From a virus, in the IMG/VR virus record IMGVR_UViG_3300007735_000791, positions 23,102 to 87,101 of that record: DNA of 64,000 nucleotides; one strand, 5' to 3'. Below, one piece after another: positions 1-64,000 of this stretch. The notes below the pieces were generated by a model. It had not been told where the DNA came from, searched no databases, and saw only the letters and a list, made by a program, of their open reading frames with translations. Position numbers and translations under genes: made by a program. Numbering within the stretch: the first letter of the stretch is position 1; every line of letters begins with the position of its first letter.

Positions 1-7
1 TACTGCA

Positions 8-2560
8 ATGGGCAAAGTTAGTGGCAAATCTAGTTCTGGTTACATGGACACATCTAAAGGCATGCCAGCAGTAGCAGACATGCGTGAAATGCAATTACAA
101 AGCGTTGAGCGCATCTTAGGAGCGCTTGGTAAAGGTGGTGGAGGGTTACCTGGCGGCGGAGGTGGCGGAGGTGGAGGAGGAAAGATTCTTGGTGGATTAA
201 AGGCTTTTGGAAACACCTTACAAAATAATCCTTATTTTAAAACTGGTCAACAATTTGCTCAAATTGTTGGCGCTGGCGCAGACATTATTGATAGCCGTGT
301 GGACAGAAACAGAGGTTACGCACTTCCCGCTGACAGACTAAGTGTTCAACTACAACAACAATATGGCATGAGCCAAATGGATGTAATGAACAACCTACGT
401 GGTCCATTACGTGGTCGTCGTTTAGGAATGGGTGGAATTAACGAATTACTTTCAATGCAATCACGAACTGGAATTAATGCGGCTCAACAAGCAGGTTCTG
501 TTGAGAGTATGAGAACATTAATGGGGTACGGTTACAGTGCTGGTGACGCAACTCAATACATTGAAAGCCTTGGTCAAGCAGACACTGTAAACAGAATGTT
601 TATGATGACTGGAACTAGTCTTTATGGTATTGGTGGTCAGCAAAAGTCAGCACAACAAGTAAACCAAGATTTAATTCAAAGGCTTGGATTAAACAACCGA
701 GAAATTATTAATGCTGGTCGTCAATCTGGCTCTATGGTTCGTCAACGTTTGCAAATGTCTGGACTTGATGAAGGCGCTCAAGATTTGTTGTTGCAGTACG
801 CAGAATCAAATGTTAGTTTTACTGAAAAAGGTGGTAAAGGTTTTTACGACCCATCTAAAAAATCAGACCGTGAACGCATGGGAATTGAAGGAAACTATGC
901 TACACAACAAGAAGAAACTACCCGAACAGAAGTAAATCGTGAAGAACAAATGTACAAACGTCAAGCAGATAACTATGCCGATATGGAAAGAAATCTTCAA
1001 CGAGTAAATAAAGTTCTTGGTGAGTTTGAAGATAAGTTGTCGTCAATTATTGGTGCTCGCACATCTACTCGTGGTATGTTTGGTGGACAGGGAATGAAAT
1101 TCCTTGGCGGTGCAGCAATGGTTGCTGGTGGAGTAATGTCATTAATCCCTGGAATGCAAGCATTGGGCATTGGCACTATGGCTGCTGGTGCTGGTATGTT
1201 TTCAAAAGGTGATGCTACTGGTGGAGGAGCAGCAAACCCTGGGCGTATTGCTTCGGAAAACCCTACCAAAAAACCAACAAACACTGCTGGTCTTTCTCAA
1301 TTAAAACCAGTTTTACGTGAACCTCTTGCAAAATTGATGGCAGACCGTCCTGGAATTTCTATTGGTCAGGGTTATCGCAGTCCAGAACAACAAAAGAAAA
1401 TGTTTTTGGAACGCTATTACCGAACAGATGAAAAAACTGATACGTACTATGACGGTTCATATTGGATGAAAAAACCAGGTGTTGCAATGGCAGCACCTCC
1501 TGGATTGTCATATCACGAAATTGGTTTGGCTGCTGACCTTGTATTTGCTACCAATGCTGATGAAGCATGGTTGCAAGCAAATGCCAGCAAATATGGTCTT
1601 GATGAGTTTTCACGACACGGAGAACCGTGGCACGTCCAATCAAAAGCCTACCCAGCAAGCCGTAGACAGTATGAAGACAGTGGGGCAACATATGGAACAG
1701 AAACTGAACCTGAATACAAGTATGTTCCAGACACTACTGGTGTAATCACAGAAACAGGCCCAACTGGACAAAGTGGCATGGACATGAGTTACAGTGCAAC
1801 AATTAAACAACAGTTAACTATGTCTGAATCAATGGCTACTTTTTCAGCACAGGGCGTTGGTGGAACTGTTGGTGGAACTTCTAAACGACGTACACAACAA
1901 AGCGGAAAAGACAGAGGAAGTGCAGGAAAAACAAAAATTGATTCCGCTCCTGGTTCTTTTGACCCATACGAGTTGGCTCGTATGCTTGACCGAAGAAAGT
2001 TTAAAAAAGAAGACATTTGGAAGATGCTTGCTATTTCATGGCGAGAATCTAGGTGGAATCCAAAAGCCTATGTAAGAGACCATGACGATGATTCATATGG
2101 TTTGTTTCAAATTAACATGCTTGGAAACATGGGTCCAAAACGCGCTAAAGATTTTGGAATTTCAGATTACAAACAATTACTTGACCCAACAACAAATATA
2201 AAAGCAGCGCGTATTATGTATGGAGGCGGCAATTTAGACCCTTGGACTAAAAATGGAAGTCCAATAGGTGGGATTCCTGACTCAACAATTAAAGTAAGTA
2301 AAGAAATTGCTGGAAGTCTTGGGTTTCCTACAGGCGACCCTTCAGATAAAGGTTATACTCCGCAAAGACAAAAAAATAGTTCTGCATCTGGTTCTACTAC
2401 TATTAAAACTGGAGAAACTATAAACAATACGTTTAATGTTACTCCTACTATAAACCTTACTAGTACTGGGTCTGTTCCTGTAGACGCTGCCAAATTAGCA
2501 AAAGAAGTAACCAAACTTATTGACCGCGAACTAAAAATGAACATGGTAAGGAGTTCGTAA
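8..2560 (+). CDS. Tail-associated lysin with M15 peptidase and lysozyme-like domains
   Basis: Large virion-associated cell wall hydrolase, likely part of the tail tip that opens peptidoglycan during injection. The N-terminus is disordered, with a polyglycine tract near residues 44-58. Residues about 430-545 look like a D,D/L,D-carboxypeptidase of the M15 (VanY) type: GYRSPEQQ, then SYHEIGLAADL around residue 500 and HGEPWHV around 537, giving the zinc-binding His/Asp/His set. Residues about 655-760 look like a soluble lytic transglycosylase/lysozyme fold, with the presumed catalytic Glu in ISWRESRWN and the SYGLFQIN motif. It sits directly before the baseplate genes. The first ATG is 7 bases from the window edge, so the true start could lie upstream and the protein be longer. 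Confidence 0.75.
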   Translation: MGKVSGKSSSGYMDTSKGMPAVADMREMQLQSVERILGALGKGGGGLPGGGGGGGGGGKILGGLKAFGNTLQNNPYFKTGQQFAQIVGAGADIIDSRVDRNRGYALPADRLSVQLQQQYGMSQMDVMNNLRGPLRGRRLGMGGINELLSMQSRTGINAAQQAGSVESMRTLMGYGYSAGDATQYIESLGQADTVNRMFMMTGTSLYGIGGQQKSAQQVNQDLIQRLGLNNREIINAGRQSGSMVRQRLQMSGLDEGAQDLLLQYAESNVSFTEKGGKGFYDPSKKSDRERMGIEGNYATQQEETTRTEVNREEQMYKRQADNYADMERNLQRVNKVLGEFEDKLSSIIGARTSTRGMFGGQGMKFLGGAAMVAGGVMSLIPGMQALGIGTMAAGAGMFSKGDATGGGAANPGRIASENPTKKPTNTAGLSQLKPVLREPLAKLMADRPGISIGQGYRSPEQQKKMFLERYYRTDEKTDTYYDGSYWMKKPGVAMAAPPGLSYHEIGLAADLVFATNADEAWLQANASKYGLDEFSRHGEPWHVQSKAYPASRRQYEDSGATYGTETEPEYKYVPDTTGVITETGPTGQSGMDMSYSATIKQQLTMSESMATFSAQGVGGTVGGTSKRRTQQSGKDRGSAGKTKIDSAPGSFDPYELARMLDRRKFKKEDIWKMLAISWRESRWNPKAYVRDHDDDSYGLFQINMLGNMGPKRAKDFGISDYKQLLDPTTNIKAARIMYGGGNLDPWTKNGSPIGGIPDSTIKVSKEIAGSLGFPTGDPSDKGYTPQRQKNSSASGSTTIKTGETINNTFNVTPTINLTSTGSVPVDAAKLAKEVTKLIDRELKMNMVRSS

Positions 2561-2561
2561 T

Positions 2562-4355
2562 ATGGCTGATTTTGAAAAACTTGAATGGACTTTAGCAGAA
2601 GCGTTTAACAATGATTTTAATAACTATGCACGGCTAAAGGAACCACGAGATGTAAGTAGGGAAAACAAAGCATTTGCTTTTCCTGGTCCATACTCTAGAA
2701 ATATTGCTGGAACAAATATAGACCAAAAAATGAAACGCGGTTTTATGCGTAGCATTATTATGGACAAAGATATTTCTGAAAAATTTAAAGTAACTAGTCC
2801 TGGCAATCTTCGTCTTAATTTTCAATTTAACCCAGAATATATTGAACGTAATGTGCGCCAAAGTCCTGGTGCTGTAAACCCTTTATTACAAAATCCAGCC
2901 AACTTAACTCAAGCAGTTCCAGGAACTGCTGAATTTAGTTTCACTATGATGTTTAACCGTGAAGCAGAAGTAGCACAACGTCGTAGAGATTTAATATTAG
3001 GTACTCAACGAATTCAAGGAAGTGCTGACAGAATTGAAGCCAATCTTGCAGCCAATATAATAGATGATATAAATACAAGTGACATTACTAATGCATTAAA
3101 AGACCCTGGTAAGGTTGGAGTAATGCATGACCTTTCTATCTTTGACAGCATTATTGGACAAGGTATTACTGAAGAATTAGTAAATGTTATTTCTGCGTAT
3201 ACTCAACAACAAACTGTTGCAATAACCAATGAAGCAGACGAAGACGACGAAATTACAGTTTTTGATAAAACTAAATTTGAAGAATCAGTTACTAAAAACT
3301 TTGGTAACTCTGCTTTCTTAAACCCAATGCCTGTTCGTATTGTGTTTTCAGATTTGTTTATGGTTGAAGGATTAGTAGTTGGTTCAGCAGTGGCTTTTCA
3401 AAAATTTAGTCAAGACATGATTCCAACAATATGTCAAATTAATTGTACCGTATATGCACTGTATGTTGGTTTTGCAAAAAGAAAAGCATTTTTAACAGAC
3501 AATCTTACATCTTGGGCAGTACAAACAGCCAATGCTGTAAAAGAAACACAAGCAGCAACTGCTCAAGCAACTAAACAACTTCAGCAAAGTATACATAAAT
3601 TAAACGTTGGAATAAATGCTGTAGCCCCTGGTAACGCATTAACTGTTCCCGCTACAAACTCTATTGGTATGAAAGTGTTTCAAGCAACAAATACTGGTGT
3701 TTATTTAGAAAATGCTTCTATATATTATGCAGGGAATGGTAGCACTGCTGCGAATAGGTTTGTAACACTTCCTCAATGGTTTAATGCTTTTGCTGCAAGC
3801 AACAATTCTTTAGGAATAATGAAAAACACAGCGGGTTCTTATGTAGGGAACACTGTTTTAAGTAGTTTTGGTAAAACAGCACTTCCAATAACTTTATATG
3901 TAACAACAACAGATGCTTCATTTAACACAGTTTCATCTTCGCTCACATCAAGCATTATAGATACAAACACTAGTCAAAATAAATCAGCAGTAATTACTGG
4001 CGGTGGAACTTGGACTAAAATTACAGATAAAGAAATGGGATTTCTTGCTGAAACCACTGTAAACGGTGTAAAATTTTATGTTTTTAAAAACACTTTTAAT
4101 CTTGACCCAGTAGACATAACTAGTGTTAAACAAACAATTAATCATACGTCTCGTTGCAAATTAATATTAAATATTACATTTCAAAAAACTTTATCAGATG
4201 GGTCCACGGCTAAACACGAAATTAATCAAGATTTGTATTACAACGGAACCGACCCATTTTTTTATGATGTTGTTTCAGGAGTTAACAACAATTTTGATTT
4301 AGTTAAAAAATATGTTTTTAATTTAAAAAAACCAACAGGAAAAGAATTAAAGTAG
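2562..4355 (+). CDS. Tail/baseplate structural protein, possible tube-adaptor
   Basis: Virion protein of 597 aa lying between the tail lysin and a LysM protein. Around residues 85-135 it reads NLRLNFQFNPEYIERN followed by a beta-rich AEFSFTMMFNRE stretch. That pattern is reminiscent of the contractile injection system tube/LysM-adaptor proteins that precede the gpD hub, which fits the gene order here. The C-terminal 250 residues are Asn/Thr/Ser-rich and look beta-structured, as in an added decorative or binding domain. Start ATG is one base after the upstream stop, with a GGAG-type site before it. The exact role is inferred from position. Confidence 0.55.
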   Translation: MADFEKLEWTLAEAFNNDFNNYARLKEPRDVSRENKAFAFPGPYSRNIAGTNIDQKMKRGFMRSIIMDKDISEKFKVTSPGNLRLNFQFNPEYIERNVRQSPGAVNPLLQNPANLTQAVPGTAEFSFTMMFNREAEVAQRRRDLILGTQRIQGSADRIEANLAANIIDDINTSDITNALKDPGKVGVMHDLSIFDSIIGQGITEELVNVISAYTQQQTVAITNEADEDDEITVFDKTKFEESVTKNFGNSAFLNPMPVRIVFSDLFMVEGLVVGSAVAFQKFSQDMIPTICQINCTVYALYVGFAKRKAFLTDNLTSWAVQTANAVKETQAATAQATKQLQQSIHKLNVGINAVAPGNALTVPATNSIGMKVFQATNTGVYLENASIYYAGNGSTAANRFVTLPQWFNAFAASNNSLGIMKNTAGSYVGNTVLSSFGKTALPITLYVTTTDASFNTVSSSLTSSIIDTNTSQNKSAVITGGGTWTKITDKEMGFLAETTVNGVKFYVFKNTFNLDPVDITSVKQTINHTSRCKLILNITFQKTLSDGSTAKHEINQDLYYNGTDPFFYDVVSGVNNNFDLVKKYVFNLKKPTGKELK

Positions 4356-4363
4356 GTTAACTA

Positions 4364-4627
4364 ATGCTTAACTCTAAATCGTCTCGTTATTTTTCTACAT
4401 ATTATAATGATAATAATACAGAAGCACGAGCCATAGCAAAACGTGTTACTACAAAATCTCAACCATATTTTACTCACGTAACTGAGTCAAATGAATCATT
4501 TGCTTCTCTTGCAGGAAAATATTTGTACAATGAAAAACTATATTGGTACATTGCTGACCAGAATCCACAAATTCGTTTTCCTGATTTAATTCCTGTTGGA
4601 ACACTTGTTCGCATACCGTTAGCATGA
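4364..4627 (+). CDS. LysM-domain baseplate protein
   Basis: Small 87-aa protein whose C-terminal half is a LysM-like module: ESFASLAGKYLYNEKLYWYIADQNPQ followed in spirit by the PDLIPVGTLVRIP ending, the usual Ser-Leu-Ala...Trp...Asn-Pro...Gly-Thr-x-Ile-Pro pattern. In contractile tails a LysM protein of this type (gpX/gp53-like) links tube and hub. It overlaps the next gene by 4 bases (ATGA), which suggests translational coupling with the hub. Confidence 0.75.
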   Translation: MLNSKSSRYFSTYYNDNNTEARAIAKRVTTKSQPYFTHVTESNESFASLAGKYLYNEKLYWYIADQNPQIRFPDLIPVGTLVRIPLA

Positions 4628-5796
4628 TTACCACTAATCTTTCGCCTCTTGGCATCATTTGGAATATTGCCATAGACGGTGTTCCCTTTAACAAACAAAC
4701 TGTTCAACGTGTTCAAACATCTTTTGTTGAAAACCAACACGATTACCTTTCTGTTGAACTTGTAGGTGTTCCTTCTACGTATGTTTCTTTGTACGTAGAC
4801 CGACCTATAACCATGTCCGTAACAATTAATGGTGGTAAATCGTTTTCTTTTTATGGTTATGTAACTCAAGTTGAAGGAACTTCTTCTACAAATGAAGGAA
4901 CAGTTAATAATAGTCCGTTTCAAATTATTAAACTTATTTGCCTTGGTTCATCACACCTGCTTCGTAGCAACAACACTTTAGTTTGGGAAAACGTTACTTT
5001 AGAAAATATCGTTTCCGATATTGCCAATGATTTTAGATTAGGTTATTCAATGCCCGTAGATAACTACGTGTTTAAACGCCTTGTTCAGTCAGAAGAATCT
5101 TTGTGGAAATTGCTTGTAAAAGCATGCGACCAATTAGGGTACACAATAACACTTACTAATTCTCATATACATATTTGGGATAAAAACAAATCATTAGCGC
5201 GTCAATCGTCATATACCGTGTTGCGCGGAATAAAAATTAAAAGAGAAAACTATAGCCCTCTTCCAGGAGATATTATTAGTTTAGAATCAACTCTTGGAAC
5301 TGCTGACGTTTCTCAACAATCTGGTGACAAGACCGTTTCATACATTGATGAACGTGGTGTATTTGTTACTGTTGACAGTTCTCAACTAAACGGATTAAAC
5401 AGTTTTGGAACTCCTCCAGAAAGTAGGTTTTATAACAAGTTAACAATTAGTGTTGATTCTTTTGAAAAAGCATCTCGTTACATTGAATCTAAAATTAAAA
5501 AAGCGTATCCGTATATGGCAGATGCTTTAGTATACGGAGACCCATCTATTGTTCCAGGTGGTGTAGTAAAAGTTGAAGGCTATGGTGGAGACTTTGATGG
5601 ATATTGGTACGTTAACTCTGTAACACATACATTGTCAACTGATAACTTATTATCATCTTTAAAATTAGAAAAAGATGGAACGTACGACATTCTTCCAAAG
5701 TTCCCAATTGTTCAACGTTACCAACAAGCGCCTTTACCAACATTGATTAAAAACAAATGGGTTATGAAATCAGAGTATGTAAATGTATACAATTAA
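4624..5796 (+). CDS. Baseplate hub protein, gpD/gp27-like
   Basis: 390-aa protein matching the late-control D/hub class by position and pattern. The N-terminal half has paired beta segments ending in SFYGYVTQVEG, typical of the first tube-like domain. The middle has FKRLVQSEESLWKLLVKACDQLGYTI, which matches the helix of the hub family reading roughly FxxLxxxD...LAxxxG. The C-terminus has the ...GGDFDGYWYVNSVTHTL motif that is common in these hubs. The hub forms the trimeric platform on which the spike sits. It overlaps both neighbours, LysM upstream and spike downstream. Confidence 0.78.
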   Translation: MITTNLSPLGIIWNIAIDGVPFNKQTVQRVQTSFVENQHDYLSVELVGVPSTYVSLYVDRPITMSVTINGGKSFSFYGYVTQVEGTSSTNEGTVNNSPFQIIKLICLGSSHLLRSNNTLVWENVTLENIVSDIANDFRLGYSMPVDNYVFKRLVQSEESLWKLLVKACDQLGYTITLTNSHIHIWDKNKSLARQSSYTVLRGIKIKRENYSPLPGDIISLESTLGTADVSQQSGDKTVSYIDERGVFVTVDSSQLNGLNSFGTPPESRFYNKLTISVDSFEKASRYIESKIKKAYPYMADALVYGDPSIVPGGVVKVEGYGGDFDGYWYVNSVTHTLSTDNLLSSLKLEKDGTYDILPKFPIVQRYQQAPLPTLIKNKWVMKSEYVNVYN

Positions 5797-6109
5797 AGGC
5801 ATTCATACTGTCGTGTCTGGAGGACCACACCGAGCAGTAGTAACTTATTCCAACAGTAGTAGTGGGGAAATAAGAGTTCGTATACCTGCTGTGTTAGGCT
5901 CGTCAGAAGTGGCTATTTCATTAATTGGAAGACAACCTGATTTAAACGGTTGGTCTGTTCCTTTTGTTGGAGACCAAATTATTGTTGGTACAGATGATAG
6001 TACTTTTACAAATGTATTTTGGATTCAAAGTGATGGGACGTCTAAACTTAAAGAACGAATTGCCACATTAGAAGCACAAGTGGCATCTATTTTGGAGGCA
6101 TTATCATGA
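5783..6109 (+). CDS. Baseplate spike, gpV/gp5 OB-fold type
   Basis: 108-aa protein consistent with a minimal central spike. Residues about 14-85 form a beta-rich OB-like domain (GEIRVRIPAVL, then VPFVGDQIIVG and FWIQSDG), and the last 20 residues form a short coiled coil (LKERIATLEAQVASILEAL). It lacks the long beta-helix of T4 gp5 and any lysozyme domain; hydrolase activity here is on the separate tail lysin. It overlaps the hub gene by 14 bases and the wedge gene by 4. Confidence 0.72.
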   Translation: MYTIKGIHTVVSGGPHRAVVTYSNSSSGEIRVRIPAVLGSSEVAISLIGRQPDLNGWSVPFVGDQIIVGTDDSTFTNVFWIQSDGTSKLKERIATLEAQVASILEALS

Positions 6110-6504
6110 GGTCTATTAGAATACCTTTTAGTTTTGAAGAGGGCAGCGTATCTTCTACAACTAACGTAGATACTATCGTTAAACAAGAAATTATTAATTA
6201 TTTTATGACAATTACTGGAGAAAGGGTAATGAACCAACAATATGGCGGTAGTTTACCTCAACTGTCTTTTGAAATTAACGACCCTTTAGTTTTGGCTGAT
6301 TATAAACTAGACGCTATCAGTGACGTTAATTCAAACCTGTCTTTTGGAAAAGTATTAGACATGGCTGTAGTGGACAACGAAAATACTACATTTTATGAGG
6401 AAAACGTGGCTACCGTGCTGGTTCGTTACGCCGTAGCACCTAGAACAATATCTACTGTAAAATTAATAGTAACAAACACATTTAATGAAGAAAGCGATAT
6501 CTAA
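6106..6504 (+). CDS. Baseplate wedge protein, gp25/gpW family
   Basis: 132-aa protein with the family layout: a short basic N-terminus, IVKQEIINYFMTITGERVMNQQYG (the ITGERVMNPxYG-type signature, residues about 24-47), then a conserved helix/strand region and a C-terminal VLVRYAV strand. It is a wedge component that contacts the sheath in contractile tails, so it supports a myovirus. It overlaps the spike and the J-like wedge by 4 and 1 bases. Confidence 0.85.
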   Translation: MRSIRIPFSFEEGSVSSTTNVDTIVKQEIINYFMTITGERVMNQQYGGSLPQLSFEINDPLVLADYKLDAISDVNSNLSFGKVLDMAVVDNENTTFYEENVATVLVRYAVAPRTISTVKLIVTNTFNEESDI

Positions 6505-7952
6505 TGGCAACTATTGATTATTCTAATCGCGATTATGATTCTATTCGCGCTGACTTGTTGTCTCGTGCGTCAGAGATAGTTCCTGAATGGACTGCAAGAA
6601 ACTCGTCTGATTTTGGAGTTTTGTTTGTTGACCTTTGGTCGTACTTTGCTGACGTACTACACTATTACATTGACCGCGCTGCTGGTGAGGCATTTATCAC
6701 TACGGCAACACAACGAGAGTCGTTGTTGGCTCTTGCCAGTTTGTTTGATTACAACCCACAACTTCAAAAGTCATCAACTGCAACTGTAACTGTTGTTGGT
6801 GCAAACATTCCTGCAGGAGACGTTGTAACAATACCAGTAGGTACTACGTTTGTTGCTCCTGCAACTTCTGAACGACCAATTGTTTATTTTACTTCAACGG
6901 AAAGTGCTTCTGCTTCTGCTTCTGCAAACGCTATTATTTCAGTTGTTGAAGGTTTACAAGTTAATGATGAAACTGTAGGCACTTCAAACGGTGCTGCAAA
7001 TCAACGTTTTTCATTGTTTTATAACGGAGTGATTGGTGACAGTGTAGTGGTGTATGTACAAGAAGGTGTAGTAGTTGACGGTGTTCCTTCTAATGTTGAA
7101 TATCAATTTGTTAACAAACTTCTTGACTCAACCGCAAATGACCGAGTGTTTACGTTATTATCAACAGCATCTAATGAAACTGAAATTGTTTTTGGAAATG
7201 GTATTAACGGTAAGATTCCAAATACTGGACAAAACATAATTGTAAATTATCGCAAAGGTGTTGGTTCTCGTGGCAACCTTTCGGCAAATTCAATCACACA
7301 AATTCAAAACTCTCCAAGTATTTATATTTCTGAAATTTTGTCTAGTGCTGCTGTTGGTGGAGCAAACGTTGAATCAATTGAATCGTTGCGAAATAACATA
7401 CCAAACTCTTTTGCAACACAAGACCGTGCTGTATCTTTAAGTGATTATAAGGCGCTTGTTTTACAAGTTGCTGGTGTTGCTAAAGGCACTGCTTCTTATT
7501 CAAGTGGAACAGTTACTATTTATGCTGCGCCATTTACGGAAGATTACTTAACATACTCGTCTTCAACATTGCCTGTTAACGCTACTTTACAAACCAACAT
7601 TATTGAGTATTACGAACCTCGTCAAATGATTGGGGCAAGCGTAACGGCGGCTAGTGCAATTAACTTAACAGCAGTCAACGTAACTGCCACCGTAAACGTA
7701 TTGCCAGGATATATTGCAAGTAAAGTTGCTGAATCTGTTGAAACGGCCTTGGACACGTTGTTTGAATTTGAAAATGTTTTCTTTAACCAAACTTTGTCAA
7801 AAGGCCAAATATACAGAACAATTCTTGATGTTCCTGGTGTTGATTATGTAACCCTTTCTTTACCAAGCACTGAAACCGTAACGTCTGGTGCATATGGCTT
7901 GTTAAAAAAGGGAACCTACACACTTACAACCGTTGGTGGAGTTACTGGTTAA
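6504..7952 (+). CDS. Baseplate wedge protein, gpJ-like
   Basis: 482-aa protein of the baseplate J family. The N-terminus reads DYDSIRADLLSRASEIVPEWT...DFGVLFVDLWSYFADVLHYYIDRAAGEAFI, the usual long helices at the start of gpJ/gp6 proteins, and the middle carries EIVFGNGINGKIPNTGQNIIVNYRKG, a strongly conserved J-family segment. VNATVNVLPGY-like repeats and a C-terminal IYRTILDVPGVDYVTL complete the match. It polymerises into the ring of the baseplate. Confidence 0.85.
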   Translation: MATIDYSNRDYDSIRADLLSRASEIVPEWTARNSSDFGVLFVDLWSYFADVLHYYIDRAAGEAFITTATQRESLLALASLFDYNPQLQKSSTATVTVVGANIPAGDVVTIPVGTTFVAPATSERPIVYFTSTESASASASANAIISVVEGLQVNDETVGTSNGAANQRFSLFYNGVIGDSVVVYVQEGVVVDGVPSNVEYQFVNKLLDSTANDRVFTLLSTASNETEIVFGNGINGKIPNTGQNIIVNYRKGVGSRGNLSANSITQIQNSPSIYISEILSSAAVGGANVESIESLRNNIPNSFATQDRAVSLSDYKALVLQVAGVAKGTASYSSGTVTIYAAPFTEDYLTYSSSTLPVNATLQTNIIEYYEPRQMIGASVTAASAINLTAVNVTATVNVLPGYIASKVAESVETALDTLFEFENVFFNQTLSKGQIYRTILDVPGVDYVTLSLPSTETVTSGAYGLLKKGTYTLTTVGGVTG

Positions 7953-9917
7953 ATGGCTTTAATATCTTTTCGGTTACGCCGAACCGATGATGTTGGTTCA
8001 TATGTTCGCGAAGAAAGCCGACTAGACTCGGCACTTCGTAGTGACTCATATGTAACCCCAACAGATTCATCTGGGTTCTCGTCGTTTAGTGCAACGGTAA
8101 TGAACGTTGAAGAACAAATTGTAATAGATGCAGGACGACCAGGCGGTCAATACACCGTTTATGAATACGACGTGTTAACAGAATGGACATTGACTGAAGC
8201 GTTGGTTTCTTCTCCAGCAACCGTTTCACCAACTGAAATACATTTAATAGTTAATCAATACGGAGAACCTCTTACAGTTGAAGATGGCACAACAATATTT
8301 ACTTGTAATAGTTCATCTTTTGTAAACACTTTTCGTCACGTTAGTGCTTTATACAAACCTGGGACTTGGTTGTACTACGGTTTTTTTATTAAATACTCAG
8401 ATGGCTCAACAGAATGGTTTGAGCGTGCTGCAACAGTAACAGTTCAATTGCCAAAATATTACCAATCAATTGAAGACCTTTGGAAACGAATTCCAGAGTA
8501 CTACAGGGCTGCTGACTACGCCGAAGGAAAAGGTCACCTTAAAAAATACTTGTCGTTGTTTGGTTGGGAACTTGATAAAACACGAAGTTTAATTGACAGT
8601 TTAATAACTATAAATGACCCTGTTACTTCTCCAACTGCAACCCTTGATGCCATTGCCAAACAATTAGGAGTGCCAGTAACTTCATTGGACGTTGGGACAT
8701 CCAGGCTTAGAAGCGTCCTTTTAAATATTTTTAACCTTCGCCAACGCAAAGGAACGATTGGCGGAACAACTTCTTTTATCTCTGCAATGTCTGGTTGTCA
8801 ATCTCGTTTTGATTCAGATACAAATACTTTTTATGTGTATTCGCAACGAGTAAACCTTTTATCAGACCCTAAATTTAGGCAACAAGATATTTCTTTTTAT
8901 TTAGGAAACCCGTCTGTACTTGATAGAACACCTTTTACACTTCGTAGTGAGAGTGGTGGTTCTGCCTTACGTAACCCAGACGCAAATGATGATGCAATCA
9001 GAAACTACAACTCAAACCCTTTGTCTGTAGGAGAGTTAGCAGAATACACAACGACTTTAACAACTGATACTGCGGCTTCTGTGGGTTGGGGTGTTTACAC
9101 GTATGGAAGTGCTTTTTCTGGAAGCGCTTCTGTTCCTGTTATTAACACAGTTATTTATGACGGTGAAGAAACAGCGGGTGCTTCGGTTTCTGTTGTTTAT
9201 GCAAACGGAGATGGTATTAAAATTGAAATTCCAAATGATGCAACTGGTCCTCAAGTAGTTGTTGTATACGGAAGAAAACCTTTTTATTACCGAAATGATG
9301 TTACTTATTACAGTTCTTTTAACTGCAATCTTTCAGGAGCATCTTTTGTTAACCTTCGTTTTATAACTAACGATAACATTAATAGTTTTATAGAAATTGA
9401 CCCACCAGACTCTATTGGTGAAGCATTGTTTTATGATTCATGGAATACTGAAAGCGCCGCAAATCAAGACATATTTTTATATGGAAACACTGCTTATTAC
9501 AACGCCAGTGCGCCTGGTTTGGCAACCGCTGGTCGCTTTAGTTTGCAACATCCAGAATCTCCAGACATTGACAACGTTGAAAAGGCTGTAGTTCCAGCAT
9601 TAGTATTCTTTGCAGACCCAGGTGACTCTATCATTGTCTCTAAATGGTTGGTTGAACCTAATGCCGTAGGACGTTATTTTGATGGAGATGACATCTATGG
9701 TGGTTTTATTCAACAGGCAAACCAACCAAGCATTGTTGGTGTTGCAGACTACCGATGGGGTCCAAACGGCGGTGAAGACAATGAAAACTTTTCGTATTAC
9801 ACTCTTGATTATGCGAGAGTTACAAACGCGGTAGAACGTGTTGTTGAAGACACTTTGATACCTGTTAACATGATTGGCAATTACACTATTGAATGGAACA
9901 CTATCCCAGGAGACTAA
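7953..9917 (+). CDS. Baseplate wedge/tail protein I-like, long form
   Basis: 654-aa protein starting immediately after the J stop. The central part (residues about 165-290) has the gpI-like pattern IEDLWKRIPEYYRAAD, then long helices with LDAIAKQLGVP and LRSVLLNIFNLRQRKGTIGG. The N-terminal 160 residues and the C-terminal 350 residues are additional beta-rich domains, so the protein is much longer than P2 gpI and may also serve as a connector for fibres. No separate tail fibre gene follows in this window. Confidence 0.7.
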   Translation: MALISFRLRRTDDVGSYVREESRLDSALRSDSYVTPTDSSGFSSFSATVMNVEEQIVIDAGRPGGQYTVYEYDVLTEWTLTEALVSSPATVSPTEIHLIVNQYGEPLTVEDGTTIFTCNSSSFVNTFRHVSALYKPGTWLYYGFFIKYSDGSTEWFERAATVTVQLPKYYQSIEDLWKRIPEYYRAADYAEGKGHLKKYLSLFGWELDKTRSLIDSLITINDPVTSPTATLDAIAKQLGVPVTSLDVGTSRLRSVLLNIFNLRQRKGTIGGTTSFISAMSGCQSRFDSDTNTFYVYSQRVNLLSDPKFRQQDISFYLGNPSVLDRTPFTLRSESGGSALRNPDANDDAIRNYNSNPLSVGELAEYTTTLTTDTAASVGWGVYTYGSAFSGSASVPVINTVIYDGEETAGASVSVVYANGDGIKIEIPNDATGPQVVVVYGRKPFYYRNDVTYYSSFNCNLSGASFVNLRFITNDNINSFIEIDPPDSIGEALFYDSWNTESAANQDIFLYGNTAYYNASAPGLATAGRFSLQHPESPDIDNVEKAVVPALVFFADPGDSIIVSKWLVEPNAVGRYFDGDDIYGGFIQQANQPSIVGVADYRWGPNGGEDNENFSYYTLDYARVTNAVERVVEDTLIPVNMIGNYTIEWNTIPGD

Positions 9918-10171
9918 TGGAACTATTACTTGCAGCACTAGCCGTTTACAAAGTTGTACAAATTTTAGATTTATTTTTGACAAAGGAACCAATGCCTTGG
10001 GTTAAAGTTGTTGCGACATTGGTTATGTCATATGCAGCAGTTCTAATCTTATGGACCGAAATTATTTGGTTGCATGGACTTGTAGTTGCAACAATCGCTG
10101 GTATAGTGCACAGCCTAATTCGCATGATTACACTCATGGGAGATATGGCAAGAACAAAATCGTTACGTTAA
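9917..10171 (+). CDS. Small membrane protein, possible holin
   Basis: 84-aa protein started at the ATG that overlaps the upstream stop (TAATG); an upstream in-frame ATG lies deep inside the previous gene and is not favoured. It has hydrophobic segments near residues 2-21, 30-49 and 54-74 and a short basic tail (ARTKSLR). Size, two or three membrane spans and position after the tail genes fit a holin, but there is no adjacent endolysin, so this is only an inference. Confidence 0.5.
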   Translation: MELLLAALAVYKVVQILDLFLTKEPMPWVKVVATLVMSYAAVLILWTEIIWLHGLVVATIAGIVHSLIRMITLMGDMARTKSLR

Positions 10172-10183
10172 AAGGAGAACAAC

Positions 10184-10861
10184 ATGAATCAGTTTGTAAT
10201 ACTTGGAGTAGGCAACACCTCTGAAAACATCATAGAAGATTGTTTATTTGATTTGCCAAAGGACAGTATGTATCACATTTATACATACCGAACAAATTTG
10301 GAAGGAGTGTGCCGAGTCTACGATTGGTTGTTAGATAACAAAGCATCGTACATTGCGTATCACAATAACACAGCACCAGCAATGTTGACTAACGAAGCAA
10401 CTAAAGCAGTTGAGTCAACTATAGATGAGATGATTGACGTGGCGCGAAATATAAAAGCCACTGTTCTTTACTTATGGAACGACAAAGATGAAGTGGAGTC
10501 CGAGAAAGACGTAACCAAATTAATTGATAGCGGATTACGTGTTCTTGACTTAACACAAGGTCTTACTCCATTCTTAATTGTTGACAACAAAAAAGAAGTA
10601 AACGACACTGTTGATTCTCTTAAACCAGTTACTCGTGAAGAGTATGAAGAAATGCCGTTGGCTTCGCTAAAACAACAAGCAGCAGCACATGGTGTGCCAG
10701 ATAATAAACTTAAATCAAAAGAAGAAATGATTGAAGCATTGATAGAAGAAATGACAGCAACAGTGGTAGTTATTACTGGAAAGTTAGCCCCACTAGAATA
10801 TCCAAAAGTATTTAAAGTTACAGAACAAGTAGCACAACAAATAATCAACGACTTAACGTAA
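10184..10861 (+). CDS. Unknown protein with a SAP/HeH-like C-terminal motif
   Basis: 225-aa protein preceded by AAAGGAG. The N-terminal 130 residues look like an alpha/beta domain (FVILGVGNTSENIIEDCLF at the start, VLYLWNDKDE in the middle). Residues about 150-190 read YEEMPLASLKQQAAAHGV followed by KSKEEMIEALIEE, the helix-extended-helix pattern of SAP/HeH/Rho-N motifs that often contact nucleic acid. Function is unknown. It closes the tail-side transcription unit, just before a strong hairpin. Confidence 0.5.
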   Translation: MNQFVILGVGNTSENIIEDCLFDLPKDSMYHIYTYRTNLEGVCRVYDWLLDNKASYIAYHNNTAPAMLTNEATKAVESTIDEMIDVARNIKATVLYLWNDKDEVESEKDVTKLIDSGLRVLDLTQGLTPFLIVDNKKEVNDTVDSLKPVTREEYEEMPLASLKQQAAAHGVPDNKLKSKEEMIEALIEEMTATVVVITGKLAPLEYPKVFKVTEQVAQQIINDLT

Positions 10862-10865
10862 TTAC

Positions 10866-10919
10866 GCAGGGGGACTGGAGGCGGAAAGGAGGTAGAAAAA
10901 CCTCCAGCCCACACCCTGC
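10866..10919 (+). terminator. Nested hairpin after the tail module
   Basis: Outer arms GCAGGG (10866-10871) and CCCTGC (10914-10919) enclose arms CTGGAGG (10875-10881) and CCTCCAG (10901-10907). A competing inner hairpin pairs GGAGGT (10888-10893) with ACCTCC (10900-10905). There is no clear U-tract, so it may be a factor-dependent terminator or an mRNA-processing/regulatory structure rather than a classic terminator. It separates the tail and replication modules. Confidence 0.5.
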
Positions 10920-10920
10920 T

Positions 10921-10942
10921 CAGCGTTCGGACAAGGACGCTG
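10921..10942 (+). repeat. Small inverted repeat before the initiator gene
   Basis: CAGCGT and ACGCTG flank a 10-base loop, 36 bases upstream of the winged-helix gene. It could be an operator or a leader hairpin. Confidence 0.35.
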
Positions 10943-10977
10943 AAATCAGTTTATCAAATAGGACGAGGAATAACACG

Positions 10978-11490
10978 ATGGCAAAAAGTAAGTTTTCAGG
11001 ACCGTTTCTACCCTTCCCACGTTGGGTACTTCAATATCTTGGCAATGACTCAATCAGTAAAGTAGTATTATTAACTGTATTACTTTACATGGATGCTGAT
11101 ACCCAAGAACTAACAACTTCGTATGGACACGTAGCCAAATTGACTGGCTATTCGCGCAGAACCATCATTCGTTCTGTCAACCGCTTGGTTTCTGCTGGTG
11201 TCCTTATTCGTAAAAACCGTTTGGGCAAGCATGGAAACATCAGCAATAAGTACATCGTAAACTTCAACAATCCATCTACCCTAGTGTCTGCACAGACACC
11301 ACCTAGTGTCCTCACTGACACCACTGGTAGTGACACGCCTGACACCACCCCTAGTGTCCCCAGTGACACCCAATCAAGAATAACAATAAACAAGAATAAC
11401 CATAACAAGAATCTCTCTTTCAAGAAGGAGAAAAAAAAGGACGACATTACTAATGGTTACGTTATAGACGAAACGCTATTGCCAAAATGA
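10978..11490 (+). CDS. Winged-helix replication initiator-like protein (lambda O analogue)
   Basis: 170-aa protein. Residues about 20-85 form a helix-turn-helix/winged-helix domain (KVVLLTVLLYMDADT, then TSYGHVAKLTGYSRRTIIRSVNRLVSAGVLIRKNR) of the type in phage replication initiators and DnaD-like proteins. A Ser/Thr/Pro/Asp-rich linker (residues about 100-140) is encoded by an iteron-like DNA repeat cluster, followed by a lysine/asparagine-rich segment. Being the first gene of the replication block and lying just before the helicase loader and DnaB, it resembles lambda O, including the origin inside the gene. It overlaps the next gene by 4 bases. Confidence 0.65.
   Translation: MAKSKFSGPFLPFPRWVLQYLGNDSISKVVLLTVLLYMDADTQELTTSYGHVAKLTGYSRRTIIRSVNRLVSAGVLIRKNRLGKHGNISNKYIVNFNNPSTLVSAQTPPSVLTDTTGSDTPDTTPSVPSDTQSRITINKNNHNKNLSFKKEKKKDDITNGYVIDETLLPK
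11281..11431 (+). other. Candidate replication origin inside the initiator gene
   Basis: About 90 bases (11281-11370) contain nine GTGTC/GACAC pentamers: CTAGTGTC at 11281, 11303 and 11351, and GACACC at 11295, 11317, 11341 and 11365, plus GACAC at 11332. Several pair as inverted repeats (GACAC-N6-GTGTC at 11295-11310). They are followed by an AT-rich tract with a perfect 10-base direct repeat CAAGAATAAC at 11375 and 11391 and a partial copy at 11405. Iterons followed by an AT-rich unwinding region within an initiator gene is the lambda ori arrangement. Confidence 0.5.
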
Positions 11491-11849
11491 ACGACGACTG
11501 GGGAAAGGCTCTAGGCTCAGATGAGGAGAAACCGATGATTACTAAAATGTCCACAAAAACAAAAAACACAACTATGGCTTTGGTTTACCACTTCAACAAA
11601 TCCATAGAGTACCCAATGAACTTTGAAGTAAACGCTTTGGCTTTGTCCAAAACATTTAAGACTTTGCGCGACAGTGGGGTTTCCTACGTTGACATGTACA
11701 ACATGATTGACAGGTTCTTTTATGAAATTAAACAAAAACCATTGCCAAAAGACGTGGCTACATGGGCAGCATTTATTAAACGACGAGACGATTTACTTCA
11801 GTGGGTGACAGCGAACTCTTCCGATTCCGACGTGTCGGAGTGGAAATGA
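11487..11849 (+). CDS. Unknown protein of the replication block
   Basis: 120-aa soluble, mostly helical protein (VNALALSKTFKTLRDSGVSYVDMYNMIDRFF). Starts at the ATGA overlap with the initiator-like gene and ends in an ATGA overlap with the next, so all three are probably co-translated. Position suggests a replication accessory or the separated C-terminal part of a replisome organiser. No family recognised. Confidence 0.5.
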   Translation: MNDDWGKALGSDEEKPMITKMSTKTKNTTMALVYHFNKSIEYPMNFEVNALALSKTFKTLRDSGVSYVDMYNMIDRFFYEIKQKPLPKDVATWAAFIKRRDDLLQWVTANSSDSDVSEWK

Positions 11850-12064
11850 AAAAATGGTGGTTTTTCATAAAAGCATTTAACATTATTTTTAAAGTAAACA
11901 CTGTTAAACAAGAAGAAGAAGAAATTGAAATGTATGTTTGTTCTTTGTGCGGGAGCATATACTTAGACAAACATTCGTACCTTACGCATTATAAAGTTGA
12001 TGCGTGCACAGCACCAATGTATATTTTACCTAGCGACCCACTACACATAAAGGACACACTATGA
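11846..12064 (+). CDS. Small C2HC zinc-finger-like protein
   Basis: 72-aa protein, started at the ATG overlapping the upstream stop. A basic/hydrophobic N-terminus (MKKWWFFIKAF) precedes YVCSLCGSIYLDKHSYLTHY...DAC, giving Cys-x2-Cys, His and a final Cys as plausible zinc ligands. It overlaps the helicase loader by 4 bases. Probably a nucleic-acid or protein-contact module; function unknown. Confidence 0.5.
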   Translation: MKKWWFFIKAFNIIFKVNTVKQEEEEIEMYVCSLCGSIYLDKHSYLTHYKVDACTAPMYILPSDPLHIKDTL

Positions 12065-12699
12065 CAACAGGATGGAAAGGTGCTCGTTACTGGCGTAACA
12101 GGCCGATTGAAGAAAGATTAAGTAACTTACGAGTTCCACGGCGATTTGAATCAATGACATTGGAGTCATACGACAAGTCAACTGGAGACCAAGATGTTTA
12201 CTATGCGGTTATGACTTGGTTAAAAAATGCAGAAGAAAACATCGCCACTGGAACTGGTTTGTATTTGTTTGGTGGCACTGGTGTAGGTAAAACACATCTT
12301 GCCATTGGTTTGTTAAAAGAAGTAGTTGCCAAAGTTCAAATTAGTGGTTACTACATACCAACCACGACATACATGGAAATGATGTATGACGAACTAAACA
12401 ACGAAGGCACTCTTCCAGAAGAGTATGAATCTCCATACACATCAAAATACTTACGAGCAGTTTATGACGTAGTTGTTCTTGACGGACTAGGAGACGAAAA
12501 CGACACAGACTTTACACGCCGTTCAATCACCAATTTATTAAATCAAAGAATTAACAATAATCTTCCAACAATTATTACAAGCCTATACAACCCTAAAAAG
12601 TTATCTTTGCGTTACGGAGAACGCTTTGTTTCTATTTTGCAATCGGCGTGTCGGCTTGTTCCTGTATCGGGAACGGACCAACGCAATGCAGGGAAATGA
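12061..12699 (+). CDS. DnaC-like AAA+ helicase loader
   Basis: 212-aa ATPase likely to load the downstream DnaB helicase at the origin. Walker A FGGTGVGKTH at residues about 70-79, Walker B VVVLDGLGDE around residue 140, and a sensor-like TIITSLYNP around 178. The length and the N-terminal linker match DnaC/IstB-type loaders. It lies one gene before the DnaB helicase, in the same order as lambda O-P-type blocks. Confidence 0.85.
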   Translation: MTTGWKGARYWRNRPIEERLSNLRVPRRFESMTLESYDKSTGDQDVYYAVMTWLKNAEENIATGTGLYLFGGTGVGKTHLAIGLLKEVVAKVQISGYYIPTTTYMEMMYDELNNEGTLPEEYESPYTSKYLRAVYDVVVLDGLGDENDTDFTRRSITNLLNQRINNNLPTIITSLYNPKKLSLRYGERFVSILQSACRLVPVSGTDQRNAGK

Positions 12700-13117
12700 C
12701 ATTGGTGAGTACTGGCAAAAAGGACAAGGCGTAGTTTTTGAAGGAGTTCTGACACAACTGTCGGACAGCCTTATTGCTAATTTTCATAAACAACGAGGTA
12801 ATTGGAAAAAGTATTTGTCTTTATCCAAACCATGTGAGTTGCCGTTAAAAGCAATGATAGATAGTTACAGCCGATTGGGTATAGCAACAGATGTTTATAC
12901 TTTTATAGACAACGATGCAGTTGACGCAATTAATGATTGGTTGCTGAGGAAAGGTATCTCGGTGGGTGTAATGTATTACCCCTCGGTGGAAGAACTAGCA
13001 TACGATTTAAAGTTTCAACGTTCAGTTAGGACAATATATGTTGAAACGCAAGAGCAAGCATCTATCATTGGGATACGTTCTCACGTAGTGGACACAAAGA
13101 AAGCGTGGATTAATTAA
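12686..13117 (+). CDS. Unknown protein between helicase loader and helicase
   Basis: 143 aa from the ATG at 12686, which gives a 14-base overlap with the loader; the first upstream ATG would overlap it by 74 bases. The C-terminal half (SVGVMYYPSVEELAYDLKFQRSVRTIYVE then IGIRSHVV) looks like an alternating alpha/beta fold. It ends in a TAATG overlap with the helicase. No family recognised. Confidence 0.5.
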   Translation: MQGNDIGEYWQKGQGVVFEGVLTQLSDSLIANFHKQRGNWKKYLSLSKPCELPLKAMIDSYSRLGIATDVYTFIDNDAVDAINDWLLRKGISVGVMYYPSVEELAYDLKFQRSVRTIYVETQEQASIIGIRSHVVDTKKAWIN

Positions 13118-14373
13118 TGTCAAGTTCAGAGCACTTACTAATTAGCAAGGTAATCACTGACAACGAAATCTTGCCCGTAATTGAAGCAGGGGTTAAACCA
13201 CAGCACTTCTCAGCGCATTGGTCAAATGTTTGGGAATGGGTTGTTACCTATTGGCGAGAACACAACGCCGTTCCTTCTGAAAGAGCATTTAGTCAAGAAC
13301 ATGCCAATGTCTCTTTGGTGGACTCTTCCCGTGAGCAATTCTCCAACCTAATTGAGGAAATGCTTGAGTCATACCGTCACCAGAAACTTGTAGAAACGCT
13401 TGCAACAGCGGTCCCTATGCTGAACAACAATTTGACTTCAGAAGCGTTACACGCGCTTACAGAGGGCTTACAGACCGCTTCAGCCGATGTTGCCAGGTTA
13501 CGCGACATCAACCTCATTGAAACTTGGGAGCAGCGAGTACAACGTTACCAATTGATGAAAGATACACCTAACGCCATCCGTGGAATACCAACTGGATTTG
13601 GTGGATTGGACAGGATTACATCTGGGTTACGACCACAGCAGTTGATTACTTTTGTTGGTGAGGCAAAGAAGGGCAAATCTTTGATTACCTTGATTATGGC
13701 AAACGCCGTACACACTCACGGTAAGGTTCCGCTATACATCTCGTTTGAAATGAGTGCAGAAGAACAATCAGCACGATACGACGCTCTTATTGCTGGAATA
13801 TCGCACACAAAAATAATGCGAGGAGACTTAACCAATGCCGAAATTGAACGCATTAGAAAAGCAGTGTCAGTGCGAAAGAACATGCACCCATTTATTTTGT
13901 CTGAAGACATTTCGTCTTTGACCACAGTCAGTGCAATTGCAGGAAAAGTACAGCAACACAAACCTGATTTGTTAGTAGTTGACGGTGTATATTTGATGGA
14001 TGACGAACAAGGTGAGCCAAAAGGTTCTCCACAAGCACTCACCAATATCACTAGGTCGTTAAAGCGCTTGGCTCAACGATTTGATATTCCTATTGTCGGT
14101 ACAACTCAAGTGTTGAGTTGGAAGATTGGAAACCGAAAAAGCAGGCAGATTACTGCTGAAGCCATTGGGTATACATCGTCTTTTGCTCAAGACTCTGACC
14201 TAGTGGTTGGCGTAGAGTCAGACCCTGATATTGAAAACCAAGCAATCTTGAGAGTGGTGCTTGCACGTACAGCACCAAAAGGCGAAGTAAGGATTAATTG
14301 GGATTGGAACAACATGGACTTTTCAGAGGTAGAAGATGACACTAACGATAGCAATGACAACTGGTATTACTAA
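13117..14373 (+). CDS. dnaB: DnaB-like replicative DNA helicase
   Basis: 418-aa protein that unwinds DNA at the replication fork. The N-terminal about 115 residues are helical, as in DnaB. Residues about 140 onward form the RecA-like motor: Walker A FVGEAKKGKS around residue 181, ISFEMSAEE around 208, Walker B LLVVDGVYLMDD around 287 and a QVLSWKIGNRKS segment. The family usually has about 420-470 residues. It overlaps the primase gene by 38 bases, indicating coupled expression of helicase and primase. Confidence 0.88.
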   Translation: MSSSEHLLISKVITDNEILPVIEAGVKPQHFSAHWSNVWEWVVTYWREHNAVPSERAFSQEHANVSLVDSSREQFSNLIEEMLESYRHQKLVETLATAVPMLNNNLTSEALHALTEGLQTASADVARLRDINLIETWEQRVQRYQLMKDTPNAIRGIPTGFGGLDRITSGLRPQQLITFVGEAKKGKSLITLIMANAVHTHGKVPLYISFEMSAEEQSARYDALIAGISHTKIMRGDLTNAEIERIRKAVSVRKNMHPFILSEDISSLTTVSAIAGKVQQHKPDLLVVDGVYLMDDEQGEPKGSPQALTNITRSLKRLAQRFDIPIVGTTQVLSWKIGNRKSRQITAEAIGYTSSFAQDSDLVVGVESDPDIENQAILRVVLARTAPKGEVRINWDWNNMDFSEVEDDTNDSNDNWYY

Positions 14374-15265
14374 TTTTCGTGACGTCCTTGACGCAATAGG
14401 CGTTGATGTTCGCCGTGAGTCTGGCAATGAAATCATTGGCTGTTGTCCAGTACATGCAAAACGAACTGGGAAATTAGACAGGTCTCCATCATGGTCAATG
14501 AACGCTTCTACAGGATTGTGGATTTGCCATTCATGTGGGTCTCGTGGAAACTTACCGCAGTTGATTGCCGAAGTTACTGGAAGTTACGAATCCGTATCCA
14601 CAATATACAACTTGTTAATGAACTCTGGAATGGAGCAACTAACACGTCCTAAGTTGGAAAAGGTTAAATCAGATGTGGACTGGGAAATGTATATGTCTTT
14701 TGACAACCCTCCATACGAGAAGTTGTTAGAACGTAATATCAAAGCGGTAGTTGCCGAAAGGTTTGGTATCCGATGGGATACGTCAAAACAAGCGTGGATT
14801 ATTCCAATCATTTCTGCATCAGGAGATTTGATGGGATGGCAAGAGAAGTCACCAAAGGGAGTTCTCAATCAACCTGTAGGTGTTTCTAAATCAGAAACTT
14901 TGTTTGGTATTGACCGTTTTAATATACGAACAGCAATTTTAGTAGAGTCCCCACTAGACGTAGTTAGGGTTGCTTCAGCATATTCAGGAGTACAATGTTT
15001 AGCCAGTTTTGGAGTACAGGTCAGTAAAAAACAAATAGAACTATTAAGCAATGTTTGTGATTATTTAATTGTGGCGTTAGACAATGACGAGGCTGGAATG
15101 ACGGTAGGTAAAAAGTTGTTTAAGCACCTTCCTACTTTTCGTGAAGGTATTAAATGGCTTTACTACGGTCACACTAAAGCAAAAGACTTGGGTGAAATGT
15201 CAGACGAAGAAATTGGTATTGCCATAACAAAAGCAACTGTTCTTCCTTGGTGGGTAAATGTTTAA
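14336..15265 (+). CDS. DNA primase, DnaG-like (zinc finger plus TOPRIM)
   Basis: 309-aa primase. A CHC2-like zinc finger lies at residues 36-67 (CCPVH, then CHSC). A TOPRIM-like core follows at about 195-250: ILVESPLDVVR with the acidic Glu and YLIVALDNDEAG with the DxD-type metal site. It lacks the C-terminal DnaB-binding domain of cellular DnaG. The start at 14336 is preceded by GAGG at a good distance; an in-frame ATG at 14354 is an alternative. It overlaps DnaB upstream and the SNF2 helicase downstream. Confidence 0.82.
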   Translation: MTLTIAMTTGITNFRDVLDAIGVDVRRESGNEIIGCCPVHAKRTGKLDRSPSWSMNASTGLWICHSCGSRGNLPQLIAEVTGSYESVSTIYNLLMNSGMEQLTRPKLEKVKSDVDWEMYMSFDNPPYEKLLERNIKAVVAERFGIRWDTSKQAWIIPIISASGDLMGWQEKSPKGVLNQPVGVSKSETLFGIDRFNIRTAILVESPLDVVRVASAYSGVQCLASFGVQVSKKQIELLSNVCDYLIVALDNDEAGMTVGKKLFKHLPTFREGIKWLYYGHTKAKDLGEMSDEEIGIAITKATVLPWWVNV

Positions 15266-16802
15266 GGGAACGTTATACCCATTTCAAGAAGAAGCCCGTG
15301 AAAAAATGGTTGACAGGGGCAAGATGCTTTTAGCGGTAGTCATGGGTGGTGGCAAAACTGTAATCACTATCAACTCTCTTGAAACATTGTTTGAACAACA
15401 AGAAATCACAAGGGCAATCATTATTGTTCCCGCATCTTTAAAGTATCAATGGCTGAGAGAAATTACAAAGTTTACAAACTCACGAGCAGTAGTAATTGAT
15501 GGCAATGCAAAAATACGAGAAACATTATGGCGTTCCGCAATACGAGCAAGGTACGTCATAGTCAATCCTGAAACTTTGTTAAACGACCAGCACATGTTTA
15601 ACTCACTGCGGTTTGAAGCAATGGTTATAGATGAAGCAACAATGATTAAATCACCGCGTGCTAAACGTTCAAGGCTTCTTAAAAAACTTGGTAAAAAATG
15701 TCAATATCGTTTTGCCTTAACTGGTCAACCAATTGAAAACAAACCAGAAGAATTGTTTTCTATTATGGAATTTGTAGATGAAACTGTGTTGGGAAGGTTT
15801 GATTGGTTTGATAAAACCTTTATTGTTCGCGACAAGTTTGGCAGACCAACACGTTATAGAAATCTAAACGTACTTAATAAATCAATGGAACTAGCAATGG
15901 TTCGTAAGAATAGAAAAGATATTCAAGACCAATTGCCCGAAGTTATATCAACAGTTATACCAGTTCAGTTTGATGAGTTGGGAGCATTGGCATATAAAAA
16001 TATTGCCAATGATTTGCTTAAACAGATACAACAGGCGCTGAACACTCATGGCAAAGGCTTTGATTTATGGTCTCACTATCATGGAAATCCAGCAGCAAAT
16101 GAAGCGCAGGGTCAAATCATGTCGCGGTTAACTATTCTGCGTATGCTTTGCGACAACCCAGAATTAGTTTTGTTCTCGGCAGAAGAGTTTGTTAGGGCAG
16201 ACGGGGATGTGGGAAGTAAATACGCTAAAGAAGTTATGGACAATGGTTGGGTTAACGGCAATCTTAAAACTCCAAAAATGGATGCCGTTATTGATTATAT
16301 GACGGAGATACTACAAGAAGACCCAAACAATAAAATTGTATTGTTTTCATTTTTTAAAAAAAATCTTAAACTATTGTCTGAGAATACTAAAAGCATTACC
16401 AAATCAGTTTTGTTTACTGGGGATATGAATTCAACTGAAAAAGATGCCGCTAAACAAAAGTTTATTAAAGACCCAAACACACGTTTGTTTTTGTCTTCAG
16501 ATGCAGGTGGTTATGGTGTTGACTTACCCCAAGCCAATTACCTAATATCTTATGACCTTCCGTGGTCTGCTGGTAAATTAGACCAACGAGAGGCAAGAAT
16601 TATACGACTATCTTCACAACACCCTCACGTTACAATTGCATCATTCGTAATGAAAGGGAGTATTGAAGAAAGGCAGTATGAAATGCTTCAACAAAAGAGA
16701 GGAATTAACGAAGCGTTTATTGACAAAGGTTACGATACACAAGGTAGATTTGAGTTGACACTTAATTCATTAACAGAATTCCTACAACACTCGGAGGTGT
16801 GA
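15258..16802 (+). CDS. SNF2-family DNA helicase/translocase
   Basis: 514-aa superfamily 2 ATPase. Motif I is MGGGKTVIT near residue 31, motif II is VIDEATMIKS near 125 (a DEAT variant of DEAH), motif III FALTGQPIEN near 155. The C-terminal RecA-like domain has FLSSDAGGYGVDLPQANYLISYDLPWS and QREARIIRLSSQHP, the motif V/VI region. SNF2 helicases next to phage primase/polymerase genes are thought to remodel forks or remove bound proteins. A second member lies at 37.5 kb. Confidence 0.85.
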   Translation: MFKGTLYPFQEEAREKMVDRGKMLLAVVMGGGKTVITINSLETLFEQQEITRAIIIVPASLKYQWLREITKFTNSRAVVIDGNAKIRETLWRSAIRARYVIVNPETLLNDQHMFNSLRFEAMVIDEATMIKSPRAKRSRLLKKLGKKCQYRFALTGQPIENKPEELFSIMEFVDETVLGRFDWFDKTFIVRDKFGRPTRYRNLNVLNKSMELAMVRKNRKDIQDQLPEVISTVIPVQFDELGALAYKNIANDLLKQIQQALNTHGKGFDLWSHYHGNPAANEAQGQIMSRLTILRMLCDNPELVLFSAEEFVRADGDVGSKYAKEVMDNGWVNGNLKTPKMDAVIDYMTEILQEDPNNKIVLFSFFKKNLKLLSENTKSITKSVLFTGDMNSTEKDAAKQKFIKDPNTRLFLSSDAGGYGVDLPQANYLISYDLPWSAGKLDQREARIIRLSSQHPHVTIASFVMKGSIEERQYEMLQQKRGINEAFIDKGYDTQGRFELTLNSLTEFLQHSEV

Positions 16803-16803
16803 C

Positions 16804-17199
16804 ATGGAAAAAGAATATGACGAACAATACTTAACAAAACTTGTAGAAGACTTTGTATCACAAAAAAAACTGTTGTCTCAGTTAGAAACAAGGGTTGACA
16901 AGATTAAAAAAGAACTAAGCACCGTTGTTGAACAACATGGAACTCCAGACGACAGCGGTCACATTTGGTTGAACATTGGTGGACACGAATTAAAACGTGA
17001 ACGTCGTGTTAGCAAATCATTCAACGCAACGCAAGCGGAAGAGTGGGCACGTGAGCAAGGATTGTGGGACAACGTAAAAGAAGTTATTGAACGACTTAGC
17101 GAAGACAAACTTTTACAATTAGCATGGGAAGACAAAGCACTTCTCACGACAGTTCAAACTTTCTACACAGAAAAAGAAACTTGGGCATTTAAAGCGTGA
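16804..17199 (+). CDS. Coiled-coil protein of the replication block
   Basis: 131-aa charged protein; residues about 10-45 (LVEDFVSQKKLLSQLETRVDKIKKEL) form a predicted coiled coil, followed by a small beta segment and helices. It starts one base after the SNF2 stop and overlaps the MerR-like gene. No family recognised. Confidence 0.5.
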   Translation: MEKEYDEQYLTKLVEDFVSQKKLLSQLETRVDKIKKELSTVVEQHGTPDDSGHIWLNIGGHELKRERRVSKSFNATQAEEWAREQGLWDNVKEVIERLSEDKLLQLAWEDKALLTTVQTFYTEKETWAFKA

Positions 17200-17624
17200 A
17201 AGACCCGTTAGATTTTTTTAATGATTTGCCTGATTACCCTGGTGGTCGCACACCAAAAAACAGGGGTAAAAAGGTAAAAGCAATTGCCGATGATAGATAC
17301 AACGGGGCAAAGCCCAAGAAGTATATAATCAACGGTCAAGAGGTAGTGATGTTTACCATTGGCGACTTAGCCAAAGCAATAGGTAAACGTCCTTCCACGT
17401 TGCGAGTTTGGGAGCATCGTGGTTGGCTTCCCAAAGCCAAGTACCGAACACCAAAACCTGTGAAGCAACAAATTCCAGAGAAAACTTCACAAGGTAGGAG
17501 GCTTTACAGTTTAGAACAGGTAGAGTTTCTTTTTGAAGCAATGGACCGTTTTAAAGTACGTGAGATTAATCACGGAGATTGGAACGGTTTTAGAAAACAT
17601 ATCAAAGATAATTGGCCCCAATAA
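17196..17624 (+). CDS. MerR-like helix-turn-helix protein
   Basis: 142-aa protein with a GTG start overlapping the upstream stop. Residues about 50-110 read MFTIGDLAKAIGKRPSTLRVWEHRGWLPKA...GRRLYSLEQVEFL, a MerR-type winged helix (helix-turn-helix, W-x-x-x-G-x-L-P, then the R-x-Y wing). There is no long dimerisation helix or cysteine sensor, as in phage-type minimal MerR proteins. It probably regulates phage replication or early genes. Confidence 0.7.
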   Translation: MKDPLDFFNDLPDYPGGRTPKNRGKKVKAIADDRYNGAKPKKYIINGQEVVMFTIGDLAKAIGKRPSTLRVWEHRGWLPKAKYRTPKPVKQQIPEKTSQGRRLYSLEQVEFLFEAMDRFKVREINHGDWNGFRKHIKDNWPQ

Positions 17625-17644
17625 ACACACAAAGGAAAAATACA

Positions 17645-18307
17645 ATGCCAAGAAATTATGACGTAGTAGAATTAACACCGAATACAGAGCAGGACACACC
17701 TGCTCCAGAAGAATCAACTCGCAAACTACTTCGCGGTGGTTGGCAACAAGTTGATGTTTTGAAAAGCGCAGACTCTCAGTACGCACAGCGTTTGAAAGTT
17801 TCTGAGGACGTTCAAGTAATCAAGTTTTTGGACGACGAACCATTTGCAGCATGGCACCAACACTGGGTAGAGCGTGAAGGTCAGAAATCCTTTATCTGCT
17901 TGCGTGACCTTGAAGAGCGTGGATGCCCACTGTGTGAGACAGGTAATCGTCCGTCACAACGCATTGCGTTTAACGTTGCATTGTTGGCTGTAGGAGCCAA
18001 ACCAGTAGTTCGTTCATTTGAAGTAGGACCACGAGTTGTTGACCAACTTCGCAATTTGAACAAAGCACCTCAAACTGGTCCATTGACCAAACACTATTGG
18101 GCTGTAAGTCGCACAGGTAAGGGCGCTACAACTGCATACAATTTGCAGGCTATTCGTGCTCGCGACCTACAAGAAGAATGGAAGATGGAAGAGATTGACG
18201 AAACTTTCATGTCGTCATTGCGTGAAGACCGTTATGACGCAAGCATCATGAAGGTTCCTACCTACGCAGACCTTCTTTCAGTTGCATCAGAAGATTTAGG
18301 GAAGTAG
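17645..18307 (+). CDS. Putative zinc-containing ssDNA-binding protein (gp32-like)
   Basis: 220-aa protein started at the ATG after AAAGGA; the in-frame start at 17612 lacks a site and overlaps the previous gene. The central part holds FICLRDLEERGCPLCETGNRP, a zinc-ribbon-like Cys cluster inside an OB-like region (VQVIKFLDDEPFAAWHQHWV before it and AFNVALLAVG after it). This layout is known for phage single-stranded DNA-binding proteins. It is placed right before the polymerase, which fits. Confidence is moderate because the OB fold is read by eye only. Confidence 0.55.
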   Translation: MPRNYDVVELTPNTEQDTPAPEESTRKLLRGGWQQVDVLKSADSQYAQRLKVSEDVQVIKFLDDEPFAAWHQHWVEREGQKSFICLRDLEERGCPLCETGNRPSQRIAFNVALLAVGAKPVVRSFEVGPRVVDQLRNLNKAPQTGPLTKHYWAVSRTGKGATTAYNLQAIRARDLQEEWKMEEIDETFMSSLREDRYDASIMKVPTYADLLSVASEDLGK

Positions 18308-18310
18308 ATA

Positions 18311-20371
18311 ATGGGGAGCGTAAAACCTCCCATTATCACAACCTTAGAAGAACTTGATGAACTTATTAGCGTTGTTAATGAGGTTGGGGCGTTTGCTTTT
18401 GACGTTGAAACACAGTCAGTGCTTGAGCATCACCCCGACCTATTACAACACTTAGAAAAAGATTTTCAAGAACATGTTAAGGGTTTAAAAAGCAAAAGCC
18501 CTGACATTATTCAAAGAGCACATGATAATTTGGTAGAAGAATACCTTAAAGAGATAGCAGTAAATCCTTTACGCAATGAAGTGTTTTGGATTGGAATTGC
18601 AACTAAAGGTCACTCATGGGCAATACCAATGGGTCACAAAGTTGGTCCGTTGCTAGAAGCAGAAGAGGTGGGAGATGGAAGCACAGTACCACCTGTTGGC
18701 TATCGTAAAAAGTTAAAAAATGGTCAAGAGTCCATGGCAAAGGCTAGATACATAAAGCCCGCTGTTTATGCTGAGCCAATAAAACAATTATCACGAAGCG
18801 TTGTCTTTGAACGTTTAAAGCCTTTGTTTTTTAGCGACCTAATTAAAGTTGGTCAAAACGTTAAGTTTGATGCACGGTCTATTTCAAAGTACTACGGTGC
18901 TATACCACCAGGACCTTATGTTGACACAATGCTTTTACAACATTTGGTTAACGAGAACTTAACCAACTACTCACTTGAAACAATCATTGAAAATAATTAC
19001 AACGGTCATAAAGCATATGAACGTGGTGGAAAACTTGGCAAAAGTATAAGCAAGGTAACTATTGACGACGCCTCATTGTACGTGCATCGTGACGCTCGTT
19101 GGACTTGGATGCTGTATACACGCTTGTTAAAGAAGGTAAACGCCTACGCTGACCTTCGCAAAGCCATGACTTTAGATAGTCAAGTTTTAGAAGTGTTAAT
19201 GGAAATGGAAAATCAAGGCATTCCAGTTGACGTTAACAACTTAACAGTTCTAGAAAAAGACTTAGACCAAGAGTTAAAAGAAGTGCATGACAACATTTTA
19301 AAGTATGCACCAGTTGGTTTTAACCCTGATTCTAATAAACATAAACAAACATTTTTGTTTAATAAAAAATCAGAAGGTGGACTGGGACTTAAACCATATA
19401 AGAAGACTGGAAAAGGAGCACCGTCTGTTGACGAAGAATCTTTAAAGAGTCTTCAACATAAACACGAAGTTGTAGCCCAGTTACTAAAATGGGCAGAACT
19501 ACAGAAGTTAAAATCAACTTACGTAAACGGATTGATACCAAAACTATATAAAAATAAACTTCACCCATCTTTTCATTTACATAGAACCGCTACTGGGCGA
19601 CTATCTTCTTCTAATCCAAACCTTCAAAACATTCCAAGAACATCAAACATTAGAAAGTTGTTTGTTGCCTTAGACCCAAACGTTTTATTAGTTGCTGACT
19701 ACGACCAAATTGAATTGAGAGTTATGGCTATGTTCAGCCAAGACAAACGTTTGTTGCATGTCTTTGCCAATGACGAAGACATTCACACCGCTACTGCATC
19801 GGCTGTCTTTAAGAAAAAACCAGAGAACGTTACTTCTGAAGAACGACAGATAGGCAAAGGTGTTAACTTTCTAACCGCATACGGTGGTGGTTCTATAAAA
19901 CTTGCACGAGTTACTGGCATTCCAAAACATGAAGCAGAAGAGATATTAAATAATTATTATAAAAGTTTTTACGAATTGACTGCTTGGAAACGGCAAGTTA
20001 TTGCAAAAGCCAAAAAAGACGGTTATGTATCTACTTTATATGGACGCAGGAGAAGGCTTCCAGATTTGTCATCAAGCAATGATGAGTTGCGGTCTAGGGC
20101 TGAAAGACAGGCTGTTAACGCGATAGTTCAAGGAACTGCCGCGGACATTTGTAAACAAGCAATGGTTGATGTTCATAAAGCCATGAGCGGAACCAGTGTA
20201 AAATTATTAGTGCAGGTTCATGACGAACTTGTAGCAATGGTAAACGAAACAGATAGGGTTGATATTCTTAATCCTTTTATTAACGCTATGGGAGACGGTA
20301 TGGTTTTAGAGAAAGTGCCAATTAAGGTTTCCCATCAATTTGCCAAGAGTTGGGCAGAGGCAAAAGAATGA
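18311..20371 (+). CDS. polA: Family A DNA polymerase with 3'-5' exonuclease
   Basis: 686-aa replicative polymerase. The exonuclease domain shows FAFDVETQS near residue 31 (Exo I), VGQNVKFDARSI near 178 (Exo II) and YVHRDARWTWML near 257 (Exo III region). The polymerase domain has TGRLSSSNPNLQNIP, then DYDQIELRVMA near 462 (motif A), a motif B region with GKGVNFLTAYGGG, and VQVHDEL near 635 (motif C). No 5'-3' exonuclease domain. Start is 3 bases after the upstream stop. Confidence 0.93.
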   Translation: MGSVKPPIITTLEELDELISVVNEVGAFAFDVETQSVLEHHPDLLQHLEKDFQEHVKGLKSKSPDIIQRAHDNLVEEYLKEIAVNPLRNEVFWIGIATKGHSWAIPMGHKVGPLLEAEEVGDGSTVPPVGYRKKLKNGQESMAKARYIKPAVYAEPIKQLSRSVVFERLKPLFFSDLIKVGQNVKFDARSISKYYGAIPPGPYVDTMLLQHLVNENLTNYSLETIIENNYNGHKAYERGGKLGKSISKVTIDDASLYVHRDARWTWMLYTRLLKKVNAYADLRKAMTLDSQVLEVLMEMENQGIPVDVNNLTVLEKDLDQELKEVHDNILKYAPVGFNPDSNKHKQTFLFNKKSEGGLGLKPYKKTGKGAPSVDEESLKSLQHKHEVVAQLLKWAELQKLKSTYVNGLIPKLYKNKLHPSFHLHRTATGRLSSSNPNLQNIPRTSNIRKLFVALDPNVLLVADYDQIELRVMAMFSQDKRLLHVFANDEDIHTATASAVFKKKPENVTSEERQIGKGVNFLTAYGGGSIKLARVTGIPKHEAEEILNNYYKSFYELTAWKRQVIAKAKKDGYVSTLYGRRRRLPDLSSSNDELRSRAERQAVNAIVQGTAADICKQAMVDVHKAMSGTSVKLLVQVHDELVAMVNETDRVDILNPFINAMGDGMVLEKVPIKVSHQFAKSWAEAKE

Positions 20372-20748
20372 GCGATATAGAAAGCGTAGTTGATAAACGA
20401 CTGTTCTACTTGATGCTGTCAATAGGTCAAGGGCAAGAGTTTGCTAACTTCATGGGCTTTTCTAATCCGTCTAATGACGTGGAACAAGCAGAAATATACG
20501 ACGTTGCCAGCAGATGGGCATTGTTTGTTAATCAAGGAGTTTTAGAAAGTATTGAAGAATCAGCCAATTGGGTGCTAGACTTTCTTGAGAAAAGTGATAA
20601 ACTTTCAAACCCTAAAGAAGAAGTGCTCCCGTTGTTTGTAGCATACGGAGTTTCTTTATTAAATAAAATGTTAGAAAGTGGAAATCTTTCTATTATCATA
20701 GACGAAGAAGCATTATTAAATTGGCAGGAAGTAGAAGAAGATGAGTGA
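20368..20748 (+). CDS. Unknown acidic protein after the polymerase
   Basis: 126-aa acidic helical protein started at the ATGA overlap with the polymerase stop. It overlaps the next gene by 8 bases. Acidic residues cluster at the end (WQEVEEDE). No family recognised; possibly a polymerase accessory. Confidence 0.5.
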   Translation: MSDIESVVDKRLFYLMLSIGQGQEFANFMGFSNPSNDVEQAEIYDVASRWALFVNQGVLESIEESANWVLDFLEKSDKLSNPKEEVLPLFVAYGVSLLNKMLESGNLSIIIDEEALLNWQEVEEDE

Positions 20749-21103
20749 CTGGTGGGACAAAAAGTTAAAAGGCGAGAAACCAACGCCACAACCGATATAT
20801 CCAAATCCTGTTACGTATAGCAATCGTCCTGTTCAAACGGTAGAAACACAAACAGTTCAACATAATTTGCCTCCAAACACCCAGTTAACCACTGGACAAG
20901 CGATTAGAATGTGGAAAGGAGGAGAAGCGCATCAACGTGAAGGTAGCATGAGGTGTCCAGAATGTGGAAGCCGAAATGTATTTTCACGTGTTGGAAAAGG
21001 TTCTAACAGTATGGTTAATGGAGCAGCACCAGCCCCACGTTGTTTTGAGTGTGGTTGGAACGGTAAATTTTCACAAGCAGACCAATCAAATTGGGCAATA
21101 TAA
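20741..21103 (+). CDS. Zinc-ribbon protein
   Basis: 120-aa protein. The first 60 residues are Pro/Thr/Gln-rich and disordered; the C-terminal part holds MRCPECGSRNVF and PRCFECGWNG, a four-cysteine zinc ribbon. Located between polymerase and RecA genes. Such proteins in this position are common in actinophages; the role is unknown. Confidence 0.6.
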   Translation: MSDWWDKKLKGEKPTPQPIYPNPVTYSNRPVQTVETQTVQHNLPPNTQLTTGQAIRMWKGGEAHQREGSMRCPECGSRNVFSRVGKGSNSMVNGAAPAPRCFECGWNGKFSQADQSNWAI

Positions 21104-21114
21104 AGGATTATCAC

Positions 21115-22143
21115 ATGACAGATTACGAATCATTGGCATCAATTGTTTCCGCTATTCAAAAAAAGTATGGCGACGATGTTCTGATTAAAGGTTCAGACAT
21201 AAAAGAAGAAGTGCCTCGCATAACTACTGGCATACTTGCTTATGACTTGATGCTTGGTGGAGGATGGCCTTTAAACCAATGGTCAGAGATTATTGGTGAG
21301 GAATCATCTGGAAAGACAGCACTTGCATATAAAACTATTGCTGCTAATCAAGCAATTAATCCAGACTTTGTTGCTATGTGGATTGCTGCTGAGACTTATG
21401 TTCCTCAATACGCACGAGCCATTGGAGTTGACCTAGAACGTTTGTGGGTTGTAGAAACCAACATCATGGAACAAGTTTATGATTTGGTTATTAAAGCATT
21501 GGACAATCGCGCTGTTGACATGATTGTCATTGACTCGTTGCCATCGCTGGTTCCAGGAGACGAATCAGAAAAAATGATGGAAGAGTTTACAGTTGGTTTG
21601 GGTGCTCGTTTAACTGGCAAGTTCTTTCGCAAATCATCAAAGGCTCAACGCCGTTCCCTTATTAACGAAGACCGTCCTTGCACTGGGTTAGTCATAAACC
21701 AATGGCGTGAGAAGATTGGTGTCATGTGGGGAGACAACCGAACCACACCTGGTGGCAAAGCCAAAAACTTTCACTACTTCAGTCGTGTTGAAGTTAAACG
21801 AGACGAATGGATTAAAGAAAAAGAAGAAGCCATTGGTCAGACAATAAAGGCTCGCACAATCAAAAACAAAACTTACCGACCTCAACAAACCGCAGTTGTT
21901 GATTTTTATTTTACAAGCGCTGGTGGGTTTCGTTTAGGAGAGTTTGACGTCATTAAAGACGTCGTAAACATTGGCATTGCTGTTGGTTTAATTACTCGTT
22001 CTGGTCCATATTATTCTTATGGAACTCAAAAATGGCAAGGCAAAGACGCACTGGTATTGGCAATTCGTGAGGATTTAGACCTTCAACAAAAACTTAAGAA
22101 AGAAGCCTTTGACCACTTTAATCTTCGGGTTCCCACTCAATGA
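21115..22143 (+). CDS. recA: RecA-like recombinase
   Basis: 342-aa strand-exchange ATPase. Start at ATG 21115 with AAAGGA upstream; an upstream in-frame ATG at 21091 is inside the previous gene. Walker A IIGEESSGKTAL near residue 61, Walker B MIVIDSLPSLVP near 140, and a later QWREKIGVMWGDNRTTPGG loop 2-type region. Length is close to bacterial RecA (about 350) and longer than T4 UvsX core only in its tail. It overlaps the small nuclease gene by 4 bases. Confidence 0.88.
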   Translation: MTDYESLASIVSAIQKKYGDDVLIKGSDIKEEVPRITTGILAYDLMLGGGWPLNQWSEIIGEESSGKTALAYKTIAANQAINPDFVAMWIAAETYVPQYARAIGVDLERLWVVETNIMEQVYDLVIKALDNRAVDMIVIDSLPSLVPGDESEKMMEEFTVGLGARLTGKFFRKSSKAQRRSLINEDRPCTGLVINQWREKIGVMWGDNRTTPGGKAKNFHYFSRVEVKRDEWIKEKEEAIGQTIKARTIKNKTYRPQQTAVVDFYFTSAGGFRLGEFDVIKDVVNIGIAVGLITRSGPYYSYGTQKWQGKDALVLAIREDLDLQQKLKKEAFDHFNLRVPTQ

Positions 22144-22469
22144 TTCTTGGAGGAGATGGAGAACATAAACGAAGATTGAAGAAGTCTCGTAAACAGGAAG
22201 AAAAAACTGCTGCTCGTTATAAGGGCAGTAGGAACGCAGGTTCAGGGTCTGGATGGATGCGAAAGAACGACGTACGAAGCCACGAATTTCTTATTGAGAA
22301 TAAGTTTACGGACAATCTTAAACAGTATTCAGTAAAGATAAAAGACTTGATTGAGTTAGAACAACGGGCTATCTTTGAAGACAGAATTCCATTACTACAA
22401 TTTGAGATACAAAATAGGCGTTACGTGATTTTAACAGAAGATGATTTTACGAGTATGTTAAATGGCTGA
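22140..22469 (+). CDS. Small PD-(D/E)XK nuclease, putative Holliday junction resolvase
   Basis: 109-aa basic protein of the small resolvase-like type found beside phage RecA. Motif order: a basic N-terminus, AARYKGSRNAGSGSGWMRKNDVRS with the Asp, then FLIENKF with the E-x-K, and RRYVIL near the end. It would cleave branched recombination or replication intermediates. A second resolvase-like nuclease lies at 23.9 kb. Confidence 0.65.
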   Translation: MILGGDGEHKRRLKKSRKQEEKTAARYKGSRNAGSGSGWMRKNDVRSHEFLIENKFTDNLKQYSVKIKDLIELEQRAIFEDRIPLLQFEIQNRRYVILTEDDFTSMLNG

Positions 22470-23361
22470 GTTAACTAGCGCAGACTTAGAGAGTCTTAAA
22501 AAGAATCTCAGAACAAAAGGTCGGTTGTTACCCATTGTTGCTGCTCAAGTAGAACTTGAAAACAATGAGAACACTCGCGAACGAGATACGGACTACTTGC
22601 ACCCCAGTCAAATTTGCAAACGCGATTGGTGTCCACGTTCATCAATGTACGAAATAAACAAAGAACCAGCAGACAAGGTTAAATCACACTCGTTTCAAAC
22701 CTTAAACATCTTTAGAACTGGTCATGACATTCACGAAAAGTGGCAAGGTTGGTTAGAGCGTTCTGGATTGATGAAACAATCAGAACTAAACATCTTTAAC
22801 GAAGAGTGCCATATAAAAGGAAATGCAGATGGTTTGATTGAAGATGCAATGGGCGAAGCCATACTAGAAATTAAAAGCGTAGGTGTTGGCACCGTTCGCA
22901 TGGAAAACATAGATTTGTACAAAGAGTATGACTCAGGAACTATAAGCATGGACGAGTTGTGGAAAAGGATAAGACAACCGTTTAGCACGCACCTTCGTCA
23001 GATTAATTTGTACATGTATGCAACAGGTGTACATCAAGGCATTATTTTGTACGAATGGAAACCAACTCAAGCAATTAAAGAGTTTGATGTTACTTATCAA
23101 CCAGCGTTGATTGAACATATTCTTGCCGCCGCACAACTTGTCAAACAACACCTAGAACAAGGTACTATTATTGACCGCCCTACTTGGGCAACAGAAGACC
23201 ATAAAACTTGTAAACAATGTCCATACAAAACAACATGTTGGAGGAACGATGCTGATAGACGACAGACTGACAAACAGCCAAGCAATGAAGAACTTTCTGG
23301 AGAAGTTTTCTCTTCCAGACAGGCCGAAAGGAAACTTACCAGAGATTCCAAAACATCTTGA
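22462..23361 (+). CDS. Cas4/RecB-like exonuclease with Fe-S-type cysteines
   Basis: 299-aa PD-(D/E)XK nuclease. The cysteines ICKRDWC near residues 52-58 and CKQCPYKTTC near 250-259 make a four-Cys iron-sulfur pattern as in Cas4/AddB. Nuclease motifs are IKGNADGLIED near 119 and AILEIKSVG near 137, with a QINLYMYATG motif (Q-x-x-x-Y) near 177. Likely processes DNA ends with the RecA protein. No CRISPR gene is near, so it is the phage-type enzyme. Its last 113 bases overlap the next gene. Confidence 0.8.
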   Translation: MAELTSADLESLKKNLRTKGRLLPIVAAQVELENNENTRERDTDYLHPSQICKRDWCPRSSMYEINKEPADKVKSHSFQTLNIFRTGHDIHEKWQGWLERSGLMKQSELNIFNEECHIKGNADGLIEDAMGEAILEIKSVGVGTVRMENIDLYKEYDSGTISMDELWKRIRQPFSTHLRQINLYMYATGVHQGIILYEWKPTQAIKEFDVTYQPALIEHILAAAQLVKQHLEQGTIIDRPTWATEDHKTCKQCPYKTTCWRNDADRRQTDKQPSNEELSGEVFSSRQAERKLTRDSKTS

Positions 23362-23740
23362 CGATTTGTCTGATGCTGATTTAATGGAACACTATTCTGA
23401 GTTCATGGCTTGGATTACATATTCTAAAACAGAATTAGTCACTGCTGAAATTACAGAAGAACGTTGTGCTAACGACGTTAAGTTGATAGAAGCAAAAACT
23501 TTGATTTTACAATGGAGCGGGGATAAGAACGATACCGTTACTTTGGCTAAGGCTCGCCGTGATACCGATGACAATGTTGTAAGTCTTCAAGAGTTACACC
23601 TTAATTCACGAGCCTATAGAAAATTAGTAGAGTCAGTCTTTGAGCGGTGTGAACGTGGTGCTCAAATACTGTCACGAGAGTTGAGTCGTCGCATTAGTGT
23701 TGCTCCTCAAGAAAGGCGTTTGGCTAGGTATCAACCGTGA
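23249..23740 (+). CDS. Unknown phage protein overlapping the Cas4-like gene
   Basis: 163-aa protein with start ATG preceded by a GGAGG site at 7 bases, inside the end of the Cas4-like gene; the earlier in-frame start lacks a site. It is highly charged and helical, with YRKLVESVFERCERGAQILSRELSRR near the end, a pattern I associate with a family common in actinophages. Function unknown. Confidence 0.6.
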   Translation: MLIDDRLTNSQAMKNFLEKFSLPDRPKGNLPEIPKHLDDLSDADLMEHYSEFMAWITYSKTELVTAEITEERCANDVKLIEAKTLILQWSGDKNDTVTLAKARRDTDDNVVSLQELHLNSRAYRKLVESVFERCERGAQILSRELSRRISVAPQERRLARYQP

Positions 23741-23907
23741 CAACTATCAGTGTTACGTGTTTAAAATGCAACGAAACTTTATTTCATAATCCACGTCAAA
23801 TAACTGGCTGTGTTTGCGACCCAGATGCTCCAACGTGGGTTTATATTGAACGAGATGGAACTGTAAAAGGGTTTAGTCAAGCAAAGTGGATTGTAAATGG
23901 GCAATAA
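23737..23907 (+). CDS. Small cysteine-containing protein
   Basis: 56-aa ORF with a GTG start overlapping the upstream TGA. It has CLKC near residue 8 and CVC near 25, a possible zinc site, and a beta-rich C-terminal half (TWVYIERDGTVKGF). It overlaps the next gene by 11 bases. The tight coupling supports it being real. Confidence 0.5.
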   Translation: MTTISVTCLKCNETLFHNPRQITGCVCDPDAPTWVYIERDGTVKGFSQAKWIVNGQ

Positions 23908-24262
23908 ACATAAAGCCAAAGGAACGGCGTTTGAAACGCTGATTAAAGATTACTTAATATCCAAAAACTTTACAGAAGCACGTAGAGCAGTATTAGCAGG
24001 AGAAAATGACACTGGTGATATACACGGTATACAGCAAGAAACAACACTTCGTAACGCTTGTTTACAATGTAAGAACCAAAAGAAATGGGATTTAAGTGGT
24101 TGGTTAAACGCAACAATTGAACAGGCACGTCGTTTAAAAAATGCCCTTCCAGTTTTAATTGTAAAACGTCCTGGAAAAGGGTCAAAAGCAGTCGGAGACT
24201 CATATGTTGTGATGAGGTTGGATGACTTTGTAGAACTACTACGAGAGGCTAATTACAAGTAA
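23897..24262 (+). CDS. Hjc-like Holliday junction resolvase / PD-(D/E)XK nuclease
   Basis: 121-aa protein with the short resolvase layout: KGTAFETLIKDYL (residues 8-20), DTGDIHGI with the metal Asp near 39-45, ACLQCKNQKKWDL with the x-x-K strand near 55, and a C-terminal VVMRLDDFVELL. It is likely the second branched-DNA nuclease of the phage. It ends the recombination block, just before a hairpin. Confidence 0.65.
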   Translation: MGNKHKAKGTAFETLIKDYLISKNFTEARRAVLAGENDTGDIHGIQQETTLRNACLQCKNQKKWDLSGWLNATIEQARRLKNALPVLIVKRPGKGSKAVGDSYVVMRLDDFVELLREANYK

Positions 24263-24292
24263 CCTAGTTATGTAACAATTTGATTAACTAGG
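24263..24292 (+). promoter_or_regulatory. Hairpin that covers the spoVS ribosome binding site
   Basis: Perfect 8-base arms CCTAGTTA (24263-24270) and TAACTAGG (24285-24292) with a 14-base loop. The 3' arm contains most of the AGGAG site at 24290-24294 that precedes the ATG at 24299, so folding would hide it. It starts exactly after the upstream stop codon. Confidence 0.5.
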
Positions 24293-24298
24293 AGTATT

Positions 24299-24589
24299 AT
24301 GTCTCAAGAACTAAACGCAAACATTGACGATTTTCTAAAAGTCTCTGGAAGTAGCAGTCCACAAAGTGTTGGCTCAATCATTGCTCGTGCTGTCAATGCA
24401 GGGCAGTATCCAAAGATTCGCGCTATTGGTGCTGGCGCTGTAAACCAAGCAGTAAAAGCATGTGCTATTGCTCGTGGTTTTGTTGCACCAAGAGGATTAG
24501 ACCTCGTTTACATCATTGGATTTGATGATATTATTGGAGAGAACGGTGAAAACATCTCAGCAATATCATTTAAACCCGTAGTGAGGTAA
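24299..24589 (+). CDS. spoVS: SpoVS/Alba-like protein
   Basis: 96-aa homologue of stage V sporulation protein S. The motif KVSGSSSPQSVG, then IRAIGAGAVNQAVKACAIARG (about residues 40-60) and FVAPRGLDLVYIIGF follow the SpoVS consensus almost residue for residue; SpoVS is about 86 aa. SpoVS proteins have an Alba-like fold and probably bind nucleic acid; in spore formers and Deinococcus-type bacteria they affect development. Finding it in a phage is unusual. The upstream hairpin suggests translational control. Confidence 0.9.
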   Translation: MSQELNANIDDFLKVSGSSSPQSVGSIIARAVNAGQYPKIRAIGAGAVNQAVKACAIARGFVAPRGLDLVYIIGFDDIIGENGENISAISFKPVVR

Positions 24590-24591
24590 GC

Positions 24592-24981
24592 ATGGCAACA
24601 CATGACAGAGCAGGAAATGCATACGGCTCTCCTGCTACAGCAAAAACTAACGCACAACGTGGAAGTCGTGATGTGGCTGGTGGAGGAGTTGTAGCAAGGT
24701 ACTCTGCCGCAACTCGCAATGCACAACCGATAACTCCAGAGCAAGAAAAATCTAGCATTGCTGCTGGTAAAACTCCTCAATCTCAATTAGGAAGTCAAGC
24801 AGAATATAAAGTTACAAATGCTTCCAATGCTCCTAAAGGCGCAACAATGAATCAAGTAAAAAGTGCTTACAAAACCGCTCGTAAAAGTGGCATGAGTCCT
24901 GATGATGCACGTGGACAAGCGCTCAATAGTAATCAAAGACAAATAAAAATGTCTAGTGATGCTTACGGTAATCAAGTTTAA
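24592..24981 (+). CDS. Disordered small protein with MAT..GN leader
   Basis: 129-aa low-complexity protein rich in Ala, Ser, Gln and Asn, with a helix-like segment SAYKTARKSGMSPDDARGQAL near the C-terminus. Its N-terminal MATHDRAGNAYGS...AKTN resembles that of the protein at 28558. It starts 2 bases after the SpoVS stop. Function unknown. Confidence 0.45.
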   Translation: MATHDRAGNAYGSPATAKTNAQRGSRDVAGGGVVARYSAATRNAQPITPEQEKSSIAAGKTPQSQLGSQAEYKVTNASNAPKGATMNQVKSAYKTARKSGMSPDDARGQALNSNQRQIKMSSDAYGNQV

Positions 24982-24983
24982 AT

Positions 24984-25124
24984 ATGTCTGAAGGTCGTCG
25001 CAAACCAGGGTCTCGTAGCAAGACTCGTTACTACCGAAAGAAAGGACAAGTGCGTCCCGTTTCACCATTTGGTGGTGCCGCAGGTGGTTTTATGGGTGGA
25101 CCTAGTGCAGGTGGAATGTCGTAG
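24984..25124 (+). CDS. Tiny basic Gly-rich protein
   Basis: 46-aa ORF just after the previous stop; arginine/lysine-rich start (SEGRRKPGSRSKTRYYRKKG) and glycine-rich end. Overlaps the next gene's GTG by one base. Real by its spacing and by frame continuity; function unknown. Confidence 0.4.
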   Translation: MSEGRRKPGSRSKTRYYRKKGQVRPVSPFGGAAGGFMGGPSAGGMS

Positions 25125-25612
25125 TGGCAGCAAATACTTTTACATCTTGGAATAGCCCTGCAGAACCACCTGGAGTAGGTACATCTGTTTCATTTGGAAA
25201 CGCTCCAGTATTCCGCAGCAACAAAGACAAAATGCTTTCTGGTTACAGGAACACTCCAGACGCACAGTATCCAGATGGATACCTAGGAACAATGTCGTCC
25301 AACAGAAGGCAAGACAAAGTTCTTGGAACATTGAGCAGAATGAATGCTCGTCAATACTCTCGTGGTGTGCATAAAGGAGAACGAATTAACGCAGGAGATT
25401 ATCTGTGGCCTGACGAGTTCAACAAATGGACTGCACTACAACTTCAAGAACAGGGTCTTAAGTTTGCACCTCCAGGTGCTGAGCCAGTTCGCTTGATGCG
25501 TGATGGTAACTATGCTCCTCGCGGAATTCCACGTGACCAAGAAAAACCAGAAACTTACAATAACCCAGAACGTCGTGCAAAATTAAAAGTTCTTGCACCA
25601 GCATGGAGGTAA
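25124..25612 (+). CDS. Unknown protein, GTG start
   Basis: 162-aa protein begun at GTG directly overlapping the upstream TAG. Pro/Arg/Asn-rich with few hydrophobic stretches (SSNRRQDKVLGTLSRMNARQYSRG, INAGDYLWPDEFNKW). May be a virion or internal protein; no family recognised. Confidence 0.45.
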   Translation: MAANTFTSWNSPAEPPGVGTSVSFGNAPVFRSNKDKMLSGYRNTPDAQYPDGYLGTMSSNRRQDKVLGTLSRMNARQYSRGVHKGERINAGDYLWPDEFNKWTALQLQEQGLKFAPPGAEPVRLMRDGNYAPRGIPRDQEKPETYNNPERRAKLKVLAPAWR

Positions 25613-25614
25613 CT

Positions 25615-25923
25615 ATGCAAGCCAAAATTTATAACCTTGACGAATACCGAGCAAGGAAAACTTCTACAATTAAAAAAGATAAAGGAGTAGATACGTCTAC
25701 TCACCCTTCTCGTAGAGTAGACCGTCAAAGCAGGTTAGATAAAGTAATTAATAAAATTGGGGACTCCGTAGGTTTTCCAAGAACTTCTGTGCTGTTTACA
25801 GATTCGGAAGATGAGATTAGTCAAGACACTGACCCTACACCCCCGCAAGGCATTAAAAGACCTGTAGAAATGTACGACCAAGAAAAAGACGAACCTCAGT
25901 TTTACGACCAAGACAAAGATTAA
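25615..25923 (+). CDS. Unknown charged protein
   Basis: 102 aa from the ATG at 25615, which has GGAGG six bases upstream; the in-frame ATG at 25603 is inside the previous gene. N-terminus MQAKIYNLDEYRARK is basic; the C-terminus is acidic (DQEKDEPQFYDQDKD). Likely disordered. Function unknown. Confidence 0.45.
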   Translation: MQAKIYNLDEYRARKTSTIKKDKGVDTSTHPSRRVDRQSRLDKVINKIGDSVGFPRTSVLFTDSEDEISQDTDPTPPQGIKRPVEMYDQEKDEPQFYDQDKD

Positions 25924-25926
25924 GTA

Positions 25927-27237
25927 ATGCCTGGTAGAAACGAACCACCAAGCAATCTTGGGGATATGCGTGGCGCTCAAGCACGCCGTAATACACCAAG
26001 AAGAAGTTCTGAATTTTTAAAAAACATTGATGCTGTGTTAAGAGAAGTAGACGACAGTCAAGCCGTTCGTGAAGCAAAAAAAGCAAAAAACACAGCAGAG
26101 ATAGAAAAGATATTTCCAGGTGTTGAAGAAGATGAAAAAACACTTTCTGGAATGTACGAACCAGCACTTCACAATTATCCTTTTGATGAAGATGTTGTTA
26201 GACCTAGACGACCAGACTTTATTGATTACATTTCTCCAAGCGATGAGTTAACTCTCAACCAAGCGCAAAGAATGTTTCCAGCATCAAAACAACACGTGCA
26301 ACAAGGAACTGGTCCAAGAAGTGCAATGGGTACGTCAGAAAGACGTTATCACCAATTTGAAGAAAGTGACCTTGACCCAGATACGCGCACTGATTTTGGC
26401 ACGGATAGAGACGAGCGAGACTATATAGGTTTTCAACAAGAAGGACCATCTAACTACCCTGTAGATTCACCTGCATATTGGTACCAATTAGATAGTCGCT
26501 CTCATAATCCTGAAGTTAGGCGTGCTGCAGCCACTTTTACTGACCGTGAACAGAGGGCTAGTGCAAGACAATTTTACAACAGAAACGCTTCTAGAGCCGC
26601 CGCTTCTATTTTGGGAACTTCTAGAAGAAGTCGCACCTCTGAAGTAGGTCCAGTTACAAACACACCCACTGCTGCAGAATTAATGGCTCAAGGAAACCCA
26701 GCACGCGCTGGTGGTCGTAGTGGTGGCAGGCACAATTTTGCAGGTATTGCATCACCGCCTTATTCCCTAGGAAGATTGCCAAGCGATTTAAATCCAAGAC
26801 GTCGTAATGTTGAAACTGACTATACTGTTTTTTCATATAGCACACCTATTGCTTGGAGAACAACTCAAGGTCATTGGGAAGTTCCACGAGTTAATTATTC
26901 TAGAACTACTCAAAGACACCAAAGTGCTATTAGAAGAGCATTGAGTAACTCATATCATTCTCCACTTCAAGAAGCAAGTTATAGAGTTTCTGATTTGCGA
27001 CAACAACATTTAGAACAAGGCATACGTCTTCCTTCAAAAAATTATCAACTTAATATAAGTTTTGAAACATTTCATCCCGAACCACCGTCGGAAGATACAA
27101 TTAATAGAATTGTAGAAGACCATGTTCAACAAGTTATAAATCCAGCCATTGAACGATATCGTCGTAGACCAAGTGTTCAAAGGCGGCAAGGTCAAGCAAA
27201 CCAACCTCAACTACCTTTAGAAGGAGGCAATGAATAA
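25927..27237 (+). CDS. Large disordered protein with a DUF8033-like segment
   Basis: 436-aa Arg/Ser/Pro-rich protein, mostly disordered. Residues about 295-345 (TVFSYSTPIAWRTTQGHWEVPRVNYSRTTQRHQ) form a compact segment resembling the small DUF8033-type domain seen in phage and actinobacterial proteins, where a protein's transient use of a substrate is read as VYSYxTPIAW...W..P...YS.TT..HQ. It also has many arginines (RRRPSVQRRQ). The role is unknown; the assignment is by motif memory only. Confidence 0.45.
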   Translation: MPGRNEPPSNLGDMRGAQARRNTPRRSSEFLKNIDAVLREVDDSQAVREAKKAKNTAEIEKIFPGVEEDEKTLSGMYEPALHNYPFDEDVVRPRRPDFIDYISPSDELTLNQAQRMFPASKQHVQQGTGPRSAMGTSERRYHQFEESDLDPDTRTDFGTDRDERDYIGFQQEGPSNYPVDSPAYWYQLDSRSHNPEVRRAAATFTDREQRASARQFYNRNASRAAASILGTSRRSRTSEVGPVTNTPTAAELMAQGNPARAGGRSGGRHNFAGIASPPYSLGRLPSDLNPRRRNVETDYTVFSYSTPIAWRTTQGHWEVPRVNYSRTTQRHQSAIRRALSNSYHSPLQEASYRVSDLRQQHLEQGIRLPSKNYQLNISFETFHPEPPSEDTINRIVEDHVQQVINPAIERYRRRPSVQRRQGQANQPQLPLEGGNE

Positions 27238-27238
27238 T

Positions 27239-27538
27239 ATGGCATCTAAACCTTGGGCTTCCAGACAAGAAATGTTGGTTGACATCGCTCTGGAATCAGC
27301 AGTTTCAGACCCAGAAACCATTCGCCAGATTAGACCAGTAGTTCCTCAACAACTTATGCCAGAGCGTAACGGGTTTGCTAAACGTGAATCAGGTATAATG
27401 GACGTGTTGTCGTTACAACGTTACAATCCGACGTACCGTTCTTGGGTTTCAGGAGCGCCAGTCATGTTTCGTAATGGTTTTATTGATGACAGTTTTGAAG
27501 GTTCTAGTCGTTATTCAATGCAAAGTCTGTGGGTATAA
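27239..27538 (+). CDS. Unknown small protein
   Basis: 99-aa protein. AAGGAGG ends at 27227; the in-frame ATG at 27230 is only 2 bases away, so the ATG at 27239 (11-base spacing) is preferred, though uncertain. Reads MASKPWASRQEMLVDIALESAVSD at the start and NPTYRSWVSGAPVMFRNGFIDDSFEG later. No family recognised; lies in a chain of small genes. Confidence 0.45.
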   Translation: MASKPWASRQEMLVDIALESAVSDPETIRQIRPVVPQQLMPERNGFAKRESGIMDVLSLQRYNPTYRSWVSGAPVMFRNGFIDDSFEGSSRYSMQSLWV

Positions 27539-28558
27539 ATGCCAGTTAATCCATTTCAAACGGTGGCAGAAATGTCATGGGGCGATTACAAAACCAAGAA
27601 GTCTGGCTATGTTCAGTCACCACAAGCACAGTCTAGCCTTGCAGGTCAAGGTCACAGAAGCAAAGGATGGGCGCCAGGAGCACCTGAAGCCACATTAGAA
27701 GCACCGAGAGCAGGAGGCAAAATGCCTATGGGTAATGCAAATATTGGTCGTCCAGATTATGGAAGTCAACAACCACAACAAAGGCAAAGTCGTAGGGCGT
27801 CCTTTGGTGGAATGGGCGCAGGCGCAACTAAAGGCGGCGGCAGTGGAATGACTGCTGGTGGTGACATCAAGTTTGATTTGAGCATTGGTAAAACCGATTA
27901 CCGTGGTGCAGATATGCAAGGTGCTCGTATTGGAGCATCAGGAATGGGTGCTAAAACTTCAGACAGTAACCTTGGAGACATTGACCAATCACAAGGATAC
28001 ACTCCAACTACCACTGGTCCTAAGGCTGGCTCATCACGTGGTGGTGCTGGTGCTGCTGGTAAAGGTGGCTCTGGAGGAGCAAAGGCTGGTGCAGGTTCAG
28101 GACCAGGAGGTGCTGGAGGCGCAGGTCGCGGAGGCGCAGGCGGTAATTCTGCCCGTGGTGGAGATACAGGAGATATGACTACTAGCATGGATGGTCAAAA
28201 AATGGGTAGCCCAGTTTTAAACATTGGTAGAAACCGAATTGACAGCGACAATATTAGTCGTAGAAGTAATACCCGCACCACTAAAACAGACGTTAGTGCA
28301 TCTGGTTCAGCCACAGCAAGCGCTGATACCAAAACTGATGCTCGTAAAACCGTTCCAACGAAGACTAAAAAAGAAAAAACTACTGCGGAACCTACTAATG
28401 CTTCTGCACCAAAAGAAGACCCAAAAGAAGACCCAAAAGCAGAGTCAGTAGGAAAAGAAACAGTTAAAACAAAAGCAAAAAAGGCTGTTTCTAAAGCCAC
28501 AAAAACACCTCCAGTAGCATTAACTAAAAATACTAAAAAGAAAGGTGCTAAAAAATAA
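27539..28558 (+). CDS. Gly-rich protein with lysine-rich histone-like tail
   Basis: 339-aa low-complexity protein. Residues 150-215 are Gly/Ala-rich and the last 90 residues are lysine/alanine/proline-rich (KAKKAVSKATKTPP and KKKGAKK at the end), resembling an H1-like basic tail. It could bind DNA, for example as an internal virion protein. It starts immediately after the upstream stop and overlaps the next gene by one base. Confidence 0.45.
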   Translation: MPVNPFQTVAEMSWGDYKTKKSGYVQSPQAQSSLAGQGHRSKGWAPGAPEATLEAPRAGGKMPMGNANIGRPDYGSQQPQQRQSRRASFGGMGAGATKGGGSGMTAGGDIKFDLSIGKTDYRGADMQGARIGASGMGAKTSDSNLGDIDQSQGYTPTTTGPKAGSSRGGAGAAGKGGSGGAKAGAGSGPGGAGGAGRGGAGGNSARGGDTGDMTTSMDGQKMGSPVLNIGRNRIDSDNISRRSNTRTTKTDVSASGSATASADTKTDARKTVPTKTKKEKTTAEPTNASAPKEDPKEDPKAESVGKETVKTKAKKAVSKATKTPPVALTKNTKKKGAKK

Positions 28559-28914
28559 TGGCAACTGACCATCGCGGAAATCCGATTAACGAAAATAATC
28601 GTGCCAAAACTAATAAAGACCGTATGGGGTTATCTGATGAACAGATAGAAAATCCAGACGGAACATTTAGGCAACTTAGTAAGCGCGACCTTGCAGAGGG
28701 CTGGGAAGAAGGTTCAATGACATACCCAGATGGTACAACGGTTTATCCAGAACCTTACGAAGAAATAGACGACGACGAAGACCCTGAACAAATAAGGCGG
28801 GCAGAACAATACGCCCAAGAAATGTACGATTATCATAGAATGATGCAAACTCCAGACAGGGTATATGGCAAAGACGAAATGATTGAACACGATAGAGACG
28901 ACGACAAATACTAA
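28558..28914 (+). CDS. Acidic disordered protein with MAT..GN leader
   Basis: 118-aa acidic protein (EEIDDDEDPEQIRRAEQYAQEM). Its N-terminus MATDHRGNPINENNRAKTN resembles the protein at 24592, which suggests duplication or a shared signal. TAATG overlap upstream. Function unknown. Confidence 0.45.
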   Translation: MATDHRGNPINENNRAKTNKDRMGLSDEQIENPDGTFRQLSKRDLAEGWEEGSMTYPDGTTVYPEPYEEIDDDEDPEQIRRAEQYAQEMYDYHRMMQTPDRVYGKDEMIEHDRDDDKY

Positions 28915-28916
28915 GA

Positions 28917-28922
28917 TATACT
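28917..28922 (+). promoter_or_regulatory. Candidate -10 box (TATACT)
   Basis: TATACT directly after the stop of the previous gene, 29 bases before the ATG of the next gene, which has its own AGGAG site. Same hexamer as the leaderless promoters of this phage; no -35 box seen. Confidence 0.4.
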
Positions 28923-28951
28923 TTAGTAACAACTGATATACAGGAGAAACT

Positions 28952-29161
28952 ATGGCAGTAAACGAATCCCGTTCAATGAACCGAGATTTAGTGCTTGGTG
29001 CTACAGACGGTAAATTTAAAAGCCTTACACCAAGTCGTGGTGGAGAAGTAGACCCAACATCTCCAGCAGTACGAGCACATGAACTTCAACTTCAATACAA
29101 CGTGGTTGACCGTTCTGAAATTGCTGACATGCCTGCAGCCCAATGGGGTCGCCGCAATTAA
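28952..29161 (+). CDS. Unknown small protein
   Basis: 69-aa protein with a good AGGAG site 6 bases upstream. Reads AVNESRSMNRDLVLGATDGKF then VVDRSEIADMPAAQWGRRN. No family recognised. First gene of the small-protein chain that runs to 30.2 kb. Confidence 0.5.
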   Translation: MAVNESRSMNRDLVLGATDGKFKSLTPSRGGEVDPTSPAVRAHELQLQYNVVDRSEIADMPAAQWGRRN

Positions 29162-29163
29162 TA

Positions 29164-29364
29164 ATGGCTGACGGAGAAGATACTAGGTATCATCCAAAAA
29201 GAAGAATTGTTCGTATCATTAGAGACCCGTTTGAAGAGCAAAGACAATATAGCAGTCAATCAAAGTCTTACGGTCCAGTTAGAAGTAGTTCTGAAGAACG
29301 GCGACGAGAAATAGATGCCGCTTACCTATATAATCAATACTTTGATGGAGAAAGTGATAACTAA
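29164..29364 (+). CDS. Unknown small arginine-rich protein
   Basis: 66 aa from the ATG at 29164, two bases after the upstream stop; the in-frame start at 29143 would overlap. Arg/Tyr/Ser-rich (YHPKRRIVRIIRDPFEEQR). One-base overlap with the next ATG. Function unknown. Confidence 0.45.
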   Translation: MADGEDTRYHPKRRIVRIIRDPFEEQRQYSSQSKSYGPVRSSSEERRREIDAAYLYNQYFDGESDN

Positions 29365-29549
29365 TGGCTAGAGGAAAACCAGAAGAATTTAATCCAAAGC
29401 GACGTCCTCGTAAACCTACGGACCCCATTCCAGACGATGAACTTATGGATGAGGTAAAAAAAGCATTTCCAGGGTCAACTGAAATTGAAGATGAACCTAA
29501 AACCCCACCACTTGAAGATTGGGGAATGGATTGGAACGAAGATGACTAA
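29364..29549 (+). CDS. Small protein, paralogue of the 55.6-kb gene
   Basis: 61-aa protein beginning MARGKPEEFNPKRRPRKP, clearly related to the one at 55624 (MAKGKPEENNPKRRPKRP). The tail is acidic (EDWGMDWNEDD). Function unknown; the duplicate at the far side of the phage accessory region suggests a conserved role of the basic N-terminus. Confidence 0.5.
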   Translation: MARGKPEEFNPKRRPRKPTDPIPDDELMDEVKKAFPGSTEIEDEPKTPPLEDWGMDWNEDD

Positions 29550-29709
29550 GAAAAAAGAAAAAAAAGTTTGGGATAAAAAGAATCCTAAAAAGAAATCAGA
29601 GAAACTTGATTCGTCTGAAAAGGCTGAGGCAAAAGCCCGTGCTAAAAAAGCAGGACGTCCATACCCCAACCTTGTAGACAACATGGCAGTAGCAAAGAAG
29701 AAAGGTTAA
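29542..29709 (+). CDS. Lysine-rich small protein
   Basis: 55 aa from the ATG at 29542, overlapping the upstream gene by 8 bases; the in-frame start at 29485 is inside it. About a third lysine (MTKKKEKKVWDKKNPKKK) with AGRPYPNLVDNMAVAKKKG at the end. Likely nucleic-acid binding or internal virion peptide; not recognised. Confidence 0.45.
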   Translation: MTKKKEKKVWDKKNPKKKSEKLDSSEKAEAKARAKKAGRPYPNLVDNMAVAKKKG

Positions 29710-29711
29710 TT

Positions 29712-29828
29712 ATGAAAGATAAAAAGAAATTATCGCCAAAACAAAAAAAGATTGCATCAGCATCTGCTCCTCACGACAAGATTACTGGTGAAGACTTTAA
29801 GGCTCTTAAAAAGAAAAAGAAAAAATAG
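29712..29828 (+). CDS. Tiny phage protein (KQKKIA..PHDKITGEDFK type)
   Basis: 38-aa lysine-rich ORF two bases after the previous stop. The pattern SPKQKKIASASAPHDKITGEDFKAL is one I recall from small proteins of cyanophages and other marine phages, which supports it as a real gene. Ends with a run of lysines. Function unknown. Confidence 0.55.
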   Translation: MKDKKKLSPKQKKIASASAPHDKITGEDFKALKKKKKK

Positions 29829-29950
29829 TGGTTAAGAAGTTAACTGCTGCTGAAAAATACTCTCAATTAAAAAGTCAAACAGAAGACGCTGGTATGAGTG
29901 TAAAAGAAAAAAACCGTAAAATTGTTGTAACTAAGAAAAAGAAAAAATAA
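29828..29950 (+). CDS. Tiny lysine-rich protein, GTG start
   Basis: 40-aa ORF with GTG overlapping the upstream TAG and its TAA overlapping the next ATG by one base (TAATG). Sequence is basic (VVTKKKKK end). The coupling at both ends supports it. Confidence 0.45.
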   Translation: MVKKLTAAEKYSQLKSQTEDAGMSVKEKNRKIVVTKKKKK

Positions 29951-30219
29951 TGGCTAAATCACCTGCTTGGCAACGCAAAGAAGGAAAGAACCCAGAGGGT
30001 GGATTAAATGCCAAAGGTCGTGCTTCTGCCAAAAAAGAAGGGCACAACCTCAAACCACCAGTGTCTAAAGAACAAGCCAAGAAGTCTCCTAAATCGGCTG
30101 CTCGTCGCAAATCGTTCTGTGCAAGAATGGAAGGTATGAAAAAGAAGAATACCTCTGCCAAGACAGCCCGTGACCCAGACAGTCGTATCAATAAATCATT
30201 GCGTAAATGGGACTGTTGA
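29950..30219 (+). CDS. DUF6321-like phage protein
   Basis: 89-aa basic protein. The pattern SPAWQRKEGKNPEGGLNAKGRAS and RRKSFCARMEGMKKK...SAKTARDPDSRINKSLRKWDC is a well-conserved family of phage proteins (DUF6321) common in marine and freshwater phages. Function unknown; possibly DNA or RNA binding. It is the last gene of the small basic-protein chain. Confidence 0.8.
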   Translation: MAKSPAWQRKEGKNPEGGLNAKGRASAKKEGHNLKPPVSKEQAKKSPKSAARRKSFCARMEGMKKKNTSAKTARDPDSRINKSLRKWDC

Positions 30220-30240
30220 TTTCTACATTTACACATAGTC

Positions 30241-30609
30241 ATGCCTAAACCTAATGGACCACAGTTTCAACCAATCATATTAAAAAATCAGTTTGGTAGA
30301 GAGCGTACTTTTAAAGCGCTATACCATGGCACTGTTAATCCTATTCCAGAAAACGAAAACATTATTCCAGCATCTCACCGCCATCCTGAAGGCATAGGGC
30401 GTAAAACCGCCGTTGCTACGCCATCATTATCAGTAGCAAAAAGGTTTGCAGGACATCCCGAAGGTTATGTATATAGAGTTGAACCTTTGGATAGAGATGA
30501 TATGAACTCAACTTGGTATCAACCAATTCGCTATTGGCGAAAAGGGGCTATTGAAGTTCCATCAAATAAAGGTTTTCGGATTATTGAGCAAATTCATCCT
30601 AAATCTTGA
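30241..30609 (+). CDS. ADP-ribosyltransferase-like protein (Arr type)
   Basis: 122-aa protein with the elements of a minimal Arr-like fold: ALYHGT near residue 27, TAVATPSLSVAKRFAG near 57 and GYVYRVEPLD near 77. Rifampin ADP-ribosyltransferases show YxHGT...T..L..A...A...IYVVEP in the same order. It would transfer ADP-ribose from NAD to a target, perhaps a host protein. The final catalytic residue cannot be fixed by eye. Related proteins lie at 52.1, 52.6 and 57.4 kb. Confidence 0.6.
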   Translation: MPKPNGPQFQPIILKNQFGRERTFKALYHGTVNPIPENENIIPASHRHPEGIGRKTAVATPSLSVAKRFAGHPEGYVYRVEPLDRDDMNSTWYQPIRYWRKGAIEVPSNKGFRIIEQIHPKS

Positions 30610-30663
30610 AATACTATAACGTATTATTCATAACAAACATGGGACTGTTAAAATAGTATAAAA

Positions 30664-30669
30664 TATACT
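30664..30669 (+). promoter_or_regulatory. -10 box of a leaderless gene
   Basis: TATACT with 7 bases between it and the ATG at 30677; no ribosome binding site in between. Predicted transcription start falls on or next to the A of ATG. Confidence 0.5.
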
Positions 30670-30676
30670 AAACACT

Positions 30677-30970
30677 ATGGCTAATGACGATACTTCTAAA
30701 GACAGCAGAAGGAGACCTCAACGACCTCGTGTCGGTGGAGTATACGAATGGAATCCAACTGGACTAGATGCTTTTGATTCTAAAATTAAACGTGAAAAAG
30801 GGTCATTAGTTCGTGTAGCAAAAGGCAGTAAAGCAGGCGTAAAGGGAAGGTTGCCTCATCCTTTTACATATTTAGAAGACCCTAATACTGGAGAGTTTCT
30901 GGGCATGGCTTTAGACGACAGCCTACAATTACGTAAATATATGCAAACAGAGGAAACTCCAACAGAATAA
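30677..30970 (+). CDS. Unknown protein, probably leaderless
   Basis: 97-aa basic protein (KDSRRRPQRPRVGGVYEWNPTG then VRVAKGSKAGVKGRLPHPFTYLED). The middle part resembles a small beta-barrel. It has no Shine-Dalgarno; a TATACT box ends 7 bases before the ATG. Function unknown. Confidence 0.5.
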   Translation: MANDDTSKDSRRRPQRPRVGGVYEWNPTGLDAFDSKIKREKGSLVRVAKGSKAGVKGRLPHPFTYLEDPNTGEFLGMALDDSLQLRKYMQTEETPTE

Positions 30971-30972
30971 CG

Positions 30973-30978
30973 TATACT
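30973..30978 (+). promoter_or_regulatory. Candidate -10 box (TATACT)
   Basis: TATACT just after the previous stop; the predicted start is about 20 bases before ATG 31004, leaving a short leader with GGAG. Confidence 0.45.
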
Positions 30979-31003
30979 GACAGCGTAACGTTTGGAGCAC
31001 AAT

Positions 31004-31486
31004 ATGTCAGAACCCATGAATCGTTTGTTAGTTTGTTGGCGCCTTGTTAATGGTAGAAAAACAGATGGGGTCATGTACAAAATGACACCATACGATGGTC
31101 CTCCAGAATACGACATGGAACTTTTGGATATCTTGGAACGCCATAAGGCTCGTCATCAAGACTACGAAAATTGGCGTGCTTTAATTTTTAGAACAGACAA
31201 AGACACGGCAAGCAAACTTGACGCTGAGACAGCCATCAAGAATGAGTTGAAGGCTCACGATATCTTTATCAAAGATTTTCGTGATGAATTGAAAGTTGAT
31301 GCTTTAAAGTGCTTTAACAAACACAACAGACCAAGCAAAGGCTGTCCTGATTGGTGTGATGAGTCTAAGACAATAGGAAGAAAAGTTGGTGTCCCTGTTG
31401 ATAAACGACAGTATCTTTGTATGTATTGCCCAGCAGCCGAATACCCAACATACAAAGAACGGTTAAAACTGGGACTATACAAATAA
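31004..31486 (+). CDS. Cysteine-cluster protein of unknown function
   Basis: 160-aa protein started at ATG 31004 with a GGAG site; a TTG 12 bases upstream is less likely. The C-terminal part has KCFNKHNRPSKGCPDWCDESK and YLCMYCPAAEYP, in all five cysteines that could bind a metal or cluster. It is followed by a one-base-gap gene. No family recognised. Confidence 0.5.
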   Translation: MSEPMNRLLVCWRLVNGRKTDGVMYKMTPYDGPPEYDMELLDILERHKARHQDYENWRALIFRTDKDTASKLDAETAIKNELKAHDIFIKDFRDELKVDALKCFNKHNRPSKGCPDWCDESKTIGRKVGVPVDKRQYLCMYCPAAEYPTYKERLKLGLYK

Positions 31487-31963
31487 ATGATTATTGTAAC
31501 GTTTGACGTTATTGCAAACAGGGCTAAAGAAGTCGGCTCAAGTCAACCAAACAACTATGGTAGAAGACTGTGGTCAATGCTTTTTGGGACTTACAATGGT
31601 CGTATTTGTTTGATTGTTGACGGTGTAGAAACCCATCAACATCAGTTGATTATAGAGTGGTTAAAAAAAGAAAATTACAAACCAGGTTCTATTGATTTTC
31701 ATTGGGAAAGCGGTCCTGACAATCGCCTTGAAAGGGTTCGCGCTTTGCACGCCGTACACAGCAAGATTGATTGGTATGTAGATACTGACCCCACTACCGT
31801 ATCCAAAGTAATTGCAGAAGGTATTCCAACACTGTTAGTCACTGTTCCATTTATTGTTCGTCCTGAATGGGAAGAACAACGTACTATAGTAGGATGGAAC
31901 GAATTAACGGATAAGATTGAAGCACAAGCACTTAAAAAAGCAGAAAGGACATGGAAAGAATAA
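31487..31963 (+). CDS. HAD-like or related nucleotidase-like protein
   Basis: 158-aa alpha/beta protein. The start MIIVTFDVIANRAKE and the later WYVDTDPTTVSKVIAEGIPTLLVTVPF look like parts of a HAD-type Rossmann fold (first Asp strand and the fourth-motif D-x-D region), but the first DxD motif is not complete. Possible role in nucleotide or phosphate-ester metabolism; uncertain. Ends in a TAATG overlap. Confidence 0.45.
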   Translation: MIIVTFDVIANRAKEVGSSQPNNYGRRLWSMLFGTYNGRICLIVDGVETHQHQLIIEWLKKENYKPGSIDFHWESGPDNRLERVRALHAVHSKIDWYVDTDPTTVSKVIAEGIPTLLVTVPFIVRPEWEEQRTIVGWNELTDKIEAQALKKAERTWKE

Positions 31964-32232
31964 TGACAACTACACTGCGAGATGAGATATCAAACGGTTT
32001 TGAAGGAATGGGTGAAACCGTTCTATTGATGGACGGGTTTGAAGAAGCCTTTATTGGATACTGCCAACGCATCAACGAACCAGTATTGGCTGTTTACTCT
32101 TGGGAAAAAATGGTAGAAGTTTGCATGACACGAGATGGTATGACAGACATAGAAGCAATGGAGTACATTGATTACAATTGTCTTGGCGCGTGGGTTGGAG
32201 AACAAACTCCAATTATTGTGATGCCATTGTGA
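31963..32232 (+). CDS. Small conserved phage protein
   Basis: 89 aa from the ATG overlapping the upstream stop; ATG 31951 in frame is less likely. The pattern FEEAFIGYCQRINEPVLAVYSWEKMVEVCMTRDGMTDIEAMEYIDYNCLGAWVGEQTP is of a small phage family I recall from marine phages. Function unknown. Confidence 0.6.
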   Translation: MTTTLRDEISNGFEGMGETVLLMDGFEEAFIGYCQRINEPVLAVYSWEKMVEVCMTRDGMTDIEAMEYIDYNCLGAWVGEQTPIIVMPL

Positions 32233-33662
32233 AAATATACTTTGGTGGAGCAGAGAAAGGCATGTATGCCTCAATGTTGCTGTCTGCCAACGTGTCACGA
32301 TTGGGTATTAACTTAACCCATTTTGCTATTCCTAAAAAGAAGGTTTTAAACCTTTCAGAAAAGTTTAACGGTTCTGAATTGTTAATATATACATCTGAAA
32401 ATGACGAAGATTTAAATCGTTACGATTCATTTTTAAGAACCTACGCTGATGACCTAACAACAGTGATTGGCAGACCAGATTACGATGGAACATGGCTAAA
32501 CGAAAAATACGTGCCCATTTGGAATGATGGAGACGATTTAGAACGTCTTAATTGGATTTGTCAAAGACACGGACGAGTTGCTATTAGTGATAAGGCATTG
32601 GCTAAGCACCCACATAACAGGATTAACTCCATTGCTACTAGATGGAATACTGCAATGGTTGGAATTACTTCCAAACCAGAACATATTGAAAACATTAGTT
32701 GGGATTCTGTATTAGTGAACTCATGGACAAGTGCAATACGTTATGGAGAAACACAAGTCTGGACTGGTCATAGTTTACGTCGTTACCCTGCACAGCAAAA
32801 AGAAAGTGCTCGCAAACGACATAGAAATGATATTGAACGTTTGAATGTTTCCTATGAACAAGTAATGGCTGACGAAGTAGATGCTGTTGGAGCACTTGCC
32901 ATACGTTCTTGGAAGAGTTATGAAGAACGTGTTTTTGGGGGCTATGACCCCTCTACAACGTCTCAAAGTACAGGTGACGACGAAGTTGAAAATGGTGACA
33001 TAATTATTGCCTCACACCAAACACGTACCCCCCAAAATGTGGAAAACGTAGGTACAGGTATTGTTATCCCACCTCCAGAAAAGCGGCACGAAAGCGAACG
33101 CATATTATTACCTGTGATGGGGGTAGAAACAATAACCACCATGGGGTCTCAAACCATTGATTCTAATGGAGAATCTATAGAAATTGCCCCAGAACAAACG
33201 AATGTAATTAGGTATTCTGGAGCACTTTTAAGACAGTGCGATAATTGTTATCTCGCTTCAAAATGTCCTGCATTTAAGGAACATACAGAATGTGCTTTCA
33301 AGTTGCCTATTGAAATTCGTACCAAAGACCAACTTCAGTCCGCACTGAGAGCCATGATTGAAATGCAAGTTAGTCGTGTTATGTTTGCCCGATTTGCCGA
33401 AGAGTTGGAAGGGCAAGGATTAGATAGTAACCTTTCATCTGAAATGGATAGAGCATTTGAAATGGTTGAAAAGTTTAAAGAGATAAACGATACTCGTGAC
33501 ATGCTTAGGTTTCAAGTTGAGGCTCGTGGGTCAAGCGGTGTATTATCTAGATTGTTTGGGCAACGAGCAGCAGAGACTGCAAACCCACTATCATATGGAG
33601 GGTTGGGACCAGCAGAAACAGACGCATTCTACGATAACGTTTTAGATATAGAGGAGAGTTAG
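32229..33662 (+). CDS. Unknown 477-aa phage protein with a cysteine cluster
   Basis: Protein begun at the GTG that overlaps the previous TGA (GTGA); the longer in-frame start lies inside that gene. The N-terminal part (KIYFGGAEKGMYASMLLSANVSRLGINLTHFA) looks like an alpha/beta domain; residues about 330-400 hold RQCDNCYLASKCPAFKEHTEC, a four-Cys cluster likely to bind a metal, followed by a long helix (LRAMIEMQVSRVMFARFAEELEGQG). Possibly a DNA-transaction protein. No family recognised. Confidence 0.5.
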   Translation: MKIYFGGAEKGMYASMLLSANVSRLGINLTHFAIPKKKVLNLSEKFNGSELLIYTSENDEDLNRYDSFLRTYADDLTTVIGRPDYDGTWLNEKYVPIWNDGDDLERLNWICQRHGRVAISDKALAKHPHNRINSIATRWNTAMVGITSKPEHIENISWDSVLVNSWTSAIRYGETQVWTGHSLRRYPAQQKESARKRHRNDIERLNVSYEQVMADEVDAVGALAIRSWKSYEERVFGGYDPSTTSQSTGDDEVENGDIIIASHQTRTPQNVENVGTGIVIPPPEKRHESERILLPVMGVETITTMGSQTIDSNGESIEIAPEQTNVIRYSGALLRQCDNCYLASKCPAFKEHTECAFKLPIEIRTKDQLQSALRAMIEMQVSRVMFARFAEELEGQGLDSNLSSEMDRAFEMVEKFKEINDTRDMLRFQVEARGSSGVLSRLFGQRAAETANPLSYGGLGPAETDAFYDNVLDIEES

Positions 33663-33820
33663 TGAGAGGGTTACCGTATACCTACCAATGTCCAAAATGT
33701 GGGAACAAGATATCTGTAATTAGTAATAAATATCCACCAGTTTGTGCAAATAAAGAAGTCCACTCAAGCGAATCAATAAAGATGGAGTTACAAAATGTAC
33801 AAACAAAAGTTGATAACTGA
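33662..33820 (+). CDS. Tiny zinc-ribbon-like protein, GTG start
   Basis: 52-aa ORF whose GTG overlaps the upstream TAG. YQCPKCGNK and PPVCAN provide three cysteines, a likely zinc site with one unusual ligand. It overlaps the nucleotidase gene by 26 bases. Confidence 0.5.
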   Translation: MRGLPYTYQCPKCGNKISVISNKYPPVCANKEVHSSESIKMELQNVQTKVDN

Positions 33821-34421
33821 TGTAGGAATTGACATGGACGGGGTTGTTTACCCGTTCATGAGTGCTTTTAAAAAGTACTGCATTGATGTATTAAAAGAAA
33901 CAACTTTTCCAGAGCCAGTGAAATGGGAGTTTTACGAGGATTGGGGAATTAGTAAACAAACTTTTGATGCTATGATGCAAACTGCACCAATATCACACCG
34001 TCTGTTTGCTTCTGAATCTCCAATGGAGAATGTGGCATTGGGTTGGACATTGTTACGTGAGTTGGGAGTAAAGATACATGTCATCACAGCAAGACCAAAT
34101 ACGGCATGGGCACAGACAGCAGATTGGTTGCATGACCACGAGTTAGTGCCAGACCACCTTCACTTTACTCATAACAAAACTGTTCTTGCATACACCTCTG
34201 AAGGACAGTCAGCGTCCATTGACGATAACTACAACTATCAACAAGAAATGCAAAAAGTTGGGATACTTTCAGTGTTACATGACCATCCGTGGAATAGACA
34301 CTATGATGTGGATTTTCGTGTCAATTCGCTGCTAGACTTTGCTAGACTCGTTAAAGATGTAAACAACAGGGAGATACCGTGGCAGAATACGAACGTGAAC
34401 AGGTACTACGCGAAGCAATGA
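33795..34421 (+). CDS. 5'(3')-deoxyribonucleotidase-like HAD phosphatase
   Basis: 208-aa HAD enzyme. Motif I is DVGIDMDGVVYPF (catalytic DMDG near residue 12-15), motif II is VHVITARP near residue 95 (as KIHVITARPN), and a late acidic motif SIDDNYN near 140 follows. It probably removes phosphate from deoxynucleotides during pool control. It is in a cluster with other nucleotide-pool-like genes. Confidence 0.7.
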   Translation: MYKQKLITDVGIDMDGVVYPFMSAFKKYCIDVLKETTFPEPVKWEFYEDWGISKQTFDAMMQTAPISHRLFASESPMENVALGWTLLRELGVKIHVITARPNTAWAQTADWLHDHELVPDHLHFTHNKTVLAYTSEGQSASIDDNYNYQQEMQKVGILSVLHDHPWNRHYDVDFRVNSLLDFARLVKDVNNREIPWQNTNVNRYYAKQ

Positions 34422-34720
34422 CTTTAATCGTAGGAGACCGTAATGTAGATTACGGAGACCCTTACGAAGATTTTAGTCTCACTGCCAGCCTTTGGCAGAG
34501 TTACATAACACGCATTGCTGAACGACGTGATGGTTTGGTTATTGAACCCCATGACGTTGCCATCATGATGGCGTTGCTCAAAGTAAGTCGTTTGTCATGG
34601 ACTCCAAATAAAAAAGACCACTGGGTAGACATTGCTGGATATATCGGCTGTGGGTGGGACTGCGTTACAAGGGACAATCCTTCAACAACAAGGTCTACCG
34701 ATGAACGACTACACACATAA
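34379..34720 (+). CDS. DUF6378-like small phage protein
   Basis: 113-aa protein with a GTG start overlapping the nucleotidase gene by 43 bases. The core LREAMTLIVGDRNVDYGDPYEDFSLTASLWQSYI...VAIMMALLKVSRL...DHWVDIAGYIGCGWDC is of the DUF6378 type, frequent in phages (the R-N-x-x-Y-G-D and D-x-x-G-Y pattern). It may be a MazG-like nucleotide hydrolase relative. Not proven. Confidence 0.65.
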   Translation: MAEYEREQVLREAMTLIVGDRNVDYGDPYEDFSLTASLWQSYITRIAERRDGLVIEPHDVAIMMALLKVSRLSWTPNKKDHWVDIAGYIGCGWDCVTRDNPSTTRSTDERLHT

Positions 34721-35063
34721 TTTTGACAAGTTTCCTTCGTCTGTTCCAAAGCACGTACTTGCTCCAGAAGTAAAGCGTCTTAACGACGCATTAAATGCGT
34801 TGCCTGTTCTTCTACAAAAACAAGACGTAACGTTAGAAACTATTTCTGAAATCTGTGATTTGTCATTGACTGAATTACGATATGGTAATTGGGAAAGTCT
34901 CTACAACTATATTCGTTCTATTGAAAAAGAGTTAGTTAACGCACAAAATAAATTAACAACTCAAGATGAAAAAATGAGAGACTTGGTTATCTTTGTTGAA
35001 AAGACTTCACAAAACATAGTTAAATTGTATAGAGAGTTTTCTATTAGAAACTCAGACGAGTAA
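34701..35063 (+). CDS. Unknown helical protein
   Basis: 120 aa from ATG 34701, overlapping the previous gene by 20 bases; the earlier in-frame start has no support. A long coiled-coil-like helix lies at residues about 70-110 (YIRSIEKELVNAQNKLTTQDEKM). No family recognised. Confidence 0.45.
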   Translation: MNDYTHNFDKFPSSVPKHVLAPEVKRLNDALNALPVLLQKQDVTLETISEICDLSLTELRYGNWESLYNYIRSIEKELVNAQNKLTTQDEKMRDLVIFVEKTSQNIVKLYREFSIRNSDE

Positions 35064-35066
35064 CTC

Positions 35067-35465
35067 ATGGATTGGCGTGAGCATGCTTTGTGTAAAGGAA
35101 AACTTGTAGATATCTGGTATCCGCCACTAGAAGCAGATAATCAAGAACAATATCACGCAGTCGCTCGTGAAGTTTGTAACATTTGTCCTGTATGGAAAGA
35201 ATGTCTTAAAGATGGTATTGATGAAAGTTGGGGAATGTGGGGAGGTTTAACTACTCTTGAAAGGAGTGTGTTTAAAAGTAAACCAAAGAAAACCGCACTA
35301 AGACCGCATAGCACACCAACAAGATATAGACAAGGCTGTCGTTGTGTTGAATGCGTTACAGTTCATACAAACGTTATGAAACAAAATAAAAATATTAACG
35401 TTGTACCAAATTGTGGAGATAAAGATTTTGATTTGTTTACAATTTTATACCAACTTCTCCAATAA
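35067..35465 (+). CDS. whiB: WhiB-like transcription regulator 1
   Basis: 132-aa WhiB protein. Cluster cysteines C9, C37, C40 and C46 (C...CNIC...C spacing typical of WhiB) and the GMWGG turn at residues 56-60. It binds a [4Fe-4S] cluster and, in actinobacteria, acts with the main sigma factor to regulate promoters. A C-terminal basic region (FKSKPKK) and a second cysteine pair (CRCVEC) are extra. WhiB proteins are an actinobacterial mark, so this supports the host assignment. Probably reprograms host or phage transcription. Confidence 0.88.
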   Translation: MDWREHALCKGKLVDIWYPPLEADNQEQYHAVAREVCNICPVWKECLKDGIDESWGMWGGLTTLERSVFKSKPKKTALRPHSTPTRYRQGCRCVECVTVHTNVMKQNKNINVVPNCGDKDFDLFTILYQLLQ

Positions 35466-35472
35466 TCTTTGC

Positions 35473-35530
35473 TATGCTTTAAGGTGAAGCCGTAACCAAA
35501 GATGCTCGTCATCCGAACGTTACGGCTTCA
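35473..35530 (+). promoter_or_regulatory. Promoter -10 with hairpin at the predicted start
   Basis: TATGCT (35473-35478) followed, from base 35485, by a perfect 12-base hairpin: TGAAGCCGTAAC (35485-35496) and GTTACGGCTTCA (35519-35530). The predicted transcription start coincides with the 5' foot of the stem. A short T-run follows, so part of it could also act as terminator for the WhiB gene. Upstream of the secreted lysozyme. Confidence 0.45.
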
Positions 35531-35556
35531 GTTTTATCCGCCGACAAAAGGAGAGT

Positions 35557-36105
35557 TTGTTGATACGACAATCAATATTTTCATTTATCCTATTCATCGC
35601 AACAACTACAACATCAGCAATTGGACAGCAAGAATTAAATAACGGACTTGTTAAGGAAAGCAAGGAAAGCAAGGTAACTGAAGTACGTGAGTATGCGTAC
35701 GAACACCGATTGGACGAGGCAAAAACTACGACCACATCAATATTGGTTAAAAAAGCCAATGTTACAAATGATGAAAACAGTTGCCCTCAATTTGAAGAAC
35801 TGTTCAAACAATATGGTCTGAAGCCAGCAAAGACTTTTTCATACATTGCTTGGCGAGAATCTAGGTGCCGACCCAATGCGGTAAACGCCAAATGGGACGA
35901 CAAAGGCAATGTGACCTGGACTTTAAACAAAAACGGTTCAATTGACCGCGGATTGTTACAAATTAACTCATCATGGAAAACAGTGGTATCTAAAATTTGT
36001 AAATCCGACTTTGACGACATGGACGTTTTATATGATTTGGACTGCAACCTAAGGGTTGCCAAATATCTTTTTGACAATGGTGGATTAGGTCATTGGGGCA
36101 TGTAA
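35557..36105 (+). CDS. Secreted lysozyme-like muramidase (SLT domain)
   Basis: 182-aa protein with a TTG start (35557, or the TTG at 35560) behind AAAAGGAGAG. A signal-peptide-like N-terminus (IRQSIFSFILFIATTTTSAIG) precedes a spacer and an SLT/lysozyme domain: FSYIAWRESRCRP (catalytic Glu near residue 101), GSIDRGLLQINSSW, DLDCNLRVAKYLF. Four cysteines may form disulfides, as expected outside the cell. It could be a Sec-exported endolysin or lysis factor. Shares the WRESR motif with the tail lysin. Confidence 0.72.
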   Translation: MLIRQSIFSFILFIATTTTSAIGQQELNNGLVKESKESKVTEVREYAYEHRLDEAKTTTTSILVKKANVTNDENSCPQFEELFKQYGLKPAKTFSYIAWRESRCRPNAVNAKWDDKGNVTWTLNKNGSIDRGLLQINSSWKTVVSKICKSDFDDMDVLYDLDCNLRVAKYLFDNGGLGHWGM

Positions 36106-36147
36106 CATTGTAGTCAAGTTAACAAAACGACCACATAGGAGAATAAA

Positions 36148-36372
36148 ATGGTTAATCAAATCGTAGACGTAGATAATCTTTGCGGTACAGCAGAGGCTGC
36201 CGCTGTCCTTGGAGTGTTGAAACAGCGTATTCACACGTTGCGAAAACGACCAGACTTCCCACAACCGATTGTTGTTCTTGCCGCAACACCTCTTTGGGAC
36301 AAAACTGCCCTTCTTGAGTTTAAGAATGGTTGGAAAAAGACGACCACACAAGAAGTAACAATTACAGAGTAA
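36148..36372 (+). CDS. Excisionase/AlpA-like helix-turn-helix protein
   Basis: 74-aa protein with GGAG at a good distance. LCGTAEAAAVLGVLKQRIHTLRKRPDFPQPIVVLAATPLWDKTALLEF is the HTH_17 pattern: helix-turn-helix, then P-x-P..., then W (wing) and helix. Such proteins regulate phage or excision genes. Overlaps the glycosyltransferase start by one base (TAATG). Confidence 0.7.
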   Translation: MVNQIVDVDNLCGTAEAAAVLGVLKQRIHTLRKRPDFPQPIVVLAATPLWDKTALLEFKNGWKKTTTQEVTITE

Positions 36373-37445
36373 TGCGTATAGGGATTGTTTCGGGAGACCG
36401 AATACATCCTGCAAAATCACCTGATGGACAAGCGCATTGGGGAGGTGCTGGTTGGGTTCGTCTTGGTCAATATTTGCCCCACTTTGGCAACGACGTAGTT
36501 CTTGGAACTTTAGTTTGGTATTACAAAAAGTTTAAAGTTATTGATGACGCTCGCGAAATGCACGATGTAGACGTCATTATCTTGCAACGTTTGATGCACG
36601 ATGGTTTAACAGAACACATTAAACTGGCTAAACAGGCTGGACAGGTAATAATCAACGACGTAGACGATTGGTACTGGGGTCTTGACCCTAGCAACAATGC
36701 TTGGAAAGCATCTCACCCAAAACACAATAAAAAAGAAAACACTTACTTTTACAGGTCAATCATTTCCGCAAGTTCTCTCGTAACAACTTCTACGCCGTTT
36801 TTATATGAAAAGATGAAAGAATGGAATAAAAACGTATTGTTGTTACCAAACACTGTAGATACTAAAGCGTTCAAAAAACACGACCACACAAAGAACAAGG
36901 ATGTAGTTATTGGTTGGGCTGGGTCTACTGCTCATAGAAGTAAAGACCTACAAGTTCTTAGTGGGGTTTTACCCTCGTTTAATGATACGACCACGCAGGT
37001 TTCGTACTTACACGCTGGTCATCATGATAGTTCTCCACATTTCGCAGATGAAATAGGATTGTCAAAAGAAAAAGTTAGAACTTTGCCTATTTGCGACCCA
37101 GACAAGTACCCAGAAATGTTTCAAATGGACATTGGCATTGCGCCGTTGCGGGACTTTCCGTTTAATCACGCAAAGTCTGAAATAAAACTGTTGGAATACT
37201 CAGCCAGTGGCATTCCGTGGATTGCTTCGGCGTTGCCTTCGTACACGTCTCTTGTCAAAGAGTTTGGTATGGGTCGTACAGCCAAACGTCCTCACGATTG
37301 GATTAGAAACCTAAAACAACTCGTTGGTTCTCGCTTGTTGAGACAAGAGGAAGGAGAACGTCTACACGAGTTGGTCAAGAAACGTGACGTGACCATAGGT
37401 GGCGCAAGGTGGCGCGAGGTTTTGGAGAACCTTCAATCCAAATAA
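36372..37445 (+). CDS. GT-B glycosyltransferase (GT4-like)
   Basis: 357-aa protein started at the ATG overlapping the upstream stop. N-terminal MRIGIVSGDRIHPAKSPDGQAHWGGAGWVRLGQYLP and IILQRLMHDG; C-terminal domain with VVIGWAGSTAHRSKDLQVL and DIGIAPLRDFPFNHAKSEIKLLEYSASGIPWIAS, the acceptor/nucleotide E-x7-E site of GT4 enzymes. It may glycosylate DNA bases, virion proteins or host surface. A separate sugar operon lies at 59.9-62.0 kb. Confidence 0.78.
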   Translation: MRIGIVSGDRIHPAKSPDGQAHWGGAGWVRLGQYLPHFGNDVVLGTLVWYYKKFKVIDDAREMHDVDVIILQRLMHDGLTEHIKLAKQAGQVIINDVDDWYWGLDPSNNAWKASHPKHNKKENTYFYRSIISASSLVTTSTPFLYEKMKEWNKNVLLLPNTVDTKAFKKHDHTKNKDVVIGWAGSTAHRSKDLQVLSGVLPSFNDTTTQVSYLHAGHHDSSPHFADEIGLSKEKVRTLPICDPDKYPEMFQMDIGIAPLRDFPFNHAKSEIKLLEYSASGIPWIASALPSYTSLVKEFGMGRTAKRPHDWIRNLKQLVGSRLLRQEEGERLHELVKKRDVTIGGARWREVLENLQSK

Positions 37446-37451
37446 TACACT

Positions 37452-37467
37452 TGTGACCAACGTCACT
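37452..37467 (+). promoter_or_regulatory. CRP-like palindrome abutting a phage promoter
   Basis: TGTGA-CCAACG-TCACT, one mismatch from the CRP/GlxR consensus TGTGA-N6-TCACA. Its right edge shares one base with the -35 box; the centre is about 42 bases before the predicted start, the class II position. Confidence 0.4.
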
Positions 37468-37496
37468 TGGTGACAGAGGGTTGGTATTGTTACTGT
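37467..37496 (+). promoter_or_regulatory. TTGGTGACA-type phage promoter
   Basis: -35 TTGGTG (37467-37472), -10 TACTGT (37491-37496), spacer 18 bases. First of a family of at least 12 in 37.5-50.8 kb. Drives the SNF2 gene at 37526. Confidence 0.6.
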
Positions 37497-37525
37497 GGAG
37501 TTAGGACACAGAAAGGGGTTACGCC

Positions 37526-39433
37526 ATGTCTAATCTTGCGATACTTACAAAACAGCAAGTTCAAATCAAAGAAGCACTTAAACTTCGTAGTGCGCCTTTA
37601 GGTCTACTGGAGACGGACGTAGATGATTGGATTAAAGCCAACTCCCTAGACGAACTTACTTACAATAGTGCCACTGACTTGTTGGACTATTTGGAAGTCT
37701 TGCCAGTTACTCGTCTTGCCTCGCAAGCACACTTGCCAATGAAGGCAAGTCGTATTCTTGTAAACAAACGTAAAGACAACTGTACCCTTTGCGGAGAGCC
37801 AGTGTTGTCAGGCTTGGGATTACACGTGTTTCATGACGCCAGTTGGCATACGTACCACAACAGCCAAGATTGCCCTGCTGTCACTGAATTGCCTGAATTA
37901 AAATGGGATAGCGCGTCTTTGATGACAGACCTAGAAATGTTTGTCTTTGGCTTAGAGCGTATGCCAAGCGTAGTTTCAATGTCGTCTGAATTGGTAGAAC
38001 TATCAAAAGCACAGGACGCAAACTTATCTTTTGACCTAGAACTTCCACTACTTCCATTTCAACGCGCTGGAGTGAAGTACGCGCTGGAAACGAGGCGTGT
38101 GTTACTCGCAGACAGCATGGGATTGGGCAAAACTTGTCAAGGTATTGCCCTTGCCCTTGATACCAAAATGCGTAATGGTAAAACTATTGTCGTAGTACCT
38201 CCGCACCTCCGCCTCCAATGGATAAAGGAGTGTCGCCGTTTTGCGCCAAAGTTAATGGTGGCGACAGTTACTGGACGTAAACCATATTCTTTGCCAAAAC
38301 ATGACGTACTGGTCATTGGTGACAGCGTAGTCAATGCTTGGGCAAACAAGTTGGCAGGAAAGTTTGACACTTTAATTGTGGACGAAGCGCACAGCATTAA
38401 AAACGAAAAGGCTGGACGCACCAAAGGAGTTCGTTACCTTGCCAATAGTATTCCTGCTAATGGGATTATTGCCCTCATGTCGGGCACTTTGACGCCTAAT
38501 CGTCCAAGTGAGTTGCTCAGTCCATTAAAGATTATTGGACGTTTGGACAACGTGTTTGGCTCGCGTAAAGAGTTCTTGGTCAAGTATTGTGACTATCAGT
38601 TGTTGCCTAATGGTTTTCCAAATCGCAATGGCGCGAGCAACACAACAGAACTCAACACTATCTTGCGCGGTACTTGTATGGTACGCAGGCGCAAAGAGGA
38701 CGTTCTTAAAGACCTTCCGTTGAAACGCCGAGCGCAAATTGACGTAGAACTACAAGAAGCAGAGATGTCTGTGTATCGCACTGCTGAACGTGACTTCTTG
38801 AAGTGGGTCTTGGAAACTTACGGTAAAGACGCACACGAACGCGCTGGTAAGGCTGAAGTCATTACGCGCATGAACAAGTTGCGCGAAATCTTGGGTATCG
38901 CAAAAGTACGCACAGTTGTTGAGCATATTAACTCACTGTTGAGCGAGGGAGAGCAAGTAGTGGTGTTTGGATATCACCGCAAAGTGTTAGACGCTCTCAA
39001 AGAAAAGTTGAACGAGCATGGTGTTGTAATGGTTGCTGGAGGTTCTACGCCTGAAGCCAAGCAACGCTACGTGGAGATGTTTAATAACAAACAAGTAAAA
39101 GTGTTCATTGGACAGTACGAGAGTGCTGGCAGTGGATTAAACCTAACTTCAGCCTCGCACGTGGTACTCGCAGAAATGCCGTACAGTCCTTCAACTGGAC
39201 AACAAGCAGAGGATAGGTGTCACAGGATTGGTCAAGTCAATCCAGTGGTCTCGTGGTGGATTACCGCAGTTGATAACGATAACCACACTATTGACATGAG
39301 GCTATGGGACTTGCTGAACAACAAGGCTGAAGTCACGTCAGCAATCATGGACGGTTGGGCAGAGAACCTTAACGCAGACGCAGGCACTGTGACAGCACAA
39401 CTGTTGAAAGACATGCTCAAGGACTTCAGGTAA
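37526..39433 (+). CDS. SNF2-family helicase 2 (HepA/SMARCAL1-like)
   Basis: 635-aa SF2 ATPase. A cysteine motif CTLCGEPVLSGLGLHVFHDASWHTYHN near residues 90-118 may bind zinc. Motor: LLADSMGLGKTCQGIALAL near 193-211 (motif I), TLIVDEAHSIKNE near 281-293 (motif II DEAH), MSGTLTPN near 317 and, in the second lobe, FIGQYESAGSGLNLTSASHVVLAEMPYSPSTGQQAEDRCHRIGQ, the standard Q-x-x-x-R-x-x-R-I-G-Q motif VI. It has the profile of fork-remodelling helicases. Member of the TTGGTGACA promoter group. Confidence 0.85.
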   Translation: MSNLAILTKQQVQIKEALKLRSAPLGLLETDVDDWIKANSLDELTYNSATDLLDYLEVLPVTRLASQAHLPMKASRILVNKRKDNCTLCGEPVLSGLGLHVFHDASWHTYHNSQDCPAVTELPELKWDSASLMTDLEMFVFGLERMPSVVSMSSELVELSKAQDANLSFDLELPLLPFQRAGVKYALETRRVLLADSMGLGKTCQGIALALDTKMRNGKTIVVVPPHLRLQWIKECRRFAPKLMVATVTGRKPYSLPKHDVLVIGDSVVNAWANKLAGKFDTLIVDEAHSIKNEKAGRTKGVRYLANSIPANGIIALMSGTLTPNRPSELLSPLKIIGRLDNVFGSRKEFLVKYCDYQLLPNGFPNRNGASNTTELNTILRGTCMVRRRKEDVLKDLPLKRRAQIDVELQEAEMSVYRTAERDFLKWVLETYGKDAHERAGKAEVITRMNKLREILGIAKVRTVVEHINSLLSEGEQVVVFGYHRKVLDALKEKLNEHGVVMVAGGSTPEAKQRYVEMFNNKQVKVFIGQYESAGSGLNLTSASHVVLAEMPYSPSTGQQAEDRCHRIGQVNPVVSWWITAVDNDNHTIDMRLWDLLNNKAEVTSAIMDGWAENLNADAGTVTAQLLKDMLKDFR

Positions 39434-39451
39434 GCCTTAAATCTAAGGCAC

Positions 39452-39481
39452 TTGATGACGACAATAACATTATGTTAGTGT
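39452..39481 (+). promoter_or_regulatory. TTGATGACG-type phage promoter
   Basis: -35 TTGATG (39452), -10 TAGTGT (39476-39481), same 18-base spacer. Upstream of the DUF932 gene. Confidence 0.55.
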
Positions 39482-39509
39482 TACTAATAACAACCAAAGG
39501 AGAAACAAA

Positions 39510-40517
39510 ATGAGTAAAGAAACTTACGAATGGTTAAACAAGTATTGCCTTATCGGTTATACAGGACAACGTGGTAATGCTTGGCACTACCGCAAAGACG
39601 TACAGAGTGACGAACCTAATCACTACGAAAGCGCAATTCCAGTTGAGGACGTAATCAGGCGTCTGTTTTCGTGGGAGGCTCAAGAAGCACCAGTGTTTGT
39701 CAAATGGAACGACAACTACCGCTTGGAGACTGACCGCAAAGCCATTGTTCGCTCTGACAACGGAGATGTTCTTGGCATGTTCAAGGACAGTTACGCTATT
39801 CACCAATACAAAGAATGGCTCATTGAAAGCGTGTCGCACTTGTTAGATGATGACCTGAACATTGGAAGCGCAGGCATTTTGAAAAACGGTGCTATTAGTT
39901 TTGTCAGTGTTGAAATGCCTGAGACTATCAAAGTTCTTGATGGTTTCTCAGTACGACCTATGTTGCTCGCAACTACAAGCCACAACGGTTCTATCAGCAC
40001 AACCTTCAAACAAGTCAGCACTCGTGTTGAGTGTGACAACTTGTTGGCTCGTGCGCTGAGCGAAAAGACTGAGGAGTTTCGCGCTCGCCACAGCAAGAAC
40101 AGCAACTTCCGTCTCCAAAGCGTACGTGATGCTCTTGGTTTCGTACACCAAATGACAGACGACATAGTTGCTGAGGTAACTAAATATGTCAATATCAAAG
40201 TGTCTGACCGCGAGTGGCAAGCAATCGTTGAAAAACTCATGCCAGTAAACACTGACGCAAATGTAGCAAAGCAAGCAATCTCACGTGTTGAGAACAAACA
40301 AGAGCGCATTAAAGAGTTGTATCGCAATGACCCACGTGTCGCCCCGTTTCAAGGAACAGCACTTGGTGTAATCCAAGCCTTCAACACTTTCAATCAACAC
40401 TTGGTTGGCAAAGATGAGAACCGCGTTGAGCGTAACATGATGAACGCGCTCACAGGAAAAGTCACAGTACAAGACCGTTCGGTCATGGAAGCGATTGACA
40501 AGTTGGTCTTACTGTGA
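39510..40517 (+). CDS. DUF932 phage protein
   Basis: 335-aa protein of the DUF932/LGT (TIGR03299-like) class that occurs in many phages and plasmids. The layout matches: GDVLGMFKDSYAIHQY near the first third, DGFSVRPMLLATTSHNGSISTTFKQVSTRVECDNLLARAL in the middle and SVRDALGFVHQMTDDIVAEV later. Function is unknown; often thought to be linked with DNA metabolism. Good AAAGGAG site. Confidence 0.85.
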   Translation: MSKETYEWLNKYCLIGYTGQRGNAWHYRKDVQSDEPNHYESAIPVEDVIRRLFSWEAQEAPVFVKWNDNYRLETDRKAIVRSDNGDVLGMFKDSYAIHQYKEWLIESVSHLLDDDLNIGSAGILKNGAISFVSVEMPETIKVLDGFSVRPMLLATTSHNGSISTTFKQVSTRVECDNLLARALSEKTEEFRARHSKNSNFRLQSVRDALGFVHQMTDDIVAEVTKYVNIKVSDREWQAIVEKLMPVNTDANVAKQAISRVENKQERIKELYRNDPRVAPFQGTALGVIQAFNTFNQHLVGKDENRVERNMMNALTGKVTVQDRSVMEAIDKLVLL

Positions 40518-40825
40518 CCGATATGAGCCAAGTTACTTGGCAAATTGAAGCGAAGTGCGCTGGGAAACCAACCACTTTGTTTTTTTTTGAAGTAGGTGCT
40601 GGAGGACAACACCAGTATTCCAAAATGTACAAAGAGGCTCGCAGTATCTGTATGGGTTGTGTAGTGGCAAAGAAGTGTTACGACTTTGCTGTAGACCACA
40701 ACGAGGAGTACGGAGTGTGGGGAGGAGTGAACTTTGCTCAACGCCACAAATACGGTAAGAAGTATCGCGCAAGCATGTTAAACAAACAGCACGAGGACTT
40801 CATGAAAGAATACACAAACCAATAA
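40514..40825 (+). CDS. whiB: WhiB-like transcription regulator 2
   Basis: 103-aa WhiB protein: cysteines C15, C46, C49 and C55 and GVWGG at residues 67-71. GTG start overlaps the DUF932 stop; an ATG at 40523 is the alternative. Like the first copy it should carry a [4Fe-4S] cluster and act on transcription. Two WhiB genes in one phage raises the question of different target promoters. Confidence 0.85.
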   Translation: MTDMSQVTWQIEAKCAGKPTTLFFFEVGAGGQHQYSKMYKEARSICMGCVVAKKCYDFAVDHNEEYGVWGGVNFAQRHKYGKKYRASMLNKQHEDFMKEYTNQ

Positions 40826-40834
40826 GTTACGCAT

Positions 40835-40864
40835 TTGGAGACAAGAGCCTTCAAATGTTAAAGT
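40835..40864 (+). promoter_or_regulatory. TTGGAGACA-type phage promoter
   Basis: -35 TTGGAG (40835), -10 TAAAGT (40859-40864), 18-base spacer. Drives the small gene block from 40893. Confidence 0.5.
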
Positions 40865-40892
40865 TACATTAAAGACACCATAGGAGGTAGTC

Positions 40893-41141
40893 ATGAGTAA
40901 TTACACACTAGACAAAAACAATGTAGTTTTCGCAGAAAAGTACATGGGAGACGGTAAGTATGCCAAAACATACAGCCGTTATCGCATTATCAAAACGTGG
41001 AAAAAAAGCACCTTACTTACTAAGGTAAACATAGCAACACGCAATGGTTGGATTGTCACACACTGGACAACACATGCTGGCTTTTTTCCTTCGGCACTTC
41101 TCGTCAAAACGTACCTATGCGACACAGATGAGGCAATGTGA
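40893..41141 (+). CDS. Unknown small protein
   Basis: 82-aa protein with a strong GGAGG site. Basic middle (KTYSRYRIIKTWKKSTLLTKVN) and aromatic-rich second half (WIVTHWTTHAGFFP). Ends in a GTGA overlap. No family recognised. Confidence 0.5.
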   Translation: MSNYTLDKNNVVFAEKYMGDGKYAKTYSRYRIIKTWKKSTLLTKVNIATRNGWIVTHWTTHAGFFPSALLVKTYLCDTDEAM

Positions 41142-41389
41142 TTGAGAACAGCGAGTATTTTGCTAACTTAAAACGTTGGGACGTTTTGGACTGGTTTAAT
41201 ACGTTGCTAATTCGTGTGTCTATGACATACAACGAAAAAGAACGTTTGATGTTGTTTTCAGAGATTGGAAGTCTTACTGACTTCTATCCTGAGTTTCGTC
41301 CTTACGCTCGCAAGGCAGGAGTGCCTCGCATTTTGCCCGACAATTATCCAAGCACTTTAGGAGATACTTATGAAATTATCACGCAATAA
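41138..41389 (+). CDS. Unknown small protein, GTG start
   Basis: 83-aa helical protein; GTG overlaps the previous TGA. Overlaps the next gene by 20 bases. No family recognised. Confidence 0.45.
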   Translation: MIENSEYFANLKRWDVLDWFNTLLIRVSMTYNEKERLMLFSEIGSLTDFYPEFRPYARKAGVPRILPDNYPSTLGDTYEIITQ

Positions 41390-41702
41390 ACCAACTCCAA
41401 AAAACCACTTTCGTTGGACTGTCAAATGGGTCAATGCTTACACTGAGGACACCGTTAAAACAGCAGAGGAAGCAGTTGTGGAGGCTCTAGGAGACTTAGA
41501 GGACGCAATTAAAAACGTTGGCTTTGGCACTAATCAGTTTGTTGTTACAGACAACGACACTGGTGACGTGATAGTTATTGGTTCTGACGTTGCGTTGGAC
41601 AGGGTTAATCAAATTAACACCATTATTAACGTAGACCAAAGCGTAACTTATGCGCCAACTACAACTGTCTACGTTCAAGATAGTAAAAGGAAAAAGAAAT
41701 GA
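41370..41702 (+). CDS. Unknown small protein
   Basis: 110-aa protein with a basic end (SKRKKK). AGGAG lies 6 bases before its ATG inside the previous gene. Beta-rich second half (VVTDNDTGDVIVIGSDV). Four-base overlap with the next gene. Unknown. Confidence 0.45.
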   Translation: MKLSRNKPTPKNHFRWTVKWVNAYTEDTVKTAEEAVVEALGDLEDAIKNVGFGTNQFVVTDNDTGDVIVIGSDVALDRVNQINTIINVDQSVTYAPTTTVYVQDSKRKKK

Positions 41703-41977
41703 TTACTCGTTATGTACTACACCTGACGTGTAGTAAAGATAATACAGACGGTACTCCACGAAGGCTACAAGTTGTGTACTTGTCGGCAGGTGGAAGTAAT
41801 GTCATTGCTGACAACAAACAACCAACGCACAAAATTACAACTGTGTTGGAAGGGAAGTCGTGTCCATTGGAAGCACCAAAGGACGCACATGCTTTCATTG
41901 TCACTCCAACTTCGTACAACGAGTGGTTGGAGAAAATAGAAAGTCAATATCCACGAAACAAATGGAACAACATATAA
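41699..41977 (+). CDS. Unknown small protein
   Basis: 92-aa beta-rich protein (ITRYVLHLTCSKDNTDGTPRRLQVVYLSAGG). ATGA overlap with the upstream gene. No family recognised. Confidence 0.45.
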   Translation: MITRYVLHLTCSKDNTDGTPRRLQVVYLSAGGSNVIADNKQPTHKITTVLEGKSCPLEAPKDAHAFIVTPTSYNEWLEKIESQYPRNKWNNI

Positions 41978-41991
41978 CAAAGGAGAATAAC

Positions 41992-42636
41992 ATGCCAAAC
42001 CATTGCTCAAACAACCTAACAATCAAAGGTAGCGAAACAGAAGTAAAACGTTTTCGTGAAGCCATTGTGAAACCAATAGAAGGACGCAATCACAGTGAGT
42101 TTGCGATACTACACAATTTGTATCCATGCCCTCTTGAATTGGAGAACATACCAACCATTATTGCCATAGATGATGATGAGAAAGCGCAAGAACAACAGAA
42201 ACTGTATGAAGCAAACATACAGAAGTTTGGTTCTCCGCACGCTTACGATTGGAAGTGTGAAAAGTGGGGAACTAAGTGGGGAGACTATGACGGTTTCATT
42301 ACTTGTGATGTAGAGCCACTAGACAATGGCATGGCTTATATGACGTTATCTTTTTCGTCAGCATGGTCTCCGCCAACCGCAGGGATTGTTCAAGTTTCAA
42401 CATTGTTTCCAACTTTGGAGTTTGTGCTTACCTTTGAGGAAGGTGGCATGGCTTTTATTGGTGGTGTCTCAATTAAGAATGGCGAGACAATAGCAGAACG
42501 TTGGGCAGAGTATCCTCCGTTTCAATCACGAGGTGACATGACTGATGACCAATATGACGATATGTACGAACAACACAATGACAGTCTTTTGAGGCTCATG
42601 GACGAAATTACTGAGGAATTGGCGGTTAGTTTCTAA
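41992..42636 (+). CDS. YubB/Api92-like ferredoxin-fold protein
   Basis: 214-aa protein started at the ATG after AAAGGAG; longer in-frame starts are not supported. MPNHCSNNLTIKGSETEVKRF at the start and YDWKCEKWGTKWGDYD then SFSSAWSPPTAGI are features of the YubB/DUF1281 family found in phages and plasmids (MPNWCxNxLxIxG... WGTKW). Function unknown. Confidence 0.72.
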   Translation: MPNHCSNNLTIKGSETEVKRFREAIVKPIEGRNHSEFAILHNLYPCPLELENIPTIIAIDDDEKAQEQQKLYEANIQKFGSPHAYDWKCEKWGTKWGDYDGFITCDVEPLDNGMAYMTLSFSSAWSPPTAGIVQVSTLFPTLEFVLTFEEGGMAFIGGVSIKNGETIAERWAEYPPFQSRGDMTDDQYDDMYEQHNDSLLRLMDEITEELAVSF

Positions 42637-43223
42637 TGTCAAACACAACAATTACAAAACAAGAATTAAATGACCTTCGTAAATGGTCACGAGGATACGT
42701 TCAAGCCTTGTTGAGCCACGACAAGATATACGAGGGATATGACGAGTTTTATAGTTATGGAACTTACTGGGACGTCAATATACACGCCGTTGGTGAGCCA
42801 AACACAATTCACGTAGTTGCCTATGCTCAAATAATGCGCGAGGACGGTTTCCTAGAAACAAACACGTCTTGTTGGATTGAGGTACAACGCTACAACTTTG
42901 CTGGAGAAGCATTAACAATGAATGAACACAAAACTTCAAACGTTGATATGGTGCTGGTAGATGTACCGCGATTGTACGCATGGAGTGGACGCCAAACATA
43001 TCCAACAACAATGACTTTGTTCTTGGACATTATTGGTTGGAATGATGAATATCTTGGTGGCAAATCAACAGAGCCAATGCCCGACTTGGGATACTTGGAG
43101 GCTGACTTACTGGGGTTGGCTCTTGTGGAATACTCAAACAATACAGAAAAAGTTTACGAGTACCTATCTAACAACTTGTTGAAAGACCAACTGACAATAC
43201 CATTTGATGACAAGAACTCATAA
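42636..43223 (+). CDS. Unknown protein
   Basis: 195-aa acidic protein with a one-base TAATG overlap. Aromatic-rich (EGYDEFYSYGTYWDVNIHAVG, SCWIEVQRYNFAG). A phage promoter and the -10 for the next gene lie inside or just after its end. No family recognised. Confidence 0.5.
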   Translation: MSNTTITKQELNDLRKWSRGYVQALLSHDKIYEGYDEFYSYGTYWDVNIHAVGEPNTIHVVAYAQIMREDGFLETNTSCWIEVQRYNFAGEALTMNEHKTSNVDMVLVDVPRLYAWSGRQTYPTTMTLFLDIIGWNDEYLGGKSTEPMPDLGYLEADLLGLALVEYSNNTEKVYEYLSNNLLKDQLTIPFDDKNS

Positions 43224-43233
43224 GTGTTAATGT
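43204..43233 (+). promoter_or_regulatory. TTGATGACA-type promoter of a leaderless gene
   Basis: -35 TTGATG (43204), -10 TAATGT (43228-43233), 18-base spacer. The ATG at 43240 is 6 bases past the -10, so the mRNA is predicted to start at the codon itself. The -35 lies inside the end of the upstream gene. Confidence 0.6.
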
Positions 43234-43239
43234 AAAAAC

Positions 43240-43446
43240 ATGGACGAATTAAAACTTATTCACGAAACGTTAATTCAACTGGTTGGTGAAATGTGTGAAA
43301 TACACACAGACAGCACTATCTACGAGGACTGCTATGTTCTTGAAGTAACGCCTGACACTGTGTTAGTTGAAGCATACAGCGAAGTAAAAAGCGGTTTGCG
43401 GGAGTTTCTAATACCTTTAGAAACAATACGAGGATTAGACCACTAA
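43240..43446 (+). CDS. Unknown small protein, leaderless
   Basis: 68-aa protein with no ribosome binding site and a promoter -10 6 bases before its ATG. Beta-rich core (YVLEVTPDTVLVEAYSEVKSG) resembles a small barrel. Unknown function. Confidence 0.55.
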   Translation: MDELKLIHETLIQLVGEMCEIHTDSTIYEDCYVLEVTPDTVLVEAYSEVKSGLREFLIPLETIRGLDH

Positions 43447-43460
43447 TTAAAAAAGGGGCA

Positions 43461-43658
43461 ATGATGAAAAACTACACAGACAGCAGACCGCCATTTGTGA
43501 AAGGGGCAGGAAAGCATATTCCAAATCCGCCAAAGAAACGCGAAATACCAATTTTTGAGGACAACATTACGTACGAGGAATGGTGCGAAGCATTAAACCT
43601 TGACCCCAATGATGACGAAAACTCAATCTCATGGTCGGAAATGAGGAACAACCAATGA
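43461..43658 (+). CDS. Unknown small protein
   Basis: 65-aa protein from the first of two adjacent ATGs, after a GGGG-type site. Proline-rich beginning, acidic end (EALNLDPNDDENSISWSEM). Overlaps the next ATG by 4 bases. Unknown. Confidence 0.45.
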   Translation: MMKNYTDSRPPFVKGAGKHIPNPPKKREIPIFEDNITYEEWCEALNLDPNDDENSISWSEMRNNQ

Positions 43659-43912
43659 GGATTAAAGACGCGATAGACATGCTCAAAAATAACTACAGAA
43701 CAAATGACGCTGACGAACATTTGTCAGAGGAAGTAGTTATTGCTTGGTGGGACAAAGACTGGTTTGAACTAATGCTGGACACAAAGTTATCAGATGACGA
43801 GTGGTTGGACATTTTAAGCACTTCTGAATTGGTGATTGAAAACTGTGACATTGGTCAGTATTTGATGAACGAAGCATTAGAGACATTACAACAATCAAGG
43901 AAAGGTAAATAA
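43655..43912 (+). CDS. Unknown acidic small protein
   Basis: 85-aa acidic protein from the ATGA overlap, with GAGG upstream. Helical and aspartate-rich (DEWLDILSTSELVIENCDIGQYLMNEA). Unknown. Confidence 0.5.
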   Translation: MRIKDAIDMLKNNYRTNDADEHLSEEVVIAWWDKDWFELMLDTKLSDDEWLDILSTSELVIENCDIGQYLMNEALETLQQSRKGK

Positions 43913-43913
43913 C

Positions 43914-44282
43914 ATGGGCGCGGACTTCATGTTTTCAATTAACGAAATGAAACTTACCAAAGAGGAGGCGTACGCAAAGGCTAGGAAGTACGCCGACAAT
44001 TCTTTGGAAGCGACTGTGACAATGCTGGTAGAACAGTGTGGTTGTTATGAGTTTGACAACATGTATCTTGAGGGATACGACATTACTTCAGACCAACTTT
44101 ATGAGTTCTTGACCGAGTGTATAAACACCGTTTACAATTACCAATCACTTCGTGATTGTAGTTATTTTACTATTGACTATACACGAACGTTTGCCATAAC
44201 TGGAGGAATGTCTTGGGGAGATGAGCCAAGTAATTCTTACAAGAGTTTCAACGTGTGTGAAGTTTTGGGATTAACTGATTAA
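43914..44282 (+). CDS. Unknown phage protein
   Basis: 122-aa protein with AAAGG upstream. Tyr/Cys-containing (QCGCYEFDNMYLEGYDIT; AITGGMSWGDEPSNS). The MSWGD...PT/S...Y motif resembles small phage proteins of unknown function. Followed by a strong palindrome and promoter. Confidence 0.5.
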   Translation: MGADFMFSINEMKLTKEEAYAKARKYADNSLEATVTMLVEQCGCYEFDNMYLEGYDITSDQLYEFLTECINTVYNYQSLRDCSYFTIDYTRTFAITGGMSWGDEPSNSYKSFNVCEVLGLTD

Positions 44283-44286
44283 GCAC

Positions 44287-44338
44287 TTGGTGACAAGGAC
44301 AGCCAAGTGCTAAAGTTTTAATATAGACAATCGTCTAT
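44287..44338 (+). promoter_or_regulatory. TTGGTGACA-type promoter with operator dyad and +1 hairpin
   Basis: -35 TTGGTG (44287-44292), -10 TAAAGT (44311-44316). The -35 lies in an 8-base palindrome GCACTTGG (44283-44290)...CCAAGTGC (44303-44310), a candidate operator. The predicted start at about 44323 is the foot of hairpin ATAGAC-AATC-GTCTAT (44323-44338). Confidence 0.6.
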
Positions 44339-44361
44339 ACACAATAAACAAGGAGGACAAC

Positions 44362-44823
44362 ATGGGATTAGACCAATACTTGTACGCAGAGAAATACTAT
44401 TCTCCGTACAACAAAACTGACAAGCGTTACGAGGACTTCAACAAAATAGTTGAACTTGTTGAAGCAACTGACATCATTGAGCCTGACTATCCAAGCGCAC
44501 TTGTTCGCGTCAAAGTAGCACAGTGGCGCAAAGCCAATCAAATCCACAAATGGTTTGTGGACGCTTGTCAAGGAGGAGAGGACGATTGTAGGGACGCTTA
44601 TGTGGAATTAAGTAGTCTCCAATCTCTAAAAAAAGTGTGTAAACAAGTTGTGGAAAATCCTTCAATCGCTGAGGACTATTTGCCTACACAAAGTGGTTTT
44701 TTCTTTGGAGGCGAGGAATATGACGAATACTACTTGGAACAATTACAAGACACAATTAGTGTCATTGAAAAACTTGAGGCAATGGGAAACGAGTGGTCAT
44801 TTGTATACTCGTCCTCGTGGTGA
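44362..44823 (+). CDS. MGLDxYLY-family phage protein
   Basis: 153-aa protein with the recurring phage pattern MGLDQYLYAEKYYS at the start, AQWRKANQIHKWFVDACQGG in the middle and LPTQSGFFFGG...YYLEQLQDTI near the end. This family is widespread in phage genomes and of unknown function. AGGAGG-type site. Confidence 0.7.
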   Translation: MGLDQYLYAEKYYSPYNKTDKRYEDFNKIVELVEATDIIEPDYPSALVRVKVAQWRKANQIHKWFVDACQGGEDDCRDAYVELSSLQSLKKVCKQVVENPSIAEDYLPTQSGFFFGGEEYDEYYLEQLQDTISVIEKLEAMGNEWSFVYSSSW

Positions 44824-44824
44824 C

Positions 44825-45016
44825 ATGAAAACAAAAACATACAACGTTACGTTTGTTGGAGAGTACATGTGTTTGACAACTACCATTGAGGCTACAAACG
44901 AGGACACAGCAATTCAAGAAGCAATGGCACATATTAACGAACAATATGGTTGGGACTTGGAGGAAATAGAAATCATTGACACTACGTGTGAACGTTTGAA
45001 AGGGGTATATTTGTGA
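44825..45016 (+). CDS. Small unknown protein
   Basis: 63 aa from ATG 44825, one base after the upstream stop; earlier in-frame starts lie inside that gene. KTKTYNVTFVGEYMCLTTTIEATNEDTAIQEAMAHINEQYG suggests a ferredoxin-like alpha/beta unit. Overlaps the next GTG by 4 bases. Confidence 0.5.
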   Translation: MKTKTYNVTFVGEYMCLTTTIEATNEDTAIQEAMAHINEQYGWDLEEIEIIDTTCERLKGVYL

Positions 45017-45303
45017 CAACCATTTGTGACGCCGTAGAAGTATGGGAGAACTGGTACAAACCACTTACCAACAAGTTCATATCAGATGACGAAACAAAGT
45101 TGTTTGAAACGTATGGTGAGGAATACGACTTTGTATCTAACTCACCTGAGAAAAAAGTGTGGACATGGGTGGACGGTTCTGACGGTACGTACATTGTTTC
45201 AGGCTTACACTTTGTCAATCGCATTGGGTATTTTGTGACTGAGGAGGAGTGGCAATCACCTATGGTAGTGCCATATGAGAAATATGAAACGGTAGGTGTA
45301 TAA
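45013..45303 (+). CDS. Unknown small protein, GTG start
   Basis: 96-aa protein; GTG overlaps the previous TGA. Trp-rich (DAVEVWENWYKPLTN; KKVWTWVDGSDGTYIVSGLHFVNRIGYFVTEEEW). Unknown. Confidence 0.5.
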   Translation: MTTICDAVEVWENWYKPLTNKFISDDETKLFETYGEEYDFVSNSPEKKVWTWVDGSDGTYIVSGLHFVNRIGYFVTEEEWQSPMVVPYEKYETVGV

Positions 45304-45519
45304 ATGAAAGTATCAGATTACCTAAACGCAGGCGTAGAGGTAGAGTTACTTTACGAGTTGTGCGAAGTTGCTAGAAATACTTTTGGTGAAACCGCAGTAG
45401 AAGCACTTGTTGGTGCGTTGTCTACAGTAGTAACACTAAAACAATTACAAACATTGGTTACAAACTGGAAAGAATTAGAACTTAAAAAACAATCGGAGTA
45501 CATAACAAATCATGATTAA
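45304..45519 (+). CDS. Unknown small helical protein
   Basis: 71-aa protein right after the previous stop. Largely helical (VELLYELCEVARNTFGETAVEALVGALSTV). Overlaps the next ATG by 8 bases. Unknown. Confidence 0.45.
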   Translation: MKVSDYLNAGVEVELLYELCEVARNTFGETAVEALVGALSTVVTLKQLQTLVTNWKELELKKQSEYITNHD

Positions 45520-45676
45520 GTTTGACAAAATAGTATATTCGGTATGGGTAGGTGGAGGAGAAGTAAACGACCACTACATTACCGACCACAGGACGGCGCA
45601 AGAACTTGCTGACGAGTATTTGTCAGAAGGATATGATGACGTAGAGATAACGTTTCAGTGGCAACCACATGACTGA
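45512..45676 (+). CDS. Tiny unknown protein
   Basis: 54-aa ORF with ATGA-style overlaps at both ends. Contains NDHY and TDHR encoded by CGACCAC repeats. Reads as a small alpha/beta unit (AQELADEYLSEGYDDVEITF). Unknown. Confidence 0.45.
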   Translation: MIKFDKIVYSVWVGGGEVNDHYITDHRTAQELADEYLSEGYDDVEITFQWQPHD

Positions 45677-45821
45677 CGACCACAGCATATGCCCTTCGTG
45701 TGGCGACCACATGACAAACAACCACTCCAATTACGTACCTACGTGGAGTGACGACCACGACAATATCGTGTGTTGGTGGTGTGCTAAACACGACCACGAC
45801 CACTTGGTGACAAAGAACTAG
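45669..45821 (+). CDS. Tiny zinc-ribbon-like protein rich in Asp-His
   Basis: 50-aa ORF with two Cys-x2-Cys pairs (CPSCGD and CWWC), a zinc ribbon, and many DH/DDH pairs (DDHS, GDHM, DDHD, HDHDH). These are encoded by repeated CGACCAC. Its last codons overlap the next promoter -35. Confidence 0.5.
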   Translation: MTDDHSICPSCGDHMTNNHSNYVPTWSDDHDNIVCWWCAKHDHDHLVTKN

Positions 45822-45833
45822 GAGTGCTACAGT
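45804..45833 (+). promoter_or_regulatory. TTGGTGACA-type phage promoter
   Basis: -35 TTGGTG (45804), -10 TACAGT (45828-45833), 18-base spacer. Starts in the end of the zinc-ribbon gene; drives 45852. Confidence 0.6.
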
Positions 45834-45851
45834 TTCGTTAGGAGGTAATTT

Positions 45852-46103
45852 ATGACAACAAATACAACCACAAAAAACTACAAAACGTTCATTACAGAAG
45901 TTCTTGACGTCACAAGTAACTGTGAAGGCTCAGGATTAGTTTCTGAGATTAACCTGATTGCCACTGAGTACGAGGAATACCTATTTACTACTCCATTGCC
46001 AAACACTGTCGCAACGTGGATAAATGAACTATTCATGCTCATTGACAACTGCGAAGGCTCAGAACTACAGCGCGAGTTAATCTCGCTTAAATCGCCAATC
46101 TAA
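45852..46103 (+). CDS. Unknown small protein
   Basis: 83-aa protein after a GGAGG site. Helical, with two NCEGS repeats (SNCEGSGLVSEI and DNCEGSELQREL), which suggests an internal duplication of an about 40-residue unit. Unknown. Confidence 0.5.
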   Translation: MTTNTTTKNYKTFITEVLDVTSNCEGSGLVSEINLIATEYEEYLFTTPLPNTVATWINELFMLIDNCEGSELQRELISLKSPI

Positions 46104-46114
46104 CGGGAGGCACA

Positions 46115-46351
46115 GTGATATACATTGACAAGAACAATGGCTCATGGGGCAGTTGTACCTTTAAGTCCATTGCCTTCATTGACGACAGTGCGTGGACGAT
46201 TGACGACTTCAACGAGATGTCAAACTGGAACGACACAATGATTGTTGAGTATGCCGAGTTATATGACCAATATGGATACGTGCCTAATTACGTACCTCCT
46301 TCTCCTACTGAGTGGGCAACTTCAAACTATCAGACGAGTATCCTCCTTTGA
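46115..46351 (+). CDS. Unknown small acidic protein, GTG start
   Basis: 78-aa aromatic-rich protein (NNGSWGSCTFKSIAFIDDSAWTIDDFNEM). GTG with GGGAGG upstream. Unknown. Confidence 0.45.
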   Translation: MIYIDKNNGSWGSCTFKSIAFIDDSAWTIDDFNEMSNWNDTMIVEYAELYDQYGYVPNYVPPSPTEWATSNYQTSILL

Positions 46352-46364
46352 CAAGTCGCGCTAT

Positions 46365-46394
46365 TTGGTGACAGTCACAGCCTTGTGTTACAGT
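46365..46394 (+). promoter_or_regulatory. TTGGTGACA-type phage promoter
   Basis: -35 TTGGTG (46365), -10 TACAGT (46389-46394), 18-base spacer. Predicted start near 46402, the foot of a structured leader. Confidence 0.6.
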
Positions 46395-46401
46395 GTGTTT
46401 A

Positions 46402-46460
46402 AGGCAAGGGTACGCAATGATACCCGTGTAAGACTACCGTAGTCGGTAGCACCCTTGCCG
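46402..46460 (+). ncRNA. Structured 5' leader with competing stems
   Basis: Closing stem GGCAAGGGT (46403-46411) with ACCCTTGCC (46451-46459), internal hairpin CTACCG-TAGT-CGGTAG (46434-46449), and an alternative stem GGGTA (46408-46412) with TACCC (46421-46425) that would break the closing stem. Starts at the predicted transcription start and is followed by an ACACA repeat and a GAAGGA site before ATG 46498. Could be a regulatory switch or a 5' protective fold. Confidence 0.45.
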
Positions 46461-46497
46461 ACACACAACACAACACAACACAACGAAGGACAACACA
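46459..46497 (+). repeat. ACACA/CAACA microsatellite leader
   Basis: Tandem pentamer CAACA/ACACA repeats fill the leader between the structured element and the ATG, leaving an unpaired, purine-poor tract that should keep the GAAGGA site open. Confidence 0.4.
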
Positions 46498-47220
46498 ATG
46501 GACACAATCACTAATGGCAAAGAGATTACTCGCACGAAGGTAGCGTATACCTTTGACGAGTTATCGGACAAGGCGAAGGACGTAGTAATTGAGCGTGAAC
46601 GCGAGATTGCGTACGAGACAGTACACTTGTTTGGCGACATTGAGTGCGACATGAAAGAGCATGTCATCAAAGAACTCACAGGCGAGGAATTGTCGTACTG
46701 GGGTAAACAATTCACTGACCTCAAAATTGAATACTCCTTGTCTCATTGTCAGGGAGACGGAGTTGCGTTCTACGGTAATCTCTACCGCAATGAAGCACCT
46801 CAACTCAACTGGGCAGACCCCATTGAGCGCGTGGTACTCAAACGCAATTATTGGGGCAATCACTACACTCACAAGAACTGCTTTAACTTAGAGTTCTACA
46901 ACGAGGACGGAGACATGATTGGCACTGACGGAGGCTCGCGCAATGACATTGTGCTGTACCTGACTGAGGCTATGAAGCCCACACTCTTTGGCACGTCAGA
47001 TAAAGACAATATGACAGCCGACCAACTGGCAGTTCACCAATCCATGACCGATATCATGAACGACTTAAAGAACTTGTGCGTGACAGCCGAGCGCGTGGGT
47101 TATGCGACCATTGACAACCTCACAAGTAAAGAGACGATACTAGAGCGTATTCAGTTTGACGACATGCCACGCAAATATGACGTGGACGGACAACTACTAG
47201 AACCTCTTTGGTGGGAGTGA
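46498..47220 (+). CDS. Conserved phage protein
   Basis: 240-aa protein. YTFDELSDKAKDVVIEREREIAYETV at the start, DLKIEYSLSHCQGDGVAFYGNLYRNE in the middle and MTDIMNDLKNLCVTAERVGYATIDN later. The FDELS...KA, then IEYSLSxCQGDGVAFYG layout is a recurring phage family of unknown function. It is the first gene of the GC-richer block, with its own promoter. Confidence 0.65.
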   Translation: MDTITNGKEITRTKVAYTFDELSDKAKDVVIEREREIAYETVHLFGDIECDMKEHVIKELTGEELSYWGKQFTDLKIEYSLSHCQGDGVAFYGNLYRNEAPQLNWADPIERVVLKRNYWGNHYTHKNCFNLEFYNEDGDMIGTDGGSRNDIVLYLTEAMKPTLFGTSDKDNMTADQLAVHQSMTDIMNDLKNLCVTAERVGYATIDNLTSKETILERIQFDDMPRKYDVDGQLLEPLWWE

Positions 47221-47231
47221 CGTAGGTCATA
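47216..47231 (+). promoter_or_regulatory. Imperfect CRP-like palindrome
   Basis: AGTGA-CGTAGG-TCATA, two mismatches from TGTGA-N6-TCACA, five bases upstream of a -35 box. Confidence 0.3.
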
Positions 47232-47235
47232 ACAC

Positions 47236-47265
47236 TTGGTGACAACAATACTACTGTAGTAGTGT
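47236..47265 (+). promoter_or_regulatory. TTGGTGACA-type phage promoter
   Basis: -35 TTGGTG (47236), -10 TAGTGT (47260-47265), 18-base spacer. Drives 47290. Confidence 0.6.
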
Positions 47266-47289
47266 GTTATTAGAAGGAGATAAACAACA

Positions 47290-47514
47290 ATGACTAAGAA
47301 GGACTACGAAGCAGTCGCAAAGGTAATGCGACTTCAAATAAGTGGGGCACACAAGGTGGACATTACAGACTGGTCTAATCTTTGTCACGACCTCGCACGC
47401 AAGTTCTACGCAGACAATGAGAGGTTCTCGCACGAGAGGTTCTACACTGCTTGTGGCTTTGACATAGCGTTTCCGACCACAGACTGGCGCAACACGTTGA
47501 GGTTATCAGCATGA
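47290..47514 (+). CDS. Unknown small protein
   Basis: 74-aa protein with GAAGGAG upstream. Reads KDYEAVAKVMRLQI, then LCHDLARKFYADNERFSHERFYTACGF, a pattern common in small phage proteins. Unknown; ATGA overlap follows. Confidence 0.55.
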   Translation: MTKKDYEAVAKVMRLQISGAHKVDITDWSNLCHDLARKFYADNERFSHERFYTACGFDIAFPTTDWRNTLRLSA

Positions 47515-47687
47515 CGACCACTACTCCCGTTGAGTATCAGTACGTGTGCTACGCGACAATCTGCTTACAGTTTGACAGCGAGCGCGAGTTATCTGACGCA
47601 GAAGTTGAGGCGCGAGCCAAAGAACTATTCTTTAAGGCGTCACCACGCCGTGACGAAGTTGCGATTGAGTGGGAGTTTGACGCATGA
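47511..47687 (+). CDS. Unknown small protein
   Basis: 58-aa acidic ORF with ATGA overlaps at both ends. Reads SERELSDAEVEARAKELFF, a helix, with beta ends. Unknown. Confidence 0.5.
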   Translation: MTTTTPVEYQYVCYATICLQFDSERELSDAEVEARAKELFFKASPRRDEVAIEWEFDA

Positions 47688-48208
47688 ACTCCGCAGAAGT
47701 CGCCAAAGTTCTGACCGCCAATCCACAGACCGTCTTTATGCTCAAATTAGGAGGCAGGCGCAATCGCAGTGACTGTGGACGTATCCTGAAAGTACACGAG
47801 GAGACTGTGAGCATGGACAGGTATGGATACCGTCTTGGCAGGACACGCCGAGTGACAACTTACACTGTAGAGATTATCTCGCAGGTAAGTAACTTTGAAC
47901 TCACAGAGCCGACCTACCAAATTAAGACACACTACTCCAAAGTTCGTCCGAGCGAAGTGCTGTATGCCCTGACATGGGACAAGACACTAGAGCAGTTGTG
48001 CGAGGAGAGGACGAAGGCAGAGCGCGAGTATAAAGAGCGCATGGACACTAACGAGGCACGCAAACAAGCACTGGTCACGCAGTTGGTACTTGTCGCGGAC
48101 GTACAGGCGCATGAGTTACAGTCACTCAAACTACCCACACTGGAGGCACTTGTGAGGGCACTTGGTGACAACGATACTACTACGCTAGTCTCTAATCAGG
48201 AGGGATAA
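47684..48208 (+). CDS. Unknown protein
   Basis: 174-aa charged protein with a basic N-terminal half (LKLGGRRNRSDCGRILKVHEE) and a helical C-terminus (YKERMDTNEARKQALVTQLVLVADVQ). A phage promoter for the next gene lies in its last 50 bases. Unknown. Confidence 0.5.
   Translation: MNSAEVAKVLTANPQTVFMLKLGGRRNRSDCGRILKVHEETVSMDRYGYRLGRTRRVTTYTVEIISQVSNFELTEPTYQIKTHYSKVRPSEVLYALTWDKTLEQLCEERTKAEREYKERMDTNEARKQALVTQLVLVADVQAHELQSLKLPTLEALVRALGDNDTTTLVSNQEG
48162..48191 (+). promoter_or_regulatory. TTGGTGACA-type phage promoter inside a gene end
   Basis: -35 TTGGTG (48162), -10 TAGTCT (48186-48191), 18-base spacer. Drives 48215. Confidence 0.5.
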
Positions 48209-48214
48209 ACAACA

Positions 48215-48625
48215 ATGACAACAACAACGACAGGCAAAACACTTAGGTCTCACGCTTGCGACATCATCAGTGGCGCATACGAGACTGGCGTATATTACTG
48301 GGCAGTGGGTCTAGGTGACTACACTTGGTCAGACGAGGACGAGACAGCGAGCGTCACTATTTTTGAGATGGGCGACAGCACAGACTACGAGGAGGCGTAT
48401 AAAGGCAAGCCACTTCACCTCAACGAGACAATCGTTGCCGACTGGCTCAAACTTATGGGCACAACGTCAGAGGGCGTACAGACCCTCAGGGCACAACTCA
48501 ATGACAGGCTGGTCAAAGATATCATCATGCTCAACGTGGCGAACGACTACGACCTAGACTGGGACGCCTTTGACTATGACGCCGTAGTTCAGTTAATCAC
48601 ACTGGGAGAAGTGCGCTATGGCTGA
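48215..48625 (+). CDS. Unknown acidic protein
   Basis: 136-aa protein with a GGAGGG site. Acidic and aromatic (TWSDEDETASVTIFEMGD). Helical end. Eight-base overlap with the next gene. Unknown. Confidence 0.5.
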   Translation: MTTTTTGKTLRSHACDIISGAYETGVYYWAVGLGDYTWSDEDETASVTIFEMGDSTDYEEAYKGKPLHLNETIVADWLKLMGTTSEGVQTLRAQLNDRLVKDIIMLNVANDYDLDWDAFDYDAVVQLITLGEVRYG

Positions 48626-48959
48626 GACACTGGAGAAGTTCGTGCGCGAGTGGGGCTTCTGCCCTCACGTGGACGAAGGCTTGTGCGAGACATGTCAGAG
48701 CGACCCGTCTCAAAGGTCATACAGCACAGGAGACATGCTTACACTCAATCATGAGAGGCAGGTCGCAATCTTTGGCTGGTGTCATTGTGAGGCGCATGAA
48801 GGCTCGCCTGAGGACATGCCCTATAGCGATTGCCCACGAGTAAAGTGCGCCGATTGTGGCGAAACACTGGACTTGGACGAGTACGGAGAAGGCGGACATA
48901 TATACCCTGACGGTAGCGTATTGTGCGCGACATGCGAGGCAATACGATATGTTGAGTGA
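48618..48959 (+). CDS. Zinc-ribbon-rich protein
   Basis: 113-aa protein with many cysteines: CPHVDEGLCETC, WCHCEAHEGSP, CPRVKCADCG and CATCE, likely two zinc sites. GC-rich. Unknown role; similar modules in phages bind nucleic acids or other proteins. Confidence 0.55.
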   Translation: MAETLEKFVREWGFCPHVDEGLCETCQSDPSQRSYSTGDMLTLNHERQVAIFGWCHCEAHEGSPEDMPYSDCPRVKCADCGETLDLDEYGEGGHIYPDGSVLCATCEAIRYVE

Positions 48960-48970
48960 CGGACGACACA
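48955..48970 (+). promoter_or_regulatory. Weak CRP-like palindrome
   Basis: AGTGA-CGGACG-ACACA, two mismatches from the consensus, 9 bases before a -35 box. Confidence 0.25.
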
Positions 48971-48979
48971 CGCAAACAC

Positions 48980-49010
48980 TTGGTGACAATACTACTGTCA
49001 ATGCTAACGT
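48980..49010 (+). promoter_or_regulatory. TTGGTGACA-type phage promoter, 19-base spacer
   Basis: -35 TTGGTG (48980), -10 TAACGT (49005-49010). One base longer spacing than its siblings. Confidence 0.45.
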
Positions 49011-49029
49011 GGGGTATATGGAGGACAAG

Positions 49030-49338
49030 ATGACAACGACACAATCATTACCAACACTTACGTTATTTGAGTGGGGCAAGAAGTATATTACTGACTTACC
49101 GCCCTCACAATTCCGCAAGCGCGACTTAGTTTACGGTACTAAGCCTCGCTTATTGTGGAAGGACGAGAACGAGGCAGAGGCACAACGCAACGCACTTGTG
49201 CTGGAAGGTCTCAGGTACGTGACGGAGGCAGGCTTGGCAGAGTACCTGACTGACCTTTACGGGACGCCAATCACAGACCATTACCGCCTCAAAGCAGTTC
49301 AACAACTCATGGAGAAGTGGCAAGAGAGGTTGCCCTAG
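49030..49338 (+). CDS. Unknown small protein
   Basis: 102 aa from ATG 49030, where GGAGG lies 5 bases upstream; ATG 49018 in the same frame would be leaderless and cannot be excluded. FEWGKKYITDLPP then KPRLLWKDENEAEAQRNALVLEGLRYVTEAG. Overlaps the next GTG by one base. Unknown. Confidence 0.5.
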   Translation: MTTTQSLPTLTLFEWGKKYITDLPPSQFRKRDLVYGTKPRLLWKDENEAEAQRNALVLEGLRYVTEAGLAEYLTDLYGTPITDHYRLKAVQQLMEKWQERLP

Positions 49339-49793
49339 TGACCACTGACACCTTTGGCGGACGCTACGCAGGCAGGTCGCCTGAGCAGAGTGGCAAGTTC
49401 TACGGACAGGCGCATGCTTGGCTGGACTTCATCACTGAGACAGTAGACGAGGACATGGCGAGGCAATGGCTGGAGGCATACGACCACTCGGCAGAGCATT
49501 GGGAGTACGACATGCCCAACCCACTGGACGTATGGGAGGAGTTCTATATGCCGACCACACGACCACAGGAGACCACACACGACCACACGCACGACCACAC
49601 GCATACACGCGACCACACACGCGCAGACGACCACACACGCACGCGTACAGGCGCGTACGCATGGGCACGCGCATACGCGAGCGCGTACAGGGACGCAACT
49701 GCCAAACTCATGAGGGAAGTCATTGAGAAGGGGTATATAGAAGGACAAGATACACGGGATAACAATAGTACGACAGGTGAGTATGGCGCGTAG
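49338..49793 (+). CDS. Unknown protein with an Asp-His-Thr repeat
   Basis: 151-aa protein, GTG start overlapping TAG. First 75 residues look folded (AHAWLDFITETVDEDMARQWLEAYD), then a low-complexity stretch HDHTHDHTHTRDHTRADDHTRTR encoded by GACCACAC-type repeats, then GAYAWARAYASAYRDATAKLMREVIEKG. The repeat could bind metal; it may equally be a consequence of a DNA-level repeat. Unknown. Confidence 0.5.
   Translation: MTTDTFGGRYAGRSPEQSGKFYGQAHAWLDFITETVDEDMARQWLEAYDHSAEHWEYDMPNPLDVWEEFYMPTTRPQETTHDHTHDHTHTRDHTRADDHTRTRTGAYAWARAYASAYRDATAKLMREVIEKGYIEGQDTRDNNSTTGEYGA
49551..49645 (+). repeat. CGACCAC-rich repeat tract
   Basis: CGACCAC at 49552, 49560, 49580, 49592, 49610 and 49628, embedded in GACCACAC and CGCACA-like units. 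All on the + strand. Lies inside the preceding gene. Confidence 0.55.
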
Positions 49794-49894
49794 CCTACCC
49801 TTGTGCGCGAGTGAAGGTGTCGCGCAAACGCATAGCCCTAATATAGGCGTATGCGAACGTACGTACGCATGCGTGGATACGCGCAGTACACACG

Positions 49895-49903
49895 TTATCC
49901 ACA
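49895..49903 (+). promoter_or_regulatory. Perfect DnaA box
   Basis: TTATCCACA matches the consensus exactly. Only one perfect copy was noticed; a degenerate inverted copy is at about 49872-49880. Confidence 0.5.
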
Positions 49904-49910
49904 AGAACGC

Positions 49911-49956
49911 ACTGCTGGGGCTGAAGGTATCCCTTCTATCTGTCAGCCTCAGCAGT
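49911..49956 (+). terminator. Strong 14-bp hairpin
   Basis: Arms 49911-49924 and 49943-49956 pair over 14 positions with only one G-U pair; the loop is 18 bases. No T-run after it, so it could be a terminator of another type or an ori/regulatory structure. Confidence 0.45.
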
Positions 49957-50009
49957 CGCCTATCGCGAAGTGACCTATCAGTAGTACCTGCCTCAACGCC
50001 TGATACCGC

Positions 50010-50044
50010 AGTGACGTGGGTCACAGTGTGTGACGGACGTCACT
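50010..50044 (+). promoter_or_regulatory. Two CRP-like palindromes
   Basis: AGTGA-CGTGGG-TCACA (50010-50025) and TGTGA-CGGACG-TCACT (50029-50044). Each has one mismatch from the consensus. The second shares its last base with the next promoter -35. Confidence 0.4.
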
Positions 50045-50073
50045 TGATGACGGGAGGGGTCGTTTGGTAGGCT
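50044..50073 (+). promoter_or_regulatory. TTGATGACG-type phage promoter
   Basis: -35 TTGATG (50044), -10 TAGGCT (50068-50073), 18-base spacer. Same layout with the abutting CRP-like site as the promoter at 37467. Confidence 0.45.
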
Positions 50074-50107
50074 GGGGTTACGTACCCATGCGTTACTGGG
50101 CAAATGG

Positions 50108-50123
50108 TGTGACGGAGGTCACA
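50108..50123 (+). promoter_or_regulatory. Perfect CRP-like palindrome
   Basis: TGTGA-CGGAGG-TCACA matches TGTGA-N6-TCACA exactly. A TTGGTGACG -35-like motif at 50134 follows but its -10 (GAGACT) is poor. Confidence 0.45.
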
Positions 50124-50214
50124 GGCGTAGGACTTGGTGACGAGGTGGGTCGTGTGTGAGACTGGTGACAGAGGCAAGCGAAGGGCAAGCCTCACGACAT
50201 GAAGGGACAAGGAC

Positions 50215-57817: not shown

Positions 57818-58191
57818 TGGCTGCTCACGAACATTTAAATAAAAATCAACTACGCATGTTTATGCGACCACATGAAATATATAACCTTGTTGTTGACTCC
57901 ATTGACAGAGCAGATGGAGAAACTTTAGAAGATACATGGGTAAACAAAAAGTCTGAATTATCTCACGGGTACCGCTCTTTAGCAGACAGCGTTTTAAAAG
58001 AAGGAGTTAAACGCCCTATAACAATAATGTTAAATCATGGTCATTACAAAGATTTTACAATGGGCCAAGGTCACCATCGTGTAAAATCAGCCGAAGTTGC
58101 AGAATTTAAAACAGGAAAAGAATACTATGTACCAATTGTATATGATTGGGATTGGGACGAAACAGATAACAAACGATATGACCCTATGTGA
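57817..58191 (+). CDS. ParB-like protein 3 with MAAHEHLN leader
   Basis: 124-aa protein. Starts MAAHEHLNKNQLRMFM, a leader shared with the ART-like gene just before. Then LSHGYRSLADSVLKEGVKRPITIML (residues about 48-72) and FTMGQGHHRVKSAEVAEFKTGKEYYVPIVYDWD with the G-x-G-x-H-H-R motif. ParB/Srx fold as in the proteins at 51.7 and 53.1 kb. Confidence 0.68.
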   Translation: MAAHEHLNKNQLRMFMRPHEIYNLVVDSIDRADGETLEDTWVNKKSELSHGYRSLADSVLKEGVKRPITIMLNHGHYKDFTMGQGHHRVKSAEVAEFKTGKEYYVPIVYDWDWDETDNKRYDPM

Positions 58192-58197
58192 GATAAT
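58192..58197 (+). promoter_or_regulatory. -10 box of a leaderless gene
   Basis: GATAAT with 6 bases to the ATG at 58204. Confidence 0.5.
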
Positions 58198-58203
58198 GGA
58201 CCT

Positions 58204-58359
58204 ATGGCAGATTTAAACGCAGAACAATTCCTTGTAGAAAGCCCAACTGCTGCCGCAAAATATGCAGAAAACGCTTTAATTACAATGAATGTAAAAATAC
58301 CAAAAGTAGACCATAAAGACAAATACATTGACTATTTGTTTGATGAATGGAACGATTGA
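58204..58359 (+). CDS. Tiny unknown protein, leaderless
   Basis: 51-aa ORF (ADLNAEQFLVESPTAAAKYA then VKIPKVDHKDKYIDYLFDEWND) with GATAAT 6 bases before the ATG and no ribosome site. Ends in overlap with the next ATG. Unknown. Confidence 0.45.
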   Translation: MADLNAEQFLVESPTAAAKYAENALITMNVKIPKVDHKDKYIDYLFDEWND

Positions 58360-58859
58360 TGAATTTATTTGTTAAAAGTCATGTAGAAGAAGACCCACTA
58401 GACGAACACTTTGAAGGTGACACTAAGCATATATTTAACAAATATATATCTCATATAAATGATGTACAGCAAGAATTGGTTGCTAGAAACCCACGAGGTT
58501 GGCAAGACGAATTTGAAAGTAGATTAGAACATTTTGCTACCGAGGCTGGTAGGCGACACGGGACGCATGTACGGGTAACACAAGAAGATGATAAACATAT
58601 TATTAATGTTTATTCTCCACGTGCTGCAAGAAGTATGGGATTAATGGACATGCGACAACGAACACCAAAAGAAGAACAATTAAAAAAATTACAAGAACAA
58701 CAATTTCGCGACCAACTTGATGAGGTTGCATTTAACCGTTTGGCACGTTCCAGTAAAAGAATGTACGACGCAGCCATACACCATGACCTTTTAAGTGAAG
58801 GAAGTTTTACGCTTGACCCAGATGCTGAAGACCCAAAGGACATTTACAGGCCCTCTTAA
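58359..58859 (+). CDS. Unknown acidic/helical protein
   Basis: 166 aa from ATG 58359 (overlapping the upstream TGA); an in-frame ATG at 58347 is the alternative. MNLFVKSHVEEDPLDEHFEGDTKHIFNKYISHINDVQQ, then a long helix LEHFATEAGRRHG and LKKLQEQQFRDQL. May be coiled coil. One-base overlap with the next gene. Unknown. Confidence 0.5.
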   Translation: MNLFVKSHVEEDPLDEHFEGDTKHIFNKYISHINDVQQELVARNPRGWQDEFESRLEHFATEAGRRHGTHVRVTQEDDKHIINVYSPRAARSMGLMDMRQRTPKEEQLKKLQEQQFRDQLDEVAFNRLARSSKRMYDAAIHHDLLSEGSFTLDPDAEDPKDIYRPS

Positions 58860-59473
58860 TGTCACACCACATTACGAGTATTCCTCGTCCAATGTATGCG
58901 TATGTTAAAAATGAATTTTTATATGACATGCAAGAAGGTTATGGAGAAGTAACCCCAGCATTGTTATACGGTATATCAGCGTTGCCAAATAGGGCATGGG
59001 GTATATCAGCACTATTATCAAATGGCGCACTTGTTCAACATTTGCCCGTTCATGCTTTTCTTAAAGACGGTAAAAGTGACCATAATCACCAGTTAGGTGA
59101 ACTACAAGTTTGGTCATGTTACGGGCAAGACTTTGGCGTTGAAGAATACAGCGCCTTATCTGAACTATCTGTCCGCGCTTACCTAAAAGGTTCGTGGGAA
59201 AAAGGACATTATTGGTTTACCGCCGCGCCATATGATGATGTGTACTCGCGCACGCCAGACCAACACAAACATTTTAATTTTGTTTGGTTAGAGTGCGGAC
59301 ATTTGGCAACTCTTCCTGGTAACAGGTTACTTGTACACGACCCTTCTTTCACTGTTGACATGCCTGAGTGGGGTAACAGACCAAAGTACAAAGTCAATAC
59401 TCAATATTGGTATCCAGAAGATTTTGACCAAAAACCGCAGTTTGACTTGACAATAGACGATACTACTGCATAA
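58859..59473 (+). CDS. Unknown Trp/Tyr-rich protein
   Basis: 204-aa beta-rich protein. Segments FVWLECGHLATLPGNRLLVHDPSF and LGELQVWSCYGQDFGVEEYSAL have a pattern I associate with phage accessory proteins but cannot name. One-base TAATG overlap upstream. Unknown. Confidence 0.5.
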   Translation: MSHHITSIPRPMYAYVKNEFLYDMQEGYGEVTPALLYGISALPNRAWGISALLSNGALVQHLPVHAFLKDGKSDHNHQLGELQVWSCYGQDFGVEEYSALSELSVRAYLKGSWEKGHYWFTAAPYDDVYSRTPDQHKHFNFVWLECGHLATLPGNRLLVHDPSFTVDMPEWGNRPKYKVNTQYWYPEDFDQKPQFDLTIDDTTA

Positions 59474-59475
59474 TG

Positions 59476-59481
59476 TATACT
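59476..59481 (+). promoter_or_regulatory. -10 box of a leaderless gene
   Basis: TATACT with 7 bases to the ATG at 59489; no -35 box at 17 bases. Confidence 0.55.
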
Positions 59482-59488
59482 TGATTGT

Positions 59489-59908
59489 ATGCCGAAGAAC
59501 GAAGACGCCTCTGAATTTGAACTGCAAAACGAGGCTAACACTGGAACAATGCGAGGAATTGGCAGTGGTGGAGTTGTAGACGAATCCAGCCGAGTTAGGC
59601 AAGACGCAACAAACTTCCATCGTGGCATGTTTGCGCTAATGGCTTCTTACGATTGGGATAGAGGTCAGTTTAGTGAACACCCACAAGATGTTGATTTGAG
59701 GAATGAGGCTTTTGAACTGCTTAATTTGCCACCTCACCTGTCTCCTCAATTCAACAAAGCCAAAGCAGATGAATTGTTGCAAAGTTTGGGAAACATTAGA
59801 AACAAAGACGAAAGCGGACAGATACCAGACGAAACAAGGTCTGGTGATTACGTACGTAATTTGATTAAATTGTCACAAGCCCGTTTTGGTAATAGACAAA
59901 TTAAATAA
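59489..59908 (+). CDS. Unknown protein, leaderless
   Basis: 139-aa protein (DASEFELQNEANTGTMRGIGSGGVV, then FELLNLPPHLSPQFNKAKADELLQSLGN). It ends by overlapping the convergent epimerase gene by 8 bases. Unknown. Confidence 0.5.
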   Translation: MPKNEDASEFELQNEANTGTMRGIGSGGVVDESSRVRQDATNFHRGMFALMASYDWDRGQFSEHPQDVDLRNEAFELLNLPPHLSPQFNKAKADELLQSLGNIRNKDESGQIPDETRSGDYVRNLIKLSQARFGNRQIK

Positions 59909-60767
59909 AACTAGCAAGTGCAAGTTTAATACCTTGTTCAATAGTTATTTTTGGTTTGTAAAATTCAAACATTTTTGATGGGTCACAAACGCGATACTGA
60001 ACTCCTTCTGGAGCACCAATAATTCTTTCAAATTTAGGTTTATATCCAGCAATTTTTGAAACCATTTCTGCTAATTCATTAAACGAAACTGCAATCCCCG
60101 TTCCAAGGTTTACTGGTCCTTTAATATCTTGCTTGACCGCCTCAAGTGTTGCTGCAACAACATCGCTTATGTGAATAAAATCTCTTGTTTGGTTTCCAGT
60201 GCCCCATATTTTAAATGGGTCTTCCTGCCTAGCACCACGTGCAATAAATGAAGGAAATGGATAATCAAGTGCTTGGTCTTCTCCATAGCCAGAAAATGGA
60301 CGAAATACATGAACCCTCAATCCTTCATTTTCTGCATATTTGGCAAGCATCTCTCCAGTAAGTTTTGCCCAACCATATGTAAGGTCTGGGGATTGAATAT
60401 CATCTAGGTCAATGTCGCTTTCTTTTAATTTATGTGTTGAACCATAACTTTGTAACTTAATTGGATAAGCAGCAGATGATGAATAATAAATAATCCTCTC
60501 TGGCTTAGTCCTTATCGCCCATTGAAATAATTCAGAATCAATAGCAAGGTCTACGGCAACAGATAAAGGCGCACCTTCTATGGTCGCCCTTCCTCCAACT
60601 ATCGCTGCTAAATGAACTACTAAGTCAAAGTGTGTTTCATCTGTTGCAAAAAACTTACGGGCATCTATTCCGTTTTTTATATCTATACCCGTGATGTCAT
60701 GGCCATCAAGTGCTTTGCGAAAATATCCACCTACGAAACCTGCGTCACCAGTGATGAGAATTTTCAT
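59901..60767 (-). CDS. NAD-dependent sugar epimerase/dehydratase
   Basis: 288-aa SDR enzyme: Rossmann start MKILITGDAGFVGGYF (G-x-x-G-x-x-G) at residues 1-16, YYSSSAAYP near 95, and the catalytic Y-x-x-x-K as TYGWAKLTGE near 132. The later FKIWGTGNQTRDFIHISDVVAATLEA supports the GDP-/UDP-sugar epimerase class (WcaG/GalE-like). Third gene of a minus-strand sugar operon; start overlaps the methyltransferase stop by 4 bases. Confidence 0.85.
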   Translation of the reverse strand: MKILITGDAGFVGGYFRKALDGHDITGIDIKNGIDARKFFATDETHFDLVVHLAAIVGGRATIEGAPLSVAVDLAIDSELFQWAIRTKPERIIYYSSSAAYPIKLQSYGSTHKLKESDIDLDDIQSPDLTYGWAKLTGEMLAKYAENEGLRVHVFRPFSGYGEDQALDYPFPSFIARGARQEDPFKIWGTGNQTRDFIHISDVVAATLEAVKQDIKGPVNLGTGIAVSFNELAEMVSKIAGYKPKFERIIGAPEGVQYRVCDPSKMFEFYKPKITIEQGIKLALASFI

Positions 60768-61324
60768 TTACATCCCCACATTCCATATATGTATGGTTCG
60801 CTAAATACTGTCGTATCAAGCATAATAAAAATATCTGGGCTCCATCCAGCATTCTTTAAAAGAGCCTCAACGTCTTGTCTACCCCAAGCCCAGTAATGCT
60901 CCTCGTTTGTATCATGCCAGGCATCAATTGGAGTTGTGAGAACTAGTGTTTTAGATTTTTGTCTTATCAAATTCAAGACTGAACTTGGGTTCTCAACGTG
61001 TTCAATACTTTCTGAACAAATATACAAATCTACATTTTCAATATTTTTTAAATTGACTTCTAGCGGTCCAGAGTATTCATAACCCTGTGCATAATCACCC
61101 AGTGTTGTCTTTTCAATATTTAGCGCTTTAGCGATTACGCCATTACCACAACTCAAGTCCGCAACCGATTTTGCTTTTACCTGATAAGCCATATCTTGAG
61201 CAAGATGTATTGTCATATTCACACGAATGCCATGTCCGCGTCCATACATCGCATGGTCATGTGGCTGGGGATAAATTTTTACTAGTTCTTCAGGTGTATA
61301 AAATTCTCGCAGTTTTTTTATCAC
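60764..61324 (-). CDS. SAM-dependent methyltransferase
   Basis: 186-aa methyltransferase: VADLSCGNGVIAKAL is motif I (near residue 54), then LYICSESIEHVENPSSVLN is the acidic/post I region (near 103), and LVLTTPID the strand 5 motif. Likely methylates a sugar or an intermediate in the operon; a DNA substrate is less likely. Coupled by ATGA overlaps to both neighbours. Confidence 0.75.
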   Translation of the reverse strand: MIKKLREFYTPEELVKIYPQPHDHAMYGRGHGIRVNMTIHLAQDMAYQVKAKSVADLSCGNGVIAKALNIEKTTLGDYAQGYEYSGPLEVNLKNIENVDLYICSESIEHVENPSSVLNLIRQKSKTLVLTTPIDAWHDTNEEHYWAWGRQDVEALLKNAGWSPDIFIMLDTTVFSEPYIYGMWGCK

Positions 61325-62031
61325 CTGTGTACCTTCATATCGTGTCCACGGGTTTCAATAGCCCCAACTGATATTGGGAAATGTTGAGCCTGACAATCCT
61401 CTCGCACGTAAGTTGGAATTTTTAAATAGTGCAAAGCATCATGATGGAAACATGGGTCATCAGACATGTTTTTATCCATATCCCATCTCCACCGAATACC
61501 AGAAAACACCTCACGAGCAATAAAAATTGCGGCAGCAGAAGCCATTGCGTTCATTACAGGAAATGAATACTTGTCAACTCTTGGTCCACGCAATCCGTAA
61601 GTGGTGATATATGGAGCACATAAAGGATGATTCATTTCTAACATTTTAGGCAAAATGTCGTTTGGTGGCATTGTGTCTGCAGCCAAAAACAACATGTGCG
61701 TACATGACGGTATTGACATTGCATAATCATTTACAAGATTTTGACCAACAGTAATGTGGCGAATTCTGTTTTTGGTGGTTACTTCTGTACGACCATCGTC
61801 AAGCGAGTACGTCCAAAACTCTCCTCCAATTTCTTCAAGCCTTTTAAGAAATGGACCAAACGGCTCTAAACCACGAGAGTCAATTTGAATTGCAGCAAAG
61901 TATTTTACATCAGTCCAATTTCCAAAATGCTGGTATTCTTCTTTTACTTTTTCTGCATTTCTCATCCATGAACCCCAATGGTCTATATTGTCCATAACAT
62001 AAGCATGCAATGTTGTTCCAACTACTATCAT
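61321..62031 (-). CDS. Glycosyltransferase-like (GT-A) enzyme
   Basis: 236-aa protein, first gene of the minus-strand operon, with an AGGAGAACTT leader. Patterns such as KNRIRHITVGQNLVNDYAMS and CTHMLFLAADTMPPNDILPKMLEMNHPLCAPYITTYG give a GT-A core with a D-x-(D/T) type motif (AADTMPP), and DDPCFHHDALHYL near the end could be the acceptor-site acidic pair. Probably adds a sugar with the two genes that follow. Confidence 0.6.
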   Translation of the reverse strand: MIVVGTTLHAYVMDNIDHWGSWMRNAEKVKEEYQHFGNWTDVKYFAAIQIDSRGLEPFGPFLKRLEEIGGEFWTYSLDDGRTEVTTKNRIRHITVGQNLVNDYAMSIPSCTHMLFLAADTMPPNDILPKMLEMNHPLCAPYITTYGLRGPRVDKYSFPVMNAMASAAAIFIAREVFSGIRWRWDMDKNMSDDPCFHHDALHYLKIPTYVREDCQAQHFPISVGAIETRGHDMKVHR

Positions 62032-62073
62032 AAGTTCTCCTGTTTCTGTACTAATGGTGTAAACTTAAGTATA

Positions 62074-62232
62074 ATGGTTGTCAAGTTCCCTATTTACACC
62101 CAATCTATGGCAGATGCTATTTCTATGGCAAAAGCGCAAGCCGCTGCACAAGGGTACAAGAACGTTTATCTTGTAAAAGTTGACAAAGTAGGAAATGGTG
62201 CTTGGGAAATAACTATGAGGTTGAGCGCATAA
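62074..62232 (+). CDS. Small unknown protein
   Basis: 52 aa from ATG 62074; a TAAACT box ends 8 bases before it, which suggests leaderless translation, but an internal ATG at 62107 is possible. Reads FPIYTQSMADAISMAKAQAAAQGYKNVYLVKVDKVGNGAWEITMRL, resembling a ferredoxin-like beta-alpha-beta unit. TAATG to the next gene. Confidence 0.5.
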   Translation: MVVKFPIYTQSMADAISMAKAQAAAQGYKNVYLVKVDKVGNGAWEITMRLSA

Positions 62233-62393
62233 TGAACATTAATGTTGAAAAACCAGAACTTTGCTGCTCTATTAAAGTTCCAGACACATCTACACAATGT
62301 ATTCGTTGCGGTTCTGAAATGACCCCAGAACATGCCCATTATCGTTGCTACAACTGTGGTGAACGGGATTCTTGTTGCGAAGGCGTTTATTAA
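62232..62393 (+). CDS. Small zinc-ribbon protein
   Basis: 53 aa from the ATG at the TAATG overlap; the earlier in-frame start is inside the previous gene. Cysteine pattern CIRCGSEMTPEHAHYRCYNCGERDSCC, a zinc ribbon with additional cysteines. Unknown role. Confidence 0.55.
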   Translation: MNINVEKPELCCSIKVPDTSTQCIRCGSEMTPEHAHYRCYNCGERDSCCEGVY

Positions 62394-62761
62394 TGGTTTC
62401 AGCAAACAGCCTTAACTGGGAACAACATATTATGAGAGAAGGTCATGTTAGGTCTTTAAAAACTGATAAAGACAGAAAAGATGTACTGATACGTGCTATA
62501 GGTAGCGGGCATCCAATGATTGCAGAACAACGAAGAAACGGTCATATTGTAGTGCATGTTAAAGATGACGGGTCAATAACTACGGCAAGTAGTGGTGGAG
62601 GTGGACGTGGTGTTGAAAATTTTGAATCTCAATTACGTCGTGCTCACAAATCTGTTGGTTCTGATTTTCCAAGAAAAAATGAAAGTGATAAACAGTTTCA
62701 AAGACGTATGACTAAAACCCAAAAACCAAATGAAGAAACTCCTGAATCTGGAATTGCATAA
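62393..62761 (+). CDS. Unknown basic protein
   Basis: 122-aa basic protein from the TAATG overlap; MVSANSLNWEQHIMREGHVRSL at the start, ASSGGGGRGVENFESQLRRAHKSV later. Likely partly disordered. Unknown. Confidence 0.45.
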   Translation: MVSANSLNWEQHIMREGHVRSLKTDKDRKDVLIRAIGSGHPMIAEQRRNGHIVVHVKDDGSITTASSGGGGRGVENFESQLRRAHKSVGSDFPRKNESDKQFQRRMTKTQKPNEETPESGIA

Positions 62762-63252
62762 TGGGACGTAACGAACATTTTGATGCTGGGCATAACAACG
62801 AACGCATCGCTAACGAACGAATTAAACGCGCCGCAGCGCAAGAAAAAGGAGAAGCGATTGCTGAAAGTTTATTAAATTCTTTTGCTGAGTTGTCAGGTTT
62901 TCACGACGCTGAACATATGTTTTTAACAGAACGAAATATAAAAGAAGAAGCATTTGCACAAAAATACAAAGAAGGTCCTGGAAAATTAGCCATTGACCCA
63001 GAAATGGGGGAGGGTTTTCATTACCGAGTATCGCACCCATCTGGTTATTACGGTATTCACCGAGGCGCCAACATGGATATATTTCATCCTAAACACGGTG
63101 CAGTTGATTTAATATCCTATGTTGACTATGAAAAACATGGGATATTTAGCCCAATGCAACCTGAAGAATGGCCTTCTCCACAACAGGTACATCAAGATTT
63201 ACATGAATGGGTAATAGAAAACGGGGAACAATATGACAAACATTACGCATGA
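62761..63252 (+). CDS. Unknown protein with MGRNEHF leader
   Basis: 163-aa protein, one-base overlap upstream. A helical N-terminus MGRNEHFDAGHNNERIANERIKRAAAQEKG is followed by GEGFHYRVSHPSGYYGIHRGANMDIFHPKHGAVDLISYVD, which looks beta-rich. The leader resembles that of other accessory-region proteins. Unknown. Confidence 0.45.
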   Translation: MGRNEHFDAGHNNERIANERIKRAAAQEKGEAIAESLLNSFAELSGFHDAEHMFLTERNIKEEAFAQKYKEGPGKLAIDPEMGEGFHYRVSHPSGYYGIHRGANMDIFHPKHGAVDLISYVDYEKHGIFSPMQPEEWPSPQQVHQDLHEWVIENGEQYDKHYA

Positions 63253-63264
63253 TGTTTGTTATGT

Positions 63265-63318
63265 TATACTGTAACTTGAGTGTTCTCACCGAACGGGTGA
63301 CCTGCGGGTCGCCCGTTC
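63265..63318 (+). promoter_or_regulatory. -10 box with a strong leader hairpin
   Basis: TATACT at 63265-63270. A 12-base-pair hairpin GAACGGGTGACC (63291-63302) with GGTCGCCCGTTC (63307-63318) and a TGCG loop lies in the leader, 15 bases before the ATG of the next gene. It could be a terminator for upstream genes or a regulator of the secreted protein. Confidence 0.5.
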
Positions 63319-63333
63319 ATGGTCTGTAGCCAT

Positions 63334-64000
63334 ATGCGCCGCCACAAAGGTGCCTGGATGTTTTGGGTTGTTGCCATGTTTGCATGGTTTGCACCTGGCA
63401 CTGTTAAAGCAACTCCAGAACCTGGTTTAAATGTAACTGTCTACAACAACTTTGGTTACAATGCAAGTCCTCCTCTTCCAAATGTTACAAACAGACCTGT
63501 ACAGTGCACTACTACCTACCCAAACATAAATCAGACTTTTAACACTGTCTGTAATCTTTATGATGATTTTATTGTTAAGTATGAAGGTTTTATAACTTCA
63601 CCAACTGATGCAACAATCATTTTTCATCCAACTGCCGATGACGGAACAAAACTATATATTGATGGCACATTAATTGACAACAACTGGTATGACAAAGGCG
63701 GTGGCGGAAACTACAGCACTGCAGTTGAATTTACTGCTGGAGTTCCTAAACCAATAACATTTTGGTATTACGAAAACGGTGGCGGTGCTTGGGTAAATTT
63801 AGCATGGAATCTTAACGGAACCTATGTAACTGTTCCTGCTGAGGCTTTTACAAAAACTTCTGAATCTGCGTACACAACGACAACCACAACAACAGAACCA
63901 CCGACAACAACGACCTCATCTATAGAACCATCCACCACAACAACCACAAGCACCACAACAACATCGTCGTCCACGACAACAACATCCACAACCCTGCCAG
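63334..64000 (+). CDS. Secreted PA14-domain protein (cut by window edge)
   Basis: At least 222 residues, running off the right edge. A basic start (MRRHKG) and hydrophobic core (WMFWVVAMFAWFAP) make a signal peptide, cut near TVKA. A PA14-like domain follows: YEGFITSPTDATIIFHPTADDGTKLYIDGTLIDNNW and ITFWYYENGGGAWVNLAWN, with the family's A-D-D-G-x-x-L-x-I-D-G motif. The C-terminal part is a Thr/Ser stalk (TTTTTSTTTTSSS). It is probably carbohydrate-binding, exported or virion-displayed. A partial CDS that continues beyond 64000. Confidence 0.72.
   Translation, partial: MRRHKGAWMFWVVAMFAWFAPGTVKATPEPGLNVTVYNNFGYNASPPLPNVTNRPVQCTTTYPNINQTFNTVCNLYDDFIVKYEGFITSPTDATIIFHPTADDGTKLYIDGTLIDNNWYDKGGGGNYSTAVEFTAGVPKPITFWYYENGGGAWVNLAWNLNGTYVTVPAEAFTKTSESAYTTTTTTTEPPTTTTSSIEPSTTTTTSTTTTSSSTTTTSTTLP

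Follow-up and report, generated by a model that had tools for sequence, protein, structure and literature searches.

A probable lambda-like replication origin inside the winged-helix initiator gene of an uncultured phage

The initiator gene and its surroundings

The window analysed here is a 64,000-nucleotide stretch (positions 23,102 to 87,101) of the IMG/VR virus record IMGVR_UViG_3300007735_000791. Its putative initiator gene occupies positions 10978-11490 on the + strand (513 bp) and encodes a protein of 170 amino acids. This protein matches the HTH_36 profile (Pfam PF13730) with 34.5 bits, against a gathering cut-off of 25, and three PHROG families of the 'replication initiation' or O-like type (phrog_428, E = 1.5e-14; phrog_270, 1.7e-14; phrog_678, 2.8e-12). 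No match to Phage_rep_O (PF04492, the Pfam family of lambda O) or to RepA_N (PF06970) is found at E values up to 1. An AlphaFold model places a winged-helix DNA-binding domain at about residues 16-97, with the helix-turn-helix and wing predicted at good confidence. The recognition helix (residues 60-73, RRTIIRSVNRLVSA), assigned from the modeled helix and an alignment with CRP, is encoded by positions 11155-11196 of the + strand. Structural superposition with CRP and other winged-helix proteins gives Z scores of about 8, which speaks for a shared predicted fold and not for function, and Foldseek returns the winged-helix N-terminal domains of RepA_N-type proteins (4pql and 5kbj). Residues 101-161 have pLDDT values below 50, and the linker encoded by the repeats and the A-rich tract described below is predicted to be disordered.

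Comparisons with named phages return no blastn match to the origin region and, for the initiator, a single weak tblastn match, to Pectobacterium phage ZF40. A search of Rfam with the origin region yields one chance low-complexity match and nothing else.

Downstream of the initiator lie, in order, a 120-amino acid gene, a small ORF, a DnaC-like loader, another ORF with no assignment, DnaB, primase, an SNF2-type helicase and a family A DNA polymerase. The loader (12061-12699, + strand) is recognized by phrog_50 (E = 4e-38) and IstB (5.9e-7), the DnaB-like replicative helicase (13117-14373, + strand) by DnaB_C (1.1e-30) and phrog_19 (1.6e-61), and the DnaG-like primase (14336-15265, + strand), with a zinc ribbon and a Toprim domain, by phrog_47 (6.6e-40), Toprim_2 and Zn_ribbon_DnaG. 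The first-pass annotation had named a winged-helix gene followed by a loader, DnaB and primase. The profile and model evidence bears out all four, but the 120-amino acid gene and the small ORF precede the loader. This small ORF (11801-12064) encodes a C2H2-like zinc-finger pattern (CSLCG...H...) and is also present in relative L015.

The 120-amino acid gene (11487-11849, + strand) overlaps the initiator stop codon and occupies the same place in most relatives. Its product has a conserved DDWG start and is predicted to form a helical bundle. No homology is found between it and the C-terminal parts of fused initiators, and no identity is found among PHROG families. Structural matches to its model are to common helical bundles (best Z 6.8; the C-terminal segment of DnaD, Z 5.8). 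It is possible that this protein is the initiator's partner or its split-off C-terminal part. By analogy rather than homology, it may carry the loader-contacting function that resides in the C-terminal part of lambda O.

A conserved leader RNA structure is located just upstream of the initiator gene (10866-10942, + strand). Its long first hairpin (10866-10919) contains GAAAGGAGGT, which is invariant and forms a perfect Shine-Dalgarno-like motif not followed by a start codon, and its second hairpin (10921-10942) carries a GGACA loop. The fold has a z score of -4.6, and ten base pairs are changed on both sides among 15 relatives. Its covariation score of 0.261 compares with 0.108 in shuffles and is reached by none of 500 shuffles. 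The leader has no match in Rfam.

Palindromic iterons and an A-rich tract

Eight exact GTGTC/GACAC pentamers cluster within the initiator gene, at positions 11284, 11295, 11306, 11317, 11332, 11341, 11354 and 11365. Outside this cluster, no 100-bp window of the 64 kb holds more than two. The first-pass annotation had counted nine such units, treated as separate pentamers. The clustering of repeats inside a winged-helix gene is confirmed, but the ninth unit is obtained only by admitting the one-mismatch GTGAC at 11330, and the true unit is a two-fold symmetric iteron, since the pentamers pair up to form four 16-bp palindromes of the form GTGTC-N6-GACAC. These are iteron 1 (11284-11299, GTGTCTGCACAGACAC), iteron 2 (11306-11321, GTGTCCTCACTGACAC), iteron 3 (11330-11345, GTGACACGCCTGACAC) and iteron 4 (11354-11369, GTGTCCCCAGTGACAC), none of them assigned to a strand. 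Iterons 1, 2 and 4 are kept in relatives. The left half-site of iteron 3 is the one-mismatch GTGAC, which is GTGTC in some relatives. Start-to-start distances are 22, 24 and 24 bp, such that iteron 1 is read in a different frame from iterons 2-4. Lambda-type origins likewise carry several, typically four, inverted-repeat iterons at steps of about 20-24 bp within the initiator coding region. With one mismatch allowed, the 16-mer has one further copy in the 64 kb and one further in the 87-kb record, and the record contains no second array.

When codons for the same peptide are redrawn from the usage of the phage's replication genes, none of 5000 sequences contains four palindromes. The region's own codons, when shuffled as a weak control, yield four near-palindromes 5% of the time.

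Directly 3' of the last iteron, the position expected for a lambda-type origin, is an A-rich tract (11371-11440, + strand) that is 71% A+T, with 56% A on the + strand. It carries the 10-base direct repeat that the first-pass annotation had seen in an AT-rich tract, CAAGAATAAC, at 11375 and 11391; the CAAGAAT core of this repeat recurs at 11406. In stability, the tract falls in the lowest 1.4% of 40-bp windows across the 64 kb, although its own gene contains a less stable stretch. Its composition, stability and synonymous constraint make it a probable DNA unwinding element.

Both elements are kept as DNA rather than as protein. Eleven close relatives share 98.4% of nucleotides in the half-sites, compared with 65.5% in the spacers of 6 nt and 85.3% in the stretches between iterons. 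Synonymous divergence, measured as the use of a different codon among sequence pairs sharing the same residue, is 0.423 across the winged-helix part, drops to 0.144 over the iterons and reaches 0.037 in the A-rich tract, where codons 137-144 show no synonymous difference in 430 comparisons. Furthermore, each of the 51 related genes that carry at least three iterons includes one or more spacings that are not multiples of three. The repeat thus crosses reading frames and is not a protein repeat.

One close relative (L015, also listed as L318; 4301-4348) has a single iteron, and its initiator is frameshifted. An identical contig from a sister sample (L047, 1-8) starts exactly inside the last iteron, so the single iteron is probably an assembly collapse. 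Metagenome assemblies seem to break or collapse at iteron arrays.

Distribution of the array and covariation with the recognition helix

A motif-blind search, using the winged-helix profile alone, recovered 80 IMG/VR loci of the window's family, of which 77 could be tested with an array detector that is given no sequence and scores tandem palindromes only. Nearly every relative has the array: it is detected in 99% of these 77 loci and in 73% of 78 loci from a sister family, with the loci within one family representing related phages. The same detector finds arrays in 0% of dinucleotide shuffles and in 0% of upstream and downstream flanks.

A search at the DNA level alone, for paired adjacent copies of GTGTC-N6-GACAC, finds at least 119 stretches in viral contigs, and the reversed half-site control CTGTG-N6-CACAG has no match there. 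Among the matches listed, array-containing ORFs form 51 clusters, of which 34 match HTH_36 and three match Phage_rep_O; up to 37 of the 51 match a PHROG replication-initiation family. The same pattern occurs in 44 stretches of bacterial genomes, where 10 of 37 array-containing ORFs match HTH_36 and two match RepA_N. Several others resemble unrelated repeats, and the pattern is less telling in bacterial genomes than in viral contigs. By reading of the sequences, initiator-like bacterial cases come from Actinobacteria, α-, β- and δ-Proteobacteria, Planctomycetes, Acidobacteria and Ruminococcus. The Ruminococcus examples are RepA_N initiator genes with in-gene tandem GTGTC-N6-GACAC (L176, 5794-5881; L182, 6003-6138).

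The detector was also tried on initiator genes of 16 named phages. Lambda, P22 and most others examined have in-gene palindromic iterons followed by A-rich DNA, with a variety of half-sites. In lambda, three copies of ATCCC-N9 are called and a fourth is visible; P22 has four copies of TTTAC-N7. Arrays of TTAGC occur in mEp213, SEN34 and Erwinia phage 49, and of GTCAC in Sf101. Other half-sites are GTCTC (N7), TTACC (KO-TP1), CGGGA (HK225), GTGCC-N6 (PAJU2), TTATC (IPK), CTGTG/GTGCC (ZF40) and TACCC (Decurro and Kels). Microcystis phage Mvi-Yong1342-1 and Vibrio phage p42 have different short repeats only and no convincing lambda-like array.

Recognition helices and iterons were compared in the sister family, whose members resemble the initiator of phage Decurro. 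The set comprised 47 representatives under 85% identity, all with detected arrays (73% detection in this family), and 476 residue-base pairs. Residues are numbered as in the window's initiator and bases are counted from the dyad. Residue 65 with base d5 ranks first of all pairs (z = 11.9), with K accompanying T (17 cases) and R accompanying A (14) or G (6). Residue 64 with d7 is next (z = 8.3), with Q accompanying T and R accompanying G. Residues 59 and 62 also score highly with d5, and the third rank is held by an unrelated-looking pair, residue 45 with d9.

The association persists when changes are placed on a tree from which the helix columns were left out. With branches treated as independent, there are 19 branches with a change at d5 and 21 with a change at residue 65, of which 14 are shared (p about 7e-8); residue 59 likewise shares 14 same-branch changes with d5. 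The test of d7 with residue 64 is weak (five shared changes, all between Q-R and T-G; p = 0.011), and two other columns rank higher. Residue 65 aligns with Arg185 of CRP (mature numbering), an agreement that was not sought beforehand. Base d5 is the equivalent of the CRP-site position read by Arg185 and Glu181 of CRP. Helix and iteron therefore change together in the sister family, which is strong indirect evidence that they fit one another.

In the window's own family the helix is nearly invariant, and its link to the iterons is loose. A relative with R61 changed to I (L322) has GTATC half-sites, and relatives with NKR helices (L376, L378 and L386) have GTGAC. As a counter-case, a relative with R61 changed to S (L323) keeps GTGTC, and four others (L345, L353, L367 and L388) combine the common helix with mixed GTG(T/A)C half-sites. 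The K65-T5 and R65-A5 rule of the sister family fails here because the window has R65 with T5. The covariation in the sister family and the two natural changes in the window's family support, indirectly, the proposal that the iterons are bound by the product of the gene in which they lie.

A candidate origin and its known counterparts

The array and the A-rich tract very likely constitute the phage's theta-type replication origin, similar to lambda ori, located inside the gene of its own initiator and bound by that gene's product. The first-pass annotation had proposed such a layout, and in-gene position, palindromic iterons, a 3' A-rich tract and downstream replication genes all agree with lambda ori. 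The order of the replication genes also agrees with an origin at this site. By analogy with lambda at each step, dimers of the winged-helix initiator would bind the four palindromic iterons, placing one recognition helix in each half-site and the two about one helical turn apart. Adjacent dimers might then build an O-some-like complex that strains the A-rich tract immediately downstream until it opens. The DnaC-like loader would place phage DnaB on the opened DNA, and primase would follow.

Tandem palindromes for a CRP-like winged-helix dimer also resemble operators. The array could serve the initiator or another phage regulator as a site for repressing or pausing transcription of the replication operon, with the origin elsewhere. 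Protein bound inside the transcribed region could indeed block transcription, and an array that is bound would look the same as one that fires under everything measured. This explanation is nevertheless improbable. The array lies mid-gene and is always followed by a constrained A-rich tract that an operator would not need, and the 87-kb record offers no second array. Moreover, lambda, P22 and their relatives share both the layout and its place, and in lambda the in-gene array is the replication origin (PMC7466680, PMC3985674). The same array could additionally serve in autoregulation.

It is less probable still that a host protein, and not the encoded initiator, recognizes the iterons. The same half-site does occur in initiator genes of phages from several phyla, as expected if a widely conserved host factor were involved. 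However, half-sites in the sister family change with the recognition helix on a tree built without it, and the Escherichia phages lambda, mEp213, HK225 and N7 have differing half-sites within one host genus. Last, the idea that the repeats arise incidentally from a repetitive Ser/Val/Asp/Thr linker, with no role as DNA, draws on the low-complexity peptide (PSVLTDTT...PSVPSDT) and the near-palindromes of the own-codon shuffle, but it is scarcely tenable, being largely refuted by the shift of frame after iteron 1, the spacings of the 51 related arrays, half-sites that are kept while the residues between them change, synonymous sites that are frozen in and after the array, and the 5000 trials with the phage's codon usage.

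An origin within its initiator's gene, the reading preferred here, is an already known kind of layout. What looks new is the recurrence of one half-site in winged-helix initiators across bacterial phyla, together with a partly readable code linking helix to iteron. A literature search found no description of a general iteron or helix-iteron code; subscription papers were mostly outside its coverage, so this is no proof of novelty. There is perhaps an even chance that GTGTC-N6-GACAC is a recurring origin address of many winged-helix initiator subfamilies and phyla, accompanied by a compact code (65-d5, 64-d7 and 61 with G at d6). If so, an initiator gene alone would suffice to locate the origin and, in part, to predict its half-sites. 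Because initiator and target share a gene and co-vary, every new sequence would be a matched pair, and viral metagenomes would thus contain a large number of naturally matched pairs of protein and DNA specificity. Phage origins are seldom mapped, and here a candidate is placed at the level of bases, with a predicted reader protein, in an uncultured virus. The rules by which phage initiators read DNA, and possibly cross-reaction of origins between phages, become testable from sequence.

Several known systems share parts of this arrangement. CRP sites have the form TGTGA-N6-TCACA. The N6 spacer of the window's iterons gives the same 11-bp spacing between centers, with GTGTC as half-site where CRP has TGTGA. 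Likeness to the CRP/FNR domain extends to the helix, in which SRRTIIR aligns with SRETVGR of CRP; unlike CRP, the window's protein is a replication initiator with no cAMP domain. RepA_N plasmid initiators (pSK41, pTZ2162 and PLE RepA) have a comparable winged-helix N-terminal domain and use semi-palindromic iterons (PMC7145576), although the window's protein does not match their Pfam family.

The initiators of Decurro-type actinophages (Arthrobacter phages Decurro and Kels, and IMG/VR relatives) also have an HTH_36-type winged helix followed by in-gene palindromic iterons, with typical steps of 19, 24 and 23 bp. Many share the window's GTGTC half-site. Across the group, half-sites vary with the helix and include GTGTC, GTGAC, GATGC, GCGGT and others; Decurro itself has two copies of a TACCCC palindrome. 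These proteins are longer than the window's initiator, with the C-terminal part fused.

Lambda ori consists of four 19-bp iterons in the middle of gene O, bound by dimers and flanked by A+T-rich DNA (PMC3985674, PMC5043065, PMC7466680). The window's phage resembles lambda and P22 in having palindromic iterons midway through the initiator gene, a 3' A-rich tract, and loader and helicase genes downstream. It differs from lambda in encoding its own DnaB, primase and DnaC-type loader. Unlike lambda O, its initiator is only 170 amino acids long, and the next gene may stand in for the C-terminal part of O; the protein matches O-like PHROG families but not the Pfam family of lambda O. Half-sites also differ, being ATCCC/TCCCT with N9/N7 in lambda, TTTAC with N7 in P22 and GTGTC with N6 here, whereas the steps between iterons are much alike (20, 24 and 23 bp in P22, mEp213 and Sf101; 22, 24 and 24 bp in the window's phage).
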